Shown here: positions 1 to 64,000 of the stretch, piece after piece | Numbering within the stretch: position 1 is the stretch's first letter | How the letters are laid out: each line of letters starts with the position of its first letter | From: Paramesorhizobium leguminum | Lineage (GTDB): Bacteria > Pseudomonadota > Alphaproteobacteria > Rhizobiales > Rhizobiaceae | NCBI RefSeq assembly: GCF_003217235.1 | Contig: NZ_QJTF01000002.1 | Location: forward strand, 124,001-188,000 | Reading direction: 5' to 3' | Length of the DNA: 64,000 nucleotides | Made by a program: the position numbers and the translations under genes | Notes under the pieces: model-generated | Told to the model about the DNA's origin: nothing | Databases searched by the model: none | What the model saw: the letters and a program-made list of their open reading frames with translations, nothing else

Positions 1-1587
1 CCACCGCGCCGTGATTTCATCCTGAATCTTTATCGGAAGCTTTTCAAGGAAGTGCTTATATTGATTCAGTGAAAGCGTTTCACGGATTTCCCGACCATCG
101 GTTGCAGCATTGGTCGGCCCGGCCATGAGATAGTTGATCAGCGCATCGCCGTTTTCCGGCAGATCAGCAACCGGATACCCCGCCGCCTTCATCGCCAGAA
201 GCGCCTCCAGCGTACCCGCCGGCGTATCCAGCCCCACGCCATTGCCGAGCCGCCCGTCACGGTTCGGATAATTGGCCATGATGATCGCAACCCGCCGCTC
301 ACCCGCCGGCTTGCGCCGCAGCCGCGCCCAGCGCGCCGCGAGTTCGGCGACAAACGCCACGCGGTCCGCGCGCGGCTCATGCGTAACGATATTGGCCTCA
401 ACCGCCTCATCATACGCCCAAGCCGATTTGAACGAGACGGCCCGCGACAGCACCCGGCCATCGACCTCCGGCAGCGCCACGTTCATGGCGAGATCGCGGG
501 CCGAAAGCCCCTGCGGCGAGGCTTCCCACGCCTCTGCCGTCGAGCCGGAAAAGATCGTCTGCAACACCACCGCGCCACGCTTTTCCAGAACCGTCGGCTG
601 ACGTTGGGCTCCGGGCGCGGAGACAGCGAAGCCGGTGGCGTTCAGCACCACATCGGGCGGGGTTTCTTCGAAGATGGCGTCAAGCGTCGCCACCGAGACG
701 GGGTCCTTGAGGCTTGAGACGAACACCGGAAGAGGATTCAGCCCTTGCGCCGCCAGCGCATCGATCAGCGCCTCGACGCCCTTTGTTTGGCCGCTCTGGA
801 CGAGAGCGCGATAGAAGCAGATGGCGGCTATTGGGGACGCTTTATGAATACCCCCCTCTGGCTTGCCAGCCATCTCCCCCTCAAGGGGGGAGATTAGCTG
901 ACCTGAACCGTGCTGCTTACTTGCCAACGTTTGCGATTGGTGGCCACCTCTATGAAGGCCAATCTCCCCCCTTGAGGGGGAGATGTCCGGCAGGACAGAG
1001 GGGGGTGTTGCAGCCCACTGCCCCCGAACACCCCCCCCCGAACCCCCCCCCCGCCCCGGCCACCACACCCCTGCCTTCAGCAGCGGCGAAGCCTCCGCCG
1101 GTCTCTCCCCAAGCCCAATCAACGCCGCGCAATAATCCAAAAACCCCCGCGCATTCTGCGCCCCGCCCTCGATGAGATAATGCCAGAGCGCATCCCGATC
1201 TCGGCGCTCGACCGTCGAAAACCGATGCAGCCCCGCATCCGGCTTGTCATCTCCGGCAAGCACCGCAAGCTTGATGCCATGGTTGACCGCGCAGGCATGC
1301 AGCGCCTCGAGCCCATAGGGCCAATAGCTCTCGCCGCCGATGACGCGCACCACGATCAGTCGAGCGTACCGCGCGGTACGCTCGATATATGTATCGACCG
1401 ACATGGGATGCGCCAGCGCCATGATGCTGGCCAGCCGCAGTGTCGGCCCGCCGACATGCGCCGCCGCAAGGCTCGCCAGCTCCGTATCCGCCGCCGAAAG
1501 GAACAGGATATCGCCCGGCGACTGGCCAAGATCAACCGCCTCGCCGCCTTCGGCAATGGTTCCTTTCTGGGCTAGAAGAAGATGCAT
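1..1587 (-). CDS. cobN: Cobaltochelatase subunit CobN, N-terminal part (runs off the left edge)
   Basis: The reading frame is open without a stop from the ATG at 1587 to base 1, giving 529 codons; the rest lies outside the window. CobN is the large subunit of the aerobic CobNST chelatase that inserts cobalt into hydrogenobyrinate a,c-diamide. The start MHLLLAQKGTI and the stretches FVSSLKDPVSVATL, VVLNATGFAVSAPGA, MANYPNRDGRLGNGVG and LDTPAGTLEALLAM are typical of the family. Residues about 194-246 are not CobN-like: they are the in-frame translation of a palindromic repeat (850-1006), preceded by a Gly-rich run. Family-typical sequence (PIAAICFYRALVQSGQ) resumes directly afterwards. Last gene of a cbtB-cbtA-cobU-cobW-cobN run. 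Identity is secure; whether the insert is tolerated is inference. Confidence 0.93.
   Translation of the reverse strand, partial: MHLLLAQKGTIAEGGEAVDLGQSPGDILFLSAADTELASLAAAHVGGPTLRLASIMALAHPMSVDTYIERTARYARLIVVRVIGGESYWPYGLEALHACAVNHGIKLAVLAGDDKPDAGLHRFSTVERRDRDALWHYLIEGGAQNARGFLDYCAALIGLGERPAEASPLLKAGVWWPGRGGGSGGGVRGQWAATPPSVLPDISPSRGEIGLHRGGHQSQTLASKQHGSGQLISPLEGEMAGKPEGGIHKASPIAAICFYRALVQSGQTKGVEALIDALAAQGLNPLPVFVSSLKDPVSVATLDAIFEETPPDVVLNATGFAVSAPGAQRQPTVLEKRGAVVLQTIFSGSTAEAWEASPQGLSARDLAMNVALPEVDGRVLSRAVSFKSAWAYDEAVEANIVTHEPRADRVAFVAELAARWARLRRKPAGERRVAIIMANYPNRDGRLGNGVGLDTPAGTLEALLAMKAAGYPVADLPENGDALINYLMAGPTNAATDGREIRETLSLNQYKHFLEKLPIKIQDEITARW
850..1006. repeat. Family 1 palindromic repeat, copy 1, inside cobN
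   Basis: About 157 bp made of two inverted arms. The left arm begins CCCCCCTCTGG and holds the hairpin ATCTCCCCC-TCAA-GGGGGGAGAT; the right arm is its inverse and ends AGAGGGGGG. The centre (about 900-955) is less conserved. On the minus strand it is read in frame with cobN and encodes SPLEGEM and SPSRGEI peptides, which recur wherever this family is translated. Other copies: 1626, 3446, 20076, 27154, 37174 and 39093, plus a half copy at 42043. Confidence 0.9.
1360..1385. repeat. 26-bp perfect palindrome within cobN
   Basis: Bases 1360-1385 are a perfect inverted repeat with no spacer; the half-site is TCGAGCGTACCGC. It encodes normal-looking CobN sequence (IERTARYARL) on the minus strand. 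It is unrelated to the repeat families elsewhere in the window. Function is unknown; it could be a protein-binding site or simply coincidental codon use. Confidence 0.6.
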
Positions 1588-1625
1588 TCAGGCGTCTCCT
1601 TCTGTTGCCTTGGCTTTACCGAGAC

Positions 1626-1800
1626 ACCCCCCTCTGTCCTGCCGGACATCTCCCCCTCAAGGGGGGAGATTGGCTGGGAGGACCGCTTTCGCACAATCCC
1701 AAACGCAGTAATCACAAATGTCGCAAGATAAAGCGCCGTCATCGATGAAGGCCAATCTCCCCCCTTGAGGGGGAGATGTCCGGCAGGACAGAGGGGGGTG
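1626..1800. repeat. Family 1 palindromic repeat, copy 2
   Basis: About 175 bp between cobW (ends 1828) and cobN (starts 1587). Both arms carry the sub-hairpin GTCC-TGCC-GGAC and the hairpin ATCTCCCCC-TCAA-GGGGGGAGAT. It fills nearly the whole cobW-cobN gap, so a transcript from the riboswitch would read through it before cobN. Confidence 0.9.
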
Positions 1801-1827
1801 AGATCGACAAGCACAATCTTATTCCAA

Positions 1828-2880
1828 CTAGGCCGCCGCCGCCCTTACCGCCCGCTCAATCGCCACCGCATCGATATCATGCAGCCCGATCACCACCAGC
1901 CGCGACGACCGTTCCTCCCCCGCCTCCCAGGCCCGGTCGAAATAATGCTCGATGCGCGTCCCCACAGCCTGCACCACGAGACGCATCGGCTTGCCCGGCA
2001 CATCGGCAAAGCCCTTGAGCCGCAAGATGTCATGCGCTCCAATCACACCCTTCAGCTTCTCGACAAAAGCCTTCGGCTCCACAACCGGCCCAAGCCCCAC
2101 GACGAAACTTTCGAACTCGTCATGATCGTGCTCCTCGCCCGCTTCATGCTCCAGCTCGTGATGCGACTTGCGGTTGGCGATGTCGGCTTCCGTGCCGACG
2201 CCAAGGCCCAGCAGAAGCTCCACGCCAAGCTTGCCGAAGCTCGCCGGCACCATGTTCGGCGCCCGATTGGTGCGGCTCGCCACATCCTCGCGCACCTGCT
2301 CCAGCTTCACGACGTCGATGAGGTCGGCCTTGTTGAGCACGATCAGATCGGCGGCGCGAATCTGGTCCTCGTAGAGCTCTTCCAGCGGGCTGTCATGATC
2401 GAGCGCATCGTCTTCCGCGCGCTGCGCATCCACCCTGTCATGATCGTCGGCAAAGCGGCCTTCCGCCACAGCGGCGGCGTCGATGACGGTGATGACGCCA
2501 TCGACCGTCACCTGCGTCTTGATTTCAGGCCAGTTGAAGGCGGCAACGAGCGGCTGCGGCAGGGCGAGACCAGACGTCTCGATGACGATATGATCAGGCC
2601 TGTCCGCGCGGTCCAGCAGTTTGGTCATGGTCGGGATGAAATCATCGGCCACCGTGCAGCAGATACAGCCATTGTTGAGCTCGATCACATCTTCCTCGCG
2701 GCAGGTCTCGATCCCGCAACCCTTGAGGATGCCGCCATCGACGCCCAGATCGCCGAATTCGTTGATGATCAGCGCTATCCGCTTGCCATTGGCGTTTTCA
2801 AGCAGATTGCGGATCATCGTCGTCTTGCCCGAACCCAGAAAGCCGGTGATGACCGTTGCCGGTATCTTTTGTCCCTGCAT
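1828..2880 (-). CDS. cobW: CobW, COG0523-type GTPase of cobalamin biosynthesis
   Basis: 350 aa G3E-family P-loop GTPase, believed to deliver cobalt to the CobNST chelatase. Visible features: Walker A GFLGSGKT at residues 13-20, the metal-binding CICC motif at 72-75, NKAD specificity motif at 183-186, a His/Glu/Asp-rich loop around 239-256, then a CobW C-terminal domain. ATG start at 2880, five bases after the stop of cobU, so the two are probably co-transcribed. Its position beside cobN and cobU separates it from the zinc-homeostasis members of COG0523. Confidence 0.95.
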   Translation of the reverse strand: MQGQKIPATVITGFLGSGKTTMIRNLLENANGKRIALIINEFGDLGVDGGILKGCGIETCREEDVIELNNGCICCTVADDFIPTMTKLLDRADRPDHIVIETSGLALPQPLVAAFNWPEIKTQVTVDGVITVIDAAAVAEGRFADDHDRVDAQRAEDDALDHDSPLEELYEDQIRAADLIVLNKADLIDVVKLEQVREDVASRTNRAPNMVPASFGKLGVELLLGLGVGTEADIANRKSHHELEHEAGEEHDHDEFESFVVGLGPVVEPKAFVEKLKGVIGAHDILRLKGFADVPGKPMRLVVQAVGTRIEHYFDRAWEAGEERSSRLVVIGLHDIDAVAIERAVRAAAA

Positions 2881-2885
2881 GGAAA

Positions 2886-3401
2886 TTAACCCTTCATCTT
2901 GAGCGGCAGTCCGGCCGCTATGAAATAAACTTGGTTGGCGGCGGCTGCGACCGCCTGATTGAGCCGCCCGGCATGATCACGAAACGCCCGCGCCATGCGG
3001 TTATCAGGCACGATGCCGAGCCCCACCTCGTTGGATACGAACAGCACCGCACCCGAGAGTTCGGGTATCGCAGCAGCAAGCCGCGCGATTTCCGCCGCGA
3101 TATCACGTTCGGCCATCATCAGATTGGTAAGCCACAACGTCAGGCAATCGACCAAAACGGCGCGCCCCTCGCCCGCATGGGAGCGAAGCGCGCCGATGAG
3201 ATCGAGAGGTTCCTCGACCGTTGTCCAGACCAGACCGCGGCGTTGTTTATGCGCCGCGATCCGCTCCCGCATCTCATCATCATAAGCCTGCCCCGTCGCG
3301 ATATACACCGCGTCAAGGCCGGATTGCTCGACAAGCTGCTCCGCAAACACCGATTTGCCCGAGCGCGCGCCGCCAAGGACAAATGTGGTTTTTCCAGGCA
3401 C
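2886..3401 (-). CDS. cobU: Bifunctional adenosylcobinamide kinase / adenosylcobinamide-phosphate guanylyltransferase
   Basis: 171 aa, full length for CobU (CobP in alphaproteobacterial naming). It phosphorylates adenosylcobinamide and transfers GMP to give GDP-cobinamide in nucleotide-loop assembly. The P-loop GGARSGKS lies at residues 9-16; [11 protein letters not shown] and [11 protein letters not shown] are hallmark segments. Start is GTG at 3401 with GAAGGG upstream; there is no in-frame ATG near it. The gene abuts cobW. A family 1 repeat lies between it and cbtA. Confidence 0.94.
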
Positions 3402-3445
3402 GCTCAGAGCCCTTCATTTTTAGCTGGAAGCGCTGGCGGGACAGT

Positions 3446-3603
3446 ACTCCCCTCTGCCCTGCCGGGCATCTCCCCCTCAAGGGGGGAGATTGGCTGTGAG
3501 AACCGCTGTCGCTTATCGCCGACGTTGCAATATAAAGCGCCGTCATCGATGAAGGCCAATCTCCCCCCTTGAGGGGGCGATGTCCGGCAGGACAGAGGGG
3601 GGT
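3446..3603. repeat. Family 1 palindromic repeat, copy 3
   Basis: Lies between cbtA (ends 3628) and cobU (starts 3401). The left-arm sub-hairpin is GCCC-TGCC-GGGC and the right-arm one is GTCC-GGCA-GGAC, so the two arms differ yet each stays self-complementary. One arm has GGGGGCGAT instead of GGGGGAGAT, a single mismatch in the large hairpin. Confidence 0.9.
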
Positions 3604-3627
3604 AGCCTCGCGATTCCATCAAACGTT

Positions 3628-4338
3628 CTAGCCTTCCAATTCCGCCGAAGCATATCGCTGCAGCATCCATCCGAGCGCCAGCCCAAGCACCGCCCACATG
3701 AAGAGGTTGGTCGCCAGCGATGCCACCGCATATTCCGAGGCGAGCACGGCGGGAACCGGCGAGGAAAGGTCCTCAGCCTTCGGCGCGCCGTAAAGATGCG
3801 GCGCGACAATCACGGCAAGCCCGAGCGGCCTCGCCCACGCCTCCCGCCTGAGCGCGATGAGATAAAGGCCGATGGCGGAAAGCAGAACCGTCGCCACCCA
3901 CCAGACCTGCCGCGAGCCAAGATCGGCGGCGGGCATGGCCGGCAGTTCCGGCGCAAGACCAAGCGACGGCGCGAAGGCAAAAACGAAGAAGCCCGCAAGG
4001 CCCCAATAGATGCCGTTGCGCGCCGTGATCCGCCTGCCTAGCAGCAGCGCCACACCGCCGAGCGCCAGCGCGAAACCGGCACCGGCTACGAGATTGGCAA
4101 GGATGGTATTGCCCAGACGCCCGAATGGCAATTCCGGCCCCGTCTCATGCTCATGCGGCTCAGCCGATTCGTGGCTATGAGCAGCCTCCCCAGCGCCATG
4201 ATCATGACCGCCCTCCGCATCCTCGAAGGTTTCGGCATGAAGAATAAGCGGCACGGTGCGCAGGTACATCGCAGGCGTCACAAGGATGCCCGCAAAGAGG
4301 CCGGCTACGATAGTAGCCAGCAAATATTTGATCAGCAT
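3628..4338 (-). CDS. cbtA: CbtA, predicted cobalt transporter membrane subunit
   Basis: 236 aa integral membrane protein with about five hydrophobic segments (first around residues 5-30). A His/Glu-rich loop at about 43-67 (GGHDHG, HSHES, PHEHE) follows the first segment and is a likely metal-binding site outside the membrane. CbtA pairs with the small CbtB in B12-riboswitch-controlled cobalt uptake systems. cbtB lies 26 bp upstream on the same strand, and cobU, cobW and cobN follow, which supports a cobalt role. ATG at 4338. Confidence 0.92.
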   Translation of the reverse strand: MLIKYLLATIVAGLFAGILVTPAMYLRTVPLILHAETFEDAEGGHDHGAGEAAHSHESAEPHEHETGPELPFGRLGNTILANLVAGAGFALALGGVALLLGRRITARNGIYWGLAGFFVFAFAPSLGLAPELPAMPAADLGSRQVWWVATVLLSAIGLYLIALRREAWARPLGLAVIVAPHLYGAPKAEDLSSPVPAVLASEYAVASLATNLFMWAVLGLALGWMLQRYASAELEG

Positions 4339-4364
4339 GATGATTTTTCCTTGGCGGCTAAACT

Positions 4365-4547
4365 CTAATGGCAGGGGAAGCCGTAGGAGTGGCGCGTGTC
4401 GTGCGCCGAATCATGCAGCGCGTCGGAATGGGCGAGACCGACGCCGTAGATGAGGAATGCGCCGAGAAACAGCGAGACGACAGCCGTCGTTAAACGCGTT
4501 GCGAGCGGCAAAGCCAGCGATCGGGAAAATTCGGTACGCGCAGCCAT
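4365..4547 (-). CDS. cbtB: CbtB, small cobalt transporter subunit
   Basis: 60 aa: a short basic N-terminus, one membrane segment at about residues 17-38, and a His-rich tail (HSDALHDSAHDTRHS, ending GFPCH) likely to bind metal. The ATG at 4547 is preceded by GGAGG at proper distance. A longer frame upstream would run back into the riboswitch and is not coding. First gene behind the cobalamin riboswitch, directly followed by cbtA. Confidence 0.9.
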   Translation of the reverse strand: MAARTEFSRSLALPLATRLTTAVVSLFLGAFLIYGVGLAHSDALHDSAHDTRHSYGFPCH

Positions 4548-4609
4548 GACAACCTCCGTGCAGGCAGCAGGGGAAAACTCCCCAGGGGTGCGGGCGTCAT
4601 TGCCCTGTA

Positions 4610-4812
4610 CGTCCGGCAGGTCTCCTGGCTCGCGGGTCACAAGACCCATGCCGCCTTCCCGGTTTCCCAGTGGCTGCCCAAAGCTCCCCTTGGGCGTGGC
4701 ATGAATCCTATCCGCTCTACAGTCGCGGGGTCGGCTGCGATGAGGACGCCCTGAATGGGTCCGCCCGTCGCATTCCCTTTTGATCCCTCATGGCTTTTGG
4801 CCGTAGGGAACC
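4610..4812 (-). promoter_or_regulatory. Cobalamin (B12) riboswitch controlling cbtBA and downstream cob genes
   Basis: Reading the minus strand from 4812: GGTTCCC, an AAAAGGGAA block, CGCGACTGTAGAGCGG, then the B12-box GCCACTGGGAAACCGGGAAGG (forward 4655-4675), and a GGGTCTTGTGACCC hairpin followed by CGAGCCAGGAGACC. These are the ordered landmarks of the cobalamin aptamer. It ends about 65 bases before the cbtB start. A GGGGA/TCCCC hairpin at about 4569-4582 lies between aptamer and start and may be part of the expression platform. High adenosylcobalamin should lower cbtB translation or transcription. Confidence 0.92.
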
Positions 4813-4851
4813 AAACGTATGGCGGCACAGTATGAGTTAAGACAATCGGCG

Positions 4852-5643
4852 TCAATCGAAGTCAGTCCGCGCCTGGCCGAAAATCACACGCCGCGCCGGA
4901 CCGCCCGACCGGCGTACGGCATCATCGATCCTGTCCGCATTCGATACGATCCGGTTCCACAGCCATGCCATCACCCAGAGCGTGCCGAACCAGGCGACAA
5001 GCACGTCCGACAGAAAATGCGCGCCGAACATGACGCGGTTGAACGCGACGAAGAAAAAGAGGAGCGCAAGCACGGTCCCCACGCTCTTGCGCATCGCAGC
5101 CGGAACGAACACCAGCACGGACATCGCAGCCGCGGCAAGCGCCGCCTCGCCGGATGGAAACGAGCAGCTTCGGCTGCATATGGAGGCGAATTGCCAGACG
5201 GGAGCGAAGTCGGCAGCGCCGCCGAACTCGAAAATGCCCGTCGGACGCGGCCGGCCGATGAACGTTTTGCCGATCTGCACGAAAAGCCCCGGCCCCATTG
5301 CGAAACTCAACATCACATAGAGAGCCTTATGCGCGGCAATGCCACTCAAGCGGCGCGGCCAGAGCGCATAGGCAAGAATTGCGACGATCATCAGCGGCAG
5401 CAGGAAAAACGGCATGGCACGATTGAAATCCCGCACCGCCTTCAGAACCGGGTTTTCCAACAAAGGAAAGATATCCTCATCCGCGAACAGGCGGGTAACG
5501 GCGAGGTCGATGCCGGGAAAGATGATGAACACGACGCTGACAGCGAGCACCGCCAGCCCCAGCGGCCCCGCGAAGAGCACAGCCCCTTTCGGCGCGATGG
5601 AATCATGCCGCGTATCGTATAATTTGAAAGTCGTTTCCCGCAT
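4852..5643 (-). CDS. PAP2-family membrane phosphatase
   Basis: 263 aa from the ATG at 5643, chosen over a GTG at 5652 because GAGG lies 8 bases upstream. Polytopic membrane protein with the three PAP2 motifs: KTFIGRPRP, CSFPSGE, and NRVMFGAHFLSDVL. The second motif has Glu where canonical PAP2 enzymes have the PSGH catalytic-acid His; I recall related alphaproteobacterial proteins with SGE, so it need not be dead. Likely removes phosphate from a lipid (LpxE/LpxF-like or undecaprenyl-diphosphate type) at the outer face of the inner membrane. It ends just upstream of the riboswitch but is probably a separate unit. Confidence 0.85.
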   Translation of the reverse strand: MRETTFKLYDTRHDSIAPKGAVLFAGPLGLAVLAVSVVFIIFPGIDLAVTRLFADEDIFPLLENPVLKAVRDFNRAMPFFLLPLMIVAILAYALWPRRLSGIAAHKALYVMLSFAMGPGLFVQIGKTFIGRPRPTGIFEFGGAADFAPVWQFASICSRSCSFPSGEAALAAAAMSVLVFVPAAMRKSVGTVLALLFFFVAFNRVMFGAHFLSDVLVAWFGTLWVMAWLWNRIVSNADRIDDAVRRSGGPARRVIFGQARTDFD

Positions 5644-5716
5644 GTCGAACACCTCGAAGGAATGGGCCGGCTGCGGTGTGGGCGGGCATTGTCAAGAAAC
5701 GGCCAAGGACTAGTCG

Positions 5717-5765
5717 GTGAATGGTGCGTGACGGAGCCATTCACTATTCTCCATTCACCATTCAC
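5717..5765. repeat. Short inverted repeats with ATTCAC units
   Basis: GTGAATGGTGCGTGA at 5717-5731 is complemented by the series CATTCACTATTCTCC and CATTCACCATTCAC at 5738-5765. It lies in the 161-bp gap between the divergent PAP2 gene and the response regulator, just upstream of the latter. Small repeated ATTCAC units suggest slippage; a regulatory role is not shown. Confidence 0.5.
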
Positions 5766-5804
5766 GCTATCAAAACGCGCCGCAGCGAACGGAGCTAAAT
5801 TCAC

Positions 5805-6497
5805 GTGGAAAACAGTCTCGTTCTGATCGTCGAGGATGAGCCGGAAATCGCCCGGATATTGGATGCCTATCTCATCCGGGAAGGCTATCGCACCGTGCGC
5901 GCGGCGGATGGCGAGACGGCCTTGCAGCACCATGCGCAACTCTCACCCGATATCGTTCTCCTCGACGTCCGCATTCCGAAGCTCGACGGCTTCGGCGTTC
6001 TCGCGCGATTGCGCCAGGCGGGCACCACGCCGGTCATCATGGTGACGGCGCTGGCCGAGGATATCGACCGCCTGAGCGGCTTGCGGATGGGCGCGGATGA
6101 TTATGTGGTAAAACCCTTCAACCCGCAGGAGGTAGTGGCGCGGGTGGGTGCCGTCCTGCGCCGCGCCAAGGGGCAAAATCAGGAAACCATCCGCCGCTTC
6201 GGCGATATCGAGGTCGATTTTCATTCCCACGCGGCGTTCGTAAAGCGCGGTGAAACGCGCCGGCCGGTCCAACTGACGTTGAGCGAATTCCGCATCCTCG
6301 CCTATATGATCCGCCGCCCGACCCACGCATTCGACCGCTCAGACATTCTCGACGCCTGCCTGCCGGAAAGCGATGCGCTGGCGCGCACCGTGGATACACA
6401 TATCTCCAACCTTCGCCGCAAGCTGGAAGAGCTGGGGCAGAAGGGCCTGTTTCCCGCCGTTCGCGGCATCGGCTATCGCCTTTCGGAGCCCAAATGA
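5805..6497 (+). CDS. OmpR/BaeR-type response regulator
   Basis: 230 aa. Receiver domain at residues about 1-120 with acidic pocket E10/D11, phospho-acceptor D54 (VLLDVRIP), T81 and K103 (VVKPF). A winged-helix DNA-binding domain spans about 130-230 (DTHISNLRRKLEELG, VRGIGYRL). The start is GTG at 5805 with GGAG nine bases before it. Its last four bases overlap the histidine kinase start (ATGA), so the pair is translationally coupled. Similar to BaeR/AdeR proteins; the signal is unknown. Confidence 0.93.
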   Translation: MENSLVLIVEDEPEIARILDAYLIREGYRTVRAADGETALQHHAQLSPDIVLLDVRIPKLDGFGVLARLRQAGTTPVIMVTALAEDIDRLSGLRMGADDYVVKPFNPQEVVARVGAVLRRAKGQNQETIRRFGDIEVDFHSHAAFVKRGETRRPVQLTLSEFRILAYMIRRPTHAFDRSDILDACLPESDALARTVDTHISNLRRKLEELGQKGLFPAVRGIGYRLSEPK

Positions 6498-7666
6498 AAA
6501 CGCGCGCTTTGCCGCTGGCAAGAACCACGGCCATCATCATAGCAGCCATGCTGCTCTTGAGCGTCAGCCTCACCTATCTGGGCGTGAACTGGTACGCCAA
6601 TCATCTGGAAGATGCGGTCATCAACAGTCTGCCGCCGCCGCTGGCGGATACCTACCGCGCCATAAACAATGGTGGTGTGCCCGATGCGGCAGCAGTGCAG
6701 GAATTGCTTCGTCATCTCGCATCTGTCGAGGGGCGCGCCGATTTCGACGGACCCAGCGATTTTGATCTCCAAATGTCGGTGCTGGTGTGCAGCCTTCTAT
6801 CGGCCAGCCTCTGCAGCCTTATCGGCGTGTGGCTTGCCCGGCGCATCGCCCATCCCCTGCAGAAATTGGCCCTTGCGGCGGAGAGCCTGAAATCCGGCGA
6901 CTTTTCGGCCCGCGTCGGCGTTTCCCATGCCAGCACGCGCGAAGTGGCGAGCCTTGTCGAAAGCTTCAATGCGCTTGCGACCAGCCTTGAAACGATGGAA
7001 GAACGTCTGCGCTTCAACAACATGGCGGTGGCGCATGAGTTGCGTACGCCGGTCACCATCCTGCGCGGCTCGATCCACGGTATGCTCGACGGTGTGTTCC
7101 CGATGGAGCGCAAAACCATGTCGAACCTGCTCGTCCAGGTCGAAGGCCTCTCCCGGCTGATCGAGGATTTGCGCACTCTGTCGCTGGCGATCGGCCAGAA
7201 GCTGGTGTTGAATCGCGCCATGCGAAACGTGGCGGAAGACTTTGAAATCGTGCTCGAATCCGCCAAACCCATGCTGGAGGCGAGCGGCCTTGAAGTCGAA
7301 ACCAGGCTGGAACCCGCGCCCGCCCCGATCGATGCCGAACGCATCCGCCAAGCGCTTCTGGCGCTCCTCGAAAACGCCTGCCGCTATGCCGCTGCCGGCA
7401 AGATTCTACGCTGCGAAACGAGCGCTTTGCCCGATGGCGGCGCGGTGATCCGCCTGATCGACAACGGCCCCGGCTTCCCCGCCGATATGCAAACGGTCGC
7501 GGCAAACCCCTTCTGGCGCGGCGACCCCTCCCGCTCCCGCGCCACCGGCGGAACCGGGCTTGGCCTGTCAGTCGTCCGCGCCATCGCGACGGCGCATGGG
7601 GGCAGCCTTGAATTGGAAAATGGAGAGCATGGCGGGGCGGTGGCTTCGGTGGTGCTGCCGAATTGA
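6494..7666 (+). CDS. Sensor histidine kinase (BaeS-like), partner of the preceding regulator
   Basis: 390 aa. Membrane segments at about residues 12-32 and 95-114 enclose a short periplasmic sensor region. HAMP region about 115-168, phospho-acceptor H181 in AVAHELRTPV, N-box LLENACRYA, G1 DNGPGF and G2 GTGLGLS, all intact. The overlap with the response regulator supports an exclusive pair. No target gene is obvious; the nearest genes are PAP2 (divergent) and cobQ (opposite strand, across a repeat). Confidence 0.93.
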   Translation: MKTRALPLARTTAIIIAAMLLLSVSLTYLGVNWYANHLEDAVINSLPPPLADTYRAINNGGVPDAAAVQELLRHLASVEGRADFDGPSDFDLQMSVLVCSLLSASLCSLIGVWLARRIAHPLQKLALAAESLKSGDFSARVGVSHASTREVASLVESFNALATSLETMEERLRFNNMAVAHELRTPVTILRGSIHGMLDGVFPMERKTMSNLLVQVEGLSRLIEDLRTLSLAIGQKLVLNRAMRNVAEDFEIVLESAKPMLEASGLEVETRLEPAPAPIDAERIRQALLALLENACRYAAAGKILRCETSALPDGGAVIRLIDNGPGFPADMQTVAANPFWRGDPSRSRATGGTGLGLSVVRAIATAHGGSLELENGEHGGAVASVVLPN

Positions 7667-7689
7667 AATTAAAGAGCCGGTGGGGCACT

Positions 7690-7852
7690 TCACCCCCCCT
7701 CTGCCCTGCCTGAGCGGTTGGGCGCCTTCCTTCCCCCTTGCGGGGAAGGTGCCCGCGTTAGCGGGCGGATGGGGGTGGCAACGGTTGTGCTCAATCCTGA
7801 ACCACCCCCACCCGGCCCTTCGGGCCACCCTCCCCGCAAGGGGGAGGGAGAG
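7690..7852. repeat. Family 2 palindromic repeat, empty copy
   Basis: Left arm (about 7725-7778) contains TTCCCCCTTGCGGGGAA, then GCCCGCGTTAGCGGGC and ATGGGGGTGG. Right arm (about 7801-7852) is its inverse: CCACCCCCACC, a CGGGCC hairpin, and CTCCCCGCAAGGGGGAG. Only about 22 bp separate the arms. A fragment resembling the family 1 end (CCCCCCCTCTGCCCTGCC) precedes it at about 7690-7710. Same layout as 58848-58964, and as 29931-30424, where a nuclease gene sits between the arms. Confidence 0.85.
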
Positions 7853-7878
7853 CGCCTCGAACCACGGGGCAGCCTGTT

Positions 7879-9336
7879 CTACCCCCTCTCCAGCCCCAAC
7901 AACCCCTCCACATCCAGACAACCCGCAAGTTCCTCCGCCATCTCATCCAGCGCCCGCTCAACCTCGGCGCGATAAGACACCGTACCGCCCGTTACGCCCA
8001 GCGAGCCAAGCAGCTTCTCCCGAAAGGCATCCGCCCCGAAAAGCCCGTGCAGATAGGTCCCAAACACCCGCCCATCCGGTGACACCGCGCCATCGGGCAC
8101 ACCATTCAAAATAACGGCGGGGCGATTGCAATCCGGCCCGGTTGTCCTGCCCAGATGGATTTCATAACCTTCAAGCGTCACATCGAAAACCACCGAATGC
8201 GCCGTCGAATTGCGCACCGTCTTTTCCGGCTCCATCACCGTCTCGATATCGAGCAGGCCCAGCCCCTCTATCTCGCGGATATCACCCTCTATCCCATCAG
8301 GATCGCGCACCGCGCGGCCCAGCATCTGGTAGCCACCGCAAATGCCGATCACATGGCCGCCGCGTCGCAGGTGCATCTGCAAATCGCGATCCCAGCCATT
8401 CTCGCGAAAGCGCTTCAAATCGCCGATGGTCGATTTCGAGCCGGGGATCACCACCAGCCCTGCATCGGCCGGAAGCCGCTCACCGCTTCGCACCATCACG
8501 ACCTCCACCTGCGGCTCGGCCTTCAACGGATCGAGATCGTCAAAATTGGCGATGCGGTCGAGCACGGGAACGGCGATCTTAAGCGCCCTGCCCTCGCCCT
8601 TGGCGAGCCGCTCCAGCACCACCGAATCCTCCGCTGGCAAGCGCCCCGCCGCTTTCAGCCACGGCACCACGCCAAAGGAGCGCCAGCCGGTGAAGCCTGT
8701 GATCGCCGCAAGGCCATCATCGAACAGCGAAATATCGCCGCGGAACTTGTTGATGAGATATCCAGCGATCATCCGCCGATCCTCTTCGGGAAGGATCGCA
8801 TGGGTGCCGACGATGGAGGCGATCACGCCGCCGCGATCGATGTCGCCGACCAGCACGACCGGCACATTTGCCCGCGCGGCAAACCCCATATTGGCGATGT
8901 CGCCGGCGCGCAGGTTTATCTCCGCCGGGGAGCCCGCGCCTTCCACGATGACAAGATCGGCCCCGGCGCGCACTTCCTCCCAGGACTGCATCACCGCATC
9001 CATCAATTGCGGCTTCAAGCGCTGATATTCCCGGCCTTTCGCCTGTCCCACGACCCGCCCCTGCACGACGATCTGGCTTCCGGTTTCCGATTGCGGCTTG
9101 AGCAGCACGGGATTCATATGCACCGACGACGGCACCCCGCAAGCCAGAGCCTGCAGCCACTGCGCCCGCCCGATCTCGCCGCCATCATCGCTGACGGCGG
9201 CATTGTTCGACATGTTCTGCGGCTTGAACGGGCGCACCTTGAGCCCACGCTTTGCCGCCAGCCGGCAAAGCCCGGCGACCAGCACCGTCTTGCCGACATC
9301 CGAACCCGTTCCCTGCAGCATGATGGCGCGTGTCAT
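7879..9336 (-). CDS. cobQ: Cobyric acid synthase CobQ
   Basis: 485 aa. ATP- and glutamine-dependent amidation of adenosylcobyrinate a,c-diamide to cobyric acid. The N-terminal dethiobiotin-synthetase-like ATPase starts [17 protein letters not shown], followed by [15 protein letters not shown] and [13 protein letters not shown]. The C-terminal glutamine amidotransferase domain has [10 protein letters not shown] (Cys nucleophile) and GTYLHGLF (His). The ATG at 9336 matches the family start; an in-frame ATG at 9378 adds 14 non-homologous residues and has no Shine-Dalgarno. Stands apart from the cobUWN run, with no riboswitch recognisable upstream. Confidence 0.94.
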
Positions 9337-9439
9337 GGTTACCTGACTAATCTCTGCAGGCACCTTGGGCAATCGCAAAAAGATTCAAAAAATGCACCGA
9401 TTCAGATTTGCTTAAGCTCTTGCTAACCTGACGGTAACG

Positions 9440-9602
9440 ATGTGGCGCTAGAAAGGAAATCAAGACGGCACGCAACGCCGTCCCCCGCTCCGGATAAGGT
9501 ATTGCGTACCGGAGCTGCATCTCCCGCCGTCGCAGCGTTCTCGCGATAGCGCCATGCGTAGTTTGGCAAAACCGTGCTCTCCCCAGGGACAGCACGGTTT
9601 TT
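9440..9602 (+). ncRNA. Candidate plus-strand small RNA
   Basis: Downstream of the CtrA-like site are consecutive hairpins: GACGGC-ACGCAAC-GCCGTC at about 9464-9482, GCTCCGG with CCGGAGC at about 9488-9516, then a GC-rich part and a rho-independent terminator ending in a T-run. No plus-strand gene follows, so a transcript would be a free-standing RNA of about 150-165 nt. I cannot place it in a named family. The 5' end is a guess. Confidence 0.4.
9568..9602. terminator. Bidirectional rho-independent terminator
   Basis: AAAACCGTGCT (9568-9578) pairs with AGCACGGTTTT (9591-9601) across a 12-base loop. A-run and T-run on either side let it work both for the plus-strand RNA candidate and for the minus-strand gene ending at 9659. 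Confidence 0.8.
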
Positions 9603-9658
9603 GCCGTTTTAGACGAAGCTATCTGGCCCCGCGCATGGGAAAGCGGTGAAGGGATTCT

Positions 9659-12331
9659 TCATTGCTTTCCCTGCTGCCCGGGAACCGTTTGCGACCCGCT
9701 GACCACCTCAGGGACGATGAGAGCCGATGTGAGGCCATGCATATCATCCAGCACCGCCACATCACTGAACCCATCACCGTTGAAATCTCCAACAACGGGC
9801 CAATAACCGTCATATTGACCCTTGATCTGCACCTTGGCCGCCATGAAGGCCCAGCGACAGCCGCTATTGATCAGAATCTTCGTTTCACGCTTACCAAGCA
9901 ACGAGGCGACGATATCCGCCCAGCCATCGTTGTTGAAATCTCCCACCGCCAGGGAAATCCCGCTTGAGGAAGTGTTTTCAAGCGGATTCGGCTTGCGCTC
10001 AAAGTTCTTGCCATCGCCGGCTCCTCGATAAAGGGCGAGCACCGCATCGCTACCCACCGCGAAATCGAGAACTCGATCGCCGTCGAAATCCGTCGCCACC
10101 ACCGAGCGGGCGTTATTCCCCGCGCCGAGATTGAATATAGCGGGATTCGATTCGAAGGCACCGTTCCCGTCGCCGAGGTACACCGACGCTCCCGTATCTC
10201 CCTCTGCTATAAGAAGGTCAGGCTTGCCGTCATTGTTGAAATCCCCGGTGGCCATTCCGGGACCCGCAGCATACGAAAAGATAAATTGGCGAGCGTTAGG
10301 CAGGTCTTGCGGAGAGCCATAAGGCCTGAATAGTCCATAGCCGTCGCCGAGATGGACTTGGAAGACGCCCTCAGCTGACGGGGAAGACGTGCTATATGTC
10401 ACGAACACGACGTCAAGATTGCCATCCCTATTGAAATCGGCAACCGCGCTTACCCCGCCGCCCCGTGTCGACGACATAACCGGAGGATCGAAGTCCCCGT
10501 TGCCCTTGCCTTGCAGGTAAATAATCTCGCCGTTGGCGTTGTTTGCCGCCTTATAGGAACCGGTGACGAGATCGAGGATGCCGTCATTATTGAAATCCCC
10601 CGTTACTGTCCCGACAATGTCGTAGATATCCGTGGGTTGGGTGTTACTATCCGTGGATTGAGAATAAAACGGATGCCACCAGGAGAAGGTGCCGTCGGTC
10701 CGGGCCAGGAAGACATTGACGGCACGTTCCGGCCTGAAGCTTGCTATCGCCAGATCACCGCGGCCGTCTTGGTTGTAATCGCCGGCGGCCATGGCTGTTA
10801 AATACCGCGAATCGCTGTGATTGGTGCTGGAACTCAGGATACGCGCTCCAGGCATCGGGGCGCCGCAATGCTCCTCGCGGTCGGTAATATATGTATACGC
10901 CGCGCGCGCGATAGCATTCCCTCCGCCATTCTCGACGACGACATCGACGGTTCCAACCTGGTGCGAAGGGGTTGTCACCGTCAATTCGGTATCCGAAATA
11001 ATCTGCAGGTCCGTCCCAGCAACCCCACCGAAAGTGACATTGCTCGTCCCAAGGAGATTCGTTCCATGGACAGTCACCTGGGTCTTTCCGTCGATCGACC
11101 CGCTCGATGGCAGTACCCCGTCCTTATTGATGGTCGAGGCCAGGGGAAGAAGGGTTATAATTGCGATGTAGCTTTTGTTATTGTCAACCTTTGTGCAGGC
11201 CAGCACCACAGCGTTGGCACCACACGGAGTGGCGATGTAGAGACGCCCGTTGTCCGGAGTTACCGCCAAGATTTCGGTGTTGGCGTTGCCGATCGGATAA
11301 AAATTATCGGAGGTGACATACCCGTGCAGCATGTCCGTTATCGTGTTCGTCGCGGTAGTGATAACGTAGCCGTTTTTGGTATTCTCAAGGTAGCCGCTTC
11401 CATCCAGAAAATATGCATTTTTTCCATCTGGCGAAAAGGTAATATCCGCCAACGGCGGGTATACTAACCCTTTCTTGACGGCTCCTGTGACCGTATCCGT
11501 AGCCACATCAACTACGAGCACCTCGCGGGAAATGTTACCGCCGTAGTCATTTGACGTAATATAGGCTTTCTTCCCATCAGGAGAAAAGCCAATCCCAAAC
11601 GGCGTTGAACCGTCCCAATTCTTGATCATTCCGGTTTGTGTATTCGTTCTTGTATCGATCACCGCTACCGCCGGGGCGTTAGGAATTGTCGCATATGCCT
11701 TGTCCCCGTTTGGAGAAACCGCGACAACCCTCATCCCCATATACCCTTTTGGGGAAGGAGGAATAAAACTTACTCCCTTCGTCGCGATATCGATCACGGC
11801 GATCCCGGGATCCGGATCACCGCTACTGCCGGTAGCGAAAGACACATAGGCGGTCTTCCCATCAGGTGAAAGCGCCATAGAGGGAATACGCAGTTGAAAA
11901 TCCGGCAAATTGATCGTGTCGGTTTGGGTGTTCGTTGCCACATCAATGACGGAGATCGACTTTGTGGAGCCAGGACCACCATTGCTAACGTACACAATTT
12001 TGCCGTCCGGTGACATAGCAATAGCAGTTGGGCCTGCTCCGATATAATTTTTCACGTAGCCCACTTGCATGTTCCGGCCAATATCGATGACAGCAATGGC
12101 GCTATCGCCATTAGGCCAACGCATCGGCTGCAGCACATACCCGACTTTGCCGTCGGGAGTAAGTGCGAATGCGAAAGGAATTTGCCCGTCGTACCCCTCG
12201 ACAATCCCAATCTGCGTATTGGCTGGTGTGGCGTATGCCGGCAACAGCGCCCCCGCCATCAGCCCCGCAGCCATGGCCCACGCCGCGACGAGCCAGCCCC
12301 AATATACTTTCGAAAAATCCTTGAAAATCAT
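9659..12331 (-). CDS. Secreted beta-propeller protein: YVTN repeats, IPT/TIG domain, FG-GAP/VCBS repeats
   Basis: 890 aa. Signal peptide about 1-35 (cleavage near AYA). Residues about 36-395 form a YVTN-type propeller with recurring ALTPDGK, AMSPDGK and FSPDGK loops. An IPT/TIG Ig-like domain follows at about 400-485 (LPSSGSIDGKTQVTVHG, VTFGG). The rest carries about seven FG-GAP motifs with calcium-loop pattern DxNxDGxxD (GDYNQDGRGD, GDFNNDGILD, ADFNRDGNLD, GDFNNDGKPD, GDFNNDGWAD, GDFNGDGFSD). ATG at 12331 with AAGGA upstream. Probably an extracellular binding or adhesion protein; the ligand is unknown. Paralogue of the next gene. Confidence 0.85.
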   Translation of the reverse strand: MIFKDFSKVYWGWLVAAWAMAAGLMAGALLPAYATPANTQIGIVEGYDGQIPFAFALTPDGKVGYVLQPMRWPNGDSAIAVIDIGRNMQVGYVKNYIGAGPTAIAMSPDGKIVYVSNGGPGSTKSISVIDVATNTQTDTINLPDFQLRIPSMALSPDGKTAYVSFATGSSGDPDPGIAVIDIATKGVSFIPPSPKGYMGMRVVAVSPNGDKAYATIPNAPAVAVIDTRTNTQTGMIKNWDGSTPFGIGFSPDGKKAYITSNDYGGNISREVLVVDVATDTVTGAVKKGLVYPPLADITFSPDGKNAYFLDGSGYLENTKNGYVITTATNTITDMLHGYVTSDNFYPIGNANTEILAVTPDNGRLYIATPCGANAVVLACTKVDNNKSYIAIITLLPLASTINKDGVLPSSGSIDGKTQVTVHGTNLLGTSNVTFGGVAGTDLQIISDTELTVTTPSHQVGTVDVVVENGGGNAIARAAYTYITDREEHCGAPMPGARILSSSTNHSDSRYLTAMAAGDYNQDGRGDLAIASFRPERAVNVFLARTDGTFSWWHPFYSQSTDSNTQPTDIYDIVGTVTGDFNNDGILDLVTGSYKAANNANGEIIYLQGKGNGDFDPPVMSSTRGGGVSAVADFNRDGNLDVVFVTYSTSSPSAEGVFQVHLGDGYGLFRPYGSPQDLPNARQFIFSYAAGPGMATGDFNNDGKPDLLIAEGDTGASVYLGDGNGAFESNPAIFNLGAGNNARSVVATDFDGDRVLDFAVGSDAVLALYRGAGDGKNFERKPNPLENTSSSGISLAVGDFNNDGWADIVASLLGKRETKILINSGCRWAFMAAKVQIKGQYDGYWPVVGDFNGDGFSDVAVLDDMHGLTSALIVPEVVSGSQTVPGQQGKQ

Positions 12332-12437
12332 TGTAATATTCCTTCAAAAATCACTCTCCACGCCTGCAAGTGGCACTCGGCGCCGCGAGCGTGCCCCGCC
12401 ATCAGGGCACGCCGCATGAGTGAGGAACTCTGCCCCG

Positions 12438-12624
12438 TTAATCCGAAACAGGTGTGATGTAGGTGTACGCGCCTTTTGCCGTGCCGTTGCCGCCCTTATT
12501 TTCCACGACAACGTCAACGGCGCCCAAATTGCCATCCTTCGACGGAGGCGTAACCACCGTCAGTTCCGTATTGGAGCCGCCGGAGGGACTGTTGGGAGTA
12601 TCCGCCACGATACCCCCGAAGGTG
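12438..12624 (-). pseudogene. Out-of-frame C-terminal end of the neighbouring YVTN/IPT gene
   Basis: On the minus strand, one frame away from the 12514-13812 gene, the sequence reads VTFGG, then TELTVVTPPS, VDVVVENKGG and GAYTYI before a TAA at 12438-12440. This is the expected second half of the IPT domain and matches the neighbour's VTVTTPS, VDVVVENGGG and AAYTYI. The frame is lost at one extra G around 12624-12625. With that base removed, one gene of 12438-13812 results. Confidence 0.8.
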
Positions 12625-13812
12625 GACGCCGGTCGTATCGAGCAGATTCTCTCCCTTGATGGTCACGATCGTCCCACCCGAAACCGCACCAGAACTCGGC
12701 AAGACCGGCGTAGTGATGACAGCGGCGGCGGGGTGCACCTGTATGACCGATACCTTGTCGGAACCGATGAAAACGACGTAAGCGACATCCCCCGCCTTAT
12801 CGGGGTCGGTATCAGGGCGAAATGCCACCCCGTTGGGATGATTGCCCTCGAATTCGTCCAGATTGACCGTGCCAGTCTGGGTGTCGCTTGTGATATCGAT
12901 CACCGACACCGAATTGGAACTATAGCTGGTCACATAGGCAATCGCCGCGTCCGGGTTGAACGCTACAACGGCAGGATTAATGCCATTGAATTTTGCGACC
13001 TCGCCCGTTTGCGTGTGATTGCTGGTTTTGATGACCGACACCGAGCTTGACCCCTGGTTGGTTACATAGGCTTTCGACCCGTCCGGAGCGAAGGCGACAT
13101 TGAGCGGAGTTGTGCCGGTATAGCCCGTAACTGGCTGGGTTTGCGCATTTGACGCAACGTCGATCACGACGACGGACAGCGCGGTCACGACATAAGCGAA
13201 TGTCCCGCTCGGTGCGAATGCCACGTCATGGGCGCCCGCGGCACCATCATAGCCGGCAACCGTGCCGGTTTGGGTGTCAGTCGATGTATCGATTATCGAT
13301 ACAGACGAGGCCGCGTCATTATTGGTCACATAGGCGACGTTCGAACCTTTGGCCGGGTTGAACGCGATGCCATAAGGGTTCGTCCCGGTGTAATTCTGGA
13401 CCGTGCTTGTCGTTGCCAGCTCGTCGGTTCTCGTGTCGATTATGGAAATCGCCGAATGCTGGTGAAGGACATATACTTTGGTCCCATCTACTTTGGTCCC
13501 ATCGGGCGTCACAGCAAGGTTGCCAGGCGAGCTGCCAGCGGGCAAGGTAATGACCTTCAGCTGCTTGTGTGTCTGAGCGTCTATTACCGACACCGTATTC
13601 GACGTGGTGTTGGGCACATATGCTTTCGACCCGTCCGGCATGAAGGCGACGCGATTTGGGCTGACGCCTTTAAATGCGGAGACGCTGGCAATCGCCCTGT
13701 TGCCTGAAGTCGCTTGCGCCGCGTCGGGGATCGCAATCACCGCTACGGCCAGCAGGCCGGCCATGGCGGTGAATATCCGCCATGATGCCGCTTTATAAAG
13801 TAACTTGTTCAT
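12514..13812 (-). CDS. Secreted YVTN beta-propeller protein, frameshifted in its C-terminal IPT domain
   Basis: 432 aa as it stands. Signal peptide about 1-35 (cleavage near AQA). A YVTN propeller covers about 40-375 with repeats such as KAYVPNTTSNTVSVIDAQT, KAYVTNQGSSSVSVIKTS and IAYVTSYSSNSVSVIDIT. An IPT domain begins at about 383 (LPSSGAVSGGTIVTIKGENLL), but after TTGV the frame leaves the family pattern and ends in unrelated Arg/Gly-rich residues. The lost half is at 12438-12624. ATG at 13812 with GGAGG. Sequencing error, recent mutation or slippage cannot be told apart here. Confidence 0.8.
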   Translation of the reverse strand: MNKLLYKAASWRIFTAMAGLLAVAVIAIPDAAQATSGNRAIASVSAFKGVSPNRVAFMPDGSKAYVPNTTSNTVSVIDAQTHKQLKVITLPAGSSPGNLAVTPDGTKVDGTKVYVLHQHSAISIIDTRTDELATTSTVQNYTGTNPYGIAFNPAKGSNVAYVTNNDAASSVSIIDTSTDTQTGTVAGYDGAAGAHDVAFAPSGTFAYVVTALSVVVIDVASNAQTQPVTGYTGTTPLNVAFAPDGSKAYVTNQGSSSVSVIKTSNHTQTGEVAKFNGINPAVVAFNPDAAIAYVTSYSSNSVSVIDITSDTQTGTVNLDEFEGNHPNGVAFRPDTDPDKAGDVAYVVFIGSDKVSVIQVHPAAAVITTPVLPSSGAVSGGTIVTIKGENLLDTTGVHLRGYRGGYSQQSLRRLQYGTDGGYASVEGWQFGRR

Positions 13813-14257
13813 CTTCTTTCCTCCATTTAAAAAAATTACTCATATGCATGGTTTCTAATTCTCAGGATAAATGCCTGCGTAATTCAGATCACCCGGATGA
13901 AGGGCGAATTTCATAATATCAATGCGCGCGAACTGGACGTTGCGTAATTCTATCTGTGGTAGTATTGCCGATTCGTTGAGCATTTCAATTGCATTTTATC
14001 CACTTGGGAATTTGTCCGGCTTGCCCCTTGCTGCCCCGATCTAAGCGAGCCATTGCCGCAGCAAATCGGAGGCGAAGATTTATCCGCGCCTTATTGGCTG
14101 CTTGTCGCTATTCCGATAAGAATTGTCGTGAGCAAGACGCTTAATTACCGGGTTAGGCGCTTGCATGGGAATCAAGGGAAAAATTGCCCAGCCGGCCAAA
14201 CAGGACGCCGGCGGGGAACATAAAATCTTCGTGCTGTTGCAAATGGGAGAATATCTG
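13813..14257. other. 445-bp intergenic region upstream of two divergent genes
   Basis: Holds the promoters of the YVTN gene (minus) and the binding-protein gene proX (plus). It is less GC-rich than its surroundings near 13815-13860 and 13975-14000. A frame continuing upstream of proX (from 14165) lacks a Shine-Dalgarno and a signal peptide and is not coding. I recognise no repeat family, riboswitch or RNA gene. Confidence 0.5.
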
Positions 14258-15259
14258 ATGAAGAAGCTTCTTGCTTCCACGATTCTGGTCGCCGGTATCG
14301 TGGGATTTAGCGGAATGGCATCGGCCGCCGAGTGCGGCGATGTGACAATCGCCAGCATGAACTGGCAATCGGCCGAGGTTCTGGCCAATCTCGATAGGCT
14401 TATTCTCACCGAAGGGTACGGCTGCAAGGCCGAGCTCATCTCCGGCGATACGGTGCCGACCATCACCTCCATGATCGAAAAGGGCGAGCCGGACATCGCG
14501 CCGGAAGGCTGGGTCGATTTCCTACCGGATGTCGTCGCCCAAGGCACGAAGGAAGGCAAGATCGTCTCCGTCTCGAAGGCGCTTTCGCAAGGCGGCGTAT
14601 CGGGCTGGTGGATCCCGAAATACATCGCCGACGCCCATCCCGATATCAAGACCATTGCCGATGCGCTGAAGCATCCCGAACTTTTCCCCGCGCCGGAAGA
14701 ACCCGGCAAGGGCGCCGTGGTCAACGGTCCTGCGGGCTGGGGCGGCACGCGCGTGACGACGCAGTTCTTCAAGGCCTATGGGGGCGAAAAGGCCGGCTTC
14801 GTGCTGGTCGACAGCGGCACGTCCGCCGGTCTCGACGGATCGATCGCCAAGGCCTACGAGCGCAAGGAAGGCTGGATGGGCTTTTATTGGGAGCCGACCG
14901 CGCTTCTGGGCAAATACGAGATGGTCAAGCTCGGCCATGGCGTCCCCTTCGACGAAGCGGAGTGGAAGCGCTGCAACACGGTAGAAAGCTGCGCCGATCC
15001 CAAGCCCAATGAATGGCCGAAGGACAATGTCGAGACGCTAGTGACCAAGCCCTTTGCCGACCGCGCCGGCCCCGCGCTGGATTATCTGAAAGCCCGCTCC
15101 TGGACCAACGAAACGGTCAACAAGCTTCTCGCCTGGATGACCGACAACCAGGCCACTGGCGAAGCCGGCGCGAAATATTTCCTCAAGAATAATGAGGATG
15201 TATGGACCAAGTGGGTTTCGCCTGAGGCGGCGGAGAAGATCAAGGCGGCGGTGAAGTAA
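14258..15259 (+). CDS. Glycine betaine/choline-type ABC transporter substrate-binding protein
   Basis: 333 aa OpuAC/ProX-type periplasmic protein. Signal peptide about 1-24 (MKKLLASTILVAGIVG, cleavage near ASA). Typical segments: MNWQSAEVLANL, ISGDTVPTITSMIEKGEPDI, GWWIPKYIAD and GFYWEPTALL; the tryptophans are candidates for the aromatic cage that holds a quaternary amine. ATG at 14258 with GGGAGA upstream. First gene of a proX-W-V set, but separated from proW by a 145-bp hairpin of octamer repeats. Exact substrate (betaine, choline, proline betaine) is open; Bmt and the demethylation genes nearby favour a betaine. Confidence 0.9.
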   Translation: MKKLLASTILVAGIVGFSGMASAAECGDVTIASMNWQSAEVLANLDRLILTEGYGCKAELISGDTVPTITSMIEKGEPDIAPEGWVDFLPDVVAQGTKEGKIVSVSKALSQGGVSGWWIPKYIADAHPDIKTIADALKHPELFPAPEEPGKGAVVNGPAGWGGTRVTTQFFKAYGGEKAGFVLVDSGTSAGLDGSIAKAYERKEGWMGFYWEPTALLGKYEMVKLGHGVPFDEAEWKRCNTVESCADPKPNEWPKDNVETLVTKPFADRAGPALDYLKARSWTNETVNKLLAWMTDNQATGEAGAKYFLKNNEDVWTKWVSPEAAEKIKAAVK

Positions 15260-15262
15260 TTG

Positions 15263-15385
15263 GAGGGCAGTAGGGCAATAAGGCAGTAGGGCAATATGTT
15301 GATTGCCTTGGCTGCGCATTAATCGGATAATTTTTCCTACTGCCCTACTGCCCTACTGCCTTATTGCCTTATTCCCCTACTCCCT
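15263..15385. repeat. Octamer (AGGGCAGT/AGGCAATA) inverted array between proX and proW
   Basis: Starts four bases after the proX stop. Left arm 15263-15297 has GGGCAGTA and GGCAATA units; right arm 15336-15382 has the complementary CTACTGCC and TTATTGCC units. The arms can fold into a long imperfect hairpin. AGGGCAGT is, from memory, the unit of the hypervariable Brucella typing loci. Related arrays: 53081-53132 and 62464-62598. Confidence 0.85.
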
Positions 15386-15407
15386 CGCAAAGGAGACACA
15401 CCACCCA

Positions 15408-16295
15408 ATGGACTGGCTCACCCGCTTCCCTCATATGGACGACACCACGCTGACCGCGTTGAAGAAGTCGATCGATGAGGGCTTCCGGGCATTCACGCGC
15501 GCCTATGGCGACAGGATCGAGACTTTTTTCGATCCGCTGCAATATTTCCTCATCCAGTCCGAGCGCTTCATGACCGGGACGCCCTGGCCGATTATCCTTG
15601 CGCTCATCGCAGGTATTGCCTGGTTCGCCAGCCGCAGCTGGAAAATCGTCGCGGGCACCGTCATCACCCTCCTGCTCATCGGCTTCTTCGGCATGTGGAC
15701 CGATACGATGAAGACGGTATCGATGATCTTCGTCTGCACCGTGCTTTCCATCGCCATCGGCATCCCCATCGGCATCCTCATGTCACGGTCCGACCGGTTT
15801 CAGGGCATCATTAACCCGGTGCTGGACGTGATGCAGACGATGCCGAGCTTCGTCTATTTGATCCCCGTCGTCATGCTCTTGGGCATAGGCCGCGTACCGG
15901 GGCTGATCGCCGTCGTCATCTACGCCATTCCGCCCATCATCCGCTTGACCAATCTGGGCATCAGGCTGGTCGACAAGGATGTGCTGGAAGCCGCCGATGC
16001 CTTCGGCTCGTCAAGCTGGCAGCGCCTCAAGAACGTGCAGATGCCGCTTGCCCTGCCCACCATCATGGCCGGCATCAACCAGACCATCATGATGGCGCTC
16101 GCCATGGTGGTCATCGCCTCCATGATCGGCGTTCAGGGTCTGGGCCAGCCGGTGCTCAAGGCCATCGCCAACCAGTATTTCACGCTGGGCCTCTTCAACG
16201 GCCTCGCCATCGTCGGCATCGCCATCATCTTCGACCGCATAAGCCAGGCCTATGGCAAGCGGCTGCAGAAGCATCTGGAGACGGTCCATGCTTGA
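15408..16295 (+). CDS. Glycine betaine/choline-type ABC transporter permease
   Basis: 295 aa ProW-type permease with about six membrane segments. The conserved cytoplasmic loop for ATPase contact is EAADAFGSSSWQRLKNVQMPLALPTIMAGINQ-like at about residues 193-224. ATG at 15408 (MDWLTRFPHM) is preceded by AAGGAGA. An upstream extension to 15303 would be translated from the octamer repeat and is rejected. Overlaps the ATPase gene by 8 bp. Confidence 0.93.
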   Translation: MDWLTRFPHMDDTTLTALKKSIDEGFRAFTRAYGDRIETFFDPLQYFLIQSERFMTGTPWPIILALIAGIAWFASRSWKIVAGTVITLLLIGFFGMWTDTMKTVSMIFVCTVLSIAIGIPIGILMSRSDRFQGIINPVLDVMQTMPSFVYLIPVVMLLGIGRVPGLIAVVIYAIPPIIRLTNLGIRLVDKDVLEAADAFGSSSWQRLKNVQMPLALPTIMAGINQTIMMALAMVVIASMIGVQGLGQPVLKAIANQYFTLGLFNGLAIVGIAIIFDRISQAYGKRLQKHLETVHA

Positions 16296-17337
16296 GGAAG
16301 ACAAAGGCACGACCGGCATCACCATCCGGAATCTCTACAAGATCTTCGGCGCCAATCCCAAGGCACACATCGACGCCGTAAGAAACGGCATGACCAAGGC
16401 GGAGCTGAACGCCAGACATGGCCATGTCCTTGGCCTGCGGGATATCAACATCGATATGCCTGCCGGCCACATTCAGGTGGTTATGGGCCTGTCCGGGTCG
16501 GGCAAATCCACGCTGATCCGCCATATCAACCGCCTGATCGACCCTACAGCGGGCGAAGTGCTGATCGACGGCGCCGATGTGGTGAAGATGAACGCGGCGG
16601 AGTTGCGCGCCTTCCGTCGCCACAAAACCGCGATGGTCTTCCAGAAATTCGCGCTCCTGCCGCACCGCACCGTTCTGGAAAACGTGGTCTATGGGCTGGA
16701 AATTCAGGGTGTAGCGCGCGCTAAACAACTGGAAGCCGCGCGGCGCTGGATTGCCCGCGTCGGCCTCGAAGGCTTCGAGGACAATTATCCCAACCAACTC
16801 TCCGGCGGCATGCAGCAGCGCGTCGGCCTCGCCCGCGCGCTCGCCAATGACGCGCCGATCCTGCTCATGGACGAGGCGTTTTCCGCGCTCGATCCGCTCA
16901 TACGCATGGACATGCAGTCCGTCCTCCTCGATCTGCAGAAGGAAATCCGCAAGACCGTCGTCTTCATCACCCATGATCTCGACGAGGCATTACGGCTTGG
17001 CGACCGCATCGCCATCCTGCGCAATGGCCAGATCGTCCAGCAGGGTACCGGGCAGGACATCGTGATGAAACCCGCCGATGATTACATTGCCAGCTTCGTC
17101 CAGCACGTCAATCGCGGTCGCGTCATCGTCGTCGAGGCGATCATGAAGCCCGGTATGCATGACAAGGGAGCCGGCCTGCCGTTGGTTCCCCAAGGCACCA
17201 TTCTGGAACACGCCGCGCGTATTATGACCGAAAGGCGCATCGGCGCGCTCCATGTACAGGATGCGGATGGCAAACCCATGGGCTACGTCGATATGCAGAG
17301 TATCATCGCCGCCATGGTCACGCCTGCGGGACCATGA
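16288..17337 (+). CDS. Glycine betaine/choline-type ABC transporter ATP-binding protein
   Basis: 349 aa ProV-type ATPase. Walker A GLSGSGKST at residues 67-75, signature LSGGMQQRVGLARAL, Walker B ILLMDEAFSALDP and switch His in FITHDLDEALRLG. A short C-terminal region (ILEHAARIMTERRIGALHV, GYVDM) resembles a single CBS-like module, as in OpuA/ProV, which may sense ionic strength. Start at 16288 inside the end of the permease gene implies coupled translation. Confidence 0.94.
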   Translation: MLEEDKGTTGITIRNLYKIFGANPKAHIDAVRNGMTKAELNARHGHVLGLRDINIDMPAGHIQVVMGLSGSGKSTLIRHINRLIDPTAGEVLIDGADVVKMNAAELRAFRRHKTAMVFQKFALLPHRTVLENVVYGLEIQGVARAKQLEAARRWIARVGLEGFEDNYPNQLSGGMQQRVGLARALANDAPILLMDEAFSALDPLIRMDMQSVLLDLQKEIRKTVVFITHDLDEALRLGDRIAILRNGQIVQQGTGQDIVMKPADDYIASFVQHVNRGRVIVVEAIMKPGMHDKGAGLPLVPQGTILEHAARIMTERRIGALHVQDADGKPMGYVDMQSIIAAMVTPAGP

Positions 17338-17484
17338 CCGGTCCAGAGAATCGCGAAATCCACCTCACTCTTCACGACTTTTTTACCGTCGCCATTCCAC
17401 CGTTGTAATGCTGCCACGATTCTGGGAAAAGGCTGCCAGCGCATTATTGTTGGAGCAGGGGCAAATGATCTCCTGAAGGCTATT

Positions 17485-19002
17485 ATGCATCCTACAGGAT
17501 CGACGGTATTCATGGATTTGAACGAGCCGATATCCACACCCTCTCCCCGGCAAGTGTCAGGCTTGCATCCGGCACTGCTGTTCGTCCTGTGTTATTTCGC
17601 ATTTCAGGCCGTTTTCGTAAGCTTCATTTCCAATGGCGCGGGGCTCGACGATGCAGAGCAACTTGCCAATATCGGCTATCTCTCCTGGGGCTACGGCGGT
17701 TCGCAACCGCCGCTTTATACCTGGATTACCGGTTTCGCTGCCCATTTCCTCGGCACCAGCCTTCTGACATTGCAGATCGTCAAGTTCGGGCTGCTCGCCA
17801 GCATGTTCGCCAGCGTCTATGGCGGCATCCACCTGCTGGGCCTGCCGCGCACTGTCGCCGCCGCTGGAATGCTGGGCCTGTTCCTCATTCCGCAAATCGG
17901 CTGGGAATCGCAGCGCGCGCTTACGCATTCCGTCGCCGGCACCACAGGCTGCGCCTGGGCGTTCCTCGCTTTCGCCTGGCACATGCGCTCACGCTCCCTG
18001 TTTTCGGCAGGCATTCTCGGGCTGACGATGGCAGCGGCGTTGCTTGGTAAGTTCAACGCCGGTTTCTTTGTCCTCGGCCTCGTCCTCACTGCCCTGACAA
18101 TTCCGGAATACAGGACAGTACTTCTGTCGCGCCGATCCTTCCTCACCATAGGCATATTTGCGCTTTGCCTCGCGCCAACCGGCTGGTGGATGCTTGAGCA
18201 CAAGAATAGCGTCCTGGCCCGCTCGGGAAAATTCGAAATCGACGCCACGGGCAACTTCCTGCTCGACCGTGTGGTGGGCGTTGCCCGGCTTTTTGAGGTC
18301 GGCCTGCTCTTTTCCGCCCTCGCAATCATCGTGGCGGTCGTTATATTCTTTCTCCATCGCGGAAAGCAAAAACATGCCGCTGCCCACCTGCTCCCGGGCG
18401 AGCGCTTCCTGTTCAGGCTCATCCTTATCGGTTTCGCCATCGTCTTCGTCGGCATCTGTGCTACCGGCGCAACCAATGTGAAGGATCGCTGGCTACAGCC
18501 AGTACTGTTCCTCGTTCCGGCCTGCCTCGCCTGGCTCCTTCACCGCTACCGGCTGACCGACCGCCCGTTACGCGATTTCAGCATCGCAAGCATTGTCGTG
18601 GCATTTCTGGTCACGCCCGTTCTCGCCATCAACCTGACCTATGGCAGCGGCCGCAACGACCCGCCCATAGGCCAGCTGGAATACGCGCAATTGTTCAAGC
18701 AGGTGCATGAAGACGGGGATTTTTCCACCGTACTGGCTGATTATCCGCAGATACCGGGCAATTTCCGGCTTTTCGATCCCTCGGTCCAGGTCGTTTACCC
18801 CGAGACGCCCAACGCCGTGTCGCGCATCGCCAAGCCGTTGCTCGTCCTCTGGTTCGGCGGCAACGAGCCGCCGGAAAAGGTCATGGACATTCTGAACGCC
18901 TCGCATATCATGCTGCCGGTCGACAAGATCGAAACCGCCGAACTGCCATACCGTACCCGCCCGGATATCAAGGTTCCGGTACATTATGTAATCGTCAAAT
19001 AA
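17485..19002 (+). CDS. GT39/ArnT-like membrane glycosyltransferase
   Basis: 505 aa with about 10-12 membrane segments and a C-terminal soluble part. The first loop has the GT-C acidic motif GLDDAEQ and SQPPLYTWI, the pattern of PMT_2/ArnT-type enzymes that use polyprenyl-phosphate sugars at the outer membrane face. ATG at 17485 has GAAGG 7 bases upstream; an ATG at 17512 is possible. Lies 13 bp before bmt on the same strand, though a functional link is not evident. Acceptor and sugar unknown. Confidence 0.8.
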   Translation: MHPTGSTVFMDLNEPISTPSPRQVSGLHPALLFVLCYFAFQAVFVSFISNGAGLDDAEQLANIGYLSWGYGGSQPPLYTWITGFAAHFLGTSLLTLQIVKFGLLASMFASVYGGIHLLGLPRTVAAAGMLGLFLIPQIGWESQRALTHSVAGTTGCAWAFLAFAWHMRSRSLFSAGILGLTMAAALLGKFNAGFFVLGLVLTALTIPEYRTVLLSRRSFLTIGIFALCLAPTGWWMLEHKNSVLARSGKFEIDATGNFLLDRVVGVARLFEVGLLFSALAIIVAVVIFFLHRGKQKHAAAHLLPGERFLFRLILIGFAIVFVGICATGATNVKDRWLQPVLFLVPACLAWLLHRYRLTDRPLRDFSIASIVVAFLVTPVLAINLTYGSGRNDPPIGQLEYAQLFKQVHEDGDFSTVLADYPQIPGNFRLFDPSVQVVYPETPNAVSRIAKPLLVLWFGGNEPPEKVMDILNASHIMLPVDKIETAELPYRTRPDIKVPVHYVIVK

Positions 19003-19015
19003 AGCCGGAACCCAT

Positions 19016-20035
19016 ATGAGCGCCTCTTCGCCGAACCCGCTGGCCGATCTCATCGCTGAAAAAGGCGTGCTGCTCGCCGATGGCGCGACGGGCACGAACC
19101 TGTTTGCCGCAGGGCTGGAATCGGGCGAGGCGCCGGAACTCTGGAACGAGAGCAATCCGGAGAAGATCGAGGCGCTGCATCAGGGCTTCATCGATGCCGG
19201 CGCGGATATCATCCTCACCAACTCCTTCGGCGGCACCAGGCAGCGGCTCAAACTGCATCATGCCCAGGATCAGGTTTTCGAACTCAACAAGAAAGCAGCC
19301 GAACTCGCTCGATCCGTCGCCCGCAAGGCGGACCGCAAAATCATCGTCGCCGGTTCAGTCGGCCCGACGGGTGAGCTGCTCGTGCCGCTGGGCGCCCTCA
19401 CCTATGACGAGGCAGTCTCGGCATTCACAGAACAGCTCGAAGGGCTGAAAGCCGGCGGCATCGATGTCGCCTGGATCGAGACCATGTCCGCGCCCGATGA
19501 AATCCGCGCCGCCGCGGAAGCCGCGACGTCACTGGGCTTGCCTTATGTTTACACCGGCTCGTTCGACACCGCCGGCAAGACGATGATGGGCCTCCACCCG
19601 AAGGATATTCATCACGTCGTAGATGGATTGCCGCAAAGGCCGGTGGCGGTGGGCGCCAATTGCGGCGTCGGCGCATCCGACATTCTCTCCTCACTCCTCG
19701 ACATGACCGACGCCGATCCTGCGGCAACGATCGTGGTCAAGGGCAATTGCGGCATTCCAGAATTCCGCGGCACGGAAATCCACTATTCCGGAACGCCGGA
19801 TCTGATGGCGAACTACGCCCATCTGGCGATCAACGCCGGCGCGAAGATCATCGGCGGCTGCTGCGGCACCTCCTTCGCCCACCTGGCGGCGATGCGACAG
19901 GCGCTGGACAATCATGTTCAGGGCCCTCGCCCGACGGTCGAAACCATCGTCGAGGCCATCGGGCCGATGCGGAACAAGGTTGCCGGAGATGGCAGTGATA
20001 TTCCACGGCGCGAGCGGCGGGGACGGCGGGGGTAA
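19016..20035 (+). CDS. bmt: Betaine--homocysteine S-methyltransferase
   Basis: 339 aa homocysteine methyltransferase (PF02574 family). Zinc ligands: C216 in GANCGVG and C282/C283 in GGCCGTS. N-terminal LLADGATGTNLF and TNSFGGTR are family typical. In Sinorhizobium a related enzyme (Bmt) moves a methyl group from glycine betaine to homocysteine, giving methionine and dimethylglycine. Close to the betaine transporter genes and upstream of the MttB module, which fits. The last ~15 residues (IPRRERRGRRG) are Arg-rich. Other thiol-methyltransferase substrates are possible. Confidence 0.85.
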   Translation: MSASSPNPLADLIAEKGVLLADGATGTNLFAAGLESGEAPELWNESNPEKIEALHQGFIDAGADIILTNSFGGTRQRLKLHHAQDQVFELNKKAAELARSVARKADRKIIVAGSVGPTGELLVPLGALTYDEAVSAFTEQLEGLKAGGIDVAWIETMSAPDEIRAAAEAATSLGLPYVYTGSFDTAGKTMMGLHPKDIHHVVDGLPQRPVAVGANCGVGASDILSSLLDMTDADPAATIVVKGNCGIPEFRGTEIHYSGTPDLMANYAHLAINAGAKIIGGCCGTSFAHLAAMRQALDNHVQGPRPTVETIVEAIGPMRNKVAGDGSDIPRRERRGRRG

Positions 20036-20048
20036 AAGTAAGCGCCAG

Positions 20049-20264
20049 AACGGTTCCTGGTTTAATGCGAGGCATACCCCCCTCTGCCCTCCCGGGCATC
20101 TCCCCCTCAAGGGGGGAGATTGGCTGACATGGGTCGCGGCATTTATTCTGTAACGTCTGCGATTGGTGGCGAGCGTCATGAAGGCTAATCTCCCCCCTTG
20201 AGGGGGAGATGGCTGGCAAGCCAGAGGGGGGTATGCCTCGCGATTCCATTAAACCAGGAACCGC
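20049..20264. repeat. Family 1 palindromic repeat, copy 4, with extended inverted flanks
   Basis: Core 20076-20233. The flanks continue the inversion: CGGTTCCTGGTTTAAT and GCGAGGCATA on the left are matched by TATGCCTCGC and ATTAAACCAGGAACCG on the right. Left sub-hairpin is GCCC-TCCC-GGGC, right is GGCT-GGCA-AGCC. Sits at the convergent ends of bmt and the LacI-type gene. Confidence 0.9.
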
Positions 20265-20287
20265 TCACATCTAGCCCCGCCAATGCT

Positions 20288-21307
20288 TCAATTTAAGGCG
20301 GACCGCCGCGTACTCTCCCGCCTCACCAGCTCAAATCCCAAATCAACAATCCCCTCCCCCACCGGCGCCCCATTCAAGCTCCCAAGCAGCAGCTCAAACG
20401 CCCTGCCCCCCATCTCCTCGCGAAACGTCCTCACGCTCGTAATCGCCGGATTGGCCACCGCCATCATCTCCAGATCGTTGAACCCGCATATTCCCAATTC
20501 GTCTGGCACTGCGATCCTCCGGCGCTGGCATTCGAACAGCACCCCCAATGCCAGATCGTCATTGTTGCAGAAAACCGCGTCCGCATCCGGTGCGCGCGCA
20601 AGCAACTCGCCAAGCAGTTCGCTGCCGAGCGTCACGGTCGACGGGCGCGGGGTGGTGACGATCAGGCGCTCGTCGAGAAGGCCCGCTTCCCGCAACGCCT
20701 GGGAGAAACCCTCCAGACGCCGCTGCGTGCGCGGGTCCATTCGCGCGCCCAGAAAGGCGATTCGTTTGTAGCCGTTCTCGATCAGATGGCAGGTCGCGGC
20801 AAACGCGCCTTCGCGGTGCGAAAAGCCAACCATCATATCGACAGGCCTGTCGCCCGTTTCCATGATCTGCACGACCGGACACTCCGCCTTGAGCAGCATG
20901 GCGCGAGACGCCGCCGACTGGTCTATTCCGGTCACGATCAATCCAGCGGGCCGCTGGCTCAGGAATACCTTGAGCAGCTTTTCCTCTTCCAGCACCGAAT
21001 AGCGCGTATTTCCGAGCTGGATGCGATAGGACGTGCCTTCCGCCGCAGAATAGATGCCGCGCAGCACATCGGCGAACACACTGTTGGTGACCGATGGAAT
21101 GAGGACGCCGATCACATCCGTCCGCGCTGACGCCAGCGCCCTTGCCGCCGGGTCGGGAACATAGCCCAATTCATCGATAACGAACTGGATTCGCTCGCGA
21201 ACCTTTTGCGAGACGATATCCGGGTTTCGCAATGCGCGTGAAACTGTCGCAGCGCTTACACCGGCCGCATCCGCCACGTCGGAAAGCTTGATTCTATTGG
21301 GTTTCAT
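20288..21307 (-). CDS. LacI-family repressor, probably of gluconate/sugar-acid use (GntR-like)
   Basis: 339 aa. Helix-turn-helix at residues about 6-27 (IKLSDVADAAGVSAATVSRAL), hinge around 50-60, then a periplasmic-binding-type effector domain (DVIGVLIPSVTNSVFADVLRG, FCNNDDLALGVLFECQRR). ATG at 21307 (MKPNRIKL) begins at the canonical place; an upstream extension would need a TTG start. Divergent from gntK and the TRAP genes, with a perfect LacI-type operator between them, so it very likely represses that operon. Effector probably gluconate or a related acid. Confidence 0.9.
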   Translation of the reverse strand: MKPNRIKLSDVADAAGVSAATVSRALRNPDIVSQKVRERIQFVIDELGYVPDPAARALASARTDVIGVLIPSVTNSVFADVLRGIYSAAEGTSYRIQLGNTRYSVLEEEKLLKVFLSQRPAGLIVTGIDQSAASRAMLLKAECPVVQIMETGDRPVDMMVGFSHREGAFAATCHLIENGYKRIAFLGARMDPRTQRRLEGFSQALREAGLLDERLIVTTPRPSTVTLGSELLGELLARAPDADAVFCNNDDLALGVLFECQRRRIAVPDELGICGFNDLEMMAVANPAITSVRTFREEMGGRAFELLLGSLNGAPVGEGIVDLGFELVRRESTRRSALN

Positions 21308-21360
21308 ACGCTTTTGCGGCCCCTCTCCAAGGTAGAAATTTATAGCCAAGCGAAACGCAC

Positions 21361-21390
21361 TTGACAAATGAAAGCGCTTTCATTTTTCTA
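21361..21390 (+). promoter_or_regulatory. gntK promoter with LacI-type operator in its spacer
   Basis: TTGACA at 21361-21366 is a consensus -35. It is followed at once by the perfect 18-bp palindrome AATGAAAGCGCTTTCATT (21367-21384), the classic LacI/GalR-family operator. A T-rich -10 region (TTTTCTA, about 21384-21390) follows. The repressor would occupy the -35/-10 spacer and so block polymerase. The divergent repressor gene starts at 21307, so self-regulation is possible. Confidence 0.8.
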
Positions 21391-21418
21391 AGGCCATAAA
21401 AAATTGGGAGGAGAGACG

Positions 21419-22009
21419 ATGTCGAAAGAAGCTGCGCTCACGCGGCGGCCCGAATTCGTGCCGGGTTTCGTCCCGGATTTCGTCCTTGTCATGGGCGTCT
21501 GCGGCGTCGGCAAATCGACCGTTGGCCGGGCGATTGCCGAGCGAAGCGGTGGCAGCTTCATCGAAGCCGACGAGTTCCATCCCGAAGCGAACATAAGGCT
21601 GATGTCGGCGGGACAGCCCCTGAGCGATGCGGATCGCTGGCCCTGGCTCGGCGCGATTGCCGAGGGCGCTTCGGAGGCGCTCAAGCGCGACGGCGCTCCT
21701 GTCATCATCGCCTGTTCGGCATTGAAGCAGAGCTACCGCGATTTTTTACGTGAGAAGCTCGGTTCTATTGCCATCCTGCATCTCACCGGCCCCCGCGATC
21801 TCATCCTGCAGCGCATGACGGGCCGCTCCCATTTCATGCCGCCGGAACTTCTCGACAGCCAATTGGCGGCTCTGGAAGAATTGGCGCCCGCTGAGAAGGG
21901 CATCACCATGACCATCGATCAAGACCCGGCCAAGCTGGTCGAGTGGACATGCGCCCTCCTGGGGATGCCCGACGCAGAGGTAGAAAGCCGTAAAGGGGAA
22001 ACGGCATGA
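21419..22009 (+). CDS. gntK: Gluconokinase
   Basis: 196 aa. Phosphorylates D-gluconate to 6-phosphogluconate. P-loop GVCGVGKST at residues 26-34; EADEFHPEANIRLMSAGQPLSDADRWPWL is the GntK substrate region, and CSALKQSYRDFLRE and GRSHFMPPELLDSQLAALE are typical. ATG at 21419 follows GGGAGGAG. Its stop overlaps the dctQ start (ATGA), so kinase and transporter are one operon. Confidence 0.93.
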   Translation: MSKEAALTRRPEFVPGFVPDFVLVMGVCGVGKSTVGRAIAERSGGSFIEADEFHPEANIRLMSAGQPLSDADRWPWLGAIAEGASEALKRDGAPVIIACSALKQSYRDFLREKLGSIAILHLTGPRDLILQRMTGRSHFMPPELLDSQLAALEELAPAEKGITMTIDQDPAKLVEWTCALLGMPDAEVESRKGETA

Positions 22010-22578
22010 AAGCGGTCGCCGATTGGCTCCAGAAAATCACCGAATGGACCATGGCCGCGACGCTTGCGGTGATGGTCGTGCTCGTCTTCGGCAATGCGGC
22101 TGGCCGGTACCTGTTCAACAGCGGCCTTGCGGCCTCCGAGGAAATCTCGCGGCTCGCCTTCGTCTGGCTTATCTTTCTTGGCGCGGTGGTGGCGGTGCGC
22201 GAGCGCGCTCATGTCGGCGTCGATATGCTGGTCCGGTTGCTGCCGCGCGCAGGCAGGCTCGCCTGCATGGTCGTGACCAATGCGCTCATTCTCTATGCGC
22301 TCTGGCTTTTCGCTGAGGGAAGCTGGCAGCAGACAGTCATCGGCCTCCAGAGCAAGTCACCCGTCACCGGCGTCCCGCTCGCAGCCTTTTCCGCCGCCGG
22401 TCTGGTCGCGGCGGTCGCGATGGGCGTCTTGTTCGCGCTCGACCTCATCCGGGCGCTGACGGGACGGTTGAGCGACGACGAATTGGTCCAGGTGCGCGAA
22501 AGCGCGGATGAAGGCGAAGCGGCGGAAACGCTGCGGGAGCTTGCTCCACATGAGCAAGCTGGGGGGAAGAAGCAATGA
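22006..22578 (+). CDS. TRAP transporter small membrane subunit (DctQ type)
   Basis: 190 aa with four hydrophobic segments (about 15-35, 50-68, 90-108, 128-150). Segments FGNAAGRYLFNSGLAASEEISRLAFVWL-like and FLGAVVAVRERAHVGVDML are the DctQ signature. Soluble acidic tail at 165-190. Overlaps gntK upstream and dctM downstream by 4 bp each. Joins DctM for sodium-driven uptake of an organic acid, here probably gluconate. Confidence 0.92.
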   Translation: MKAVADWLQKITEWTMAATLAVMVVLVFGNAAGRYLFNSGLAASEEISRLAFVWLIFLGAVVAVRERAHVGVDMLVRLLPRAGRLACMVVTNALILYALWLFAEGSWQQTVIGLQSKSPVTGVPLAAFSAAGLVAAVAMGVLFALDLIRALTGRLSDDELVQVRESADEGEAAETLRELAPHEQAGGKKQ

Positions 22579-23852
22579 CAATCGCGATTTTCTTGGGCAC
22601 CCTGCTCGGCCTGATGGCGCTGGGCATGCCCATAGCCTTTGCGCTGATGCTGACCGGCGTTGCGCTCATGGTGCATCTCGATTTCTTCGATGCGCAGTTG
22701 CTCGCCCAGAATATGCTGGCCGGCGCGGATAATTTTCCGCTGATGGCCGTGCCGTTCTTTCTTCTCGCCGGTGAATTGATGAATGCCGGCGGCATTTCCC
22801 GCCGCATGGTCGATCTCGCGGTGACGATGGTCGGCCACATCAAGGGCGGCCTCGGCTATGTTGCGATCGGCGCGGCCACGCTGCTCGCCAGCGTTTCCGG
22901 TTCGGCTATCGCCGATACCGCCGCCGTCGCCGCCCTGCTCATCCCGATGATGCGGTCGCATGGCTATAATGTCGAGCGCTCCTCCGGGCTGATCGCCTCC
23001 GGCGGCATCATCGCGCCGATCATTCCGCCCAGCATGTCGTTCATCATCTATGGCGTCGCGACGAATGTCTCTATCACCAAGCTGTTCATGGCAGGCATCG
23101 CGCCCGGCCTCATGATGGCGGCTGTGCTGGTCGGCGTCTGGTCATGGGTTGCGCGCAAGGAGAACGTGCCGCCGCGTCCGCGCCAGCCATGGTCGGTGCG
23201 CGGCAAGGCCCTGCTGGATGCGTTCTGGGCGCTGCTGATGCCGGTCATCATCATCGGCGGCATGCGGGGCGGCCTGTTCACGCCGACGGAAGCGGCGGTG
23301 GTCGCGGCCGTCTATGCGCTGTTCGTCGGCCTCTTCATCTATCGCGGGCTGAAAATCGCCGACCTGCCCAAGCTCTTCGTCGCCTCCGCCAAGACCACGG
23401 CTGTGGTCATGTTCCTCGTCGCGTCGGCGCTCTTCACCTCCTACATGATCACCCTCGCCGATCTTCCCAATCTCGTCATCAGCCTGCTCGATCCGCTGCT
23501 GGACCAGCCGAAGCTGCTGATGGCGGCGATCATCATCCTGCTGACGCTCGTCGGCACGGCGATGGATTTGACGCCGACGATCCTGATCCTCGGCCCCATC
23601 CTCTCGCCGCTTGCGGTGAAGGCAGGCATCGACCCGATCTATTTCGGCGTCATGTTCGTGCTGGTGGGCGCTGTTGGGCTGCTTACACCGCCGGTCGGCA
23701 CGGTGCTCAATGTGGTCGCCGGGGTGGCCAATATCCGGCTGGAAGGCGTCATTCGCGGCGTCTGGCCATATATCATCGCCTACACCGCACTTTTGGCTCT
23801 TTTCATCCTCATCCCGGAACTCATCACCGTTCCGGCCAAATGGCTCCACTAA
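22575..23852 (+). CDS. TRAP transporter large permease subunit (DctM type)
   Basis: 425 aa with about 11-12 membrane segments. Family-typical: FPLMAVPFFLLAGELMNAGG, ASVSGSAIADTAAVAALLIPMM, GLIASGGIIAPIIPPSM and FGVMFVLVGAVGLLTPPVG. Forms the transport channel with the DctQ protein. The start overlaps dctQ; the gene is followed after 54 bp by the binding-protein gene dctP. Confidence 0.94.
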   Translation: MTIAIFLGTLLGLMALGMPIAFALMLTGVALMVHLDFFDAQLLAQNMLAGADNFPLMAVPFFLLAGELMNAGGISRRMVDLAVTMVGHIKGGLGYVAIGAATLLASVSGSAIADTAAVAALLIPMMRSHGYNVERSSGLIASGGIIAPIIPPSMSFIIYGVATNVSITKLFMAGIAPGLMMAAVLVGVWSWVARKENVPPRPRQPWSVRGKALLDAFWALLMPVIIIGGMRGGLFTPTEAAVVAAVYALFVGLFIYRGLKIADLPKLFVASAKTTAVVMFLVASALFTSYMITLADLPNLVISLLDPLLDQPKLLMAAIIILLTLVGTAMDLTPTILILGPILSPLAVKAGIDPIYFGVMFVLVGAVGLLTPPVGTVLNVVAGVANIRLEGVIRGVWPYIIAYTALLALFILIPELITVPAKWLH

Positions 23853-23906
23853 TCAACCACAGCTGCAATTTACTCAGCTGCAACACTCTAAGGGAGGAAA
23901 CCTCAA

Positions 23907-24911
23907 ATGAAACAAATCCTTATCGCCATGCTGGCGCTGGGAATCGGCGCCACCGCGGCGCAAGCGCAGGACGTGAAAAGCCGGATCATCCGCTTCGGCT
24001 ATGGCCTCAACGAAGACAGCGTTCAAGGCAATGCCGAGCGCCATTTCGCTGCCGAAGTGGAGAAACTGAGCGGCGGCAAGATGAAGGTGCGCGGCTTCGG
24101 CGCGGCGTCCCTCGGCTCCGACGTGCAGATGCAGCAGGCCCTGATCGGCGGCGCGCAGGAAATGATGGTCGGCTCGACCGCCACCCTCGTCGGCACCGTC
24201 AAGGAATTCGCGCTGTGGGACGTGCCGTTCCTCTTCGCCAATGACAAGGAAGCCGATGCGGTGCTCGACGGCCCGGTCGGGCAGAAGCTTCTCGACAGCC
24301 TGCAGGCGCAGGGCCTTGTCGGCCTGGTCTATTGGGAAAACGGCTTCCGCAATCTCACCAACAACCGCCACAAGATCGAGAAGGCTGAGGACCTGAAGGG
24401 CGTCAAGCTGCGCGTCATGCAGAATCCGGTGTATCTCGAAACCTTCAACGCCGCCGGCGCCAACGCCGTGCCGCTGCCGTTCTCCGAGCTTTTCACCGCG
24501 CTGGAGACCGGTACGGTCGACGGGCAGGAAAATCCTTACACGACCATCCTGTCCTCGAAGTTCTTCGAGGTGCAGAAATACCTGACCGTTTCCAATCACG
24601 TCTATAGCCCATGGGTGATCCTGGTGAGCAAGAAGTGGTGGGACACCCTCTCGCCCGACGAGCAGAAAATCCTGAAGGAAGCCGCAATCTCGTCACGCGC
24701 GTTCGAGCGCAAGGATACCCGCGAGCAATCGGCCAAAGCGCTGGAAGATCTGAAGAAAGCCGGGATGGAAGTCTCGGTCATGCCCGAAGGCGAAGTGGCC
24801 AAGCTGCGCGAAATCGCGGCCCCCATCACCCAGAAGGTCGTCGACAGCATCGGCAAGCCGCTCTGGGATGAGACGCAGGCGGAACTGGCGAAGGTTCGCG
24901 CCGGAAAGTAA
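23907..24911 (+). CDS. TRAP transporter substrate-binding protein (DctP type)
   Basis: 334 aa. Signal peptide 1-20 (cleavage after AQAQ). The conserved Arg that grips a carboxylate is in LKGVKLRVMQNPVYLETF, followed by ALETGTVDGQENPYTTI. ATG at 23907 follows GGGAGGAAA. With dctQ, dctM and gntK this suggests gluconate or another sugar acid as ligand. A 15-bp stem hairpin lies about 57 bp downstream. Confidence 0.93.
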   Translation: MKQILIAMLALGIGATAAQAQDVKSRIIRFGYGLNEDSVQGNAERHFAAEVEKLSGGKMKVRGFGAASLGSDVQMQQALIGGAQEMMVGSTATLVGTVKEFALWDVPFLFANDKEADAVLDGPVGQKLLDSLQAQGLVGLVYWENGFRNLTNNRHKIEKAEDLKGVKLRVMQNPVYLETFNAAGANAVPLPFSELFTALETGTVDGQENPYTTILSSKFFEVQKYLTVSNHVYSPWVILVSKKWWDTLSPDEQKILKEAAISSRAFERKDTREQSAKALEDLKKAGMEVSVMPEGEVAKLREIAAPITQKVVDSIGKPLWDETQAELAKVRAGK

Positions 24912-24968
24912 GGCGACGCATGATCCCGGGAAGCAACAGATTTCTCGGGATCGTGCGGCTCCCTTGTC

Positions 24969-25090
24969 CCTCGGTAGATTCTCGGGCTTGTCCAGAGAAT
25001 CTACCGAGGCATAATCTGCCAGTACGGTAATCGCTTTTCTTTTTCTTATGGAAGATTCTCGGGACAAGCCCGAAAATGACGGTCCGAGGG
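24969..25090. repeat. Intergenic palindromic repeat (family 6)
   Basis: CCTCGGTAGATTCTC (24969-24983) pairs perfectly with GAGAATCTACCGAGG (24995-25009) over an 11-base loop. A related motif, AGATTCTCGGGACAAGCCCGA, recurs at about 25052-25072. The hairpin may end the TRAP transcript, though no T-run follows. The remainder of the 24912-25337 gap holds nothing I recognise as coding. Confidence 0.7.
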
Positions 25091-25337
25091 AACCCTAACC
25101 TCGATGCCGAAGCGCCTCAACCAGCCAACGAAGGCCGGCGATAATTGGCGGCGGCTTGGATAATAAGGTATCCCCCCAAGGCGGGAAGTAATCCTCACCC
25201 TAAATTGATGAGCACAGCTCATGACAGCAAGCGATATTTGCCGTCTAATCTCATAAGGCAATCGCCTGCTAAGATTCATTTCCGTGAAATCCCGCCGCAG
25301 CATTCTCAAAAAACTGAATATCCAAAGGAATAGCCTG

Positions 25338-26387
25338 ATGACCGTCAGAGCGTATGGCGCCTATGCCGCAGACAAGCCGCTTGAATCCTTGATCATCACC
25401 CGCCGGGCTCCCGGCCCGCAGGATGTCCGCATCGACATTGCCTATTGCGGCGTTTGCCACTCCGATCTGCATCAGGTGCGCGCTGAATGGGCCGGCACGC
25501 AATGGCCGTGCGTTCCAGGGCATGAGATTGTCGGCCGCATTTCGGCTGTCGGATCGCAGGTGACGGGCTTCCATGAAGGCGACCTGGTCGGCGTCGGCTG
25601 CATCGTCGATAGCTGCCGGCATTGCGTCGAGTGCGACGACGATCTGGAGAACTATTGCGACCATATGGTCGGCACCTACAACGGCCCCACCCTCGATGCG
25701 CCCGGCCATACGCTTGGCGGATATTCGCAGCAGATCGTCGTGCATCAACGCTATGCGCTGCGGATCAGGCACCCGGAGGATCAACTCGCCGCAGTCGCGC
25801 CGCTGCTTTGCGCCGGCATCACCACCTATTCGCCGCTCAAGCATTGGAAGGCCGGACCGGGCAAGAAGGTTGGCATTGTCGGCATCGGCGGTCTGGGTCA
25901 TATGGGGGTCAAGCTGGCGCACGCGATGGGCGCCCATGTCGTGGCGTTCACCACCTCTGAATCCAAGCGTGAGGAAGCCAAGGCGCTGGGCGCCGATGAA
26001 GTGGTCGTGTCACGCAACGCCGACGAGATGGCGGCGCACGCCAAAAGCTTCGATCTTATCGTGAACACGGTTGCGGTTCCGCACGATCTCGATGCATTTC
26101 TGGTGCTCTTGAAGCGGGACGGCACGATGACACTGGTGGGAGCCCCGGCGACGCCCCACGTATCCCCCAACGTGTTCAACCTTATCATGAAGCGGCGGGC
26201 GATCGCCGGCTCGATGATCGGCGGCATAGCCGAGACCCAGGAAATGCTGGATTTCTGCGCCGATCACGGCATCGTGGCGGATATAGAGATGATCCGCGCG
26301 GAGGAGATCAACACCGCCTATGAGCGCATGCTTAAGGGCGACGTGAAGTACCGGTTCGTGATCGACAACGCCTCTCTAGGCGCCTGA
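25338..26387 (+). CDS. Zinc-dependent alcohol/aldehyde dehydrogenase (CAD/YahK-like MDR family)
   Basis: 349 aa medium-chain dehydrogenase. Catalytic zinc residues C37, H62 and E63 (CGVCHSDLH, PGHEIVG), a structural-zinc Cys set (C93, C96, C99, C107), and the catalytic CAGITTYSPLKHW segment. Rossmann motif GIGGLGHMGVKLA. ATG at 25338 (MTVRAYG) has AAAGGA upstream. The family reduces aldehydes with NADPH; the physiological substrate is unknown. Confidence 0.9.
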   Translation: MTVRAYGAYAADKPLESLIITRRAPGPQDVRIDIAYCGVCHSDLHQVRAEWAGTQWPCVPGHEIVGRISAVGSQVTGFHEGDLVGVGCIVDSCRHCVECDDDLENYCDHMVGTYNGPTLDAPGHTLGGYSQQIVVHQRYALRIRHPEDQLAAVAPLLCAGITTYSPLKHWKAGPGKKVGIVGIGGLGHMGVKLAHAMGAHVVAFTTSESKREEAKALGADEVVVSRNADEMAAHAKSFDLIVNTVAVPHDLDAFLVLLKRDGTMTLVGAPATPHVSPNVFNLIMKRRAIAGSMIGGIAETQEMLDFCADHGIVADIEMIRAEEINTAYERMLKGDVKYRFVIDNASLGA

Positions 26388-26413
26388 CCGGCAGTAAAAC
26401 CCTCACCGGTCCG

Positions 26414-27118
26414 CTACGCGGTCAGTGAGGGCCTATCTCCTGCCCTCATAAACGCCGCCATGTGGAAGCGCTGTTGCGCGGCTTCGTAGGCATATTCCCG
26501 TCCAACCGGACAGGCGAGCCGGGCAAGGCAACCGCCTGTCCGGCATGCCTTCCCCACATCGGCCCGCAAATAGTCCCGGCAGCGATCCACTGCAAAGCCG
26601 GCGCCATCGAATGCCTCGACCGGACAAGCGGAAAGGCATGGCTTGGCGGCGCATTGGTCACAGGGATGCGGGAAGGCTCGATGTGCCGGAAATTCGATTT
26701 CCTCGTCGAACAGCAAAGCGCCGCGATAAGCGTGCCACAACCCAAAGACCGGATGGATGAGCAATCCGAGCGGCGATGGTTTCAGCCCTTCCGCCCTTGT
26801 CGCCCATTGCTGGAACGGTAGCCACGGCTTGTCGGATGGAAAAGCCGCCCGAGCGCCAAGCGCCTCCGCCGCCTCCCCCAGCACCTGTTTTGACCAATTG
26901 TCGAGCGGGTCAGCTCGGTCCCTGCCCTCGTTTTCCCACCAACGCGCAAAATGCGGCCAGATCGACGATCCGGCATGACCCACCAGCACGATACTACGCG
27001 CTCGGTTCCGCGCGACTCCGCGCGGCGCATCCTCGCCCCCGCTGAAAACAAAGCCGCCGCGTGGAATGAGCCCGTAGGGCGCAAGGGCAGCGGTGATGGT
27101 GAGGTTATCGCTATACAT
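26414..27118 (-). CDS. CblC/QueG-like 4Fe-4S ferredoxin-type protein, possible corrinoid handling
   Basis: 234 aa from the ATG at 27118 (MYSDNLTIT). The frame stays open upstream through a family 1 repeat to 27265, but that part is repeat-derived. The middle contains LLIHPVFGLWHAYRGALLF and EIEFP, closely resembling the IHPxFGxWxAxRGxxLL segment of the cobalamin-processing protein CblC and the related domain of QueG. The C-terminus has two iron-sulfur sets: CDQCAAKPCLSACP, and a second Cys group (VDRC, CRTGGCLARLACPVG). Downstream of mttB on the same strand. I infer a corrinoid-binding redox protein; it is too short to be QueG. Confidence 0.7.
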   Translation of the reverse strand: MYSDNLTITAALAPYGLIPRGGFVFSGGEDAPRGVARNRARSIVLVGHAGSSIWPHFARWWENEGRDRADPLDNWSKQVLGEAAEALGARAAFPSDKPWLPFQQWATRAEGLKPSPLGLLIHPVFGLWHAYRGALLFDEEIEFPAHRAFPHPCDQCAAKPCLSACPVEAFDGAGFAVDRCRDYLRADVGKACRTGGCLARLACPVGREYAYEAAQQRFHMAAFMRAGDRPSLTA

Positions 27119-27153
27119 CTCCACTCCGGCAGAGACGTACCTATTCGAGGCAC

Positions 27154-27310
27154 CCCCCTCTGGCTTGCCAGCCATCTCCCCCTCAAGGGGGGAGATTACA
27201 CCTTCATCAACGTCGCCACCAATCGCAAATGTTGCAAAATGAACGCGGATGGCGGCGTCGGCCAATCTCCCCCCTTGAGGGGGAGATGCCTGGCAAGGCA
27301 GAGGGGGGTA
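27154..27310. repeat. Family 1 palindromic repeat, copy 5
   Basis: Lies between mttB (ends 27428) and the CblC/QueG-like gene (starts 27118). Left sub-hairpin GGCT-TGCC-AGCC; right sub-hairpin GCCT-GGCA-AGGC, a stem not used in other copies yet still complementary. The open minus-strand frame through it (peptide SPLEGEM) joins the downstream gene in frame. Confidence 0.9.
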
Positions 27311-27427
27311 TGTGTCCCACCGACGCTTCCACCGTGAGCATCATCCATCCGGCCCTCTGATGGCCGAACGCCACACCTCATGGTGGATCAGATTGGCCAC
27401 TTTAGCCCGGCCGTCTTCGGGCTTCTT

Positions 27428-29017
27428 TCAGGTGAAGGCGTCGGGCATCGAGGCCTTCTTCTCCGCGATAAACGCCTTCAGCGCCTCGTCTATCGCTGGG
27501 TCAAGGTATGGCGCCTCATAGCTTTCCAGCCAGCGGCGCGCCAGCTCGTTGCCGCGCTGTTCGGCCCGCTTCTCGCCCTCTGCCAGCCATTGCTCGTAGG
27601 AATTGTTGTCGGCAATCGATGAGCGATAGAACGCGCTCTGGAAATTGGCCTGGGTGTGGGCGCAACCGAGATAATGGCTACCGGGGCCGACCTCGCGGAT
27701 CGCATCCATCGCCTGCCCGTTTTCCGAAAGATCGACGCCTTCGGCGAAACGCTGCTGCATGCCGAGCTGGTCGATATCCATCATGAACTTGTCATAGGAA
27801 GAAACCAGCCCACCCTCCAGCCAGCCAGCCGCATGCAGCACGAAATTCGTGCCGGCGAGCAGCGTCGAGTTGAGCGTATTGGCGCTTTCATAAGCCGCCT
27901 GCGCATCCGGCAGCTTCGAGGCGCAGAGCGAACCGCCGGTGCGGAACGGCAAGCCGAGACGCCGGGCCAGCTGCGCCGCGCCATAGGAGACGAGCGACGG
28001 CTCCGGTGTGCCGAAGGTCGGCGCCCCTGATTGCATCGAGATGGACGAAGCGAACGTGCCGAAAATGACAGGCGCGCCGGGGCGGATCAGCTGCGTAAGC
28101 GACGCCCCGGCCAGCACTTCCGCCAGGATCTGCGTCAGCGTCCCCGCCACCGTCACCGGGCTCATTGCGCCGGCAAGGATGAACGGCGTGACGATGCAGG
28201 CCTGGTTATGCCTCGCATAGACCTTCAGCGCGCCCAGCATCGTCTCGTCGAACACCATCGGCGAATTGGCATTGATGAGGCTGGTGAGCACCGTGTTGTT
28301 TTCGACGAAATCATCGCCGAACAGGATCTTGCACATCGCCACCGTGTCTTCGGCCCGCTCCGGCGCCGTCACCGACCCCATGAACGGCTTGTCCGAATAG
28401 CGCATATGCGCATAGATCATGTCGAGATGGCGCTTGTTGACCGGCACGTCGACCGGCTCGCACACCGTCCCGCCGGAATGGTGGATATTCGGCGCCATAT
28501 AGGCGAGCTTCACGAAATTCTGGAAATCCTCGATCGTCGCATAGCGGCGGTTGCCGTCGAGGTCACGCACGAAGGGCGGGCCATAGACGGGCGCGAACAC
28601 GGTCGCGTCGCCGCCGATTTGCACCGAACGTTCAGGGTTGCGCGCATGCTGGGTATAGGTGGATGGCGCGGTCTTGAGCAGCGAGCGGCAAAGCCCCCTG
28701 GGGAAATGCACACGCTCGCCTTTGACATCCGCGCCCGCCTGCCGCCACAGCTCCAGCGCTTCCGCATCGTCGCGGAACTCGATGCCGATCTCTTCCAGAA
28801 CAATATCGGCATTGGCCTCGATCAGCGCCAGACCTTCCTCGCCAAGCACCTCATAGACCGGCACCTTGCGGGTGATATAGGTCAGCGACTTGCCCGGCCC
28901 ACCGCCGGACCGCGCAGCGCGCCTTGCCGCCGCCCCGCCGCTGGCGCCGCGCCCACGCCGACCGCCGCGCTCTTCGCCGCTTTCCACCGATGCTTCGCCA
29001 GACGTTTCTTTATCCAT
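27428..29017 (-). CDS. MttB-superfamily corrinoid methyltransferase without pyrrolysine (MtgB-like)
   Basis: 529 aa, uninterrupted, with no in-frame amber codon, so it belongs to the non-pyrrolysine MttB family. Some members demethylate glycine betaine or other quaternary amines onto a corrinoid protein. The core from about residue 48 (YITRKVPVYEVLGEEGLALIE) includes FAPVYGPPFVRDLDG, HHSGGTVCEPVDVP and the C-terminal GAPTFGTPE and LPFRTGGSLCASKLPDAQ blocks. Residues 17-43 are Arg/Gly-rich (GGRRGRGASGG). ATG at 29017 with GGGAGAAA. Divergent from the corrinoid-protein gene across 204 bp. Betaine as substrate is inferred from bmt, the transporter and the DMGDH-like gene. Confidence 0.88.
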   Translation of the reverse strand: MDKETSGEASVESGEERGGRRGRGASGGAAARRAARSGGGPGKSLTYITRKVPVYEVLGEEGLALIEANADIVLEEIGIEFRDDAEALELWRQAGADVKGERVHFPRGLCRSLLKTAPSTYTQHARNPERSVQIGGDATVFAPVYGPPFVRDLDGNRRYATIEDFQNFVKLAYMAPNIHHSGGTVCEPVDVPVNKRHLDMIYAHMRYSDKPFMGSVTAPERAEDTVAMCKILFGDDFVENNTVLTSLINANSPMVFDETMLGALKVYARHNQACIVTPFILAGAMSPVTVAGTLTQILAEVLAGASLTQLIRPGAPVIFGTFASSISMQSGAPTFGTPEPSLVSYGAAQLARRLGLPFRTGGSLCASKLPDAQAAYESANTLNSTLLAGTNFVLHAAGWLEGGLVSSYDKFMMDIDQLGMQQRFAEGVDLSENGQAMDAIREVGPGSHYLGCAHTQANFQSAFYRSSIADNNSYEQWLAEGEKRAEQRGNELARRWLESYEAPYLDPAIDEALKAFIAEKKASMPDAFT

Positions 29018-29221
29018 TTATTTCTCCCGCGCCTCTGACGCAGTCTCCTTTGCGCATATTATAGCAATATCCGAACTGATTGGGGCAGCAATTCCGTCCG
29101 CGCCAAACCATGGCGTTTTAAGACATGTGAGGTCGCTTTTAAGCGATGGATTTTTGCCGCTTGCGGATTATGTGATGAATATGGGATTGGCCCGTTCCGG
29201 GTCTTAAAATGGGATGCGTCC

Positions 29222-29920
29222 ATGGCCGACGATGAAATCATTCTCTCCGAACTTTCCGACGCCGAACTCGTGCAGCAGATGCATGACGATCTCTATGACG
29301 GCCTGAAGGAGGAGATCGAGGAAGGCACCAACATCCTGCTCGAACGCGGCTGGGCGCCTTACAAGGTGCTCACCGAGGCGCTTGTCGAGGGCATGCGCAT
29401 CGTCGGCGAGGATTTCCGCGACGGCATCCTCTTCGTGCCGGAAGTGCTGCTTTCGGCCAATGCGATGAAAGCGGGCATGTTCATCCTGCGCCCCCTGCTC
29501 GCCGCCACCGGCGCGCCGAAGCAGGGCAAGCTCGTCATCGGCACCGTCAAGGGCGATATTCACGATATCGGTAAGAACCTCGTCGGCATGATGATGGAGG
29601 GCGCAGGCTTCGACGTCATCGACCTCGGCATCAACAACCCGGTGGAAAACTATCTCGCCGCCATCGAGGAGCACCAGCCCGACATCATCGGCCTGTCGGC
29701 GCTACTCACCACCACGATGCCCTATATGAAGGTCGTCATCGACACGATGAAGGAAAAGGGCATCCGCGACGATTACGTCGTGCTGGTCGGCGGCGCGCCG
29801 CTCAACGAGGAATTCGGCAAAGCCGTCGGCGCCGACGCCTATTGCCGCGATGCCGCCGTGGCGGTGGAAACCGCCAAGGATTTCATGAAGCGCCGGCACA
29901 ATCAGCGTGGCGCGGGGTAG
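29222..29920 (+). CDS. Corrinoid (B12-binding) methyl-carrier protein
   Basis: 232 aa MtbC/MttC-type protein. A helical cap domain covers residues about 10-95 (B12-binding 2 type). The Rossmann-like domain follows with D112-x-H114-D115-x-G117 in GDIHDIGKN; H114 is the lower cobalt ligand. Later GLSALLTTTMPYMK and VLVGGAPLNEEF are typical. Carries the methyl group from the MttB homologue to the tetrahydrofolate methyltransferase. The last ten residues are basic (KRRHNQRGAG). Divergent from mttB. Confidence 0.93.
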   Translation: MADDEIILSELSDAELVQQMHDDLYDGLKEEIEEGTNILLERGWAPYKVLTEALVEGMRIVGEDFRDGILFVPEVLLSANAMKAGMFILRPLLAATGAPKQGKLVIGTVKGDIHDIGKNLVGMMMEGAGFDVIDLGINNPVENYLAAIEEHQPDIIGLSALLTTTMPYMKVVIDTMKEKGIRDDYVVLVGGAPLNEEFGKAVGADAYCRDAAVAVETAKDFMKRRHNQRGAG

Positions 29921-29930
29921 ATCATATAGC

Positions 29931-30424
29931 GCCCTCCCTCCCCCTTGCGGGGAGGGTGTCCGCGTTAGCGGACGGGTGGGGGTGGTGATGGCAAGTGGAA
30001 CGCTGAATGGCATGGAACCGATATAACCCCGCCCCGCCCAGCGCTTCCGCCGCCCATAACGCTCCGCGCTTGCGCAAGACAATGACCGACACGGAACGCC
30101 GCCTCTGGACCGCCCTGCGAAAAGAATTACCCGAAGCTATGGGTACGCATTTCCGCCGCCAGATGGCTATCGGCCCCTATGTGGCGGATTTTGTTTGTCT
30201 CGGCCATCGTCTGATCATCGAGGTCGACGGAAAAATTCATGAAGACGAAGATCAGCGTCGACACGATTTTGAACGTGAGGTCTATCTGCGGAGCCAGAAC
30301 TTCCGCATACTGCGCGTCTCCAACGCCGACGTGATGCTGGATATGCCCTCGGTACTAAACCGAATTGCAATCGCGCTTTCCGTCCGCACCCCCACCCCTA
30401 ACCCCTCCCCGCAAGGGGGAGGGG
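29931..30424. repeat. Family 2 palindromic repeat carrying a DUF559 nuclease gene between its arms
   Basis: Left arm 29931-29990 (CTCCCCCTTGCGGGGAG, then TCCGCGTTAGCGGA and GGGTGGGGGTGG) and right arm 30383-30424 (CACCCCCACCCC, then CCTCCCCGCAAGGGGGAGG) match the arms of the empty copies at 7690-7852 and 58848-58964. Here they are about 390 bp apart and enclose the DUF559 gene, whose 3' end is inside the right arm. Confidence 0.8.
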
Positions 30425-30435
30425 AACAATCGTAG
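30007..30435 (+). CDS. DUF559 (Vsr-like fold) endonuclease-domain protein
   Basis: 142 aa. The DUF559 domain spans about 22-125: MTDTERRLWTALR, THFRRQMAIGPYVADFVC, LIIEVDGKIH, DFEREVYLRSQNFRILRVSN. The D and E residues in ADFV and IEVDG are the usual PD-(D/E)xK-type active-site positions. ATG at 30007 is not backed by a strong Shine-Dalgarno; an internal start at MTDTE (30082) is possible. The C-terminal TPTPNPSPQGGGE is translated from the family 2 repeat. Substrate and role unknown; see findings for its place inside a repeat. Confidence 0.75.
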   Translation: MAWNRYNPAPPSASAAHNAPRLRKTMTDTERRLWTALRKELPEAMGTHFRRQMAIGPYVADFVCLGHRLIIEVDGKIHEDEDQRRHDFEREVYLRSQNFRILRVSNADVMLDMPSVLNRIAIALSVRTPTPNPSPQGGGEQS

Positions 30436-30437
30436 CT

Positions 30438-30572
30438 CTACTTCACGGCCTTCTTCACCGCCTGGGCGGTGCCTTTGACATCCTTGCTCACACCGGTCAC
30501 CGTATTGGCGCAGGAAGCGAGTGAAAACGCACAGAGAACGGCAATCAACGGCACGACGCGCGATGCTTTCAT
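30438..30572 (-). CDS. Entericidin-like small lipoprotein
   Basis: 44 aa from the ATG at 30572, preceded by AGGAGA. Signal sequence with lipobox LASC (Cys at residue 21), then NTVTGVSKDVKGTAQAVKKAVK, the amphipathic pattern of the EcnA/EcnB family. A longer frame to 30620 lacks a ribosome site. Convergent with the DUF559 gene. Such lipoproteins are often stationary-phase or stress regulated; no antidote partner is visible. Confidence 0.8.
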   Translation of the reverse strand: MKASRVVPLIAVLCAFSLASCANTVTGVSKDVKGTAQAVKKAVK

Positions 30573-30646
30573 GGACGGTGTCTCCTGATCTGGTAATATG
30601 ATGACGATCCGCGGAATCACATTTCCGCCCCAATGAGGGTACCGGG

Positions 30647-31297
30647 ATGCACGCGCTTGGCAAGATGGTGTCTGAACGACGGCACGTTTCCCAACCGGAG
30701 AAAGTGCGGGTGATCGCCTGTGGCATGATTGCCCGCGAAATTTTGAGCATTCGCGAGCAGTTCGGCCTCGATCATCTCGAGCTGAAATGCCTCCCCGCCG
30801 TCTATCACCATTACCCTGATAAAATCGCCCCTGCCGTCGAGCGGGCGATCAAGCGCGCCAGGCGCGAGGGCATCGAGCATATTTTCGTCGGCTATGCCGA
30901 TTGCGGCACCGGCGGCCTGCTGGACAAGGTTTGCGAGAAATACGGCGTGGAGCGCATCGCCGGACCGCATTGCTTCTCCTTTTATGTCGGCAACGAGGCT
31001 TTCGCGAAACGCTGGGACGACGACATGACGTCCTTCTTCATGACCGATTTCCTCGCCCGCCAGTTCGAGACCTTTCTGGTCAAACCGCTCGGTCTCGACC
31101 GACATCCCGAATTGCGCGACATGTATTTCGGCAATTATTCCAAAATGATTTATCTGGCGCAGACGGACGATCCCGAACTTTCGCGCAAGGCCGAGGAAGC
31201 AGCTCGCTTTCTGGGGCTCGCCTATGAGCGCCGCTTTACCGGTTTCGGCGATCTGGTTCCTGCTATCAGGGATGCAACCGCAATCCACCGCGATTAA
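30647..31297 (+). CDS. DUF1638 protein of the corrinoid module
   Basis: 216 aa. Conserved parts: RVIACGMIAREILSI, HHYPDKIAPAVERAI, IFVGYADCGTGGLLDKVCEKYG and GPHCFSFYVG. The conserved His and Cys residues could hold a metal. ATG at 30647 with GAGGG upstream. DUF1638 proteins commonly accompany MttB-type methyltransferases and corrinoid proteins, in methanogens as well as bacteria; the biochemical role is not known to me. Start of a same-strand series that continues to the MetF-like and methyltransferase genes. Confidence 0.85.
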   Translation: MHALGKMVSERRHVSQPEKVRVIACGMIAREILSIREQFGLDHLELKCLPAVYHHYPDKIAPAVERAIKRARREGIEHIFVGYADCGTGGLLDKVCEKYGVERIAGPHCFSFYVGNEAFAKRWDDDMTSFFMTDFLARQFETFLVKPLGLDRHPELRDMYFGNYSKMIYLAQTDDPELSRKAEEAARFLGLAYERRFTGFGDLVPAIRDATAIHRD

Positions 31298-31345
31298 GCC
31301 TGATCTCGCGTGCATGTCATTGAAATATCATCATCGGCGGGCGAT

Positions 31346-32041
31346 ATGGAGCGCATGAACCAAAAGCCGCACCCGACTCCCCGACAGGAAACCTCCACGC
31401 CGGCAGGCGAAGCTGCCGGCTCCGGCAAGCCATCCGGCATTTCCGACCGCCGGCCTTTGTCGCAGGTTTTCGAGGATCTGGCGCAGAATGCCACCAGCCC
31501 GATCAGCTTCGGACAGATCGAGAAGGCGCTCTCCGACCGCAGCTTCGCCACGCTCCTTACCTTCTTCGCCCTGCTCAATCTCCTGCCGCTGCCGCCCGGC
31601 ACCGGCATCATCACCGGCATCCCGCTGGTGCTCCTTTCGGCCCAGATGGTGCTGGGCTTCGAAACGCCCTGGCTGCCGCGCGTCCTGCGCGAGCGTTCGC
31701 TGGCGCCGGAACGTTTCCGGCAATTGTCTGAGAAGGGCACCCCGTGGCTCAGGCGCATCGAGCGCTTCATCCGCCCTCGCCTATGGCCCTTCGCCCGTCA
31801 TCATGGCGACCGCTGGCTTGGCCTCCTGACGCTGATCCTCGGGCTTGCGGTGGTCTTCCCCATACCGCTCTCCAACTGGCTCCCCGCCTTCGCCACCGCC
31901 ATCATCGGCGCGGCGCTGACCGAGCGCGACGGCGTTCTCATGACCATCGGCGTCCTGATCGGCTTGATCTCCCTTGGCATAATCGTCGGGGTGCTGTTCA
32001 CCGCCGGAGCGCTCATCACCAAGCTGCCTTTCCTGAATTGA
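31346..32041 (+). CDS. exoD: ExoD-family membrane protein
   Basis: 231 aa from the ATG at 31346 (a GTG at 31310 and an ATG at 31355 are alternatives; none has a strong Shine-Dalgarno). After a Pro-rich N-terminus, the ExoD family block (PLSQVFEDLAQN, ISFGQIEKALSDRSFATLLTFFALLNLLP) leads to several membrane segments (about 70-95, 145-165, 172-190, 200-225). ExoD was described in Sinorhizobium for exopolysaccharide and alkaline tolerance; the mechanism is unclear. Its place within the C1 gene run may be accidental. Confidence 0.83.
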   Translation: MERMNQKPHPTPRQETSTPAGEAAGSGKPSGISDRRPLSQVFEDLAQNATSPISFGQIEKALSDRSFATLLTFFALLNLLPLPPGTGIITGIPLVLLSAQMVLGFETPWLPRVLRERSLAPERFRQLSEKGTPWLRRIERFIRPRLWPFARHHGDRWLGLLTLILGLAVVFPIPLSNWLPAFATAIIGAALTERDGVLMTIGVLIGLISLGIIVGVLFTAGALITKLPFLN

Positions 32042-32168
32042 CGGATGCGTTTCCAGTGACGCAAACGCGATAGCCGTCCGCGTCGTTTTTGGATTGCAAC
32101 GCGTCGTCGCGCAGCAAGCCATAACCAGCAATTCCAGCGATGCTGGCGATACGGAGAGATGAAAACGC

Positions 32169-32471
32169 ATGGCCGATCTCGTTGTCGTTTATTGGCGGGA
32201 CATACCCGCCCAGGTAATCGTGAAGCAGGGCCGCAAGAGCGCCAAGCGCGAATTGCCGCAGCGTTTCACCGAAGCGATCGATATGTGCGCCATGCGTGTG
32301 GGCGCTGAAGGCACCGACGCCTATCTCGCCGAATGGCGGCGCGGAACGCCCGTGGCCGTCGGCGACGATCTGGAAGCGGAAGCCGATGCGGCGTTTGCCC
32401 AGCTAGACAGTGAATACACCCAAGACCGCCTCGTGGCGCTGGTAAAGGCAGGTGGACATGACCATTCATGA
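32169..32471 (+). CDS. Small protein of the 'virulence factor' family (PF13769-like)
   Basis: 100 aa: MADLVVVYWRDIPAQVIVKQ, then RELPQRFTEAIDMCAMR and DAYLAEWRRG. GGAGAGATG lies upstream of the ATG at 32169. The gene overlaps the next one (starts 32458). The family name gives no function; its fixed place before the MetF-like gene suggests a role in C1 or corrinoid metabolism. No signal peptide or membrane segment. Confidence 0.75.
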   Translation: MADLVVVYWRDIPAQVIVKQGRKSAKRELPQRFTEAIDMCAMRVGAEGTDAYLAEWRRGTPVAVGDDLEAEADAAFAQLDSEYTQDRLVALVKAGGHDHS

Positions 32472-33351
32472 GCTGAAATCCTCTCAAGCGACCCGCATCG
32501 CCGCATCCATCGAGCTGGCGCCAAAGCAGGCAATCGAGTCGCAGGATCTGCCGAGTCTGTTCCCGGCGGGAAGCCGCGTTTACATAACCGACATGGGCAC
32601 CGACACGGTCGATACATTGACCACCGCCGCCCGGCGCGTGAGCGACCTCGGCTACAAGCCCGTGCCGCACTTCGCCTGCCGCCGCTTGACCACCAAAGCG
32701 GCGCTTGAAGTCCGCATCCAGCGCGCGGCTGAAGAAGCTGGCGTCACCGATGTTCTCATTATCGGCGGTGGGCTGGAGCGCCCTGCGGGCGAGTTCAACT
32801 CGACCATGCAGGTCCTCGAAACCGGCTTCTTCGACCGCTACGGCATCACCGAGATGGGCATCGCCGGCCACCCCGAGGGCAGCCCCGATTTTTCCGAAGC
32901 CGTGGCCATCGAAGCCCTGCGCCTCAAAAAGAATTTCGGCGAGCGCACCGGTGCCCGCCTGCGCATCGTCACGCAGTTCGGCTTCGATGCGGAACATTTC
33001 ATAATCTGGAGTGAAGGCCTACGCGACGCCGGCATCGACCTGCCCGTTCATCTGGGCATTGCCGGTCCCGCCAAGATCACCACGCTCATCAAATATGCCG
33101 CCATGTGCGGCATCGGCAATTCCATCACCTATTTGAAGAAGAACGCCCTGTCGTTGACCGCTCTTGCCACCAGCCACTCGCCGGAAGGCGTCGTCGGCCC
33201 CATCGAGCGGCATGTGCTGGAAAATCCGACGAGCAATATCAAGCAGATCCACGTATTCCCCTTCGGCGGCATCAGACAAGCCTCCGAATGGCTGGTCGAA
33301 CGTGGTACTTGGAATCCACATACCGTCGCCCCTGTCGCCGCCGCGCAATAA
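32458..33351 (+). CDS. Methylenetetrahydrofolate reductase-like protein
   Basis: 297 aa TIM-barrel protein of the MetF superfamily: SRVYITDMGTDTVDTLTTAA, PVPHFACRRL, DVLIIGGGLERPAGEFNSTMQVLE, GIAGHPEGSPDF, RIVTQFGFDAEHF, HLGIAGPAKITTLIKYA. A GTG at 32452 precedes the ATG; I prefer the ATG at 32458 for its AGG spacing. Overlaps the preceding gene by 14 bp and is followed 13 bp later by the methyltransferase. Probably oxidises methyl-THF to methylene-THF, feeding demethylated C1 units to central metabolism. It differs from housekeeping MetF. Confidence 0.85.
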   Translation: MTIHELKSSQATRIAASIELAPKQAIESQDLPSLFPAGSRVYITDMGTDTVDTLTTAARRVSDLGYKPVPHFACRRLTTKAALEVRIQRAAEEAGVTDVLIIGGGLERPAGEFNSTMQVLETGFFDRYGITEMGIAGHPEGSPDFSEAVAIEALRLKKNFGERTGARLRIVTQFGFDAEHFIIWSEGLRDAGIDLPVHLGIAGPAKITTLIKYAAMCGIGNSITYLKKNALSLTALATSHSPEGVVGPIERHVLENPTSNIKQIHVFPFGGIRQASEWLVERGTWNPHTVAPVAAAQ

Positions 33352-33364
33352 GGAACAAATCCGC

Positions 33365-34327
33365 ATGACCCGCACCATCGTCGCCTCCGCGACACGAGAA
33401 ATCGTCATCGGTTTCGACCAGCCCTTCTGCGTCATCGGCGAGCGCATCAACCCGACGGGGCGCAAGAAGCTCGCCGCCGAAATGGTCGCCGGCAATTTCG
33501 AGACGGTCATCAAGGATGCGCTGGAGCAAGCGGCTGCGGGCGCGACGATGCTGGATATCAACGCCGGCGTCACCGCCGTCGATCCGAATGCGACGGAGCC
33601 TGCGCTGATGGTGCAGACGCTGGAGATCGTCCAGGGACTGGTCGATTTGCCGCTCTCGATCGATTCCTCGGTCAGCGCCGCCATCGAGGCCGGGTTGAAG
33701 GTCGCCAAGGGCCGTCCGCTGGTCAACTCGGTGACGGGGGAACTGGAAAAGCTCGAAGCCATCCTGCCGCTCATCAAGAAATACAACGTGCCTGTCGTGG
33801 CGATTTCCAATGACGAGACCGGTATTTCGGAAGACCCAGACGTGCGCTTCGAAGTGGCCCGCAAGATCGTGCGCCATGCCGCCGATTACGGCATTCCGGC
33901 GCATGACATCGTCGTCGATCCGCTGGTCATGCCGATCGGCGCGATGGGCACCGCCGGGCTGCAGGTCTTCCGGCTGGTGCGGCGGCTGCGCGAGGAGCTG
34001 GGCGTCAACACCACCTGCGGCCTTTCCAACATCTCCTTCGGCCTCCCCCACCGCCACGGCATCAACGCCGCCTTCATCCCCATGGTCATCGCCAGCGGCA
34101 TGACGTCAGCCATCATGAACCCCTGCCGCCCGCAGGAGATGGAAATGGTCCATGCAGCCAATGTGCTGAACGGCACAGATGCCAATTGCGGCAAATGGAT
34201 CAATAAATACCGCGACCACCAGCCGACCCACGCCGCCAATGCCAATTCCGGCCAGCCGGTACCGGCGGGCGACAATGGCGGACGGCGACGTGGGGGGCGC
34301 GAGGCAAGGCGGGGGGTGGTGGTGTAG
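33365..34327 (+). CDS. Methyltetrahydrofolate:corrinoid methyltransferase (pterin-binding, MtgA/MtvA-like)
   Basis: 320 aa. Pterin-binding TIM barrel similar to the MeTr domain of MetH: FCVIGERINPTGRKKL, GATMLDINAGV, PLSIDSSVSAAIEAGL, PLVNSVTGE, PVVAISNDETG, VDPLVMPIG, CGLSNISFGLPHR. Takes the methyl group from the corrinoid protein to tetrahydrofolate. ATG at 33365 with AAGGA upstream. The last ~20 residues are Arg/Gly-rich (NGGRRRGGREARRG), unlike the usual family end. Coupled with the MetF-like gene. Confidence 0.9.
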   Translation: MTRTIVASATREIVIGFDQPFCVIGERINPTGRKKLAAEMVAGNFETVIKDALEQAAAGATMLDINAGVTAVDPNATEPALMVQTLEIVQGLVDLPLSIDSSVSAAIEAGLKVAKGRPLVNSVTGELEKLEAILPLIKKYNVPVVAISNDETGISEDPDVRFEVARKIVRHAADYGIPAHDIVVDPLVMPIGAMGTAGLQVFRLVRRLREELGVNTTCGLSNISFGLPHRHGINAAFIPMVIASGMTSAIMNPCRPQEMEMVHAANVLNGTDANCGKWINKYRDHQPTHAANANSGQPVPAGDNGGRRRGGREARRGVVV

Positions 34328-34342
34328 GGGCAGATATCGACC

Positions 34343-34424
34343 CCCTTCACCCTCGTGGTTCGAGGCTCGTTTCGCTTCGCTACACTCACACCTCACCATG
34401 AGGGTGAAGGGGCGGCGAGCGCTT
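34343..34424. repeat. Family 3 palindromic repeat, arm copy A'
   Basis: CCCCTTCACCCTC at about 34344 pairs with GAGGGTGAAGGGG at about 34399, enclosing GTGGTTCGAGGCTCG and a TTCGCTTCGCTAC loop. Same family as 34939-34995 and 63396-63455. First element of the 34328-34632 gene-free stretch; bases 34425-34544 between the repeats hold nothing I recognise. Confidence 0.8.
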
Positions 34425-34544
34425 CATTGGCCCTACCTTGCTTCACTGCGCAGATAAGCTCGAAACGGCCCATAATGCGAACTATTATAGAGAGGGACAT
34501 TGTTTGCCATAGAGAGGGCGCTGTATTCAGTAGCTCTTGGAGAG

Positions 34545-34620
34545 GCATCTCAGGAGCCCTCATGGTGAGGTGCGATTGGAGCGAAGCGGAATGAGCCTCG
34601 AACCACGAGGGTGCTTGGCG
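34545..34620. repeat. Family 3 palindromic repeat, arm copy B (3' side of the GIY-YIG gene)
   Basis: Contains AGGAGCCCTCATGGTGAGG, a GAGCGAAGCGGAATGAG stretch and CTCGAACCACGAGGGTGCTT. Matches 63468-63530 nearly base for base at both ends. Ends 12 bp from the stop codon of the GIY-YIG gene. Confidence 0.8.
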
Positions 34621-34632
34621 CCAACCCCAAGA

Positions 34633-34941
34633 TCAAGGTTTGGGTATCAGATGACCGCGACGGGACAATTCAGGCAATCCCTCATAATTGAGAGCGATCA
34701 GTGCTTCCTTTTTGCGCCGCGACCAGCCTTTGATCTGTTTTTCTCGCGCAATGGCCTCTTTCACAAGATCATAAGTTTCCGAGAATACGAGTTCCACCGG
34801 CCGTCTGTTCCACGTATATGCCATTTCATCAGGCAGATGGTTATGTTCCCATATCCGGGATTCGACCGACTGTTTTGTAATGCCGGTATAGTAGCTCCCA
34901 TCGGCGCAGCGCAAAATATAGACAGTTGCTTCAACCATCAT
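34633..34941 (-). CDS. GIY-YIG nuclease-domain protein inside a family 3 repeat
   Basis: 102 aa (UPF0213/YhbQ-like). GIY-YIG pattern: VYILRCADG and YYTGIT, Arg in SVESRIWEHN (about R29), and metal-site Glu in EAIAREKQIKGW (about E67). Two adjacent ATGs at 34941 and 34938; the second gives MVEATVYIL. The upstream GGACGAGGGGC, the only Shine-Dalgarno-like sequence, lies within the family 3 palindrome 34939-34995, whose end includes the start codon. A much longer minus-strand frame continues upstream against RACo and is not real. Likely cuts structured DNA; role unknown. Confidence 0.82.
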   Translation of the reverse strand: MMVEATVYILRCADGSYYTGITKQSVESRIWEHNHLPDEMAYTWNRRPVELVFSETYDLVKEAIAREKQIKGWSRRKKEALIALNYEGLPELSRRGHLIPKP

Positions 34942-34995
34942 GCCCCTCGTCCTTCGAGGCTCGCTACGCTCGCACCTCAGGATGAGGGGCATGAT
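34939..34995. repeat. Family 3 palindromic repeat, arm copy A (5' side of the GIY-YIG gene)
   Basis: CATGCCCCTCGTCCTT (34939-34954) is the inverse of AGGATGAGGGGCATG (34979-34993), with a CTCGCTACGCTCG centre. The outer CAT is the GIY-YIG start codon on the minus strand. Matches the left part of 63396-63455. Confidence 0.85.
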
Positions 34996-35028
34996 AGCGC
35001 CGCCCGAAAGCACTGCAATAGGTAATCC

Positions 35029-37143
35029 ATGAGCACCGACCCCCTCGTCCTCTTCATGCCCTCGGGCAAGCGCGGGCATTTCCCGGTTGGCACACCGGTT
35101 CTCGAAGCCGCGCGGTCGCTTGGCGTCTATGTCGAAAGCGTCTGCGGCGGACGCGCCACTTGCGGGCGCTGCCAGATCGAGGTGCAGGAGGGCCGGTTTG
35201 CCAAGCACGGCATCACCTCCGCCAACGAGCATATCTCCGCCATCGGCCCGAAAGAACTTCGCTACGCCGAAAAGCGCGAGCTGAAGCCGGGACGCCGCCT
35301 CTCCTGCTCCGCCACCATTGAAGGCGATCTCGTCATCGACGTGCCGCAGGACGTCCAGGTCAACGCCCAAACCATACGCAAGGACGTCGACACCCGCAGC
35401 ATCGAGCGCAATCCGGCGGTCCACATGTGCTATGTCGAAGTGGAAGAGCCCGACATGCACAAGCCGCTCGGCGACCTCGACCGGTTGAAAGCAGCGCTTG
35501 AAAAGGACTGGGGATACAAGGAGTTGCAGGTCGATGCCTATCTCCTGCCCAAACTCCAGCAGATCCTGCGCAAGGAAAAATGGGGCGTCACCGCCGCCAT
35601 TCACCACGGCGAGGAAACCGGCCGCCCGACATTGATCGCACTCTGGCCCGGCCTCAAGAACGAGGCCTATGGTATCGCCTGCGACATCGGCTCGACCACC
35701 ATCGCCATGCATCTATCCTCGCTTCTTTCGGGCCGCACCCTCGCCTCGGCGGGCGCGTCCAACCCGCAGATCCGCTTCGGCGAGGATCTGATGAGCCGCG
35801 TTTCCTATGTCATGATGAACCCCGACGGGCGCGAGGCGATGACGCTTGCGGTTCGCGAGGCGGTCAACAACCTCGTTGACAAGGTCTGCGCCGATGGCGG
35901 CATTGCGCGCGAGGATATTCTCGACGCCGTCTTCGTCGGCAATCCGATCATGCACCACCTGTTCCTTGGCATCGACCCGACGGAGCTCGGCGGCGCGCCC
36001 TTCGCACTCGCCGTCTCGGGTGCCATGCATCTGAAATCGTCGGATATCGGCCTGCCAATGAATCCCGGCACCCGTGTCTACATGCTGCCCTGCATCGCCG
36101 GCCATGTCGGCGCGGACGCCGCCGCCGCGACGCTCAGCGAAGGCCCGCACCGGCAGGACGAGATGATGCTGCTCGTCGATGTCGGCACCAATGCCGAGAT
36201 CGTATTGGGCAATCGCCAGCGCACCGTCGCGGCCTCCTCACCCACCGGCCCTGCCTTCGAGGGCGCGGAAATCTCCGGCGGACAGCGCGCCGCGCCCGGT
36301 GCCATCGAGCGCGTGCGCATCGACCCGGACACGCTGGAGCCGAAATTCCGCATCATCGGCGTCGAGCAATGGTCGGATGAGCCGGGGTTCGCGGAAGCAG
36401 CGAGCCGCACCGGCATCACCGGCATTTGCGGGTCAGCTATCATCGAAGTCATCGCGGAAATGTACCTGTCCGGCATCATCTCCGAGGATGGCGTCATCGA
36501 CGGCAGCCTAGCGCAAATCCAGGAAAAGTGTGAAGCGGTTTTCCGTCCGGATTTGCGCAAAAAAAACAACGCCCGCTCGCCCCGCATCACCGCCAATGGC
36601 CGCACCTTCTCCTATCTCCTGCATGAGGGCAGCCCGCGCATCGCCATCACCCAGAACGACGTGCGCGCCATCCAGTTGGCGAAGGCCGCGCTCTATGCCG
36701 GGGTGAAGCTGCTGATGGACAAGCTCGGCATCGATCATGTCGATCAGATCCGCTTCGCCGGCGCCTTCGGCTCGTTCATCGATCCGAAATACGCCATGGT
36801 CCTCGGCCTCATCCCAGATTGCGAGCTGGAAAACGTCAAGGCCGTCGGCAATGCGGCGGGAACCGGCGCGCGCATGGCGCTGCTCAACCGCGATTACCGC
36901 CGCGAAGTCGAGGAAACGGTGGGCCGCATCGAGAAGATTGAAACCGCACTGGAGCCGAAATTCCAGGAGCATTTCGTCTACGCCATGGCGATCCCCAACA
37001 AGGTCGATCCCTTCCCCAAGCTCTCCGCGGCGGTGAAGCTGCCGGAGCGGAAATCCGATGGCGATGGCTCCGACGGTCCGGCAGACGGCTCCCCCCGCCG
37101 CCGCTCCCGCGAGGAACGCGCCGCGCGCCGGAACCGAGGTTAG
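35029..37143 (+). CDS. RACo-type reductive activator of corrinoid proteins (2Fe-2S + ASKHA domains)
   Basis: 704 aa. N-terminal 2Fe-2S ferredoxin domain with C39, C45, C48 (SVCGGRATCGRC) and C93 (RRLSCSA). A linker leads to the ASKHA ATPase domain: YGIACDIGSTTIAMHL, DAVFVGNPIMHHLFLG, LLVDVGTNAEIVLG, ITGICGSAIIEVIAEM, GAFGSFIDPKYAMVLG. RACo-type proteins use ATP to reduce inactive cob(II)alamin carriers back to Co(I). The C-terminal ~20 residues are Arg-rich (PRRRSREERAARRNRG). It should keep the 29222-29920 carrier active under aerobic life. Starts 34 bp after the GIY-YIG repeat cassette. Confidence 0.92.
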   Translation: MSTDPLVLFMPSGKRGHFPVGTPVLEAARSLGVYVESVCGGRATCGRCQIEVQEGRFAKHGITSANEHISAIGPKELRYAEKRELKPGRRLSCSATIEGDLVIDVPQDVQVNAQTIRKDVDTRSIERNPAVHMCYVEVEEPDMHKPLGDLDRLKAALEKDWGYKELQVDAYLLPKLQQILRKEKWGVTAAIHHGEETGRPTLIALWPGLKNEAYGIACDIGSTTIAMHLSSLLSGRTLASAGASNPQIRFGEDLMSRVSYVMMNPDGREAMTLAVREAVNNLVDKVCADGGIAREDILDAVFVGNPIMHHLFLGIDPTELGGAPFALAVSGAMHLKSSDIGLPMNPGTRVYMLPCIAGHVGADAAAATLSEGPHRQDEMMLLVDVGTNAEIVLGNRQRTVAASSPTGPAFEGAEISGGQRAAPGAIERVRIDPDTLEPKFRIIGVEQWSDEPGFAEAASRTGITGICGSAIIEVIAEMYLSGIISEDGVIDGSLAQIQEKCEAVFRPDLRKKNNARSPRITANGRTFSYLLHEGSPRIAITQNDVRAIQLAKAALYAGVKLLMDKLGIDHVDQIRFAGAFGSFIDPKYAMVLGLIPDCELENVKAVGNAAGTGARMALLNRDYRREVEETVGRIEKIETALEPKFQEHFVYAMAIPNKVDPFPKLSAAVKLPERKSDGDGSDGPADGSPRRRSREERAARRNRG

Positions 37144-37173
37144 AGCGGCTCCTGTTTTAATGGATTCGCTAGA

Positions 37174-37333
37174 TACCCCCCTCTGCCCTGCCGGGCATCT
37201 CCCCCTCAAGGGGGGAGATTACGCCTTCATGGCGCTCGCCACCAATCGCAGACGTTACAGAATAGATACGACGACTCGTGTCAGCCAATCTCCCCCCTTG
37301 AGGGGGAGATGCCCGGCAGGGCAGAGGGGGGTA
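37174..37333. repeat. Family 1 palindromic repeat, copy 6
   Basis: Between RACo and the ROK kinase (37144-37405, no gene). Sub-hairpins GCCC-TGCC-GGGC (left) and GCCC-GGCA-GGGC (right). The preceding GAGCGGCTCCTGTTTTAATGG at about 37143-37163 resembles the extended flank of copy 4. Confidence 0.9.
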
Positions 37334-37405
37334 CTGCCTCGCCAACTGCTCTCTTTGCTGCCTCCTCCCATCGACACCCGTTTCGCTTTCTGCGAATAAG
37401 GCCGC

Positions 37406-38317
37406 ATGATCACATGTTTCGACATCGGCGGCACGGCCATCAAGAGCGCGCGGGCAACCTCGCCGCAAGATATCAAGGCTTTGGACCGCGTTCCGACACC
37501 ACTCAACGATTTCGACGCATTCGCCGCCGCAATCGGCAGGATAGCCACTGAAGCGACCGGCAACGACCATAGCCTCGTCTCGATTTCGCTTGCCGGCGTC
37601 ATCGATGCCGATAGCGGGCGCATCACCTGCGCCAATATCCCGTGCATCGATGGGCGCCCCCTCGTCGCCGACCTCGAAGCAGTCCTGAAAAGACCCGTGC
37701 TGATCGCCAATGACGCGGATTGCTTTGCGTTTGCCGAAGCAATTCTGGGCGCGGGGCGCGGTCATCGCGTGGTGTTCGGTGCAATTCTGGGCAGCGGCGT
37801 GGGAGGCGGCATCGTCATCGACGGCAAGGTCCTGACCGGAGCCGGCGGCTTTGCCGGGGAATGGGGCCACGGGCCGATTTCCGCCACGCTCGCCGGCAAC
37901 CCGCCGGTCGCCATACCGCGTTTTGCCTGCGGCTGCGGCCAGACCGGATGCATCGACGCCATATGCAGCGCCCGCGGCCTCGAAAAGCTGCATCGCTATC
38001 TCCATGGCATGGAGGCAACCAGCACCGAGATCATCGACGCCTGGACAAGCGGCGATGCGAACGCCACCCATACCATCAATTGCCATGTCGACATCCTGTC
38101 GGACGCGCTGGCGCTGGTCGTCAATGTGCTCGGCGCATCCATCGTGCCCGTCGGCGGCGGACTGTCGAATTCGATGCCATTGATAGAGCGGATCGACGCG
38201 GCGGTGCGCAACCGCATATTGCGCAAAACGGACAAGCCGCTGGTGGTGCGCGGCGAATGCCGCATCGAACCGGGCCTCATCGGCGCGGGTCTGCTTGGGC
38301 TGGAAGCACGGCCATGA
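37406..38317 (+). CDS. ROK-family sugar kinase
   Basis: 303 aa. ATP site MITCFDIGGTAIKSA, catalytic IANDADCFAFAEAI, GSGVGGGIV, zinc motif with EWGHG and CGCGQTGCIDA, and VPVGGGLSNS. Typical of N-acetylglucosamine/N-acetylmannosamine-type or glucokinase ROK enzymes. ATG at 37406 has only a weak ribosome site. Overlaps cutC by 4 bp (ATGA). Specific sugar unknown. Confidence 0.88.
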   Translation: MITCFDIGGTAIKSARATSPQDIKALDRVPTPLNDFDAFAAAIGRIATEATGNDHSLVSISLAGVIDADSGRITCANIPCIDGRPLVADLEAVLKRPVLIANDADCFAFAEAILGAGRGHRVVFGAILGSGVGGGIVIDGKVLTGAGGFAGEWGHGPISATLAGNPPVAIPRFACGCGQTGCIDAICSARGLEKLHRYLHGMEATSTEIIDAWTSGDANATHTINCHVDILSDALALVVNVLGASIVPVGGGLSNSMPLIERIDAAVRNRILRKTDKPLVVRGECRIEPGLIGAGLLGLEARP

Positions 38318-39033
38318 GCCACATCCTGCTGGAAGTCTGTGTCGATGATGCCGAAGGGCTGGAAGCGGCGATCGAAGGCGGCGCCGACCGCATCGAGCTT
38401 TGCTCCGCGCTGCAACTGGGCGGCCTCACCCCCTCGCCCAGCCTCATCGCCCTTGCGTCACTGGCAACGATCCCAGTCTATGCGATGATCCGCCCGCGCG
38501 CGGGGGATTTCGTCTATACGGACCGCGAGATCGAGCAGATGCAATATGATATCTATGCCGCGCGCGCGGCGGGCCTCGCTGGCGTGGTGTTCGGCGCCAG
38601 CCGCCCCGACGGCAATCTTGATCCTCACGCGCTTGAGCAACTCATGCGCGAGACAGACGGCCTCGGCACGACACTCCACCGCGCTTTCGATCTGGTGCCG
38701 TATATCGATGAAGCTGTACGCATTGCCATCGACACCGGCTTCGGGCGCATCCTCACGTCGGGTCGGGCAAGGACAGCGCTGGAAGGTTTGGATGATCTGG
38801 AAAAAGCATTCGCTGCGGCGGACGGTAAAATCTCGATCATGCCTGGTTCCGGACTGACGGCGGAGAATGTAGAAACGTTGTTGTCTCGCCTGCCCGTAAC
38901 CGAGGTGCACGCCTCATGTGGCGTTGCTCTACCGTCAAGGGAAGGAAATATAGTTCGCCTTGGTTTTGAGGACGGCCTGCGGCGAAAGACTGACAAACAT
39001 CGGGTGGCGGCGCTTAAGCGAAAGCTTCTTTAA
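38314..39033 (+). CDS. cutC: CutC family protein
   Basis: 239 aa TIM-barrel protein: LLEVCVDDAEGLEAAIEGGA, RIELCSALQLGGLTPS, IPVYAMIRPRAGDFVY, GVVFGASRPDGNLD, ILTSGRARTALEG. CutC was linked to copper tolerance in E. coli; the true reaction is uncertain. ATG at 38314 within the end of the ROK gene. The longer frame upstream is a shadow of the kinase gene. Confidence 0.9.
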   Translation: MSHILLEVCVDDAEGLEAAIEGGADRIELCSALQLGGLTPSPSLIALASLATIPVYAMIRPRAGDFVYTDREIEQMQYDIYAARAAGLAGVVFGASRPDGNLDPHALEQLMRETDGLGTTLHRAFDLVPYIDEAVRIAIDTGFGRILTSGRARTALEGLDDLEKAFAAADGKISIMPGSGLTAENVETLLSRLPVTEVHASCGVALPSREGNIVRLGFEDGLRRKTDKHRVAALKRKLL

Positions 39034-39079
39034 ATACAGATAGTTGTTGCTATTATCAGACTCAAAACGATAAGCGTTT

Positions 39080-39265
39080 CCGCGCTTCCTCTCACCCTCC
39101 TCTGGCTTGCCAGCCATCTCCCCCTCAAGGGGGGAGATTACGCCTTCACAGGCGTATATACCAATCGCCAACGTTGCAGAATAAGAACCGTCATTGATGA
39201 CAGCCAATCTCCCCCCTTGAGGGGGAGATGCCCGGCAGGGCAGAGGGGGGTGAGAGGAAGCGCGG
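39080..39265. repeat. Family 1 palindromic repeat, copy 7, with perfect inverted flanks
   Basis: Core 39093-39252. The 18-bp flank CCGCGCTTCCTCTCACCC on the left is perfectly inverted on the right (GGGTGAGAGGAAGCGCGG, to 39265). This flank is different from that of copy 4, so the outer arms are locus-specific. Left sub-hairpin GGCT-TGCC-AGCC, right GCCC-GGCA-GGGC. Confidence 0.9.
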
Positions 39266-39290
39266 ATCAGCAAATCCATCAACCACGCCC

Positions 39291-40205
39291 TCAAAACTTC
39301 CCCGTCCGCCCATACTTCTCAAAAATCCCGCGCAAATGCTCCGCCACCACCTCCACATGCTGGCCGGCATTCTTGGCGACGATCATGCCAAGCTGGTAGC
39401 TGCCAAGCGGCGGCAGGCCGTGTTCCGGGCCGAGCGGGACGAGCCCCTCGCTCAGCAGCGTCTTGCCGAATGGTGCGATGGCGAGATCGGCGAGGATTGC
39501 CGACCGCTGGCCCGTGGTATGCGCGCTCATATAGGCGACGCGATACTCGCGCCCCGCTTTTTCCAGCGCCTCAAGCGCGTTGCCGCCCCAGGCGCAGCCC
39601 TCCTCCCACATGGAAAGCGGCAGCGGCTGGCGCTCATGCGCGGTGCCGCATTTGGCGCCGGCCCACACCAGTTCCTCGGTCATCAGCACCTCGACATCGC
39701 TGGTCTTCGGCACAAGGTTCGACAGATTGATCATGGTGATGTCGAGGCGCTTCTCATCTATCCGCCGGCGCAGATTTACGCTCTGGTCGATGACGACATC
39801 CACCGTCACGCTGGGATGCGTCTCGGCGAAGCGCTTCAGCACGTAGGGCAGCACCCATTCGCCGATATCGTCGGGCGACCCAAGCCGCACAAGGCCAGAA
39901 ACGGTCGGCGCCACGAACTTCGCCACCGCCTCCCGGTTGAGCGCCAGCATCCGCCGCGCATAGCCCAGCAGCAATTCGCCATCGCTCGTCAGCGAAACGG
40001 ACCGCGCATCGCGCTCCAGAAGCGTGGTGCCAAGCGTCTCCTCCAGCTTCTTGATCTGCATCGACACCGCCGACGGCGTGCGGAACACCGCATTCGCCGC
40101 CGAAGAGAAGCTTCCCGTCTCGGCGATCATCACGAATGTCCTCAAAACGTCGAGGTCGAGAATAGGCAGCGGATGGTGCATCGGAGCGGTCATGTCCAGC
40201 CTCAT
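39291..40205 (-). CDS. LysR-family transcriptional regulator
   Basis: 304 aa. Helix-turn-helix at about residues 17-75 (LDVLRTFVMIAETGSFSSAANAV, SAVSMQIKKLEETLG), then a LysR substrate-binding domain. ATG at 40205; an ATG at 40193 is possible. Divergent from the DUF1127 gene across 107 bp, so that gene may be its target. LysR plus DUF1127 divergent pairs recur in Rhizobiales. Effector unknown. Confidence 0.9.
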   Translation of the reverse strand: MRLDMTAPMHHPLPILDLDVLRTFVMIAETGSFSSAANAVFRTPSAVSMQIKKLEETLGTTLLERDARSVSLTSDGELLLGYARRMLALNREAVAKFVAPTVSGLVRLGSPDDIGEWVLPYVLKRFAETHPSVTVDVVIDQSVNLRRRIDEKRLDITMINLSNLVPKTSDVEVLMTEELVWAGAKCGTAHERQPLPLSMWEEGCAWGGNALEALEKAGREYRVAYMSAHTTGQRSAILADLAIAPFGKTLLSEGLVPLGPEHGLPPLGSYQLGMIVAKNAGQHVEVVAEHLRGIFEKYGRTGKF

Positions 40206-40312
40206 GGATCAAATATATTGAATTCACATGTTCATCAATTTCGTTTGATTGAACATCAACATCATCCGATAGTCAAGAAAGGAAATAGAAATGGCTGCTC
40301 AGGAGAAACGCC

Positions 40313-40555
40313 ATGGCCGACTGCAACGACAACTATCTCGATCAATATAATGCGCATCTGGCACGATTTGCCCATCGGGCTATCAGGGCTTTCGAGAACT
40401 TCACCTCCCCGATCGCCGGAATGTTCGAGGAGATGGCAGCAAGGAAGCGGCGACGGAAAACGATCCTTGCCCTCGCCGCTCTGCCGGAGAACATCCTTCA
40501 TGACATCGGCTGGCCGGATCTCTATGAACGGCAATTTCATGAGGATAAGAACTGA
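40313..40555 (+). CDS. DUF1127 small protein
   Basis: 80 aa. N-terminal Asn/Tyr-rich helix, then an Arg-rich DUF1127 core (ARKRRRKTILALAALPENILHDIGWPDLYER). Preceded by AGGAGAAA. DUF1127 proteins can bind RNA and affect phosphate or C/N metabolism in alphaproteobacteria; this copy lies under the divergent LysR and just upstream of the GlxA-type regulator. Confidence 0.88.
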   Translation: MADCNDNYLDQYNAHLARFAHRAIRAFENFTSPIAGMFEEMAARKRRRKTILALAALPENILHDIGWPDLYERQFHEDKN

Positions 40556-40749
40556 TGCCCCCAAGGGTAGCGAGCGGCATACCGTTGCCCCAGCCGCTCG
40601 CGACCTGTTTACCCTTTTCCGCCTTTTTATGAGAATTGCCTGTTTGCGACAGTTATTTCGTCGCACTTCCCCTGGAATTCGTTCTATGGTTCAATGGCTT
40701 TAGGTCGCAAAGAAACCAGAATAATGGTTCATACGCGACAGGGAACGGA

Positions 40750-41757
40750 ATGATAGCCATGAATCAGAAAACGCTTGTAAAGCGCTCCTTCGTCTTTTTT
40801 CTCGTTCCCGATTTCTCGATGATCGCGTTTGCGACGTCCATCGAGCCGTTGCGCATTGCCAACCGGATGCTGGGCTACAACGCCTATCGCTGGCGTCTGG
40901 CATCGAGCGACGGCAAGCCCGTCACGGCATCCAATGGCGTCGAATGCGCCGTCACCGCCTCGCTGGAGGATGAGCGCCGCTATCTGACCGGCGAGGAACG
41001 GCCCTCGATGGTCCTTGTCTGCTCCGGCATCAATGTCGAGAAATTCCAGAACAAATCAGTCTTCGCCTGGCTGCGCGAGGAGTTCAACCGCGGCGTCTCA
41101 GTGGGCGGCCTCTGCACCGGCGCCCACATTCTCGCCGCCGCCGGCCTTCTTTCAGGCAAACGCTGCGCCATCCATTGGGAAAACCTGCCCGGTTTCGCGG
41201 AAGCTTTCCCTAAGGCCGATGTCTATGCCGATCTCTTCGAGGTCGATGGCAACATCTACACCTGCGCCGGCGGCACCGCCGCGCTCGACATGATGCTGAA
41301 GCTCATCGGCGACGATTTCGACGACAATCTGGTCAATCGCGTTTGCGAGCAGGCCCTGACCGACCGGGTGCGCAACCCGCACGACCGCCAGCGCCTGCCG
41401 CTGCGCGCGCGCTTGGGTGTGCAGAACTCCAAGGTGCTGACCATCATTGAACTGATGGAGGCGAGCCTGACCGAGCCCCTGTCGCTGATCGAGGTGGCCG
41501 ACCATGTCGGCCTGTCGCGCCGCCAGATCGAGCGCCTGTTCCGCCACGAGATGGGCCGCTCGCCCGCCCGCTACTACCTCGAAATCCGCCTCGACCGCGC
41601 CCGCCATCTGCTCATCCAGTCCTCCATGCCCGTGGTGGAAGTAGCCGTCGCCTGCGGCTTCGTCTCGGCCTCTCATTTCTCGAAATGCTACCGCGAGCTT
41701 TATGGCCGCTCACCGCAACAGGAGCGGGCGGAGCGGAAGCAGCCGATGGCGGCGTAA
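40750..41757 (+). CDS. GlxA/GbdR-type AraC-family regulator with DJ-1/PfpI domain
   Basis: 335 aa. N-terminal glutamine-amidotransferase-like (DJ-1) domain at about 10-190 (FFLVPDFSMIAFATSIEPLRIANRM, GGLCTGAHILAAAGLL, AIHWEN, GTAALDMML). C-terminal AraC double helix-turn-helix at about 230-325 (LSLIEVADHVGLSRRQIERLFRHEMG, VAVACGFVSASHFSKCYRELYG). ATG at 40750 with AGGGAACGG; 40759 is possible. Related to GbdR, which activates betaine and dimethylglycine catabolism in Pseudomonas. The DMGDH-like gene lies convergent downstream, so regulation of betaine use is a fair inference. Confidence 0.88.
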   Translation: MIAMNQKTLVKRSFVFFLVPDFSMIAFATSIEPLRIANRMLGYNAYRWRLASSDGKPVTASNGVECAVTASLEDERRYLTGEERPSMVLVCSGINVEKFQNKSVFAWLREEFNRGVSVGGLCTGAHILAAAGLLSGKRCAIHWENLPGFAEAFPKADVYADLFEVDGNIYTCAGGTAALDMMLKLIGDDFDDNLVNRVCEQALTDRVRNPHDRQRLPLRARLGVQNSKVLTIIELMEASLTEPLSLIEVADHVGLSRRQIERLFRHEMGRSPARYYLEIRLDRARHLLIQSSMPVVEVAVACGFVSASHFSKCYRELYGRSPQQERAERKQPMAA

Positions 41758-41820
41758 AAATTTAGGCTTACCACTGAATGCTGATGGAGGAGCGCGCGCC
41801 ACTGCTTTCCAGCCATCTAC

Positions 41821-42040
41821 CACCTCTCACATAGTCATCCTCGGGCTTGACCCGAGGATCCACGGCGAGGAGGCGAGAATGGTACTATCATCCGCTACAG
41901 GATCGTTGGCATAGAGCAGAATATAGGTCGAACAACAAACACAGCTTTCGCTTGCTGGAATGCGTTGATGGAGCGGCGCCGTCTGTACCCCCTCGCCGTG
42001 GATCCTCGGGTCAAGCCCGAGGATGACGACGTGAGAGGTG
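41821..42040. repeat. Large inverted repeat with 50-bp arms
   Basis: Left arm 41821-41870 and right arm 41991-42040 are near-perfect inverted copies; each contains the inner palindrome CTCGGGCTTGACCCGAG. The 120-bp centre (41871-41990) has no gene. Layout resembles a miniature inverted-repeat element; no target duplication is obvious. Fills most of the 41758-42097 gap. Confidence 0.85.
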
Positions 42041-42042
42041 GG

Positions 42043-42070
42043 TGATGTCCGGCAGGACAGAGGGGGGCGC
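42043..42070. repeat. Half copy of a family 1 repeat
   Basis: GATGTCCGGCAGGACAGAGG followed by GGGGCGC is the right end of a family 1 element with no partner arm. It abuts the large inverted repeat, suggesting that element truncated it. Confidence 0.75.
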
Positions 42071-42097
42071 TGTCCCGCCAGCACTTCTATTTTACAC

Positions 42098-44608
42098 CTA
42101 CCCTCTCATCCGCTCATTCTCCCCATCGAACGGCGATTCCGAAATGACGGTCGCCTTGTGCATCTTGCCCAAAATCCGGATATCAAGCTCCGTACCCAGC
42201 GCGGAGAACTCCGGCTTCACCATCGCCAACGCCAAGCTCTTCCCCAAGCGCCAGCCATAAGCGCCGTTCGTCGCCCGGCCGATGAGCTTGCCGTCATGAT
42301 AGATCGGCTCCGAGCCACGCGCGTCGGCATCGCCGATATCGTGCACCTCCAGCGTCACGAAATTCCACTTCAGCCCATTTTCACGCGCGCTCACCACCGC
42401 GTCGCGACCGATGAACTCGCCCTTGTTCGGATGCACGAAGCGGTCTAGGCCGGATTCGTAGGCATTGTACTCGATGGAGAGTTCGCGCGGGATCAGGCGG
42501 TAGGATTTCTCCACCGACATCGCCAGCATGGCGCGGATGCCGAACGGCTTGATGCCGAATTCCGCGCCTGCTTCCATCAGAAGATCGTAGATCGTGTTCT
42601 GCTGCTCGATCGGATGATGCAGTTCCCAGCCGAGCTCGCCGACGAAATTGACGCGCAGCGCATGGGCTGTCGCCGGGCCGACATTGATCTGCTTGCCCGA
42701 TAGCCACGGGAAATCCTCGTTCGCAAGGCTCGTGCGGGTCAGCTTCTGGAGCACCTTGCGGCTGTTCGGCCCGGCCAGCACCAGCACGCCCAGCTTCTGC
42801 GTAACGGGGCGAAGCCGCACCGAGCCATCGGCGGGAAGCAGCTTATGGAGATAGTCGTGGTCGTGATTTTCATAAGCACCGGCGGAAACCAGATAGAACA
42901 AGCCCGGATAATATTCATAGACGGTGAATTCCGAGCGCACCCCGCCATTCTTGGTCAGGAGATGGCAAAGCGCGATACGGCCCTGCTTCTTCGGGATACG
43001 GTTGGCGAGGATGCTATCGAGCCACGCCTGAGCGCCCGGCCCGGACACCTCCATCTTGGCGAAGGCCGACATGTCGAGCAGGCCGACATTCTCGGAAACG
43101 TTCTTCACCTCGTTGCCGACATGCTCGAAATAGTTCGAGCGGCGGAACGACCATAATTCCTTGACCTTGCCGTCGGCATCCGGCTTCGGATGGTTGTGGT
43201 TGAGCAGCACATCCGGCTTGTCGAGCGAGGCGACATCGATGCCGTAGCCCTCTGGCGCGAACCAGTTGGCCCGCTCCCAGCCATAGACCGAACCGAATAC
43301 CGCGCCGAGCGCCTTCTGGCGGTCATAGGAAGGCGAGCGCTTCAAGGGCCGCGCCGCGCCGCGCTCCTCATCAGGATAATGGACGGAGAAGACCTCCGCA
43401 TAGGCCTCCTCGTTCTTCTCCTTGAGATACCCCTCGGTCGCATAAGGGCCGAAACGGCGCGGGTCTACGCCCATCATGTCGATGGAAGGCTCGCCCTCGA
43501 CGATCCATTCCGCCAGCTGCCAGCCAGCGCCCCCCGCCGCCGTCACGCCGAAGGAATGGCCCTCATTGAGCCAGAAATTCTTGAGCCGTGGCGCGGGACC
43601 GATGATCGGCGAACCATCCGGCGTATAGGCGATGGCGCCGTTATAAACCTTCTTGATGCCGACTTCGCCGAAGGCCGGAACGCGGGCGATGGCCGTCTCG
43701 ATATGGGGCATCAGCCGCTCCAGATCCTCCTGGAACAACTCGTACTCGCTCTCATCCGAGGGACCATCAACATAGCAGACCGGCGCGCCCTTCTCATATG
43801 GTCCGAGCAGGAGGCCGCCATTTTCCTCGCGCATGTACCAGGAGGAATCGCTCTCACGCAGCACGCCCATTTCAGGCAGGCCCTTGGCCTTGCGCTCCAG
43901 GATCGCCGGATGCGGCTCGGTGACGATATATTGATGCTCGACCGGAATGACGGGAACATCGAGGCCGACCATTCGGCCCGTCTGCCTGGCAAAATTGCCG
44001 GTGGCGGAGATAACATGCTCGGCAAGAATATCGCCCTTGTCGGTCTTCACCAGCCATTGGCCATCCGGCTGCTGCTCGATACCGGTCACCGTGGTGTAGC
44101 GGTAGATCGTGGCGCCCAGATCGCGCGCGCCCTTGGCCAACGCCTGCGTCAGATCCGCCGGCTGGATATAACCGTCATCGGAATGCTGGATCGCACCGAG
44201 AATGCCGTCCATCTCCGCCAGCGGCCAGATTTCCTTGACCTCTTCAGGCGTCAGGAGTTTTACCGGCACGCCGATGGTTTCGGCCACGCCCGCATAATAC
44301 ATATATTCGTCCCAGCGGTCTTTGGTGCGGGCCAGACGGATATTGGTGCAATTGGTGAAACCGACATTCATGCCGGTCTCTTCCTGCAGTTCCTGATAGA
44401 ACTTCACCGAGTATTTATGGATCTGGCCGACCGAATAGCTCATGTTGAACAGCGGCAACAGGCCCGCCGCGTGCCAGGTCGAGCCGGAGGTGAGTTCCTT
44501 GCGCTCGATCAGGACGGCATCGCTCCAGCCCTTCTTTGCCAGATGGTAGAGCGTCGAAACGCCCACCACGCCGCCACCGATCACCACCGCACGGGCATGG
44601 GTCTTCAT
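42098..44608 (-). CDS. Dimethylglycine/sarcosine dehydrogenase-like flavoprotein (DAO + GcvT domains)
   Basis: 836 aa. FAD-binding DAO domain at about 6-380: GGGVVG at 11-16, ELTSGSTWHAAGL (H46 matches the His that binds FAD covalently in mammalian DMGDH), and DGSPIIGPAPRLKNFW. A DAO C-terminal part follows, then a GcvT/aminomethyltransferase domain at about 430-830 (MSAFAKMEVSGPGAQAWLD, FVGELGWELHHP, SYRLIPRELSIEYN). Oxidatively demethylates dimethylglycine or sarcosine and passes formaldehyde to THF. Full length for the family. Probably under the GbdR-like regulator at 40750. Confidence 0.9.
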   Translation of the reverse strand: MKTHARAVVIGGGVVGVSTLYHLAKKGWSDAVLIERKELTSGSTWHAAGLLPLFNMSYSVGQIHKYSVKFYQELQEETGMNVGFTNCTNIRLARTKDRWDEYMYYAGVAETIGVPVKLLTPEEVKEIWPLAEMDGILGAIQHSDDGYIQPADLTQALAKGARDLGATIYRYTTVTGIEQQPDGQWLVKTDKGDILAEHVISATGNFARQTGRMVGLDVPVIPVEHQYIVTEPHPAILERKAKGLPEMGVLRESDSSWYMREENGGLLLGPYEKGAPVCYVDGPSDESEYELFQEDLERLMPHIETAIARVPAFGEVGIKKVYNGAIAYTPDGSPIIGPAPRLKNFWLNEGHSFGVTAAGGAGWQLAEWIVEGEPSIDMMGVDPRRFGPYATEGYLKEKNEEAYAEVFSVHYPDEERGAARPLKRSPSYDRQKALGAVFGSVYGWERANWFAPEGYGIDVASLDKPDVLLNHNHPKPDADGKVKELWSFRRSNYFEHVGNEVKNVSENVGLLDMSAFAKMEVSGPGAQAWLDSILANRIPKKQGRIALCHLLTKNGGVRSEFTVYEYYPGLFYLVSAGAYENHDHDYLHKLLPADGSVRLRPVTQKLGVLVLAGPNSRKVLQKLTRTSLANEDFPWLSGKQINVGPATAHALRVNFVGELGWELHHPIEQQNTIYDLLMEAGAEFGIKPFGIRAMLAMSVEKSYRLIPRELSIEYNAYESGLDRFVHPNKGEFIGRDAVVSARENGLKWNFVTLEVHDIGDADARGSEPIYHDGKLIGRATNGAYGWRLGKSLALAMVKPEFSALGTELDIRILGKMHKATVISESPFDGENERMRG

Positions 44609-44787
44609 ATCGTATCGTTCCCCTTGGAAATAAGGCTGGATTTTTGAGGCACTATGCCGAGCGCCCTGCTTTTAATAAGGCCTGTTTGCGACATGGAGCG
44701 CCGCGCGTCCATTTGGAAGCGCGAAGAAAGACACCTTGTCATTTTGCTGCCCATGCCCGATTAAGGGCCTAGGGGGCAGGATCGATC

Positions 44788-46524
44788 ATGATGGACATAT
44801 CGGCGACGGAAAACAATGACAATGGCGGGCGCAAGCCATTCCTGCGCCGCGTTGTGGCGATGCCGCTCGCGTGGCTCGGGCTGGTTCTGCTGTTGCTTTG
44901 CGTTCTCCTTTCCCTTCCCATCGTCCTGCCGATCGGCCCGATGTATTGGGATACCTACATCTATTACGATGCCGCGCAGCGCATCTTCAACGGCCAGATC
45001 CCCAACACCGACTTTCTCACCCCGGTGGGTCCGCTCGCCTATTATCTCTTCGCGCTGGGATTGAAGCTTTTTCCTCATGCCCAGCCGCTTTTGCTCACCC
45101 AATGGGTCATCCTGTTTGTCGCCGCGCCGCTGATGGCCTTGGTGCTCGGCGATATCGCCCGCACCAGACGCCCTGTCACCGTTGCACTGATCGTCCCCTT
45201 CCTGATTTTAGCCATTTGTCCCGCAAATGTGCAGATATTCCATACCTATCCCGGCATGGATGGCTTCGGCATCTACAATCGCCACGCCACGCTTCTGCTC
45301 TATGTGCTCACGTCCGCCCTGATGTTCGTGAAGGATGGGCGCAGGCTCGCCATCGTCTGCGGGCTGACGATGCTTTCCCTCTTTCTCGTCAAGATCACCG
45401 GCTTCCTTGCGGGAGGGATGATCGGCCTGCTGGCATTATTGTCGGGGCGCATTTCCTGGCGCAGCGTCCTGCTGGCGGGCGCGGTGTTTCTCATCATCCT
45501 CGCCTGCCTGGAATTCAACGGGCGCATGATAACGGCCTACCTCAACGAAATCGCCCTGCTCATTCAATTGAACCGGGAAGCGCTGCTTCCCCGCTTCCTT
45601 ACCGCCCTCTCCGCCGATCTCGATATCATCCTGGCGGGAGCGATGCTGGCGTCCGTCCTCTTCTGGACGGAACGAGGCAGGCTCACCGCCGCTTTCAGGG
45701 CCGGAGGCATCGCCGGCATACGCCATGGGCTCGACAGCAATTTCGTCTGGCTGGGCGTGGCGCTTGTCGCCGGCATTTTCTTTGAAACGCAGAACACGGG
45801 CAGCCAGGACTTTTCCTTCCTGTGGCCGATCCTCCTTGCCATTTTTATCCAGTCCTCGCGCGCGCCCCTCCCGCGCCAGCTTTTGATCGCGGTGCTCATC
45901 GGCTTCGTCGCCATCCCCTACACGGCCAAGATCGTTCACAAGACGCTGCGCGCCATCGCGGTGTCGCCCCGCTATGTCGCCGCACAGATGACCGACATGA
46001 AATCGCTGGCGCAGGTTTCCACCCATCGGAATATCATGGAGCGCGCCCTGCTGATGGAAAAACACTATCAGCAATATGGCGATGCCTACGCCGACCTCTC
46101 CGCCAAGGGCCAGCTTCCGAGCTGGCAGCTCTATTCCGAACTCGACTACCAGATGTACTGGCTGATTTCCGCGGATGGAGCCGTCAAGGATATCCGGAAA
46201 TTCGAGGCCGCGCATGGCGTCCACTTCGCCACGATCATGAATCTCGATTTCCCCAATCCCTTCCCCTGGCTTCTCGATCGCGACGCGCCTCGCCATATCC
46301 AGATCGGCGCCGATCCCTTCCGCACCGTGCCGCCGCCCGACGCGGCGGCCAAAGCGGCGATAGCTGAGACCGATGCCGTGCTCGTGCCGCACTGCCCGCT
46401 CACCACCGGCCGCCGCGAACTCCAGCGCATCTATGCCGGTGCGCTTGAGGGAAAGCAGAAGGTGAAGCTCAACGATTGCTGGGATATGCTGCTGCGGCCG
46501 GGGCTCGTGCCGTCCGACGGTTGA
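44788..46524 (+). CDS. Polytopic membrane protein, GT-C glycosyltransferase-like
   Basis: 578 aa with about 10-11 membrane segments in residues 24-385 and a soluble C-terminal part. After the first segment comes PIGPMYWDTYIYYDAAQRIFNGQIPNTDF, with an acidic residue placed as in GT-C enzymes, then TPVGPLAYYLFALGLKLFP. ATG at 44788 with GGGGGCAGG upstream. I cannot assign a sugar. It lies near a lipid-linked-sugar cluster on the opposite strand (48402-52939), so it may transfer that sugar to a cell-surface acceptor. Confidence 0.7.
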   Translation: MMDISATENNDNGGRKPFLRRVVAMPLAWLGLVLLLLCVLLSLPIVLPIGPMYWDTYIYYDAAQRIFNGQIPNTDFLTPVGPLAYYLFALGLKLFPHAQPLLLTQWVILFVAAPLMALVLGDIARTRRPVTVALIVPFLILAICPANVQIFHTYPGMDGFGIYNRHATLLLYVLTSALMFVKDGRRLAIVCGLTMLSLFLVKITGFLAGGMIGLLALLSGRISWRSVLLAGAVFLIILACLEFNGRMITAYLNEIALLIQLNREALLPRFLTALSADLDIILAGAMLASVLFWTERGRLTAAFRAGGIAGIRHGLDSNFVWLGVALVAGIFFETQNTGSQDFSFLWPILLAIFIQSSRAPLPRQLLIAVLIGFVAIPYTAKIVHKTLRAIAVSPRYVAAQMTDMKSLAQVSTHRNIMERALLMEKHYQQYGDAYADLSAKGQLPSWQLYSELDYQMYWLISADGAVKDIRKFEAAHGVHFATIMNLDFPNPFPWLLDRDAPRHIQIGADPFRTVPPPDAAAKAAIAETDAVLVPHCPLTTGRRELQRIYAGALEGKQKVKLNDCWDMLLRPGLVPSDG

Positions 46525-46527
46525 GGC

Positions 46528-46556
46528 TTGAAACCAACGCGCCTCTGCTTTAGATT
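46528..46556 (+). promoter_or_regulatory. Sigma-70-type promoter of small RNA 1
   Basis: TTGAAA at 46528-46533, a 17-bp spacer, then TAGATT at 46551-46556. The same two hexamers with the same spacing recur at 46680-46708. The -35 lies just after the stop of the membrane-protein gene. Confidence 0.7.
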
Positions 46557-46562
46557 ACGGGA

Positions 46563-46653
46563 GTGCTGACAGGGAGCGCTAACTCCTTCAGTCCTTTACT
46601 CGCTTCGTAGTTCGACAGCGACCCGCACGGAGACCAGGCCGTGTGGGTCTTTT
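46563..46653 (+). ncRNA. Candidate small RNA 1 of a tandem pair
   Basis: Begins about 7 bases after the -10. Contains the small hairpin GGAG-CGCTAA-CTCC (about 46573-46586), whose AACTCCT is an anti-Shine-Dalgarno sequence, then a 3' hairpin GACCCGCACGG (46620-46630) / CCGTGTGGGTC (46639-46649) followed by TTTT. About 90 nt. No open frame with a ribosome site. Confidence 0.65.
46620..46653 (+). terminator. Terminator of small RNA 1
   Basis: 11-bp stem GACCCGCACGG/CCGTGTGGGTC with an 8-base loop and TTTT directly after. It can also close transcripts from the upstream membrane-protein gene. Confidence 0.75.
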
Positions 46654-46679
46654 CGTATTGCGACGTGAAAGAGACTGGC

Positions 46680-46708
46680 TTGAAACGTGTCACAGAAAAT
46701 ACTAGATT
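46680..46708 (+). promoter_or_regulatory. Sigma-70-type promoter of small RNA 2
   Basis: TTGAAA at 46680-46685, a 17-bp spacer, TAGATT at 46703-46708. Identical hexamers and spacing to the promoter at 46528-46556, including CTTGAAAC, while the spacer sequences differ. Confidence 0.7.
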
Positions 46709-46714
46709 GGAGTG

Positions 46715-46800
46715 GGCCAGGAGCGTCAACTCCTGACCCTTTTCGCTCAGACTAGGAATTGAACCCGCACACGGACTGTCCAGCCAGTGCGGGTTTTCCT
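46715..46800 (+). ncRNA. Candidate small RNA 2 of a tandem pair
   Basis: Same plan as small RNA 1: hairpin GGAG-CGTCAA-CTCC (about 46720-46733) exposing AACTCCT, a variable middle, then terminator hairpin AACCCGCAC (46762-46770) / GTGCGGGTT (46787-46795) with a T-run. About 85 nt. The 46801-46982 remainder up to the aminotransferase gene holds an inverted AGCGCTGGCT/AGCGCT region and no gene I can support. Confidence 0.65.
46762..46799 (+). terminator. Terminator of small RNA 2
   Basis: 9-bp stem AACCCGCAC/GTGCGGGTT with a 16-base loop that can pair further internally, followed by TTCC. Confidence 0.7.
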
Positions 46801-46982
46801 TATCTCAAGCGTGACGATAATAGGCACAGAATAGCCCATTGGTATCACTCCTGTTCGAGAGCAAAGCCGTGCCTCGGCCGACGTGGCTCATCCTCGCCGG
46901 TTGAGCGCTGGCTGGCTCAGCGCTCTGCTGCTTCTGCTCCCGAATATTCTCAATCAAGCATTGAATCAGCGAAGCGACAAGC

Positions 46983-48383
46983 CTACCGCACCTGCGCCTT
47001 GACGAAATCCTTGACGATCCGGACGATGCCCCGCGACAGCACTTCATCCAGCGCCGCGATGAATTGGTCGACATGCTCCCGCTCGCAGATCAGCGGCGGC
47101 TCGAGACGCACCACATTGCGGTTATATTCAGTGAAAGCCACCAGAACGCCATGGTCGCGCAGCAAATGACTGCCGATGAACCCCGGCAGCGATCCTTTCA
47201 GCTTGTCATCCAGCATGGCAAGCACGGGTCGCAATACCATCGGCATCGTCTTGGAAAAATCATGAAACTCCAGGCCGACCATCAGCCCCTGCCCGCGCAC
47301 TTCCTTGATGAGCGAGGGATATTTTCCCTTGAGCCCCTCAAGCCGCTCGACCAGATAAGTTCCGGTAGACGCGGAATTGTCGATCAGGTGCTCATCGTAG
47401 AGCACATTCAGCCCCTCGATGGCCGTAATACACGCCTCGCCGATACCGCCAAAGGTGGCCATGGCGTGGATCAGCGCCGTCTTCGGCGTTCCATAGGCCT
47501 TCATATAGACCTCGCGCCGGGCAATCATCGCCGCCATCGCGGTCTTGCCGCCGCCGAGCGATTTGGCCAGCGCCGTCACATCGGGCACCACGCCATGATG
47601 CTCGAAAGCGTAGAATTTGCCCGACCGGCCAAGCCCGCACTGCACCTCGTCCGCGACCCAAAGCACACCGTACCGGTCGCAAAGCGCCCGCAGCTTCTGC
47701 CAGAATTCGGTCGGCGCCGTGACGATCCCGGCCCCACCTTGTATCGTTTCCAGCACGATGACGCCGATCTCGGGATCGGACTTGAACGCGTTCTCTATCG
47801 CCTCGATATCGCCGAAAGGCACACGCACCGTATTGTCGATGAGCTTGAACTCGCCGCGATAGAGCTTGCCGTCGGTGACGTTCAGAACGCCCTTGGTTTT
47901 GCCATGGAACGAATTCTCCGCATAGACCACTTTCGGGCGCTTCGGCCCGGCAGCGCGTTCGGCAACTTTCAGCGCCGCCTCCATCGCCTCAGAGCCGGAG
48001 GAGCCGAAGAACACCATGTCGAGATCGCCGGGGCTGCAGGCGGCGAGATTATGCGCCAGCGCCGCCGCATATTGCGACATGAAGGCCATGGCGATCTCGT
48101 GGCGCTTTTCCTCCTGAAAGGCCTGGCGCGCCGCGAGAATGCGCGGATGGTTGTGCCCGAAGGCGAGCGAGCCGAACCCACCGAAAAAATCGAGGATCTT
48201 GCGACCATTCTGGTCGACGTAGAACATGCCTTCGGCGCGCTCGACCTTGATCTTGTCGAAGCCGAGCAGCTTCATGAAATGCAGTTGCCCGGGATTGATA
48301 TGTGCGGAGAAAAGCTCCGTCATGCGTGGCAGGTCAAGCGCCTTGGCCTCTTCGACCGTCAGCAATTTAGGCTTCGGCGTCAT
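46983..48383 (-). CDS. Class III aminotransferase (PLP enzyme)
   Basis: 466 aa. Pyridoxal-phosphate lysine K274 in DVTALAKSLGGGK, cofactor aspartate D245 in WVADEVQCGLGRSG, and phosphate-binding GSSGSEAMEAALK. FFGGFGSLAFGHNHP and ENSFHGKTKGVLNVT are family typical. ATG at 48383. Upstream on the same strand, 18 bp away, is the sugar epimerase gene, so it may act on a sugar or amino-acid derivative in the same pathway. Substrate unknown. Confidence 0.85.
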   Translation of the reverse strand: MTPKPKLLTVEEAKALDLPRMTELFSAHINPGQLHFMKLLGFDKIKVERAEGMFYVDQNGRKILDFFGGFGSLAFGHNHPRILAARQAFQEEKRHEIAMAFMSQYAAALAHNLAACSPGDLDMVFFGSSGSEAMEAALKVAERAAGPKRPKVVYAENSFHGKTKGVLNVTDGKLYRGEFKLIDNTVRVPFGDIEAIENAFKSDPEIGVIVLETIQGGAGIVTAPTEFWQKLRALCDRYGVLWVADEVQCGLGRSGKFYAFEHHGVVPDVTALAKSLGGGKTAMAAMIARREVYMKAYGTPKTALIHAMATFGGIGEACITAIEGLNVLYDEHLIDNSASTGTYLVERLEGLKGKYPSLIKEVRGQGLMVGLEFHDFSKTMPMVLRPVLAMLDDKLKGSLPGFIGSHLLRDHGVLVAFTEYNRNVVRLEPPLICEREHVDQFIAALDEVLSRGIVRIVKDFVKAQVR

Positions 48384-48401
48384 CCCGTACTCCCCCCGTT
48401 T

Positions 48402-49412
48402 CTATTTCGCGGCCAGCGGCACCATCTGCGCCACCGGCCTGCCGTCAATCTTGTTGCGATATTCCTTGTAAGCGGCGACAAGCATGTCCTCGTCACGGAA
48501 CTTCGGCTTCCACCCGAAGGCAGCGAAGGCGCGTGATGTGTCTCTCACACAATATTCATCGGCGATCAGATACTGCTCGGGATCCATCACCGGCTTGTCG
48601 ATAGCATCCAGCAGCTTGAGCGTAGCCTTGACCGCGAAGGCAGGCGTCGGCAGCAGAATCGATTTCGAGCCCGCCTGTTTGATCAGCCCCCCAAGCAGCG
48701 CGCGCACCGAAGGCGGGCTCGACGAGCCGAGATTATAAGCGTCATTCGGCACGCCGTGCTCGCAGGCGAGGCGCGCGATTTCCGCGCAATCATAGACGGA
48801 AATGAACTGGTAAGGGTTCTTGCCCGAGCCGATCATCGGCACAGGAAAATTGCGGTCAACGAGCTTGAACAGCTTTTCCAGAATGCCGAGACGGCCAGGA
48901 CCGATGATCAGCCGCGGGCGCATGATCGAGATGTTCATGCCACGCGCGCGCCAATCGGCGGCAAGCGCCTCCGTCGCGGCCTTCGACTTGCCGTATTCAC
49001 CCAGCGGCGCAATCGGATGGTCCTCCGTCTGCGGCGAGACGACAGTATGGCCATAGACCATATCGGTGGTGAACTGCACCAGTTTCGAAGCTCCCGCCCG
49101 GTCCATGGCGCTCATGATATGGGCGGCGCCGTGATAATTGACCGGCCAGAAGAATTCATGCCGCTTGGCGCGCACCTGCAGCGGCGAGAGCATCTTGGCG
49201 GCGAGATTATAGACCATGTCATCCGGCTGGAGGCCGATCGCGTTCACCTGCACTTCGCTGGTGACATCGCAATGGACGAACCGCGCGTTGCCGTAATGCG
49301 GCAGTTCGGACCGGACGATATCCGCGACGACGACCTCCTCGCCCCGCGCTACCAGATCATGCGCCAGATAGCGGCCGACAAAACCGTCGCCGCCGAAGAT
49401 GATATGTCTCAT
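48402..49412 (-). CDS. NAD-dependent sugar epimerase/dehydratase (extended SDR)
   Basis: 336 aa. Rossmann motif GGDGFVG at about residues 7-13 (extended SDR), active-site region TTDMVYGHTV and YGKSKAATE (Tyr and Lys of the YxxxK motif). ATG at 49412 preceded by GGGGGAAA; the frame further upstream overlaps the EamA gene and is a shadow. Acts on a nucleotide- or lipid-linked sugar. Order from upstream: HAD-UbiA, DprE1-like oxidase, EamA protein, this gene, aminotransferase. Confidence 0.87.
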   Translation of the reverse strand: MRHIIFGGDGFVGRYLAHDLVARGEEVVVADIVRSELPHYGNARFVHCDVTSEVQVNAIGLQPDDMVYNLAAKMLSPLQVRAKRHEFFWPVNYHGAAHIMSAMDRAGASKLVQFTTDMVYGHTVVSPQTEDHPIAPLGEYGKSKAATEALAADWRARGMNISIMRPRLIIGPGRLGILEKLFKLVDRNFPVPMIGSGKNPYQFISVYDCAEIARLACEHGVPNDAYNLGSSSPPSVRALLGGLIKQAGSKSILLPTPAFAVKATLKLLDAIDKPVMDPEQYLIADEYCVRDTSRAFAAFGWKPKFRDEDMLVAAYKEYRNKIDGRPVAQMVPLAAK

Positions 49413-49432
49413 GATTTCCCCCGCTGTTCTGT

Positions 49433-49855
49433 TTATTTTGCACCGGCTTCGGCATGAACCGCCGCAGAAGCCGCCGCGCGGCCATGCCCGCTCTGGGCGA
49501 TCAGCACTGTGCCGATGCAGATAAAGGCGATACCGGCGATTTTCAGAGTTCCGAGCTCTTCCTTGAACAGGGCCCACGCGAAAACAGCGACCGCCACATA
49601 GGCGAGACTCAAGAACGGATAGGCGAAGGAGAGATCGACTTTCGACAAAACGTACAGATGGGAGGCCATCGAGATGACAAAGACCGTAAGCCCTGCGAAT
49701 ACCCACGGATTGAACAGTATTTGGAACATGCGCTGGATAAGCGTATCCGCGCTGAAGCTGATGGGTCCGAGCGAGATCATGCCGTATTTGAGCAGTATCT
49801 GCGCCGCGGCATTGGTCATCACCGTAAACAGAATAAAAGGAATATATTTTGTCAT
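49433..49855 (-). CDS. EamA/SMR-type small membrane protein (ArnE/F-like)
   Basis: 140 aa with four membrane segments (about 3-20, 45-65, 72-92, 98-116), the size of SMR/ArnE-type flippase subunits. Motifs: NAAAQILLKYGM, ASHLYVLSKVDLSFAYPFLSLAYV and FKEELGTLKIAGIAFICIGTVLI. ATG at 49855; a GTG at 49864 is possible. In this cluster a role as flippase for a polyprenyl-phosphate sugar is a reasonable inference. Confidence 0.8.
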   Translation of the reverse strand: MTKYIPFILFTVMTNAAAQILLKYGMISLGPISFSADTLIQRMFQILFNPWVFAGLTVFVISMASHLYVLSKVDLSFAYPFLSLAYVAVAVFAWALFKEELGTLKIAGIAFICIGTVLIAQSGHGRAAASAAVHAEAGAK

Positions 49856-49876
49856 CGCACCCACCCGTTTGCTACA

Positions 49877-50197
49877 GCATGACCCCGAAAAATTTGGCCT
49901 TTTCGGATAAGATCATGCGGCTAAAACAAATACTGTCGCTACACCAGGCATGTTGAGAAGCCGCAAAGCGATTGTCTACAATTCGAACAATCCGCAATTC
50001 TCACTTGCAATCCGGCTTCCCGATTGCAATTCGCATTCATGTGCCCTTGGGTCAAGCGAGCATTAGAGCATGATCCCGAAAAGTTGCAGACTTCCAGGTA
50101 AGATCATGCGGCTAAAGCTAACCCCGTTAGGTGCATGATCCCGAAAAGTTGCAGACTTCCGGGTAAGATCATGCGGCTAGAACTAACCCCGTTCTTT
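49877..50197. repeat. Three copies of a RIME-like palindrome (family 4), two in 65-bp tandem
   Basis: Unit GCATGATCCCGAAAAGTT ... TAAGATCATGC, a palindromic pattern common in rhizobia. Copies start at about 49878, 50068 and 50133. The last two repeat with a 65-bp period that also includes CTAACCCCGTT, the inverse of the last codons of the oxidase gene. Fills most of the 49865-50168 gap; 49925-50060 shows nothing else. Confidence 0.85.
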
Positions 50198-51485
50198 GCC
50201 AGAAATTCGATGAAAATGCGGGGTCGCGCATTTCCTCCAGTTTTCTCCACTCCGGAAAAGACGCGGCGAAGGTTTCCGCCGACATTCTTTGGTCCTTGTA
50301 GGGATTGACCCGGCCGCCCGCGTTCACCGTCAGCCGGTCGAGTTCGCACAGAAGCGTCAGCGTCTTCGCGCCGCGATTGGGGAAATCGAGCGTCAGCGTA
50401 TAGCCCGCGCGCGGAAAGGACAGAAGCCCCGGCGAGGCAACCGGCCCGAACCGTTTCAGCACCGTCAGGAAGGATGCCTGCCCTGCCCGGCGCGTCGCCT
50501 CCAGCATGTCCGGTATCGCCGCTCGCGCCTGAGGTTCCGGAATGACGCTCTGGTGCTGGTAAAGCCCTGCCGGACCATAAAGCCGGTTCCAGTCGCGTAC
50601 CCCGTCAAGCGGATAGAAGAAGCTTGCATAGCCCGTCAGATGCGGTCCCGCATTCTTACCTTTTAGATAATGATAGGCGGAGTTGAAAAGCTTGAGGCTT
50701 GGCCGACTGACCGCCGAAAATGGCAATTCGAACGGCACACGGAGCCGCGCGGAGCGGTTGTCAGCGTTGAAATTGCCGTTGGCGGCATGGTTTCCCGTGA
50801 TCAACAGCCCGCGCCCGGCATGGCGTCCGCCAGCAAGCTGGTCGATCCATGCCACAGCATATTCATTCTCCTCGTCCGCCTTTTCAGCCAGCGCAAAGAA
50901 TTCATCGAGATCGGCAAAGGGCGTGACCCGCTCCTCTATATCGAGCGAAGTGACGCGCATCAGCCGGATGCGGGCCGTCACGATCAAGCCGGTCAGCCCC
51001 ATTCCCCCGATGGTCGCGGCGAAAAGCGCCGGGTTTTCACCCGGCGAGCAATTGCGCAGCACCCCATCCGAACGCAGGAGCGTGAGCCTATCCACATGAC
51101 AGCCGAAGGTGCCGCGCCGGTGATGGTTCTTACCATGCACGTCGTTGGCAATCGCCCCTCCCAGCGTAACGAAGCGCGTACCCGGCGTTACGGGCAGGAA
51201 AAAACCATGCGGCGCGGCAAAGGCGATTATGTCAGCGAGAAGCACGCCCGCTTCCGCCTCCAGGATGCCGCTCTCCCCGTCGAAACCGAGTATTCGGCCC
51301 GCCGGGCGCATCCCGATAAGCGTACCACCATCATTATGGCAGCTATCGCCATAGGAGCGTCCATTGCCGAAGCCGAGCAACGCGCCCGCCGCCACCTCGC
51401 CGCTTCTCAGCATCCGCTCCGCTTCAATAAACGAAACCGCCTGCCGCGGCCTTCGCTCTATGCGGCCGAAGCTTTCAAGCGTCAC
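50169..51485 (-). CDS. DprE1-like FAD-linked oxidase
   Basis: 438 aa. FAD-binding PCMH domain in the N-terminal half (GNGRSYGDSC, ILEAEAGVLLADIIAF, PVTPGTRFVTLGGAIANDVHGKNHH), then an ALO-type C-terminal domain. The closest family I recognise is DprE1, which oxidises decaprenylphosphoryl-ribose at C2' en route to the arabinose donor. Start is GTG at 51485, overlapping the HAD-UbiA stop by 4 bp, so the two are coupled. The last five codons and the stop lie in a family 4 repeat. Confidence 0.83.
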   Translation of the reverse strand: MTLESFGRIERRPRQAVSFIEAERMLRSGEVAAGALLGFGNGRSYGDSCHNDGGTLIGMRPAGRILGFDGESGILEAEAGVLLADIIAFAAPHGFFLPVTPGTRFVTLGGAIANDVHGKNHHRRGTFGCHVDRLTLLRSDGVLRNCSPGENPALFAATIGGMGLTGLIVTARIRLMRVTSLDIEERVTPFADLDEFFALAEKADEENEYAVAWIDQLAGGRHAGRGLLITGNHAANGNFNADNRSARLRVPFELPFSAVSRPSLKLFNSAYHYLKGKNAGPHLTGYASFFYPLDGVRDWNRLYGPAGLYQHQSVIPEPQARAAIPDMLEATRRAGQASFLTVLKRFGPVASPGLLSFPRAGYTLTLDFPNRGAKTLTLLCELDRLTVNAGGRVNPYKDQRMSAETFAASFPEWRKLEEMRDPAFSSNFWQRTGLVLAA

Positions 51486-52939
51486 CAGTTCACCCCAGCC
51501 AGCACCAGCATCGCCGCGCCGATCAGCACCATTATGAGGCTGCGCCAGTCGCCGAGCAGGAATACGACCGGATCATCATGCATTTCCTCGCGCCGCGCCA
51601 GAATCCATATGCGCAAATTGATGTAGAGAACGATCGGGCAAAGCGGCCAGATCATCCAGGGGTGGGCATAAAGGCTCGCGACGGACTGGCTGTCCACGTA
51701 GAGCGCCAGCACCAGCACCGCGCCGAAGGCGGACGCCACACCGCTCTGCGCAATGATCTCGCGATCGATGGCGCGATACCCCCTGCCGGCCAGCTTGGCT
51801 TTTTCTTCCGGCGGCGAACTTGTCAGCTCGACATAGCGTTTCACCAGCGAGAGCGACAGGAAAAAGAAAATGGAGAAGGCGAGCAGCCAGAACGAGTCCG
51901 GCGTGGCGGTGGCGGCAACGCCCGCCAGCAACCGCAGCGTATAAAGCCCCGCCAGCACCAGCACATCGATGAGCAGCATCCGTTTCAGTGCCGCCGTGTA
52001 GGCGGTGGTGACAACAAGATAGAGCGTGAGGACCAGCATGTACCGGGCCGGCAACAGCAGGGCCAGGCCATAGGCCAGCGCCAGCAGCGCTATCGCAGCG
52101 CCAATACCGAACGGGATGGAAAACGCACCGCTGGCGAAGGGACGGGCCTTCTTGCGCGCATGCCGCCGGTCCAGCTGCAGGTCGAACAGATCGTTGACGA
52201 TATAGATCGACGACGCGGCGGCGCAAAACGAAACAAAGGCAATCGCCGCGTGGATGACGACATTCACCGAAAACAGGTCGTGGGCAAGAAGCGGTGGAAC
52301 GAACACAAGCGTGTTCTTTATCCATTGATGCGCGCGCAGCATTTTCAGAATGCCATGAAGCCCCGTGCGCGGCGCCGGGAAATAGCCTCCTGCCTCGCCA
52401 TCGCCGCCATGCTTGCGATGCCACGCCCGCGCGGCCCTGTCGGGTGCGACGACGATGGCCTTGCGCGCATTGCTGAAAATAGTGATATCGGCGCGTGAGT
52501 TGCCCGCATAGTCGAAGCCGCGCTCGCCAAACGCTTCCACCAGCATTTTCAGCTTGTTGCCCGCGGCAAGGTTTCGGATCCGGCTTGTCGAATAGACCGC
52601 ATCGAAAATGCCCAGGTGCTTCGCCACCGCTTCGGCGAAAGATGTGGCGGAGGCGGTGGCAAGAACCAGCCTGCGCCCCCCCGCATGTTCGCGCTTCAGG
52701 AAATCGAGAAACTCCAGCCGGTAGGGAAGCGTCGAGGCATCGATCATGACGCGCTCGGCGATTTCATGCTTCAGCCACGCCCTGCCTCGCAAGGCCCACA
52801 CCGGAAGCAGGAAGATGTAGAGAATGTTCTTCTTCAAAAGCAGGAAGATGCCTTCCCACAAAAGATCCGTTGCAATCAGGGTGCCGTCGAGATCGACAGC
52901 CAGCGGTACTGTCTCTACCTTGCTACGCGCATTCATCAT
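51482..52939 (-). CDS. HAD phosphatase-UbiA prenyltransferase fusion (DPPR synthase-like)
   Basis: 485 aa. Residues about 10-190 are a HAD-like phosphatase (VDLDGTLIATD, LVLATASATSFAEAVAKHLG, GNSRADITIF). Residues about 195-485 are a UbiA-type membrane prenyltransferase with the metal motif YIVNDLFDLQLDRRHARK and about eight membrane segments. This fusion fits making polyprenyl-phosphate-ribose: transfer of phosphoribose, then removal of the 5-phosphate. Together with the overlapping DprE1-like oxidase it suggests a lipid-linked pentose (arabinose-type) donor. ATG at 52939. Confidence 0.85.
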   Translation of the reverse strand: MMNARSKVETVPLAVDLDGTLIATDLLWEGIFLLLKKNILYIFLLPVWALRGRAWLKHEIAERVMIDASTLPYRLEFLDFLKREHAGGRRLVLATASATSFAEAVAKHLGIFDAVYSTSRIRNLAAGNKLKMLVEAFGERGFDYAGNSRADITIFSNARKAIVVAPDRAARAWHRKHGGDGEAGGYFPAPRTGLHGILKMLRAHQWIKNTLVFVPPLLAHDLFSVNVVIHAAIAFVSFCAAASSIYIVNDLFDLQLDRRHARKKARPFASGAFSIPFGIGAAIALLALAYGLALLLPARYMLVLTLYLVVTTAYTAALKRMLLIDVLVLAGLYTLRLLAGVAATATPDSFWLLAFSIFFFLSLSLVKRYVELTSSPPEEKAKLAGRGYRAIDREIIAQSGVASAFGAVLVLALYVDSQSVASLYAHPWMIWPLCPIVLYINLRIWILARREEMHDDPVVFLLGDWRSLIMVLIGAAMLVLAGVNW

Positions 52940-53080
52940 TCCTACCCTGCTCCCCCACGTTCAGCTTTTTAATAGCGAACAACAAGAAAACAAAGGATGA
53001 AATGCGTGTGGGGAAACTATCAGCTCGTGCGATTATTCATGAGTGATCGAAGCAGGAGGAATATCAAGCAGATAGGCAAT

Positions 53081-53132
53081 GGCAATATAAATATATTGCC
53101 TTATTCCCCTACTGCCCTACTGCCCTACTGCC
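53081..53132. repeat. Octamer (CTACTGCC) array with adjoining hairpin
   Basis: GGCAATAT (53081-53088) pairs with ATATTGCC (53093-53100), then TTATTCCC and three CTACTGCC units run up to 53132, directly against the TAA of the gene ending at 53133. Same repeat family as 15263-15385 and 62464-62598. Confidence 0.8.
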
Positions 53133-53396
53133 TTAATTGATCTTCGCCTTGCCGCCTGTAATCTCGATGGTCTCGCTGCCCGTCAGCGCCTGACGGTCGC
53201 CATTGGGAAAGGTGACGAAGCAGCCGGAAGGGCAAAAATCCACCGTTTCGCTCGGCGCGATGACCAGATCGCTCTTGGTCGACCCTTCTGTGACGACAAG
53301 GGTGCGCGGCTCGCTGTCCTTATTGACGGCGCTGGCTGCCAGCGCGGCGCTGGAACCGATTGTGGCCAGAAGCAAAACGGTTGCAAATCTCTTCAT
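53133..53396 (-). CDS. Small secreted protein of unknown function
   Basis: 87 aa from the ATG at 53396 (GGGAACGAA before it). Signal peptide about 1-21 (MKRFATVLLLATIGSSAALA). The mature part has DLVIAPSETVDFCPSGCFVTFPNGD, with two Cys four residues apart that could form a disulfide or bind metal, and ends GSETIEITGGKAKIN. I know no functional assignment. It resembles other small periplasmic proteins of Brucellaceae. Confidence 0.75.
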   Translation of the reverse strand: MKRFATVLLLATIGSSAALAASAVNKDSEPRTLVVTEGSTKSDLVIAPSETVDFCPSGCFVTFPNGDRQALTGSETIEITGGKAKIN

Positions 53397-53517
53397 TTCG
53401 TTCCCGGTGTCGCCACCGCCCCTTTGCAGCGAAAGGCTGCTTCCAGTTTGCACAGGCATTCCCCGCCCATTTCCAGACACAATTTATAGTCTGCGATCTG
53501 AACGGCAACTGAACATA

Positions 53518-56016
53518 TCAATTTCTTGTCCCGGTGACATTGGTCTTCGTTCCCACCTTCACGGTTTTGGTCTTTTCATCGCTCTCTTCACCGTTGCGGT
53601 CGGCGAGGGCCTCGGCGATTGCCTCTATATGCTCCATGCGCAGGTGAATATCTGTCTGCGGGAACGGGATTTCGATCCCTTCCGCCGCGAACTTCTCCAT
53701 GATCTGGAAGCGCAAGTCATTCTGCACGTTCGCGCCGTTGGATATGTCGGCAAGAAACACGCGAAGCTCGAAATCAAGCGAGGAAGCGCCGAACGCCTTG
53801 AAGGCGACGAAAGGTTCTGGATTTTTCAGCACCTGCGGATGCGAGCGCCCAATCTCCAAAAGCGCCGCATGAACCTTTCTGGGATCGCTGCCATAGGCCG
53901 CCCCCACGGGTATATCGACGCGGCCAAGCTTGTTGCGATAAGTCCAGTTGGCGACATTGGCGTTGATCAGCGATGAATTTGGAACGATGATCGACTGGCG
54001 CTGGAAAGTTTCCACCTCCGTGGCGCGTACGCTGATCTTCTTGACGATGCCGCCGACGCCGCCCGCCTCCACCCAATCGCCCACCTTGATCGGCCGCTCC
54101 ACCAGCAGGATGAGTCCGGAGACGAAATTCTGCACGATGTTCTGCAGACCGAAACCGATACCGAGCGAGAGACCGCCGGCGATCAGCGCCAGGTTGGAAA
54201 GATTGACGCCTGCAGCAGATATGCCCACCAGCGCCGCCAGCGCCAGGCCGACATAGCCGATGACGGTGCGGATGGAATTGCGCACGCCGGAATCGACCCG
54301 CCCGCGCGCCATCACGCTGCCATCGAGCCAGTTCTGGAACCAGCGCGTGAGGAAATAGCCGGCGACGAAGAGTAGAAGCCCGGTGAAAATTCCCGTGAAC
54401 GAGATGGAGAAACTGCCGATCTGGAATCCGGTCAGCAACCGGAGGAACCAGGTCTGCAATTCCGACCATTGGAAGCCCAATTGTAGAAGGATCAGCGGAA
54501 TACCCACCAGGAGAACGGCGATATTGATAAGGATGCCCGCAACCAGCCCGAGCTGGTCAAGCGAGGCCTCGCTCGTGCCGAAACGCTGCTGCATGGCGCG
54601 CCCGATGGAGGTGCCTCCGAACGCATGTTCATCCGTGATTGCCCGGGCGGTGAGGAAGCCCAGATACATCGTCACCAGAAACGCGCCGTTGACGACGATC
54701 TGTTGCGAGGCGAAGCGGGCAAGCCCGATATAGCCGAGCAACGCCGCGACGATCGGGAACAACCCCAGGCAGATGAGAAACAATCGCAATGCCTTTGGCC
54801 ACGGCTTGGCCGCGCCTGTCTCCTCGTCCTCGAACGGCTTCACCCACGCAATGGCGATGATGAGAAGCCCCCCGAGCACTGTCGCCAACAGGCTTTTCGC
54901 CACCGTCAGCGACAGGGGCGATACCAGGATCTGGTTGACCGTGTTCAGGAAATAATCGAGGCCATTGATCAACGCGGTCGCCGTGATGAGGAAGGTGAGC
55001 ACCCGCGCGGGCCTGGACGCGATGCGCACCAGCCGCCAGTTCGGCATGTCCGCGCACAACACCGCCTTCGCCAGCCTGTGGATGAAATAGACAATGAGGA
55101 TGACCGTGAACAGCGACGACAGCATCGCCGCGATGTCAGGACGCAGCACATTGAAATAGTCGAGAAGATAATAGGTTGTCCCGAGGAAGACAGCCGCGGC
55201 CGCCGTAGGAATGAGCGTGGACCAGAAAGCGGCGGAAAGCCGGCTCAGATAGGACGGAGCCTCAACGGTGACATCACGGCTGAGAAAAAACCTGCCTAGA
55301 AAACGGCGTGCGCCGAAACGCAGCACCAGCGCGGCGCACAGCGCGAGGAATGCAGCCGCCAAAAACGGCTTGAACTTGAAGAAAAGAACGAAGCGCCACC
55401 AGGATGATACCACCCGCCCGAGCGTCTGGGCCTCTGCGCCTGCGGCGCCCGCTACCTCGCTGCCCAGCGCATAATTGATATCGACACGCTGCGACAGGGT
55501 ACGCGTGAACAGATTGCGGCGCATTTCGCCGATCCGCTCGATCATCTGGTTGGCGGTGAGAGAGGTATCCTCCGTCTCCCCGATCATGGCGTTGATCTGC
55601 GCCTTTTCCGTCGTCAGCTTGTTGCGCTCGTCGGTAACGATTTCAGGCTCGGCTGGCTGGTCTTTGGCTGGTGCCGGTCCGAGCTGCTCCAGCCGCGCAT
55701 TGATCTCCGCCAGCCTTGGCCGGAATGCCAGCCCCGCACCCAGCAGCTTCTTCGCCGTATCTTCCAGGCTGATACGCAGGTTTACCAGCGCTTCGTCGTT
55801 GGTCGCCGCCTTGTTGAGCGTATTGGCAAAATCAGCGGTCTGCTTTTTAAGCGAGTCGATGACCGGCCGTTCCTGATCGACGATACTCTGCGGTACTGTG
55901 GCAACCGGCGGCGGGGCGGTGACCGCCTGCGCCAGCACCTGGCCCGCAGGAACAAGCAACGCAAGGAACATCGCGAAAATGAACAGAACTCTCGAGGATT
56001 TGTTTGAAATTATCAA
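53518..56016 (-). CDS. MscS-family mechanosensitive channel with DUF3772 periplasmic domain
   Basis: About 832 aa. No ATG fits well: a TTG at 56016 (GCGGAACG upstream) gives NKSSRVLFIFAMFLALL and a good signal peptide; TTG 56067 or ATG 55971 are alternatives. A periplasmic DUF3772 coiled region covers about 30-180. Several membrane segments follow. The MscS core is near the C-terminus (LALIAGGLSLGIGFGLQNIVQNFVSG, RPIKVGDWVEAGGVGGIVKKIS, VPNSSLINANVANWT). Releases solutes on osmotic downshift, a fitting partner for betaine uptake. Confidence 0.88.
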   Translation of the reverse strand: MIISNKSSRVLFIFAMFLALLVPAGQVLAQAVTAPPPVATVPQSIVDQERPVIDSLKKQTADFANTLNKAATNDEALVNLRISLEDTAKKLLGAGLAFRPRLAEINARLEQLGPAPAKDQPAEPEIVTDERNKLTTEKAQINAMIGETEDTSLTANQMIERIGEMRRNLFTRTLSQRVDINYALGSEVAGAAGAEAQTLGRVVSSWWRFVLFFKFKPFLAAAFLALCAALVLRFGARRFLGRFFLSRDVTVEAPSYLSRLSAAFWSTLIPTAAAAVFLGTTYYLLDYFNVLRPDIAAMLSSLFTVILIVYFIHRLAKAVLCADMPNWRLVRIASRPARVLTFLITATALINGLDYFLNTVNQILVSPLSLTVAKSLLATVLGGLLIIAIAWVKPFEDEETGAAKPWPKALRLFLICLGLFPIVAALLGYIGLARFASQQIVVNGAFLVTMYLGFLTARAITDEHAFGGTSIGRAMQQRFGTSEASLDQLGLVAGILINIAVLLVGIPLILLQLGFQWSELQTWFLRLLTGFQIGSFSISFTGIFTGLLLFVAGYFLTRWFQNWLDGSVMARGRVDSGVRNSIRTVIGYVGLALAALVGISAAGVNLSNLALIAGGLSLGIGFGLQNIVQNFVSGLILLVERPIKVGDWVEAGGVGGIVKKISVRATEVETFQRQSIIVPNSSLINANVANWTYRNKLGRVDIPVGAAYGSDPRKVHAALLEIGRSHPQVLKNPEPFVAFKAFGASSLDFELRVFLADISNGANVQNDLRFQIMEKFAAEGIEIPFPQTDIHLRMEHIEAIAEALADRNGEESDEKTKTVKVGTKTNVTGTRN

Positions 56017-56314
56017 TTTATCGTTCCGCAGTTTCTGCCGGGCAACCAGGCTTGAGTGTGCCGTCAAGCACCGTTCACAAGCAAAACGGGCACAATCATG
56101 GCACCGCGTATAGGTCAGATATAGGCAAGCGACATGAATCGGAATAGCAGAAATCCCTGTTAAGCGCTGGAAACAAGCGATATTTTCTTGTCCACTGGCG
56201 ATTGGGTGTTTATGGAGAAGGAAATCCCTGACAGGGAAATCAGAACATCTGCGCCCGTCGATATCTTCGGGGCAATCTCCGGATTGGGCGAGCGCGATTT
56301 ACCGGATCGGCAAT

Positions 56315-58843
56315 ATGCGAACTTCAAAATGGGTCGTCGCGGCCTACAGCATCATCGTTCTGCTCGGCATCCTGGTGGCGTTGCCGAACCTGTTCACCAA
56401 GGAACAGCTGGCCTCCCTGCCCGGCTGGCTGCCGAAAAAGCAGGTTACGCTCGGGCTCGATCTGCGCGGCGGTTCCTATCTCATGATGGAAGTCGATGAA
56501 GCGAGCCTGAAGAAGGATCGCCTGCGCTCGATGCTCGATGACGTCCGCTCCAAGCTGAGGGCCGAACGCATCCAGCCGCAATCGGTTCGCATCGCGGGCG
56601 ATGCCGTGGTGGTCAATATTCCGGATGCAGCTCAGCGCGCCCAAGCGCAAACGGCGCTTAACACGCTCGTTACCCCGGTCGGCGACACCGGTTTCGGCAC
56701 CACGACCAACAATATCGATGTCACGACCAACGGCAACCAGATCAGCCTCACGCTGACGGAAGCCGGCGAGCGCTACCGCCTCGACAATGCGGTGCAGCAG
56801 AGCCTTGAGATCATCCGCCGGCGTGTCGATCAGGTCGGCGTGGCGGAACCGTCGATCCAGCGCGCCGGCTCCGACCGCATCGTGGTTCAGCTTCCCGGCC
56901 TGAAAGACCCGACGCAGCTGCGCCAGCTTCTTGGCTCGACCGCCAAGATGACCTTCCATATGCTCGCCGACGTCAACCCGAACGATCCGCCGCCCGCGGG
57001 CGTGACCATCCTGCCGGATGCCAAGGATCCGAACATCAAGTACCCGGTTGAAGACCAAGTGGCGCTTGACGGCTCGCGACTTGTCGATGCACGCGCCGGG
57101 TTCGACCCGAACACCAATCAGCCGCTGGTCTCCTTCAAATTCGATAGCGTCGGCGCGCGCCAGTTCGCCGACATCACGAGCCGCAATGTCGGCAAGCCCT
57201 TCGCCATCGTTCTCGATGGCAAGGTGCTGAGCGCGCCCGTCATCCGCGAGCCGATTACCGGTGGCTCCGGCCAGATCAGCGGCAATTTCACGGTCGAGGA
57301 GACGTCGACCCTTTCGGCACTGCTGCGCGCGGGCGCCCTGCCCGCCCCGCTCACCGTCGTGGAAGAGCGCACCGTCGGCCCTGATCTCGGCGCCGACTCC
57401 ATCAAGATGGGCCTCTATACCGGCATCGCCGGCTTCATTCTCGTCGCGCTGTTCATTGTCGTGCTTTACGGCTTCTGGGGCATGGTCGCCAATGTGGCTC
57501 TCCTGCTTCACACGGTCCTCACCTTCGCCGCGCTAAGCCTGCTTGGCGCGACGCTGACGCTGCCGGGCATCGCCGGCATCATCCTCGGCATCGGTATCGC
57601 CGTCGACGCCAACGTGCTGATCAACGAACGCATCAAGGAAGAAACCCGCAAGGGCCTTTCCGCCATGGCGGCCCTCGACAAGGGTTTCAAGAGCGCCTAC
57701 GCGACCATTGTCGATGCCAACGTGACGACGCTCATCGCCACCGGCCTGCTCTTCCTGTTCGGCACCGGTCCTGTGCGCGGCTTCGCCATCACCATGATGC
57801 TTGGCATCGCCATCTCGATGTTCTCCGACGTCTCCCTCGTCCGCATGATGATGGCCTCGATCGTTCGCCGCCGGAAGCTGAAGAAGCTGGAAATCAAGCC
57901 GCTCTTCAATTTTTCGCCCGGCGAGACGAATTTCAAGTTCATGCGGGCGCGCTTTCTCGGCATCGGCGTTTCCATCCTGCTGTCGCTTGCCTCGATCGTG
58001 CTCTTCATCAAGCCGGGCCTGAATTACGGCATCGATTTCCTGGGCGGCATCCAGATAGAGATCAAATCGCCGCAGCCGGCCGACCTCTCCCAGTTGCGCT
58101 CGACCCTCGGCGCGCTCGACATCGGCGAAGTCGCGCTCCAGAATATCGGCGGCCCAAGCGATGTGCTGATCCGCGTACAACGCCAGAATGGCGGCGAGGA
58201 TGCGCAGACGGCGGCGGTCGCCAAGGTCCGCGATTCGGTCGAAAAGCTCATCCCAGGCGTCAAGATCGAACGCTCCGAAGTCGTCGGCCCGAAGGTCAGC
58301 GGCGAGTTGGCGCGTTCCGGCATTCTCGCCGTGTCGCTCGCGGCGGTCGCCATGCTGTTCTACATCTGGTGGCGCTTCGAGTGGTATTTCGCGCTGGGCG
58401 CCATCGCCACGCTCATCCTCGATACCACGAAGATGATCGGCTTCTTCGCCCTGACCGGCCTCGACTTCAACCTGACGGCCATCGCCGCCCTCCTGACGAT
58501 CATCGGCTATTCGGTGAACGACAAGGTGGTGGTCTATGACCGGATGCGGGAAAATATGCGGCTCTACAAGTCGAAGCCGCTGCGCGAGATCATCGACATG
58601 AGCATCAACCAGGTGCTGGCGCGTTGTATCTACACCTCGGCAACCACCTTCCTCGCCATGCTGCCCATGGCGATCTGGGGCGGCAGCGCGGTCCACAACT
58701 TCGCCGTCCCGATGATCTTCGGCATCGTGATCGCGACCTCGTCGTCGATCTACATTGCCGCTCCGATCCTGCTCTTCCTCGGCGATTGGTGGAAACGCCA
58801 TCACAAGGAGAAGGAATCGGGTAGCGCGGTTGTGCAGAGCTGA
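56315..58843 (+). CDS. secDF: Fused protein-export membrane protein SecDF
   Basis: 842 aa. SecD half: TM1 at about 7-25, VTLGLDLRGGSYLMMEVD, periplasmic P1 domain, then five membrane segments with GIAGIILGIGIAVDANVLINERIKEE-type sequence. SecF half from about residue 535: NYGIDFLGG, the second RND segment GYSVNDKVVVYDRMRENMR. It assists SecYEG translocation using the proton gradient. Fused secDF is common in alphaproteobacteria. ATG at 56315; upstream 56068-56314 holds its promoter and that of the channel gene, nothing else recognised. Confidence 0.95.
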   Translation: MRTSKWVVAAYSIIVLLGILVALPNLFTKEQLASLPGWLPKKQVTLGLDLRGGSYLMMEVDEASLKKDRLRSMLDDVRSKLRAERIQPQSVRIAGDAVVVNIPDAAQRAQAQTALNTLVTPVGDTGFGTTTNNIDVTTNGNQISLTLTEAGERYRLDNAVQQSLEIIRRRVDQVGVAEPSIQRAGSDRIVVQLPGLKDPTQLRQLLGSTAKMTFHMLADVNPNDPPPAGVTILPDAKDPNIKYPVEDQVALDGSRLVDARAGFDPNTNQPLVSFKFDSVGARQFADITSRNVGKPFAIVLDGKVLSAPVIREPITGGSGQISGNFTVEETSTLSALLRAGALPAPLTVVEERTVGPDLGADSIKMGLYTGIAGFILVALFIVVLYGFWGMVANVALLLHTVLTFAALSLLGATLTLPGIAGIILGIGIAVDANVLINERIKEETRKGLSAMAALDKGFKSAYATIVDANVTTLIATGLLFLFGTGPVRGFAITMMLGIAISMFSDVSLVRMMMASIVRRRKLKKLEIKPLFNFSPGETNFKFMRARFLGIGVSILLSLASIVLFIKPGLNYGIDFLGGIQIEIKSPQPADLSQLRSTLGALDIGEVALQNIGGPSDVLIRVQRQNGGEDAQTAAVAKVRDSVEKLIPGVKIERSEVVGPKVSGELARSGILAVSLAAVAMLFYIWWRFEWYFALGAIATLILDTTKMIGFFALTGLDFNLTAIAALLTIIGYSVNDKVVVYDRMRENMRLYKSKPLREIIDMSINQVLARCIYTSATTFLAMLPMAIWGGSAVHNFAVPMIFGIVIATSSSIYIAAPILLFLGDWWKRHHKEKESGSAVVQS

Positions 58844-58847
58844 GGTT

Positions 58848-58964
58848 CCTCCCCCTCCCCCTGCGGGGAGGGGGACGGCAAGTCCGGGGTTGGGGTGGTG
58901 AAGAATAGAGCATCCCCCCATCCGCCCGCTCCGTGGACACCTTCCCCGCAGGGGGAAGGAAGGC
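58848..58964. repeat. Family 2 palindromic repeat, empty copy
   Basis: Left arm CCCCCTCCCCCTGCGGGGAGGGGG, then CCGGGGTTGGGGTGG; right arm CCCCCCATCCGCCCGC and CCTTCCCCGCAGGGGGAAGG. About 12 bp between the arms. Lies between secDF and the Kef-type gene and just upstream of the latter's ribosome site. Confidence 0.85.
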
Positions 58965-58993
58965 ACTAACTTACACAGGAGGCTCCCCGCCAT

Positions 58994-60748
58994 ATGCCGC
59001 ATGAGACGCCTCTGATTGCAACGATCGTCGTCGGGCTTTGTCTGGCCTTTGTCTTCGGCGCCATCGCCAATCGGCTGCGTATTCCTCCTCTTGTCGGCTA
59101 TCTCCTCGCGGGCGTCATTGCCGGACCCTATACGCCGGGCTTCGTTGCCGATCAAAACCTGACGCTGGAGCTGGCCGAAATCGGCGTCATCCTCCTCATG
59201 TTCGGCGTCGGCCTGCATTTTTCCCTAAAAGATCTTCTTTCGGTCAAGGCGATTGCCGTTCCCGGCGCCATCGCCCAAATCGCCGTCGCCACGGTTCTTG
59301 GCCTTGGCCTCGCCCTTCTGCTCGGCTGGAGTCCCGGCGCCGGGTTGGTCTTCGGTCTCGCCCTTTCGGTGGCGAGCACCGTCGTCCTGCTACGCGCCAT
59401 GCAGGAGCGCCGTCTCATCGAAACCGAGCGCGGCCGCATCGCCGTCGGCTGGCTCATCGTCGAAGACCTCGCCATGGTGCTGGCGCTGGTGCTCCTGCCC
59501 GCGCTTGCCAGCCTCATCAACGGCACATCAGGCATGGCTGCGGCCGACCCGATTGCCGCCCATTTCGGCCTTGGCCTTTGGGGCATCATCGGCCTGACGC
59601 TGGCCAAGGTGGCGCTCTTCGTCGCCCTCATGCTCGTTGTCGGACGCCGCGTCATTCCGTGGGTTCTCCATTCCATCGCCAACACCGGATCGCGCGAACT
59701 CTTCCGACTGGGCGTCCTCGCCATCGCGCTCGGCGTCGCCTTCGGCGCGGCCAAGCTCTTCGGCGTATCGCTGGCGCTGGGCGCGTTCTTCGCCGGCATG
59801 ATCATGAGCGAATCGGAGCTTAGCCACCGCGCGGCGGAAGAATCGCTCCCCTTACGCGATGCGTTCGCCGTTCTATTTTTTGTCTCGGTCGGCATGTTGT
59901 TCGACCCATCGAGCTTGCTCAACGATCCGCTGCCACTCATCGCCACGCTTGGCATCATCATTCTGGGCAAATCGGCCATCGCTTTCGTCATCGTGCGCGT
60001 TTTCCGCCATCCCGTTGGCACCGCCCTGACCATTTCCGCAAGCCTGGCGCAAATCGGCGAATTCTCGTTCATTCTGGCCGAACTCGGTTTCGGCCTGAAA
60101 CTGCTCCCCCAAGAGGGCCGCGACCTCATACTGGCCGGCGCGATCCTTTCGATATTGCTCAATCCGCTCGTCTTTTTCGCAACCGACAAGATGCGGCCAT
60201 GGCTGGAAAAGCGCCTCGCGCCGGTCCCGGAAGAAACGCCCGCATCCGACCTGCAACCTGCCCCGGAGGAAGAGGAACCGGAGCATCTGCCGCAGACCCA
60301 GCTTTCCGGCCACACGGTTCTTGTCGGCTATGGCCGCGTTGGCTCCCTCGTGGGGAAAGCCATGAAGACGGCCGGAATGCCGTTCCTCGTCATCGAGGAC
60401 GGCGACAAGCAATTAGCCAAGCTGCGTGACGAGGGTACGGAATACCTTCCCGGCAATGCCGTGCGCGACGACGCGCTGAAGGCAGCCAATCTGGCGGGCG
60501 CGCAAAAGCTCGTCATTGCCATCCCCAATGCCTTCGAGGCGGGCCAGATCATCACCAAGGCTCGCGCCGCCAATCCGGACATCGATATCGTCGCCCGCGC
60601 CCATTCCGACGCCGAAGCGCAGCATCTGACTGAACTGGGCGCAAACGCCGTCATCATGGGTGAGCGCGAAATCGCGCGCGGCATGGTTTCCTATGTCTCA
60701 ACCACAAATTCACCGCCTGCCGATGAAATCGTGTACGCTACTGAATGA
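58994..60748 (+). CDS. Kef/YbaL-type CPA2 cation:proton antiporter with RCK domain
   Basis: 584 aa. Na+/H+ exchanger domain with about 12 membrane segments at residues 5-390 (RIPPLVGYLLAGVIAGP, GVILLMFGVGLHFSLKDLL, LALGAFFAGMIMSESE, LAQIGEFSFILAELG). A TrkA-N/RCK domain follows at about 432-550 (GHTVLVGYGRVGSLVGKAM, VIEDGDKQLAKL). ATG at 58994 after AGGAGG. Exports potassium in exchange for protons; glutathione control is not shown. Its stop overlaps a possible ATG of the next gene. Confidence 0.92.
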   Translation: MPHETPLIATIVVGLCLAFVFGAIANRLRIPPLVGYLLAGVIAGPYTPGFVADQNLTLELAEIGVILLMFGVGLHFSLKDLLSVKAIAVPGAIAQIAVATVLGLGLALLLGWSPGAGLVFGLALSVASTVVLLRAMQERRLIETERGRIAVGWLIVEDLAMVLALVLLPALASLINGTSGMAAADPIAAHFGLGLWGIIGLTLAKVALFVALMLVVGRRVIPWVLHSIANTGSRELFRLGVLAIALGVAFGAAKLFGVSLALGAFFAGMIMSESELSHRAAEESLPLRDAFAVLFFVSVGMLFDPSSLLNDPLPLIATLGIIILGKSAIAFVIVRVFRHPVGTALTISASLAQIGEFSFILAELGFGLKLLPQEGRDLILAGAILSILLNPLVFFATDKMRPWLEKRLAPVPEETPASDLQPAPEEEEPEHLPQTQLSGHTVLVGYGRVGSLVGKAMKTAGMPFLVIEDGDKQLAKLRDEGTEYLPGNAVRDDALKAANLAGAQKLVIAIPNAFEAGQIITKARAANPDIDIVARAHSDAEAQHLTELGANAVIMGEREIARGMVSYVSTTNSPPADEIVYATE

Positions 60749-60765
60749 ATTTAAACGGCAGGGGC

Positions 60766-61725
60766 ATGAAACTCAAAGACTACATCTGGCCGATCGTCGG
60801 CATCGGCGCCGTCACCGTTTCGGTCTGGCTGCTTTATCGGGAACTGCGCAGCATATCGCTTGACGATGTGGTGCATAGTCTCGAGGCCATCAGCCTGCGC
60901 CACTGGCTCCTGGCCGGCGGCTCCGCCATTTTGTCCTATATCGCGCTGGCGGGCTATGACCGCATCGCGCTCGCGCATCTGCGCAAGCGCATCTCCTGGC
61001 TTTTCATTTCGCTCACCTCGTTTACCACCTATGCGCTGTCGCACAATATCGGCTTTGCCATGCTCTCGGGCGCGGTCGTGCGCTACCGCGCCTATAGCTC
61101 GCGCGGCTTGACCGGCAGCGAGGTGGCGCTTCTCATCGCCCTTTGCTCCTTTACCTTTATTCTGGGCAGCGTCATCCTGACCGGCGCCGTCCTGATCATC
61201 GAACCCCACATTCTGCAGCGCTTCAACGATGAGATTTCCATAGGCTTCGCAACCGGCCTTGGAGCGTTGATGATCCTGCTGGTACTGCTCTATGTCTTCG
61301 GTAGCTGGCTGCAATTGCGCCCGCTCGAAATAGGCAAGTTCCGGCTGGAATATCCGCGCCTGAAAATCGTCTGGCAACAGCTTCTGATCGCCCCGGTCGA
61401 ACTGATCGGCGCCGCGGGCATCATCTATTTCGCCCTCCCCGAAGCCGGAAATCCGGGCTATCTCATCGTGCTCGGCATCTTCCTCGTTTCCTTTTCCGCC
61501 GCCCTCCTTTCGCATGCGCCGGGCGGGCTCGGCGTCCTTGAAATCGTCTTCCTGACCGGCCTGCCTGAAATGAACCGGGCCGACGTGCTGGCCGCGCTGA
61601 TCGTATTCCGCCTGTTCTATCTGCTCATTCCCTTCGCACTTTCGCTCATAGTGGTGCTCATTTTCGAGAAGAGCCAATTCTCCTTGCGCTGGCGCGAGAA
61701 GGATAAAACCACTATCGGAGAATAA
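60766..61725 (+). CDS. YbhN/UPF0104-type membrane protein (LPG synthase TM-domain family)
   Basis: 319 aa from the ATG at 60766 (AGGGG upstream); an ATG at 60745 overlapping the antiporter stop is the alternative. About eight membrane segments, with SISLDDVVHSLEAI, ALSHNIGFAMLSGAVVRYRAY and SHAPGGLGVLEIVFLTGLPEM typical of the family that includes the MprF flippase domain and AglD. No lysyl-transferase domain is attached. Likely a lipid flippase or lipid-modification protein. Confidence 0.83.
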   Translation: MKLKDYIWPIVGIGAVTVSVWLLYRELRSISLDDVVHSLEAISLRHWLLAGGSAILSYIALAGYDRIALAHLRKRISWLFISLTSFTTYALSHNIGFAMLSGAVVRYRAYSSRGLTGSEVALLIALCSFTFILGSVILTGAVLIIEPHILQRFNDEISIGFATGLGALMILLVLLYVFGSWLQLRPLEIGKFRLEYPRLKIVWQQLLIAPVELIGAAGIIYFALPEAGNPGYLIVLGIFLVSFSAALLSHAPGGLGVLEIVFLTGLPEMNRADVLAALIVFRLFYLLIPFALSLIVVLIFEKSQFSLRWREKDKTTIGE

Positions 61726-61786
61726 TTGAAGTCATTCTCTAAAAAAATTTCTTGTATCCAAGTATAGATTAGGCAATTAGTTACAA

Positions 61787-61817
61787 ATGCCCGGCAGATA
61801 TAGCCGGGCATTTCTTT
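61787..61817 (+). terminator. Rho-independent terminator
   Basis: ATGCCCGGC (61787-61795) pairs with GCCGGGCAT (61803-61811) over a 7-base loop, then TTCTTT. Closes the secDF/antiporter/YbhN-like direction. Confidence 0.8.
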
Positions 61818-61906
61818 ATATGCACCAGTCTTCCACCTATTCTTGAATAGCATCAGCATTTAATTCGCATGGTTTGTGGGGATCACGCTCTATACGAGGA
61901 AATGGC

Positions 61907-62458
61907 ATGACGACGACATTGATCATACCCGGCTACCGGGGCTCGGAATCCGATCATTGGCAGCGCCAATGGCTTCTCGACGATTCTTCCGCGAAAGTGG
62001 TCGAGCAGGAAGACTGGGAAAATCCGGTCCTGTCCGATTGGCTGTATGTGCTGGAAGCGCATCTCGCCGAACATCCCGGCAGCGTCCTGGTGGCGCACAG
62101 CCTCGGCTGCGTGTTGGTCGCCCATCTGGCGAACCGCCCGGCGGCGGCGCACGTGGCGGGCGCTTTGCTCGTCGCCCCGGCCGATAGCGAGAAGATGACG
62201 CGGCAGGACCGGATATTCGCAAGCTTCACGCCGCTGCCCCGCCAGCCATTCCCCTTCCCTTCCATCGTCGTCGCCAGCCGCAACGATGAATATATGAGCT
62301 TCGCCAAGGCTCAGGCTCTCGCCGATGTCTGGGGTTCCGGCTTTGTCGATCTTGGCCGCGCCGGCCATATCAACCCCGCAAGCGGCTTCGGCTATTGGCC
62401 GGAGGGCATGATCCTCACCTCTTCCTTCCGCCAGCGCACCTTGATCGCAGCGGAGTGA
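61907..62458 (+). CDS. RBBP9/YdeN-family alpha/beta hydrolase
   Basis: 183 aa. MTTTLIIPGYRGSESDHWQ, nucleophile elbow VAHSLGC (Ser), VVASRNDEYMSFAKA with the acidic residue, and GRAGHINPASGFGYWPEG with the catalytic His. The complete triad is visible. ATG at 61907 after GAGGAAA. Serine hydrolase of unknown substrate. An octamer array begins six bases after its stop. Confidence 0.88.
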   Translation: MTTTLIIPGYRGSESDHWQRQWLLDDSSAKVVEQEDWENPVLSDWLYVLEAHLAEHPGSVLVAHSLGCVLVAHLANRPAAAHVAGALLVAPADSEKMTRQDRIFASFTPLPRQPFPFPSIVVASRNDEYMSFAKAQALADVWGSGFVDLGRAGHINPASGFGYWPEGMILTSSFRQRTLIAAE

Positions 62459-62463
62459 GAAAT

Positions 62464-62598
62464 TAGGGCAGTAGGGCAGTAGGGCAGTAGGGCAGTAGGG
62501 CAGTAGGGCAGTAGGAGAATATCGAGATTCGGTCAAAGGCAATTAAACATACTGCCTTATAAACATACTGCCTTATTGCCCTACTGCCTTACTGCCCT
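62464..62598. repeat. Octamer (AGGGCAGT) tandem array with inverted partner
   Basis: Six perfect AGGGCAGT units in a row at 62464-62515. About 40 bp later (62549-62598) come inverted units ACTGCCTT, ATTGCCCT and ACTGCCTT. The right part overlaps the last codons and stop of cysW. It is the longest array in the window and a probable VNTR. Confidence 0.9.
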
Positions 62599-63477
62599 CT
62601 CCAGAATATACTTGAGCACCAATGTCAAAAGCGCGATGACTGCCAGCGTCGAGGCGGCGGCGAAGGCACCGACGGTGTTGTAATCATTGAACAGCAGTTC
62701 CACTTGCAGCGGCAATGTATTCGTCTTGCCCCTGATAGCGCCGGAGACGATGGATGTCGCGCCGAATTCCCCCATCACCCGCGCATTGCAAAGCACCGCG
62801 CCATAGAGCAGCGCCCATTTGATATTGGGCAAGGTGATGTAGAAGAAAGTCTGCAGGCCGGTCGCGCCAAGCGAAATCGCCGCCTCCTCGTCGTCGCTAC
62901 CCTGCACCTCCATCAGCGGAATGAGTTCACGCGCGACGAACGGACAGGTCACGAACAGGCTGACCAGAAAGATCGCCGGGACGGTGAACATGATCCTGAT
63001 GTCATGCGCCTCCAGAAACGGTCCGAGCAGGCCCTGCGACCCGTAGAGGAACAGATAGATGACGCCGGCCACGATGGGCGAGACGGAAAACGGGATTTCC
63101 ACAAAGGTAATGAGCAGCCGCCGCCCCGGAAAGCGGAACCGCGTCACCAGCCACGCGACGCAGATGCCGAACACCATGTTAACAGGCACGACGACGATGG
63201 CGGTGAGAACAGTGAGCCAGATTGCGTGTAGCGTCGAAGGTTCGGTGATCTGCCCCCAGAACACCCCGATCCCGCTGCCGAAGGCATAGGTAAAGATCAC
63301 CGCCAGCGGCACGCCGAGGAAGAGCGCCGAAAGCGCGATGGCAAGGAGGACCAGCGCCACCTGCCACGGGCCGCGCTTCGTTGTCTGGCGAGTCCCTTCA
63401 CCCCCATCCTTCGAGGCTCGCTTCGCTCGCACCTCAGGATGAGGGTGAAGGGGCACCGGCGTTACAGGAGCCCTCAT
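62581..63477 (-). CDS. cysW: Sulfate/thiosulfate ABC transporter permease CysW, with repeat-encoded ends
   Basis: 298 aa. Six-segment permease from about residue 38 (WQVALVLLAIALSALFLGVPLAVIF), with EEAAISLGATGLQTFFYITLPNIKWALLYG as ATPase-contact loop and NARVMGEFGATSIVSG. Residues 1-27 (MRAPVTPVPLHPHPEVRAKR) are the translation of a family 3 palindrome, and the last residues RAVRQ come from the octamer array. No other in-frame ATG lies near the family's usual start, so the repeat appears to supply the start codon. Follows cysT on the same strand. Confidence 0.88.
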   Translation of the reverse strand: MRAPVTPVPLHPHPEVRAKRASKDGGEGTRQTTKRGPWQVALVLLAIALSALFLGVPLAVIFTYAFGSGIGVFWGQITEPSTLHAIWLTVLTAIVVVPVNMVFGICVAWLVTRFRFPGRRLLITFVEIPFSVSPIVAGVIYLFLYGSQGLLGPFLEAHDIRIMFTVPAIFLVSLFVTCPFVARELIPLMEVQGSDDEEAAISLGATGLQTFFYITLPNIKWALLYGAVLCNARVMGEFGATSIVSGAIRGKTNTLPLQVELLFNDYNTVGAFAAASTLAVIALLTLVLKYILERAVRQ

Positions 63478-63530
63478 GGTGAGGTGCGCCCCGAAGGGGA
63501 GCCTCGAACCACGAGGGCGCTTGGCGCTTC
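63396..63530. repeat. Family 3 palindromic repeat, empty copy, at the cysT-cysW junction
   Basis: Part A (63396-63455): CCTTCACCCCCATCCTTCG, GAGGCTCGCTTCGCTCGCACC, CAGGATGAGGGTGAAGG. Part B (63468-63530): AGGAGCCCTCATGGTGAGG, GCCCCGAAGGGG, CTCGAACCACGAGGGCGCTT. Only about 12 bp separate A and B, whereas at 34.5-35.0 kb the same parts enclose a GIY-YIG gene. The minus-strand start and first codons of cysW lie inside. Confidence 0.85.
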
Positions 63531-63540
63531 GATCAAAATA

Positions 63541-64000
63541 TTAGCTACGCTCTGCATATCTGAGTTGCCACGCTTGAATGAGATTGGTGGTGAGAAGCAT
63601 GAGGAAGGCAACAATCAGCATTACCATCGCCAGCGCCGCCGCCGACGGATAATCGAACTCGTCGAGCCGGATGAAAACCAGCAGCGACGTCACCTCCGTC
63701 TTGAACGGCAGATTGCCCGAGATGAAGACGATCGCCCCGAACTCGCCGAGGCTGCGGGCAAACGACAGGGCCGAACCCGCGAGAAAGGCGGGAAAGATCA
63801 TCGGCCAGATGACATGGCGGAAAATCTGCCAGGGCCGCGCCCCAAGCGTCTCAGCCGCCTGTTCCACATCATCGGAGAGATCCTCCAGCACCGGCTGCAC
63901 CGTGCGGATGACGAAGGGCGCGCTGGTAAAGGCCATGGCGATGGCGATGCCCAGCGGCGCATAGGCGATCTTGATCCCCATCGGCTCGATATACTGGCCG
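63541..64000 (-). CDS. cysT: Sulfate/thiosulfate ABC transporter permease CysT, C-terminal part (runs off the right edge)
   Basis: The frame is open to the window end and reads GQYIEPMGIKIAYAPLGIAIAM before the visible ATG at 63981, which is internal. Typical: TSAPFVIRTVQPVLEDL, EQAAETLGARPWQIFRHVIWP (ATPase-contact loop) and FARSLGEFGAIVFISGNLPFKTEV. Forms the membrane channel with CysW. About 150 residues are visible. Ends 64 bp before the cysW start, with the repeat in between. Confidence 0.92.
   Translation of the reverse strand, partial: GQYIEPMGIKIAYAPLGIAIAMAFTSAPFVIRTVQPVLEDLSDDVEQAAETLGARPWQIFRHVIWPMIFPAFLAGSALSFARSLGEFGAIVFISGNLPFKTEVTSLLVFIRLDEFDYPSAAALAMVMLIVAFLMLLTTNLIQAWQLRYAERS

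What the first reader, a model, noticed from the sequence alone, without database searches (positions are those of the whole stretch)
34545..34995. GIY-YIG nuclease gene enclosed by family 3 repeats that supply its start region
Parts A and B of family 3 are about 12 bp apart at 63.4 kb but here bracket a 102-aa GIY-YIG gene: B ends 12 bp from its stop, and A contains its start codon and Shine-Dalgarno. With the DUF559 case this is a second, unrelated nuclease placed the same way in a different palindrome family. The parallel suggests a general class of nuclease-bearing palindromic elements, perhaps a source of the many nuclease-free copies.
Basis: partly seen in the sequence, partly recalled or inferred. 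Interest (0 to 1): 0.75.

Follow-up and report, generated by a model that had tools for sequence, protein, structure and literature searches.

The report
GIY-YIG nuclease with its palindrome repeats
A small predicted DNA-cutting enzyme sits, in many unrelated bacteria, next to the same kind of short hairpin-forming DNA repeat that is scattered through their genomes, which makes it a strong candidate for the enzyme that spreads or maintains these repeats.

Summary
A 102-aa GIY-YIG gene (34633-34941, minus) lies between hairpin repeats; arm A carries its start codons. At 63.4 kb the A and B hairpins are head-to-head; here they come in the opposite order, tails towards the gene. So the gene sits beside repeat dimers, not inside one.

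The association is general. Loci were chosen by protein similarity alone. A hairpin with core GAG-loop-TCGA and complementary stem lies within 300 bp of the gene in 51 of 60 mainly Hyphomicrobiales loci, 36 of 38 loci mostly from other phyla and 30 of 30 Flavobacteriales loci, against 1 of 40 control loci, mostly another GIY-YIG clade; permuted cores reach at most 7. Stems covary. Repeat number follows gene presence in 247 genomes. The control clade is linked instead to CGTC-tagged REPs (26 of 40), published as lacking a dedicated transposase (PMC3733652); DUF559 genes are linked to a third palindrome type.

Best reading: a RAYT-like partnership in which a Slx1-like nuclease acts on its own hairpin repeats. 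Linkage is shown; cleavage and mobilisation are inferred.

The parts
34342..34412 (-). Hairpin repeat B' (core 34356-34398) with its outer CCCCTTCACCC stem; head-to-head partner of B
   Evidence: inverted repeats I14 and I5; hairpin scan
34557..34620 (+). Hairpin repeat B (core 34563-34605, GGT/ACC stem type), tail towards the gene, outer bases end 12 bp from the stop codon
34633..34941 (-). GIY-YIG nuclease gene, 102 aa, standalone, nearest to UPF0213 structures; motif residues conserved among homologues
34937..34995 (-). Hairpin repeat A (core 34950-34982, CCT/AGG stem type), tail towards the gene; holds the start codons and Shine-Dalgarno-like GAGGGG
63392..63530 (.). Nuclease-free head-to-head dimer A(-)/B(+) of the same repeat family; absent at the orthologous site in 5 of 5 same-genus relatives

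Best explanation
The gene encodes the cognate nuclease of a family of REP-like hairpin repeats. The repeat signature is TCA-NNN-TGAG-loop-TCGAA-N'N'N', where the stem bases vary but stay complementary and the GAG/TCGA core is shared. Proposed working, step by step. (1) Shown: a small nuclease gene, nearly always one close copy per genome in the window's family and under purifying selection, is flanked by a few copies of the hairpin, more often than not with the hairpin tails towards the gene, and many nuclease-free copies, often as inverted dimers, are scattered elsewhere. (2) Inferred: the protein recognises the folded hairpin (the core would form tandem G.A mismatches next to a G-C pair) and cuts DNA at or beside it, by hydrolysis as GIY-YIG enzymes do (recalled), so without the covalent intermediate of HUH transposases. 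(3) Inferred: breaks or nicks made at hairpins, for instance on single-stranded DNA at replication forks, are repaired by the host so that hairpin dimers are copied to new places, as RAYTs are thought to do for GTAG REPs. The gene with its flanking repeats moves or is transferred more rarely as a unit. Two further nuclease groups, a second GIY-YIG clade with CGTC-tagged REPs and DUF559 with TCTCCCC/GGGGAGA palindromes, appear to be parallel systems.
For: First 30 loci: 93 hairpins within 400 bp of the gene (23.4 kb) versus 4 at 500-1500 bp (52 kb); 29 of 30 have one within 300 bp. 98 unique loci with TGAG/TCGAA: 161 near in 37.2 kb versus 7 far in 228 kb (close homologues, 54 of 63 loci); 84 in 20.7 kb versus 10 in 157 kb (distant, 33 of 35); 7 control cores reach at most 3 loci; 0 of 40 control loci. 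GAG/TCGA: 51/60, 36/38, 30/30 against 1/40 in the control set; with a looser stem 97/98, 30/30 and 3/40. Two more named records, Methylobacterium and Sphingomonas, both have it. Covariation: 51 two-sided changes versus 13.7 shuffled, score 0.49 versus 0.12, 0 of 500. Co-occurrence: 29 of 33 gene-bearing genomes have 5 or more copies, 25 of 214 others; gene-bearing genomes are higher in 19 of 20 genera with both kinds. Gene and arms absent together at this locus in G248, G142 and G206. 60 loci fall in 28 neighbourhood clusters. Y7 127/127, Y17 126/127, R28 125/127, H32 127/127, E66 127/127; dN/dS 0.03-0.10 in 5 pairs. The dimer at 63.4 kb is absent in the 5 relatives compared.
Against: No cleavage or movement was observed. 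20 of 214 genomes without the close gene still hold 10 or more copies, and a looser search found no intact close gene in those 20, so repeats persist without it. Some gene-bearing genomes have almost no copies (G088 1, G139 2, G041 4). After subtracting 4 gene-flanking copies the genus contrast falls to 15 higher, 4 lower, 1 tie (p 0.019). Of 30 genomes behind distant loci, 9 have 0-3 copies of the one loop type searched. One covariation measure does not stand out: the number of pairs with a two-sided change is 3, reached by 390 of 500 shuffles. Hairpin orientation is not strict. No target-site duplication or clean excision could be read, because relatives differ by 10-15%. Association alone does not tell a mobilising enzyme from a processing one.
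Confidence: 0.6

Rival explanations
1. Repeat processing rather than spreading: the nuclease trims or resolves cruciforms and hairpins formed by the repeats (Slx1-like house-keeping), and is kept near them because it is needed where they are, while the repeats spread by another route.
For: The nearest solved relatives are standalone UPF0213 proteins, classed with the Slx1 lineage (PMC1564403, PMC7017083, passages); RefSeq names E. coli YhbQ a DNA damage response nuclease. Purifying selection is strong.
Against: It does not explain why the gene itself is physically bracketed by the repeats in many neighbourhoods, nor why different nuclease clades pair with different palindromes.
Confidence: 0.2
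2. Cis-regulation: the hairpins are attenuators or terminators that control the nuclease's own expression, and the dispersed copies are unrelated in function.
For: In the window arm A carries the Shine-Dalgarno-like stretch and start codons; an upstream hairpin edge is within 30 nt of the first aligned codon in 43 of 128 loci and the stop codon lies in or against a hairpin in 29 of 128.
Against: Most upstream arms lie further away and arms are found on both sides; regulation alone does not predict dozens to hundreds of gene-free copies that follow gene presence. Regulation and mobility can both be true.
Confidence: 0.1
3. Passenger: another transposase moves the repeats, and the GIY-YIG gene is cargo caught between two copies.
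For: Nothing specific; the gene is missing from some repeat-rich genomes.
Against: The same clade is paired with the same core across phyla, and the sister clade with another palindrome; random cargo would not keep this. The gene is rare on plasmids (2 of 72,556 records) and viral contigs (1 partial relative).
Confidence: 0.06
4. Chance or insertion hot spot: common repeats happen to lie next to this gene.
For: The repeats are common in some genomes (103 hits of the pattern in the window genome).
Against: Near/far density ratios of about 9 (loosest motif) to 141, and the control-set and permuted-core results.
Confidence: 0.01

Closest known systems
REP/RAYT systems (REPtrons, REPINs; TnpA-REP), GTAG-tagged REPs
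   Same: One chromosomal enzyme gene flanked by copies of a short hairpin that is dispersed in many enzyme-free copies, often as inverted dimers; repeats outlive the gene in some genomes.
   Different: The enzyme is a GIY-YIG nuclease, not an HUH tyrosine transposase; the hairpin has a GAG/TCGA core and no GTAG tag.
CGTC-tagged REPs (CGTC-1 to CGTC-4; include Neisseria dRS3 and Rickettsia RPE-4/RPE-6), PMC3733652
   Same: Short hairpins, head-to-head dimers, alphaproteobacterial abundance; the sister GIY-YIG clade is flanked by this type (26 of 40 loci).
   Different: The window's repeats lack the CGTC tag, the AT start of the stem and the CCA tail. [quoted passage not shown]
UPF0213 / standalone prokaryotic Slx1-like GIY-YIG proteins (PDB 1zg2, 1ywl; E. 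coli YhbQ)
   Same: Same small single domain; 1zg2 and 1ywl are the only PDB sequence matches.
   Different: YhbQ, named DNA damage response nuclease in RefSeq, has no such hairpin within 600 bp; no repeat partner is described in the passages of PMC1564403 that I saw.
GIY-YIG homing endonucleases (I-TevI, I-BmoI type)
   Same: GIY-YIG nuclease linked to a selfish-looking DNA element.
   Different: Single domain with no further Pfam match, free-standing gene beside repeats, not in an intron.
Rhizobial intergenic mosaic elements (RIME) and Brucella Bru-RS repeats (recalled, not compared)
   Same: Palindromic intergenic repeats in related bacteria; the window family may overlap with one of them.
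   Different: Not compared here; no enzyme is known to me for them.

Membership tests
GIY-YIG nuclease superfamily | GIY-YIG catalytic domain by profile | tested here: met
   Pfam PF01541 E 3.8e-14 over cut-off
GIY-YIG nuclease superfamily | Catalytic Tyr, Tyr, Arg, Glu | tested here: met
   Y7 127/127, Y17 126/127, R28 125/127, E66 127/127 of the homologues; that these are the catalytic ones is recalled from I-TevI/UvrC
UPF0213 / standalone Slx1-like | Single GIY-YIG domain, nearest to UPF0213 structures | tested here: met
   profile hits 1zg2 (E 2.5e-15) and 1ywl (E 2.5e-11) only, at E <= 0.01; 102 aa, no further Pfam domain
RAYT / REPtron | Enzyme gene flanked by the dispersed palindromic repeat | tested here: met
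RAYT / REPtron | HUH tyrosine transposase (IS200/IS605 type) | tested here: not met
   only PF01541 matches in Pfam
RAYT / REPtron | GTAG tag at the hairpin base | tested here: not met
   the commonest flank is TCA, with core GAG/TCGA
RAYT / REPtron | Cleavage of single-stranded REP DNA by the enzyme | not testable with these tools
   needs biochemistry
CGTC-tagged REP | CGTC tag, AT-led stem, CCA tail (tested as TCAT...ATCC) | tested here: not met
   2 of 98 clade-1 loci versus 26 of 40 in the control set
Insertion sequence / MITE | Target-site duplication and clean empty site | tested here: inconclusive
   empty sites exist but 10-15% divergence blurs the junctions
GIY-YIG homing endonuclease | Additional DNA-binding domain (NUMOD type), location in an intron | tested here: not met
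   single Pfam domain, intergenic

The most novel reading that the evidence does not exclude
Nucleases of unrelated folds (two GIY-YIG clades and DUF559) are each the dedicated enzyme of their own widespread palindrome superfamily. This would be a third way, besides transposases and homing endonucleases, by which a nuclease keeps a selfish DNA population in bacterial genomes. It would identify the missing enzyme of the CGTC REPs and of the TTCGACAAGCTCA-type repeats found here across phyla.
Probability: 0.5. Interest if true: 0.93.

Novelty: new variant of a known kind. Interest (0 to 1): 0.87.

Why it matters
Short palindromic repeats are found in many bacterial genomes. The GTAG type has an assigned enzyme (RAYT), and the 2013 survey states that CGTC REPs apparently lack one (PMC3733652, passages). 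A cross-phylum link between nuclease clades and palindrome cores names candidate enzymes, gives their likely recognition core, and makes the origin and spread of these repeats testable with proteins of about 100 residues. It also places Slx1-like standalone nucleases, described in 2006 as a mainly vertical branch apart from the selfish members of the superfamily (PMC1564403, passages), next to selfish-looking DNA.

Tried and rejected
Rejected: chance; a defence-system hit (PADLOC none for 2 proteins); a curated NCBIfam name (none for 3 proteins); a known RNA family in the region (only one sub-threshold match); plasmid- or virus-borne spread as the main route. An early regex for CGTC repeats failed for a technical reason (1 of 40) and was replaced by one that tries each stem and loop length (26 of 40); a narrower version had given 13 of 40.

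Led nowhere: DNA folding with standard parameters gives a hairpin for arm A (z -3.06) but an alternative fold for B (z -2.08). The exact insertion junction could not be read. Two of seven dN/dS pairs failed because the stretch ran into the stop codon. Structure prediction was not run because a solved relative exists.

Rows dropped or not tested: 12 of 110 loci were left out because their gene DNA was identical to another's. Of the Flavobacteriales only the 30 best loci, one per genome, from 75 genomes with a match were tested; one of them (L191) is the same gene as L120 in the other set. 40 of 46 weaker GIY-YIG places were fetched as control; one of them, L146, is a truncated clade-1 remnant. 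Pattern counts were made in 30 of the 38 genomes behind L106-L143. DUF559: the 30 best loci, one per genome, of 62 genomes with a match among 101 searched; 29 testable; the window's own DUF559 gene was not in that set. Coverage depends on the motif: 29/30, 54/63, 51/60, and 97/98 for all clade 1 with a loose stem, where the far-flank background is also higher (214 in 385 kb) and 4 of 29 DUF559 loci show a loose match. Neighbourhood clusters rest on flanks of 1.5-3 kb, shorter at contig ends, so 28 is likely an overcount.

Full report
What is there. On the minus strand at 34633-34941 lies a 102-aa ORF with a GIY-YIG domain (E 3.8e-14). Three hairpin repeats surround it: B' (34348-34404), B (34557-34613) and A (34937-34995). 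Arm A holds the start codons and a GAGGGG Shine-Dalgarno-like stretch. The same repeats form a nuclease-free dimer at 63.4 kb. The window genome (3.73 Mb, 67 contigs) has 49 hits of one A half-site with up to one mismatch (reversed control 0) and 103 hits of the general hairpin pattern. Of its three GIY-YIG matches, one is this gene, one a 108-110-aa gene of another clade (L001) and one lies in a long open frame (712 aa), probably UvrC (UvrC is my inference).

Geometry. The repeats have polarity: one strand reads TCA-NNN-TGAG-loop-TCGAA-NNN. At 63.4 kb the two copies are head-to-head (A minus, B plus). At the gene the order is B' minus, B plus, gene, A minus, so the tails of B and A face the gene. 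In gene orientation the nearest upstream hairpin is plus in 77 of 98 loci that have one and the nearest downstream one is minus in 67 of 102 (three sets summed). The usual place of the gene is thus on the tail side of the repeats, with exceptions.

Is it general? The window protein was searched in 247 genomes of its family: 34 close relatives (64-100% identity) in 33 genomes, 27 further genomes with only weaker matches and one with a fragment. The 30 best loci have 93 hairpins within 400 bp of the gene (23.4 kb) and 4 at 500-1500 bp (52 kb); 29 of 30 have one within 300 bp. The exception, L045, has none upstream, and its downstream side is cut off by the contig end. A scan of GTDB genomes with an alignment of 12 subfamily proteins gave 80 loci (the best 80 of 581) with titles from Alphaproteobacteria, Bacteroidota, Nitrospinota, Nitrospirota, Patescibacteria, Chloroflexi, Actinomycetota and others, many of them metagenome-assembled. 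Reading 30 of their flanks showed the same core with other stems: the three bases before GAG and their partners are CCT/AGG, GGT/ACC, ACT/AGT, GCT/AGC or GTT/AAC. Loci were selected by protein only.

Numbers and controls. With the core TGAG/TCGAA: 54 of 63 close and 33 of 35 distant loci, near/far 161 per 37.2 kb to 7 per 228 kb and 84 per 20.7 kb to 10 per 157 kb; seven control cores give at most 3 loci (a reverse-complement entry in that list reproduces the signal, as it should). The 40 control loci have 0 near. An independent Flavobacteriales sample (246 genomes, 30 best loci) gives 25 of 30 with this core, and the flanks of the other five carry CGAG/TCGAG, a compensatory change. With GAG/TCGA and a five-base stem: 51/60 for L034-L105 (mainly Hyphomicrobiales), 36/38 for L106-L143 (28 of the 38 titles are not alphaproteobacterial), 30/30 Flavobacteriales, and 1/40 in the control set; 71 permuted cores reach at most 7/60, 6/38, 5/30 and 6/40. 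A looser stem gives 97/98, 30/30 and 3/40 with more background. Two named plasmid-collection records, the only ones with a match, both have it. E. coli yhbQ has none within 600 bp.

Structure. 46 distinct gene-proximal hairpins were chosen by core and loop length, without any filter on the stem. Over six pairs, two of them fixed by the motif, 98.2% of cells pair (78.8 in shuffles), with 51 two-sided changes (13.7) and a covariation score of 0.49 (0.12; slid versions at most 0.19). The number of pairs with a two-sided change, 3, is no more than in shuffles (390 of 500). The core would bring G.A and A.G together as tandem mismatches beside a G-C pair, and many long loops read GCGAGCGAAGCGAGC, which contains GCGAAGC; that this is an exceptionally stable DNA mini-hairpin is recalled, not tested. 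Covariation shows that the fold matters; it does not tell DNA from RNA.

Copy number follows the gene. In 247 genomes, 33 with the close gene have a median of 24 pattern hits and 214 without it a median of 0; 29/33 against 25/214 reach 5 (Fisher 9e-19, not corrected for relatedness). In 20 genera with both kinds the gene-bearing genomes are higher in 19 (p 4e-5); after subtracting four gene-flanking copies, higher in 15, lower in 4, one tie (p 0.02). Against the reading: 20 genomes without the gene have 10 or more copies. A looser search found no intact close gene in them; G192 has a possible 34-aa remnant with two stops (E 0.19, so it may be chance), and G122, which is not repeat-rich, has a 39-aa fragment. 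Repeats can therefore outlive the gene, or the gene is lost in assembly gaps. Among 30 genomes behind distant loci, 28 hold TGAGCNTGTCGAA, 21 of them with 5 to 110 copies, 7 with 1-3; the control pattern gives at most one per genome.

Mobility. At the window locus, G000, G247, G050 and two Hoeflea have gene and arms; G248 and G142 have neither; G206 has neither but carries another palindrome type there. The 63.4-kb dimer is absent in all five relatives. Sixty loci fall into 28 neighbourhood clusters, an upper estimate because flanks are short. The close gene is nearly single-copy (34 in 33 genomes), under purifying selection (dN/dS 0.03-0.10, five pairs) and keeps its motif residues. Junction scars could not be read.

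Parallel systems. The control loci are mainly a second GIY-YIG clade (YVYILASKRNGTLYTGVTSDL type), set apart on the tree by one branch (local support 100; few columns, many forks unresolved). 26 of 40 carry CGTC-type hairpins within 300 bp (75 per 24 kb near, 7 per 86 kb far; five control tag sets 0), against 2 of 98 clade-1 loci and 0 of 30 Flavobacteriales. Di Nocera and co-workers (PMC3733652, passages) describe CGTC REPs with an AT-led stem and a CCA tail and state that they apparently lack a dedicated transposase. DUF559 genes: 29 of 29 testable loci have a palindrome within 350 bp (66 near in 20.3 kb, 17 far in 52.2 kb), and a C-rich/G-rich motif occurs 46 times near, in 25 loci, and 2 times far.

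How it most likely works. Shown: linkage, polarity bias, covariation, co-occurrence, joint absence, purifying selection. Inferred: the protein binds and cuts the folded hairpin, and host repair copies hairpin dimers to new sites. GIY-YIG enzymes cut by hydrolysis (recalled), so a RAYT-like covalent strand transfer is unlikely and repair-coupled copying is the natural alternative. A processing-only role and expression control by the arms are the main rivals.

Literature. Searches found no paper. The others listed no paper whose title or opening abstract links these nucleases with palindromic repeats, but the lists are cut (20 of 21, 20 of 111, 15 of 23,821, 12 of 183). The library holds open-licence PMC papers only and no preprints, so prior work elsewhere is not excluded. 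The 2006 superfamily analysis (PMC1564403, passages) treats standalone prokaryotic Slx1-like proteins as a largely vertical lineage, derives the selfish members from the UvrC lineage and notes neighbourhoods with methyltransferases; 'palindrom' does not occur in its text. PMC7017083 (one passage) places YhbQ and YazA in the Slx1 family.

Noticed in passing
window 30052-30378 (+) and L242-L271: DUF559 gene in the window; across 29 of 29 testable DUF559 loci of related genomes a palindrome lies within 350 bp, often of TCTCCCC/GGGGAGA type. The window copy's own flanks were not tested.
   Followed up: partly
L145-L184 and L001 (G000:C2:238239-238460): A second GIY-YIG clade is flanked by CGTC-type REPs (26 of 40 loci), the type published as lacking a dedicated transposase; the window genome has one such gene outside the window (L001) with a GGATCCTCGGGTCAAGCCCGAGGATGACG palindrome pair upstream.
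   Followed up: partly
L187 (G206), orthologous intergenic region: Where the gene and arms are missing, this relative carries an element of a different palindrome family (CCCCCTCTGGC / ATCTCCCCC type) in the same intergenic gap.
   Followed up: no
window 15264-15392, 53085-53156, 62449-62612: Short arrays of an 8-bp unit (CTACTGCC / AGGGCAGT) at three places in the window.
   Followed up: no
L192 (G397:C18:37970-38263 and 38878-39171): Two gene copies with the same match score 0.9 kb apart in one Flavobacteriales genome; another genome (G317) has nine GIY-YIG matches. Possible gene amplification.
   Followed up: no
L048, L052, L053, L060, L086, L094 and others (29 of 128 loci): The stop codon of the nuclease gene lies in or against a repeat, so the C-terminus can be partly encoded by it.
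   Followed up: partly
L273:1486-2534: In Sphingomonas parapaucimobilis the clade-1 gene overlaps an annotated RNA methyltransferase gene by 4 bp; PMC1564403 mentions methyltransferase neighbours and fusions of Slx1-like proteins.
   Followed up: no
window 11411-13650: Repeated coding segments that look like a repeat-rich, perhaps propeller-type protein (the type is a guess).
   Followed up: no
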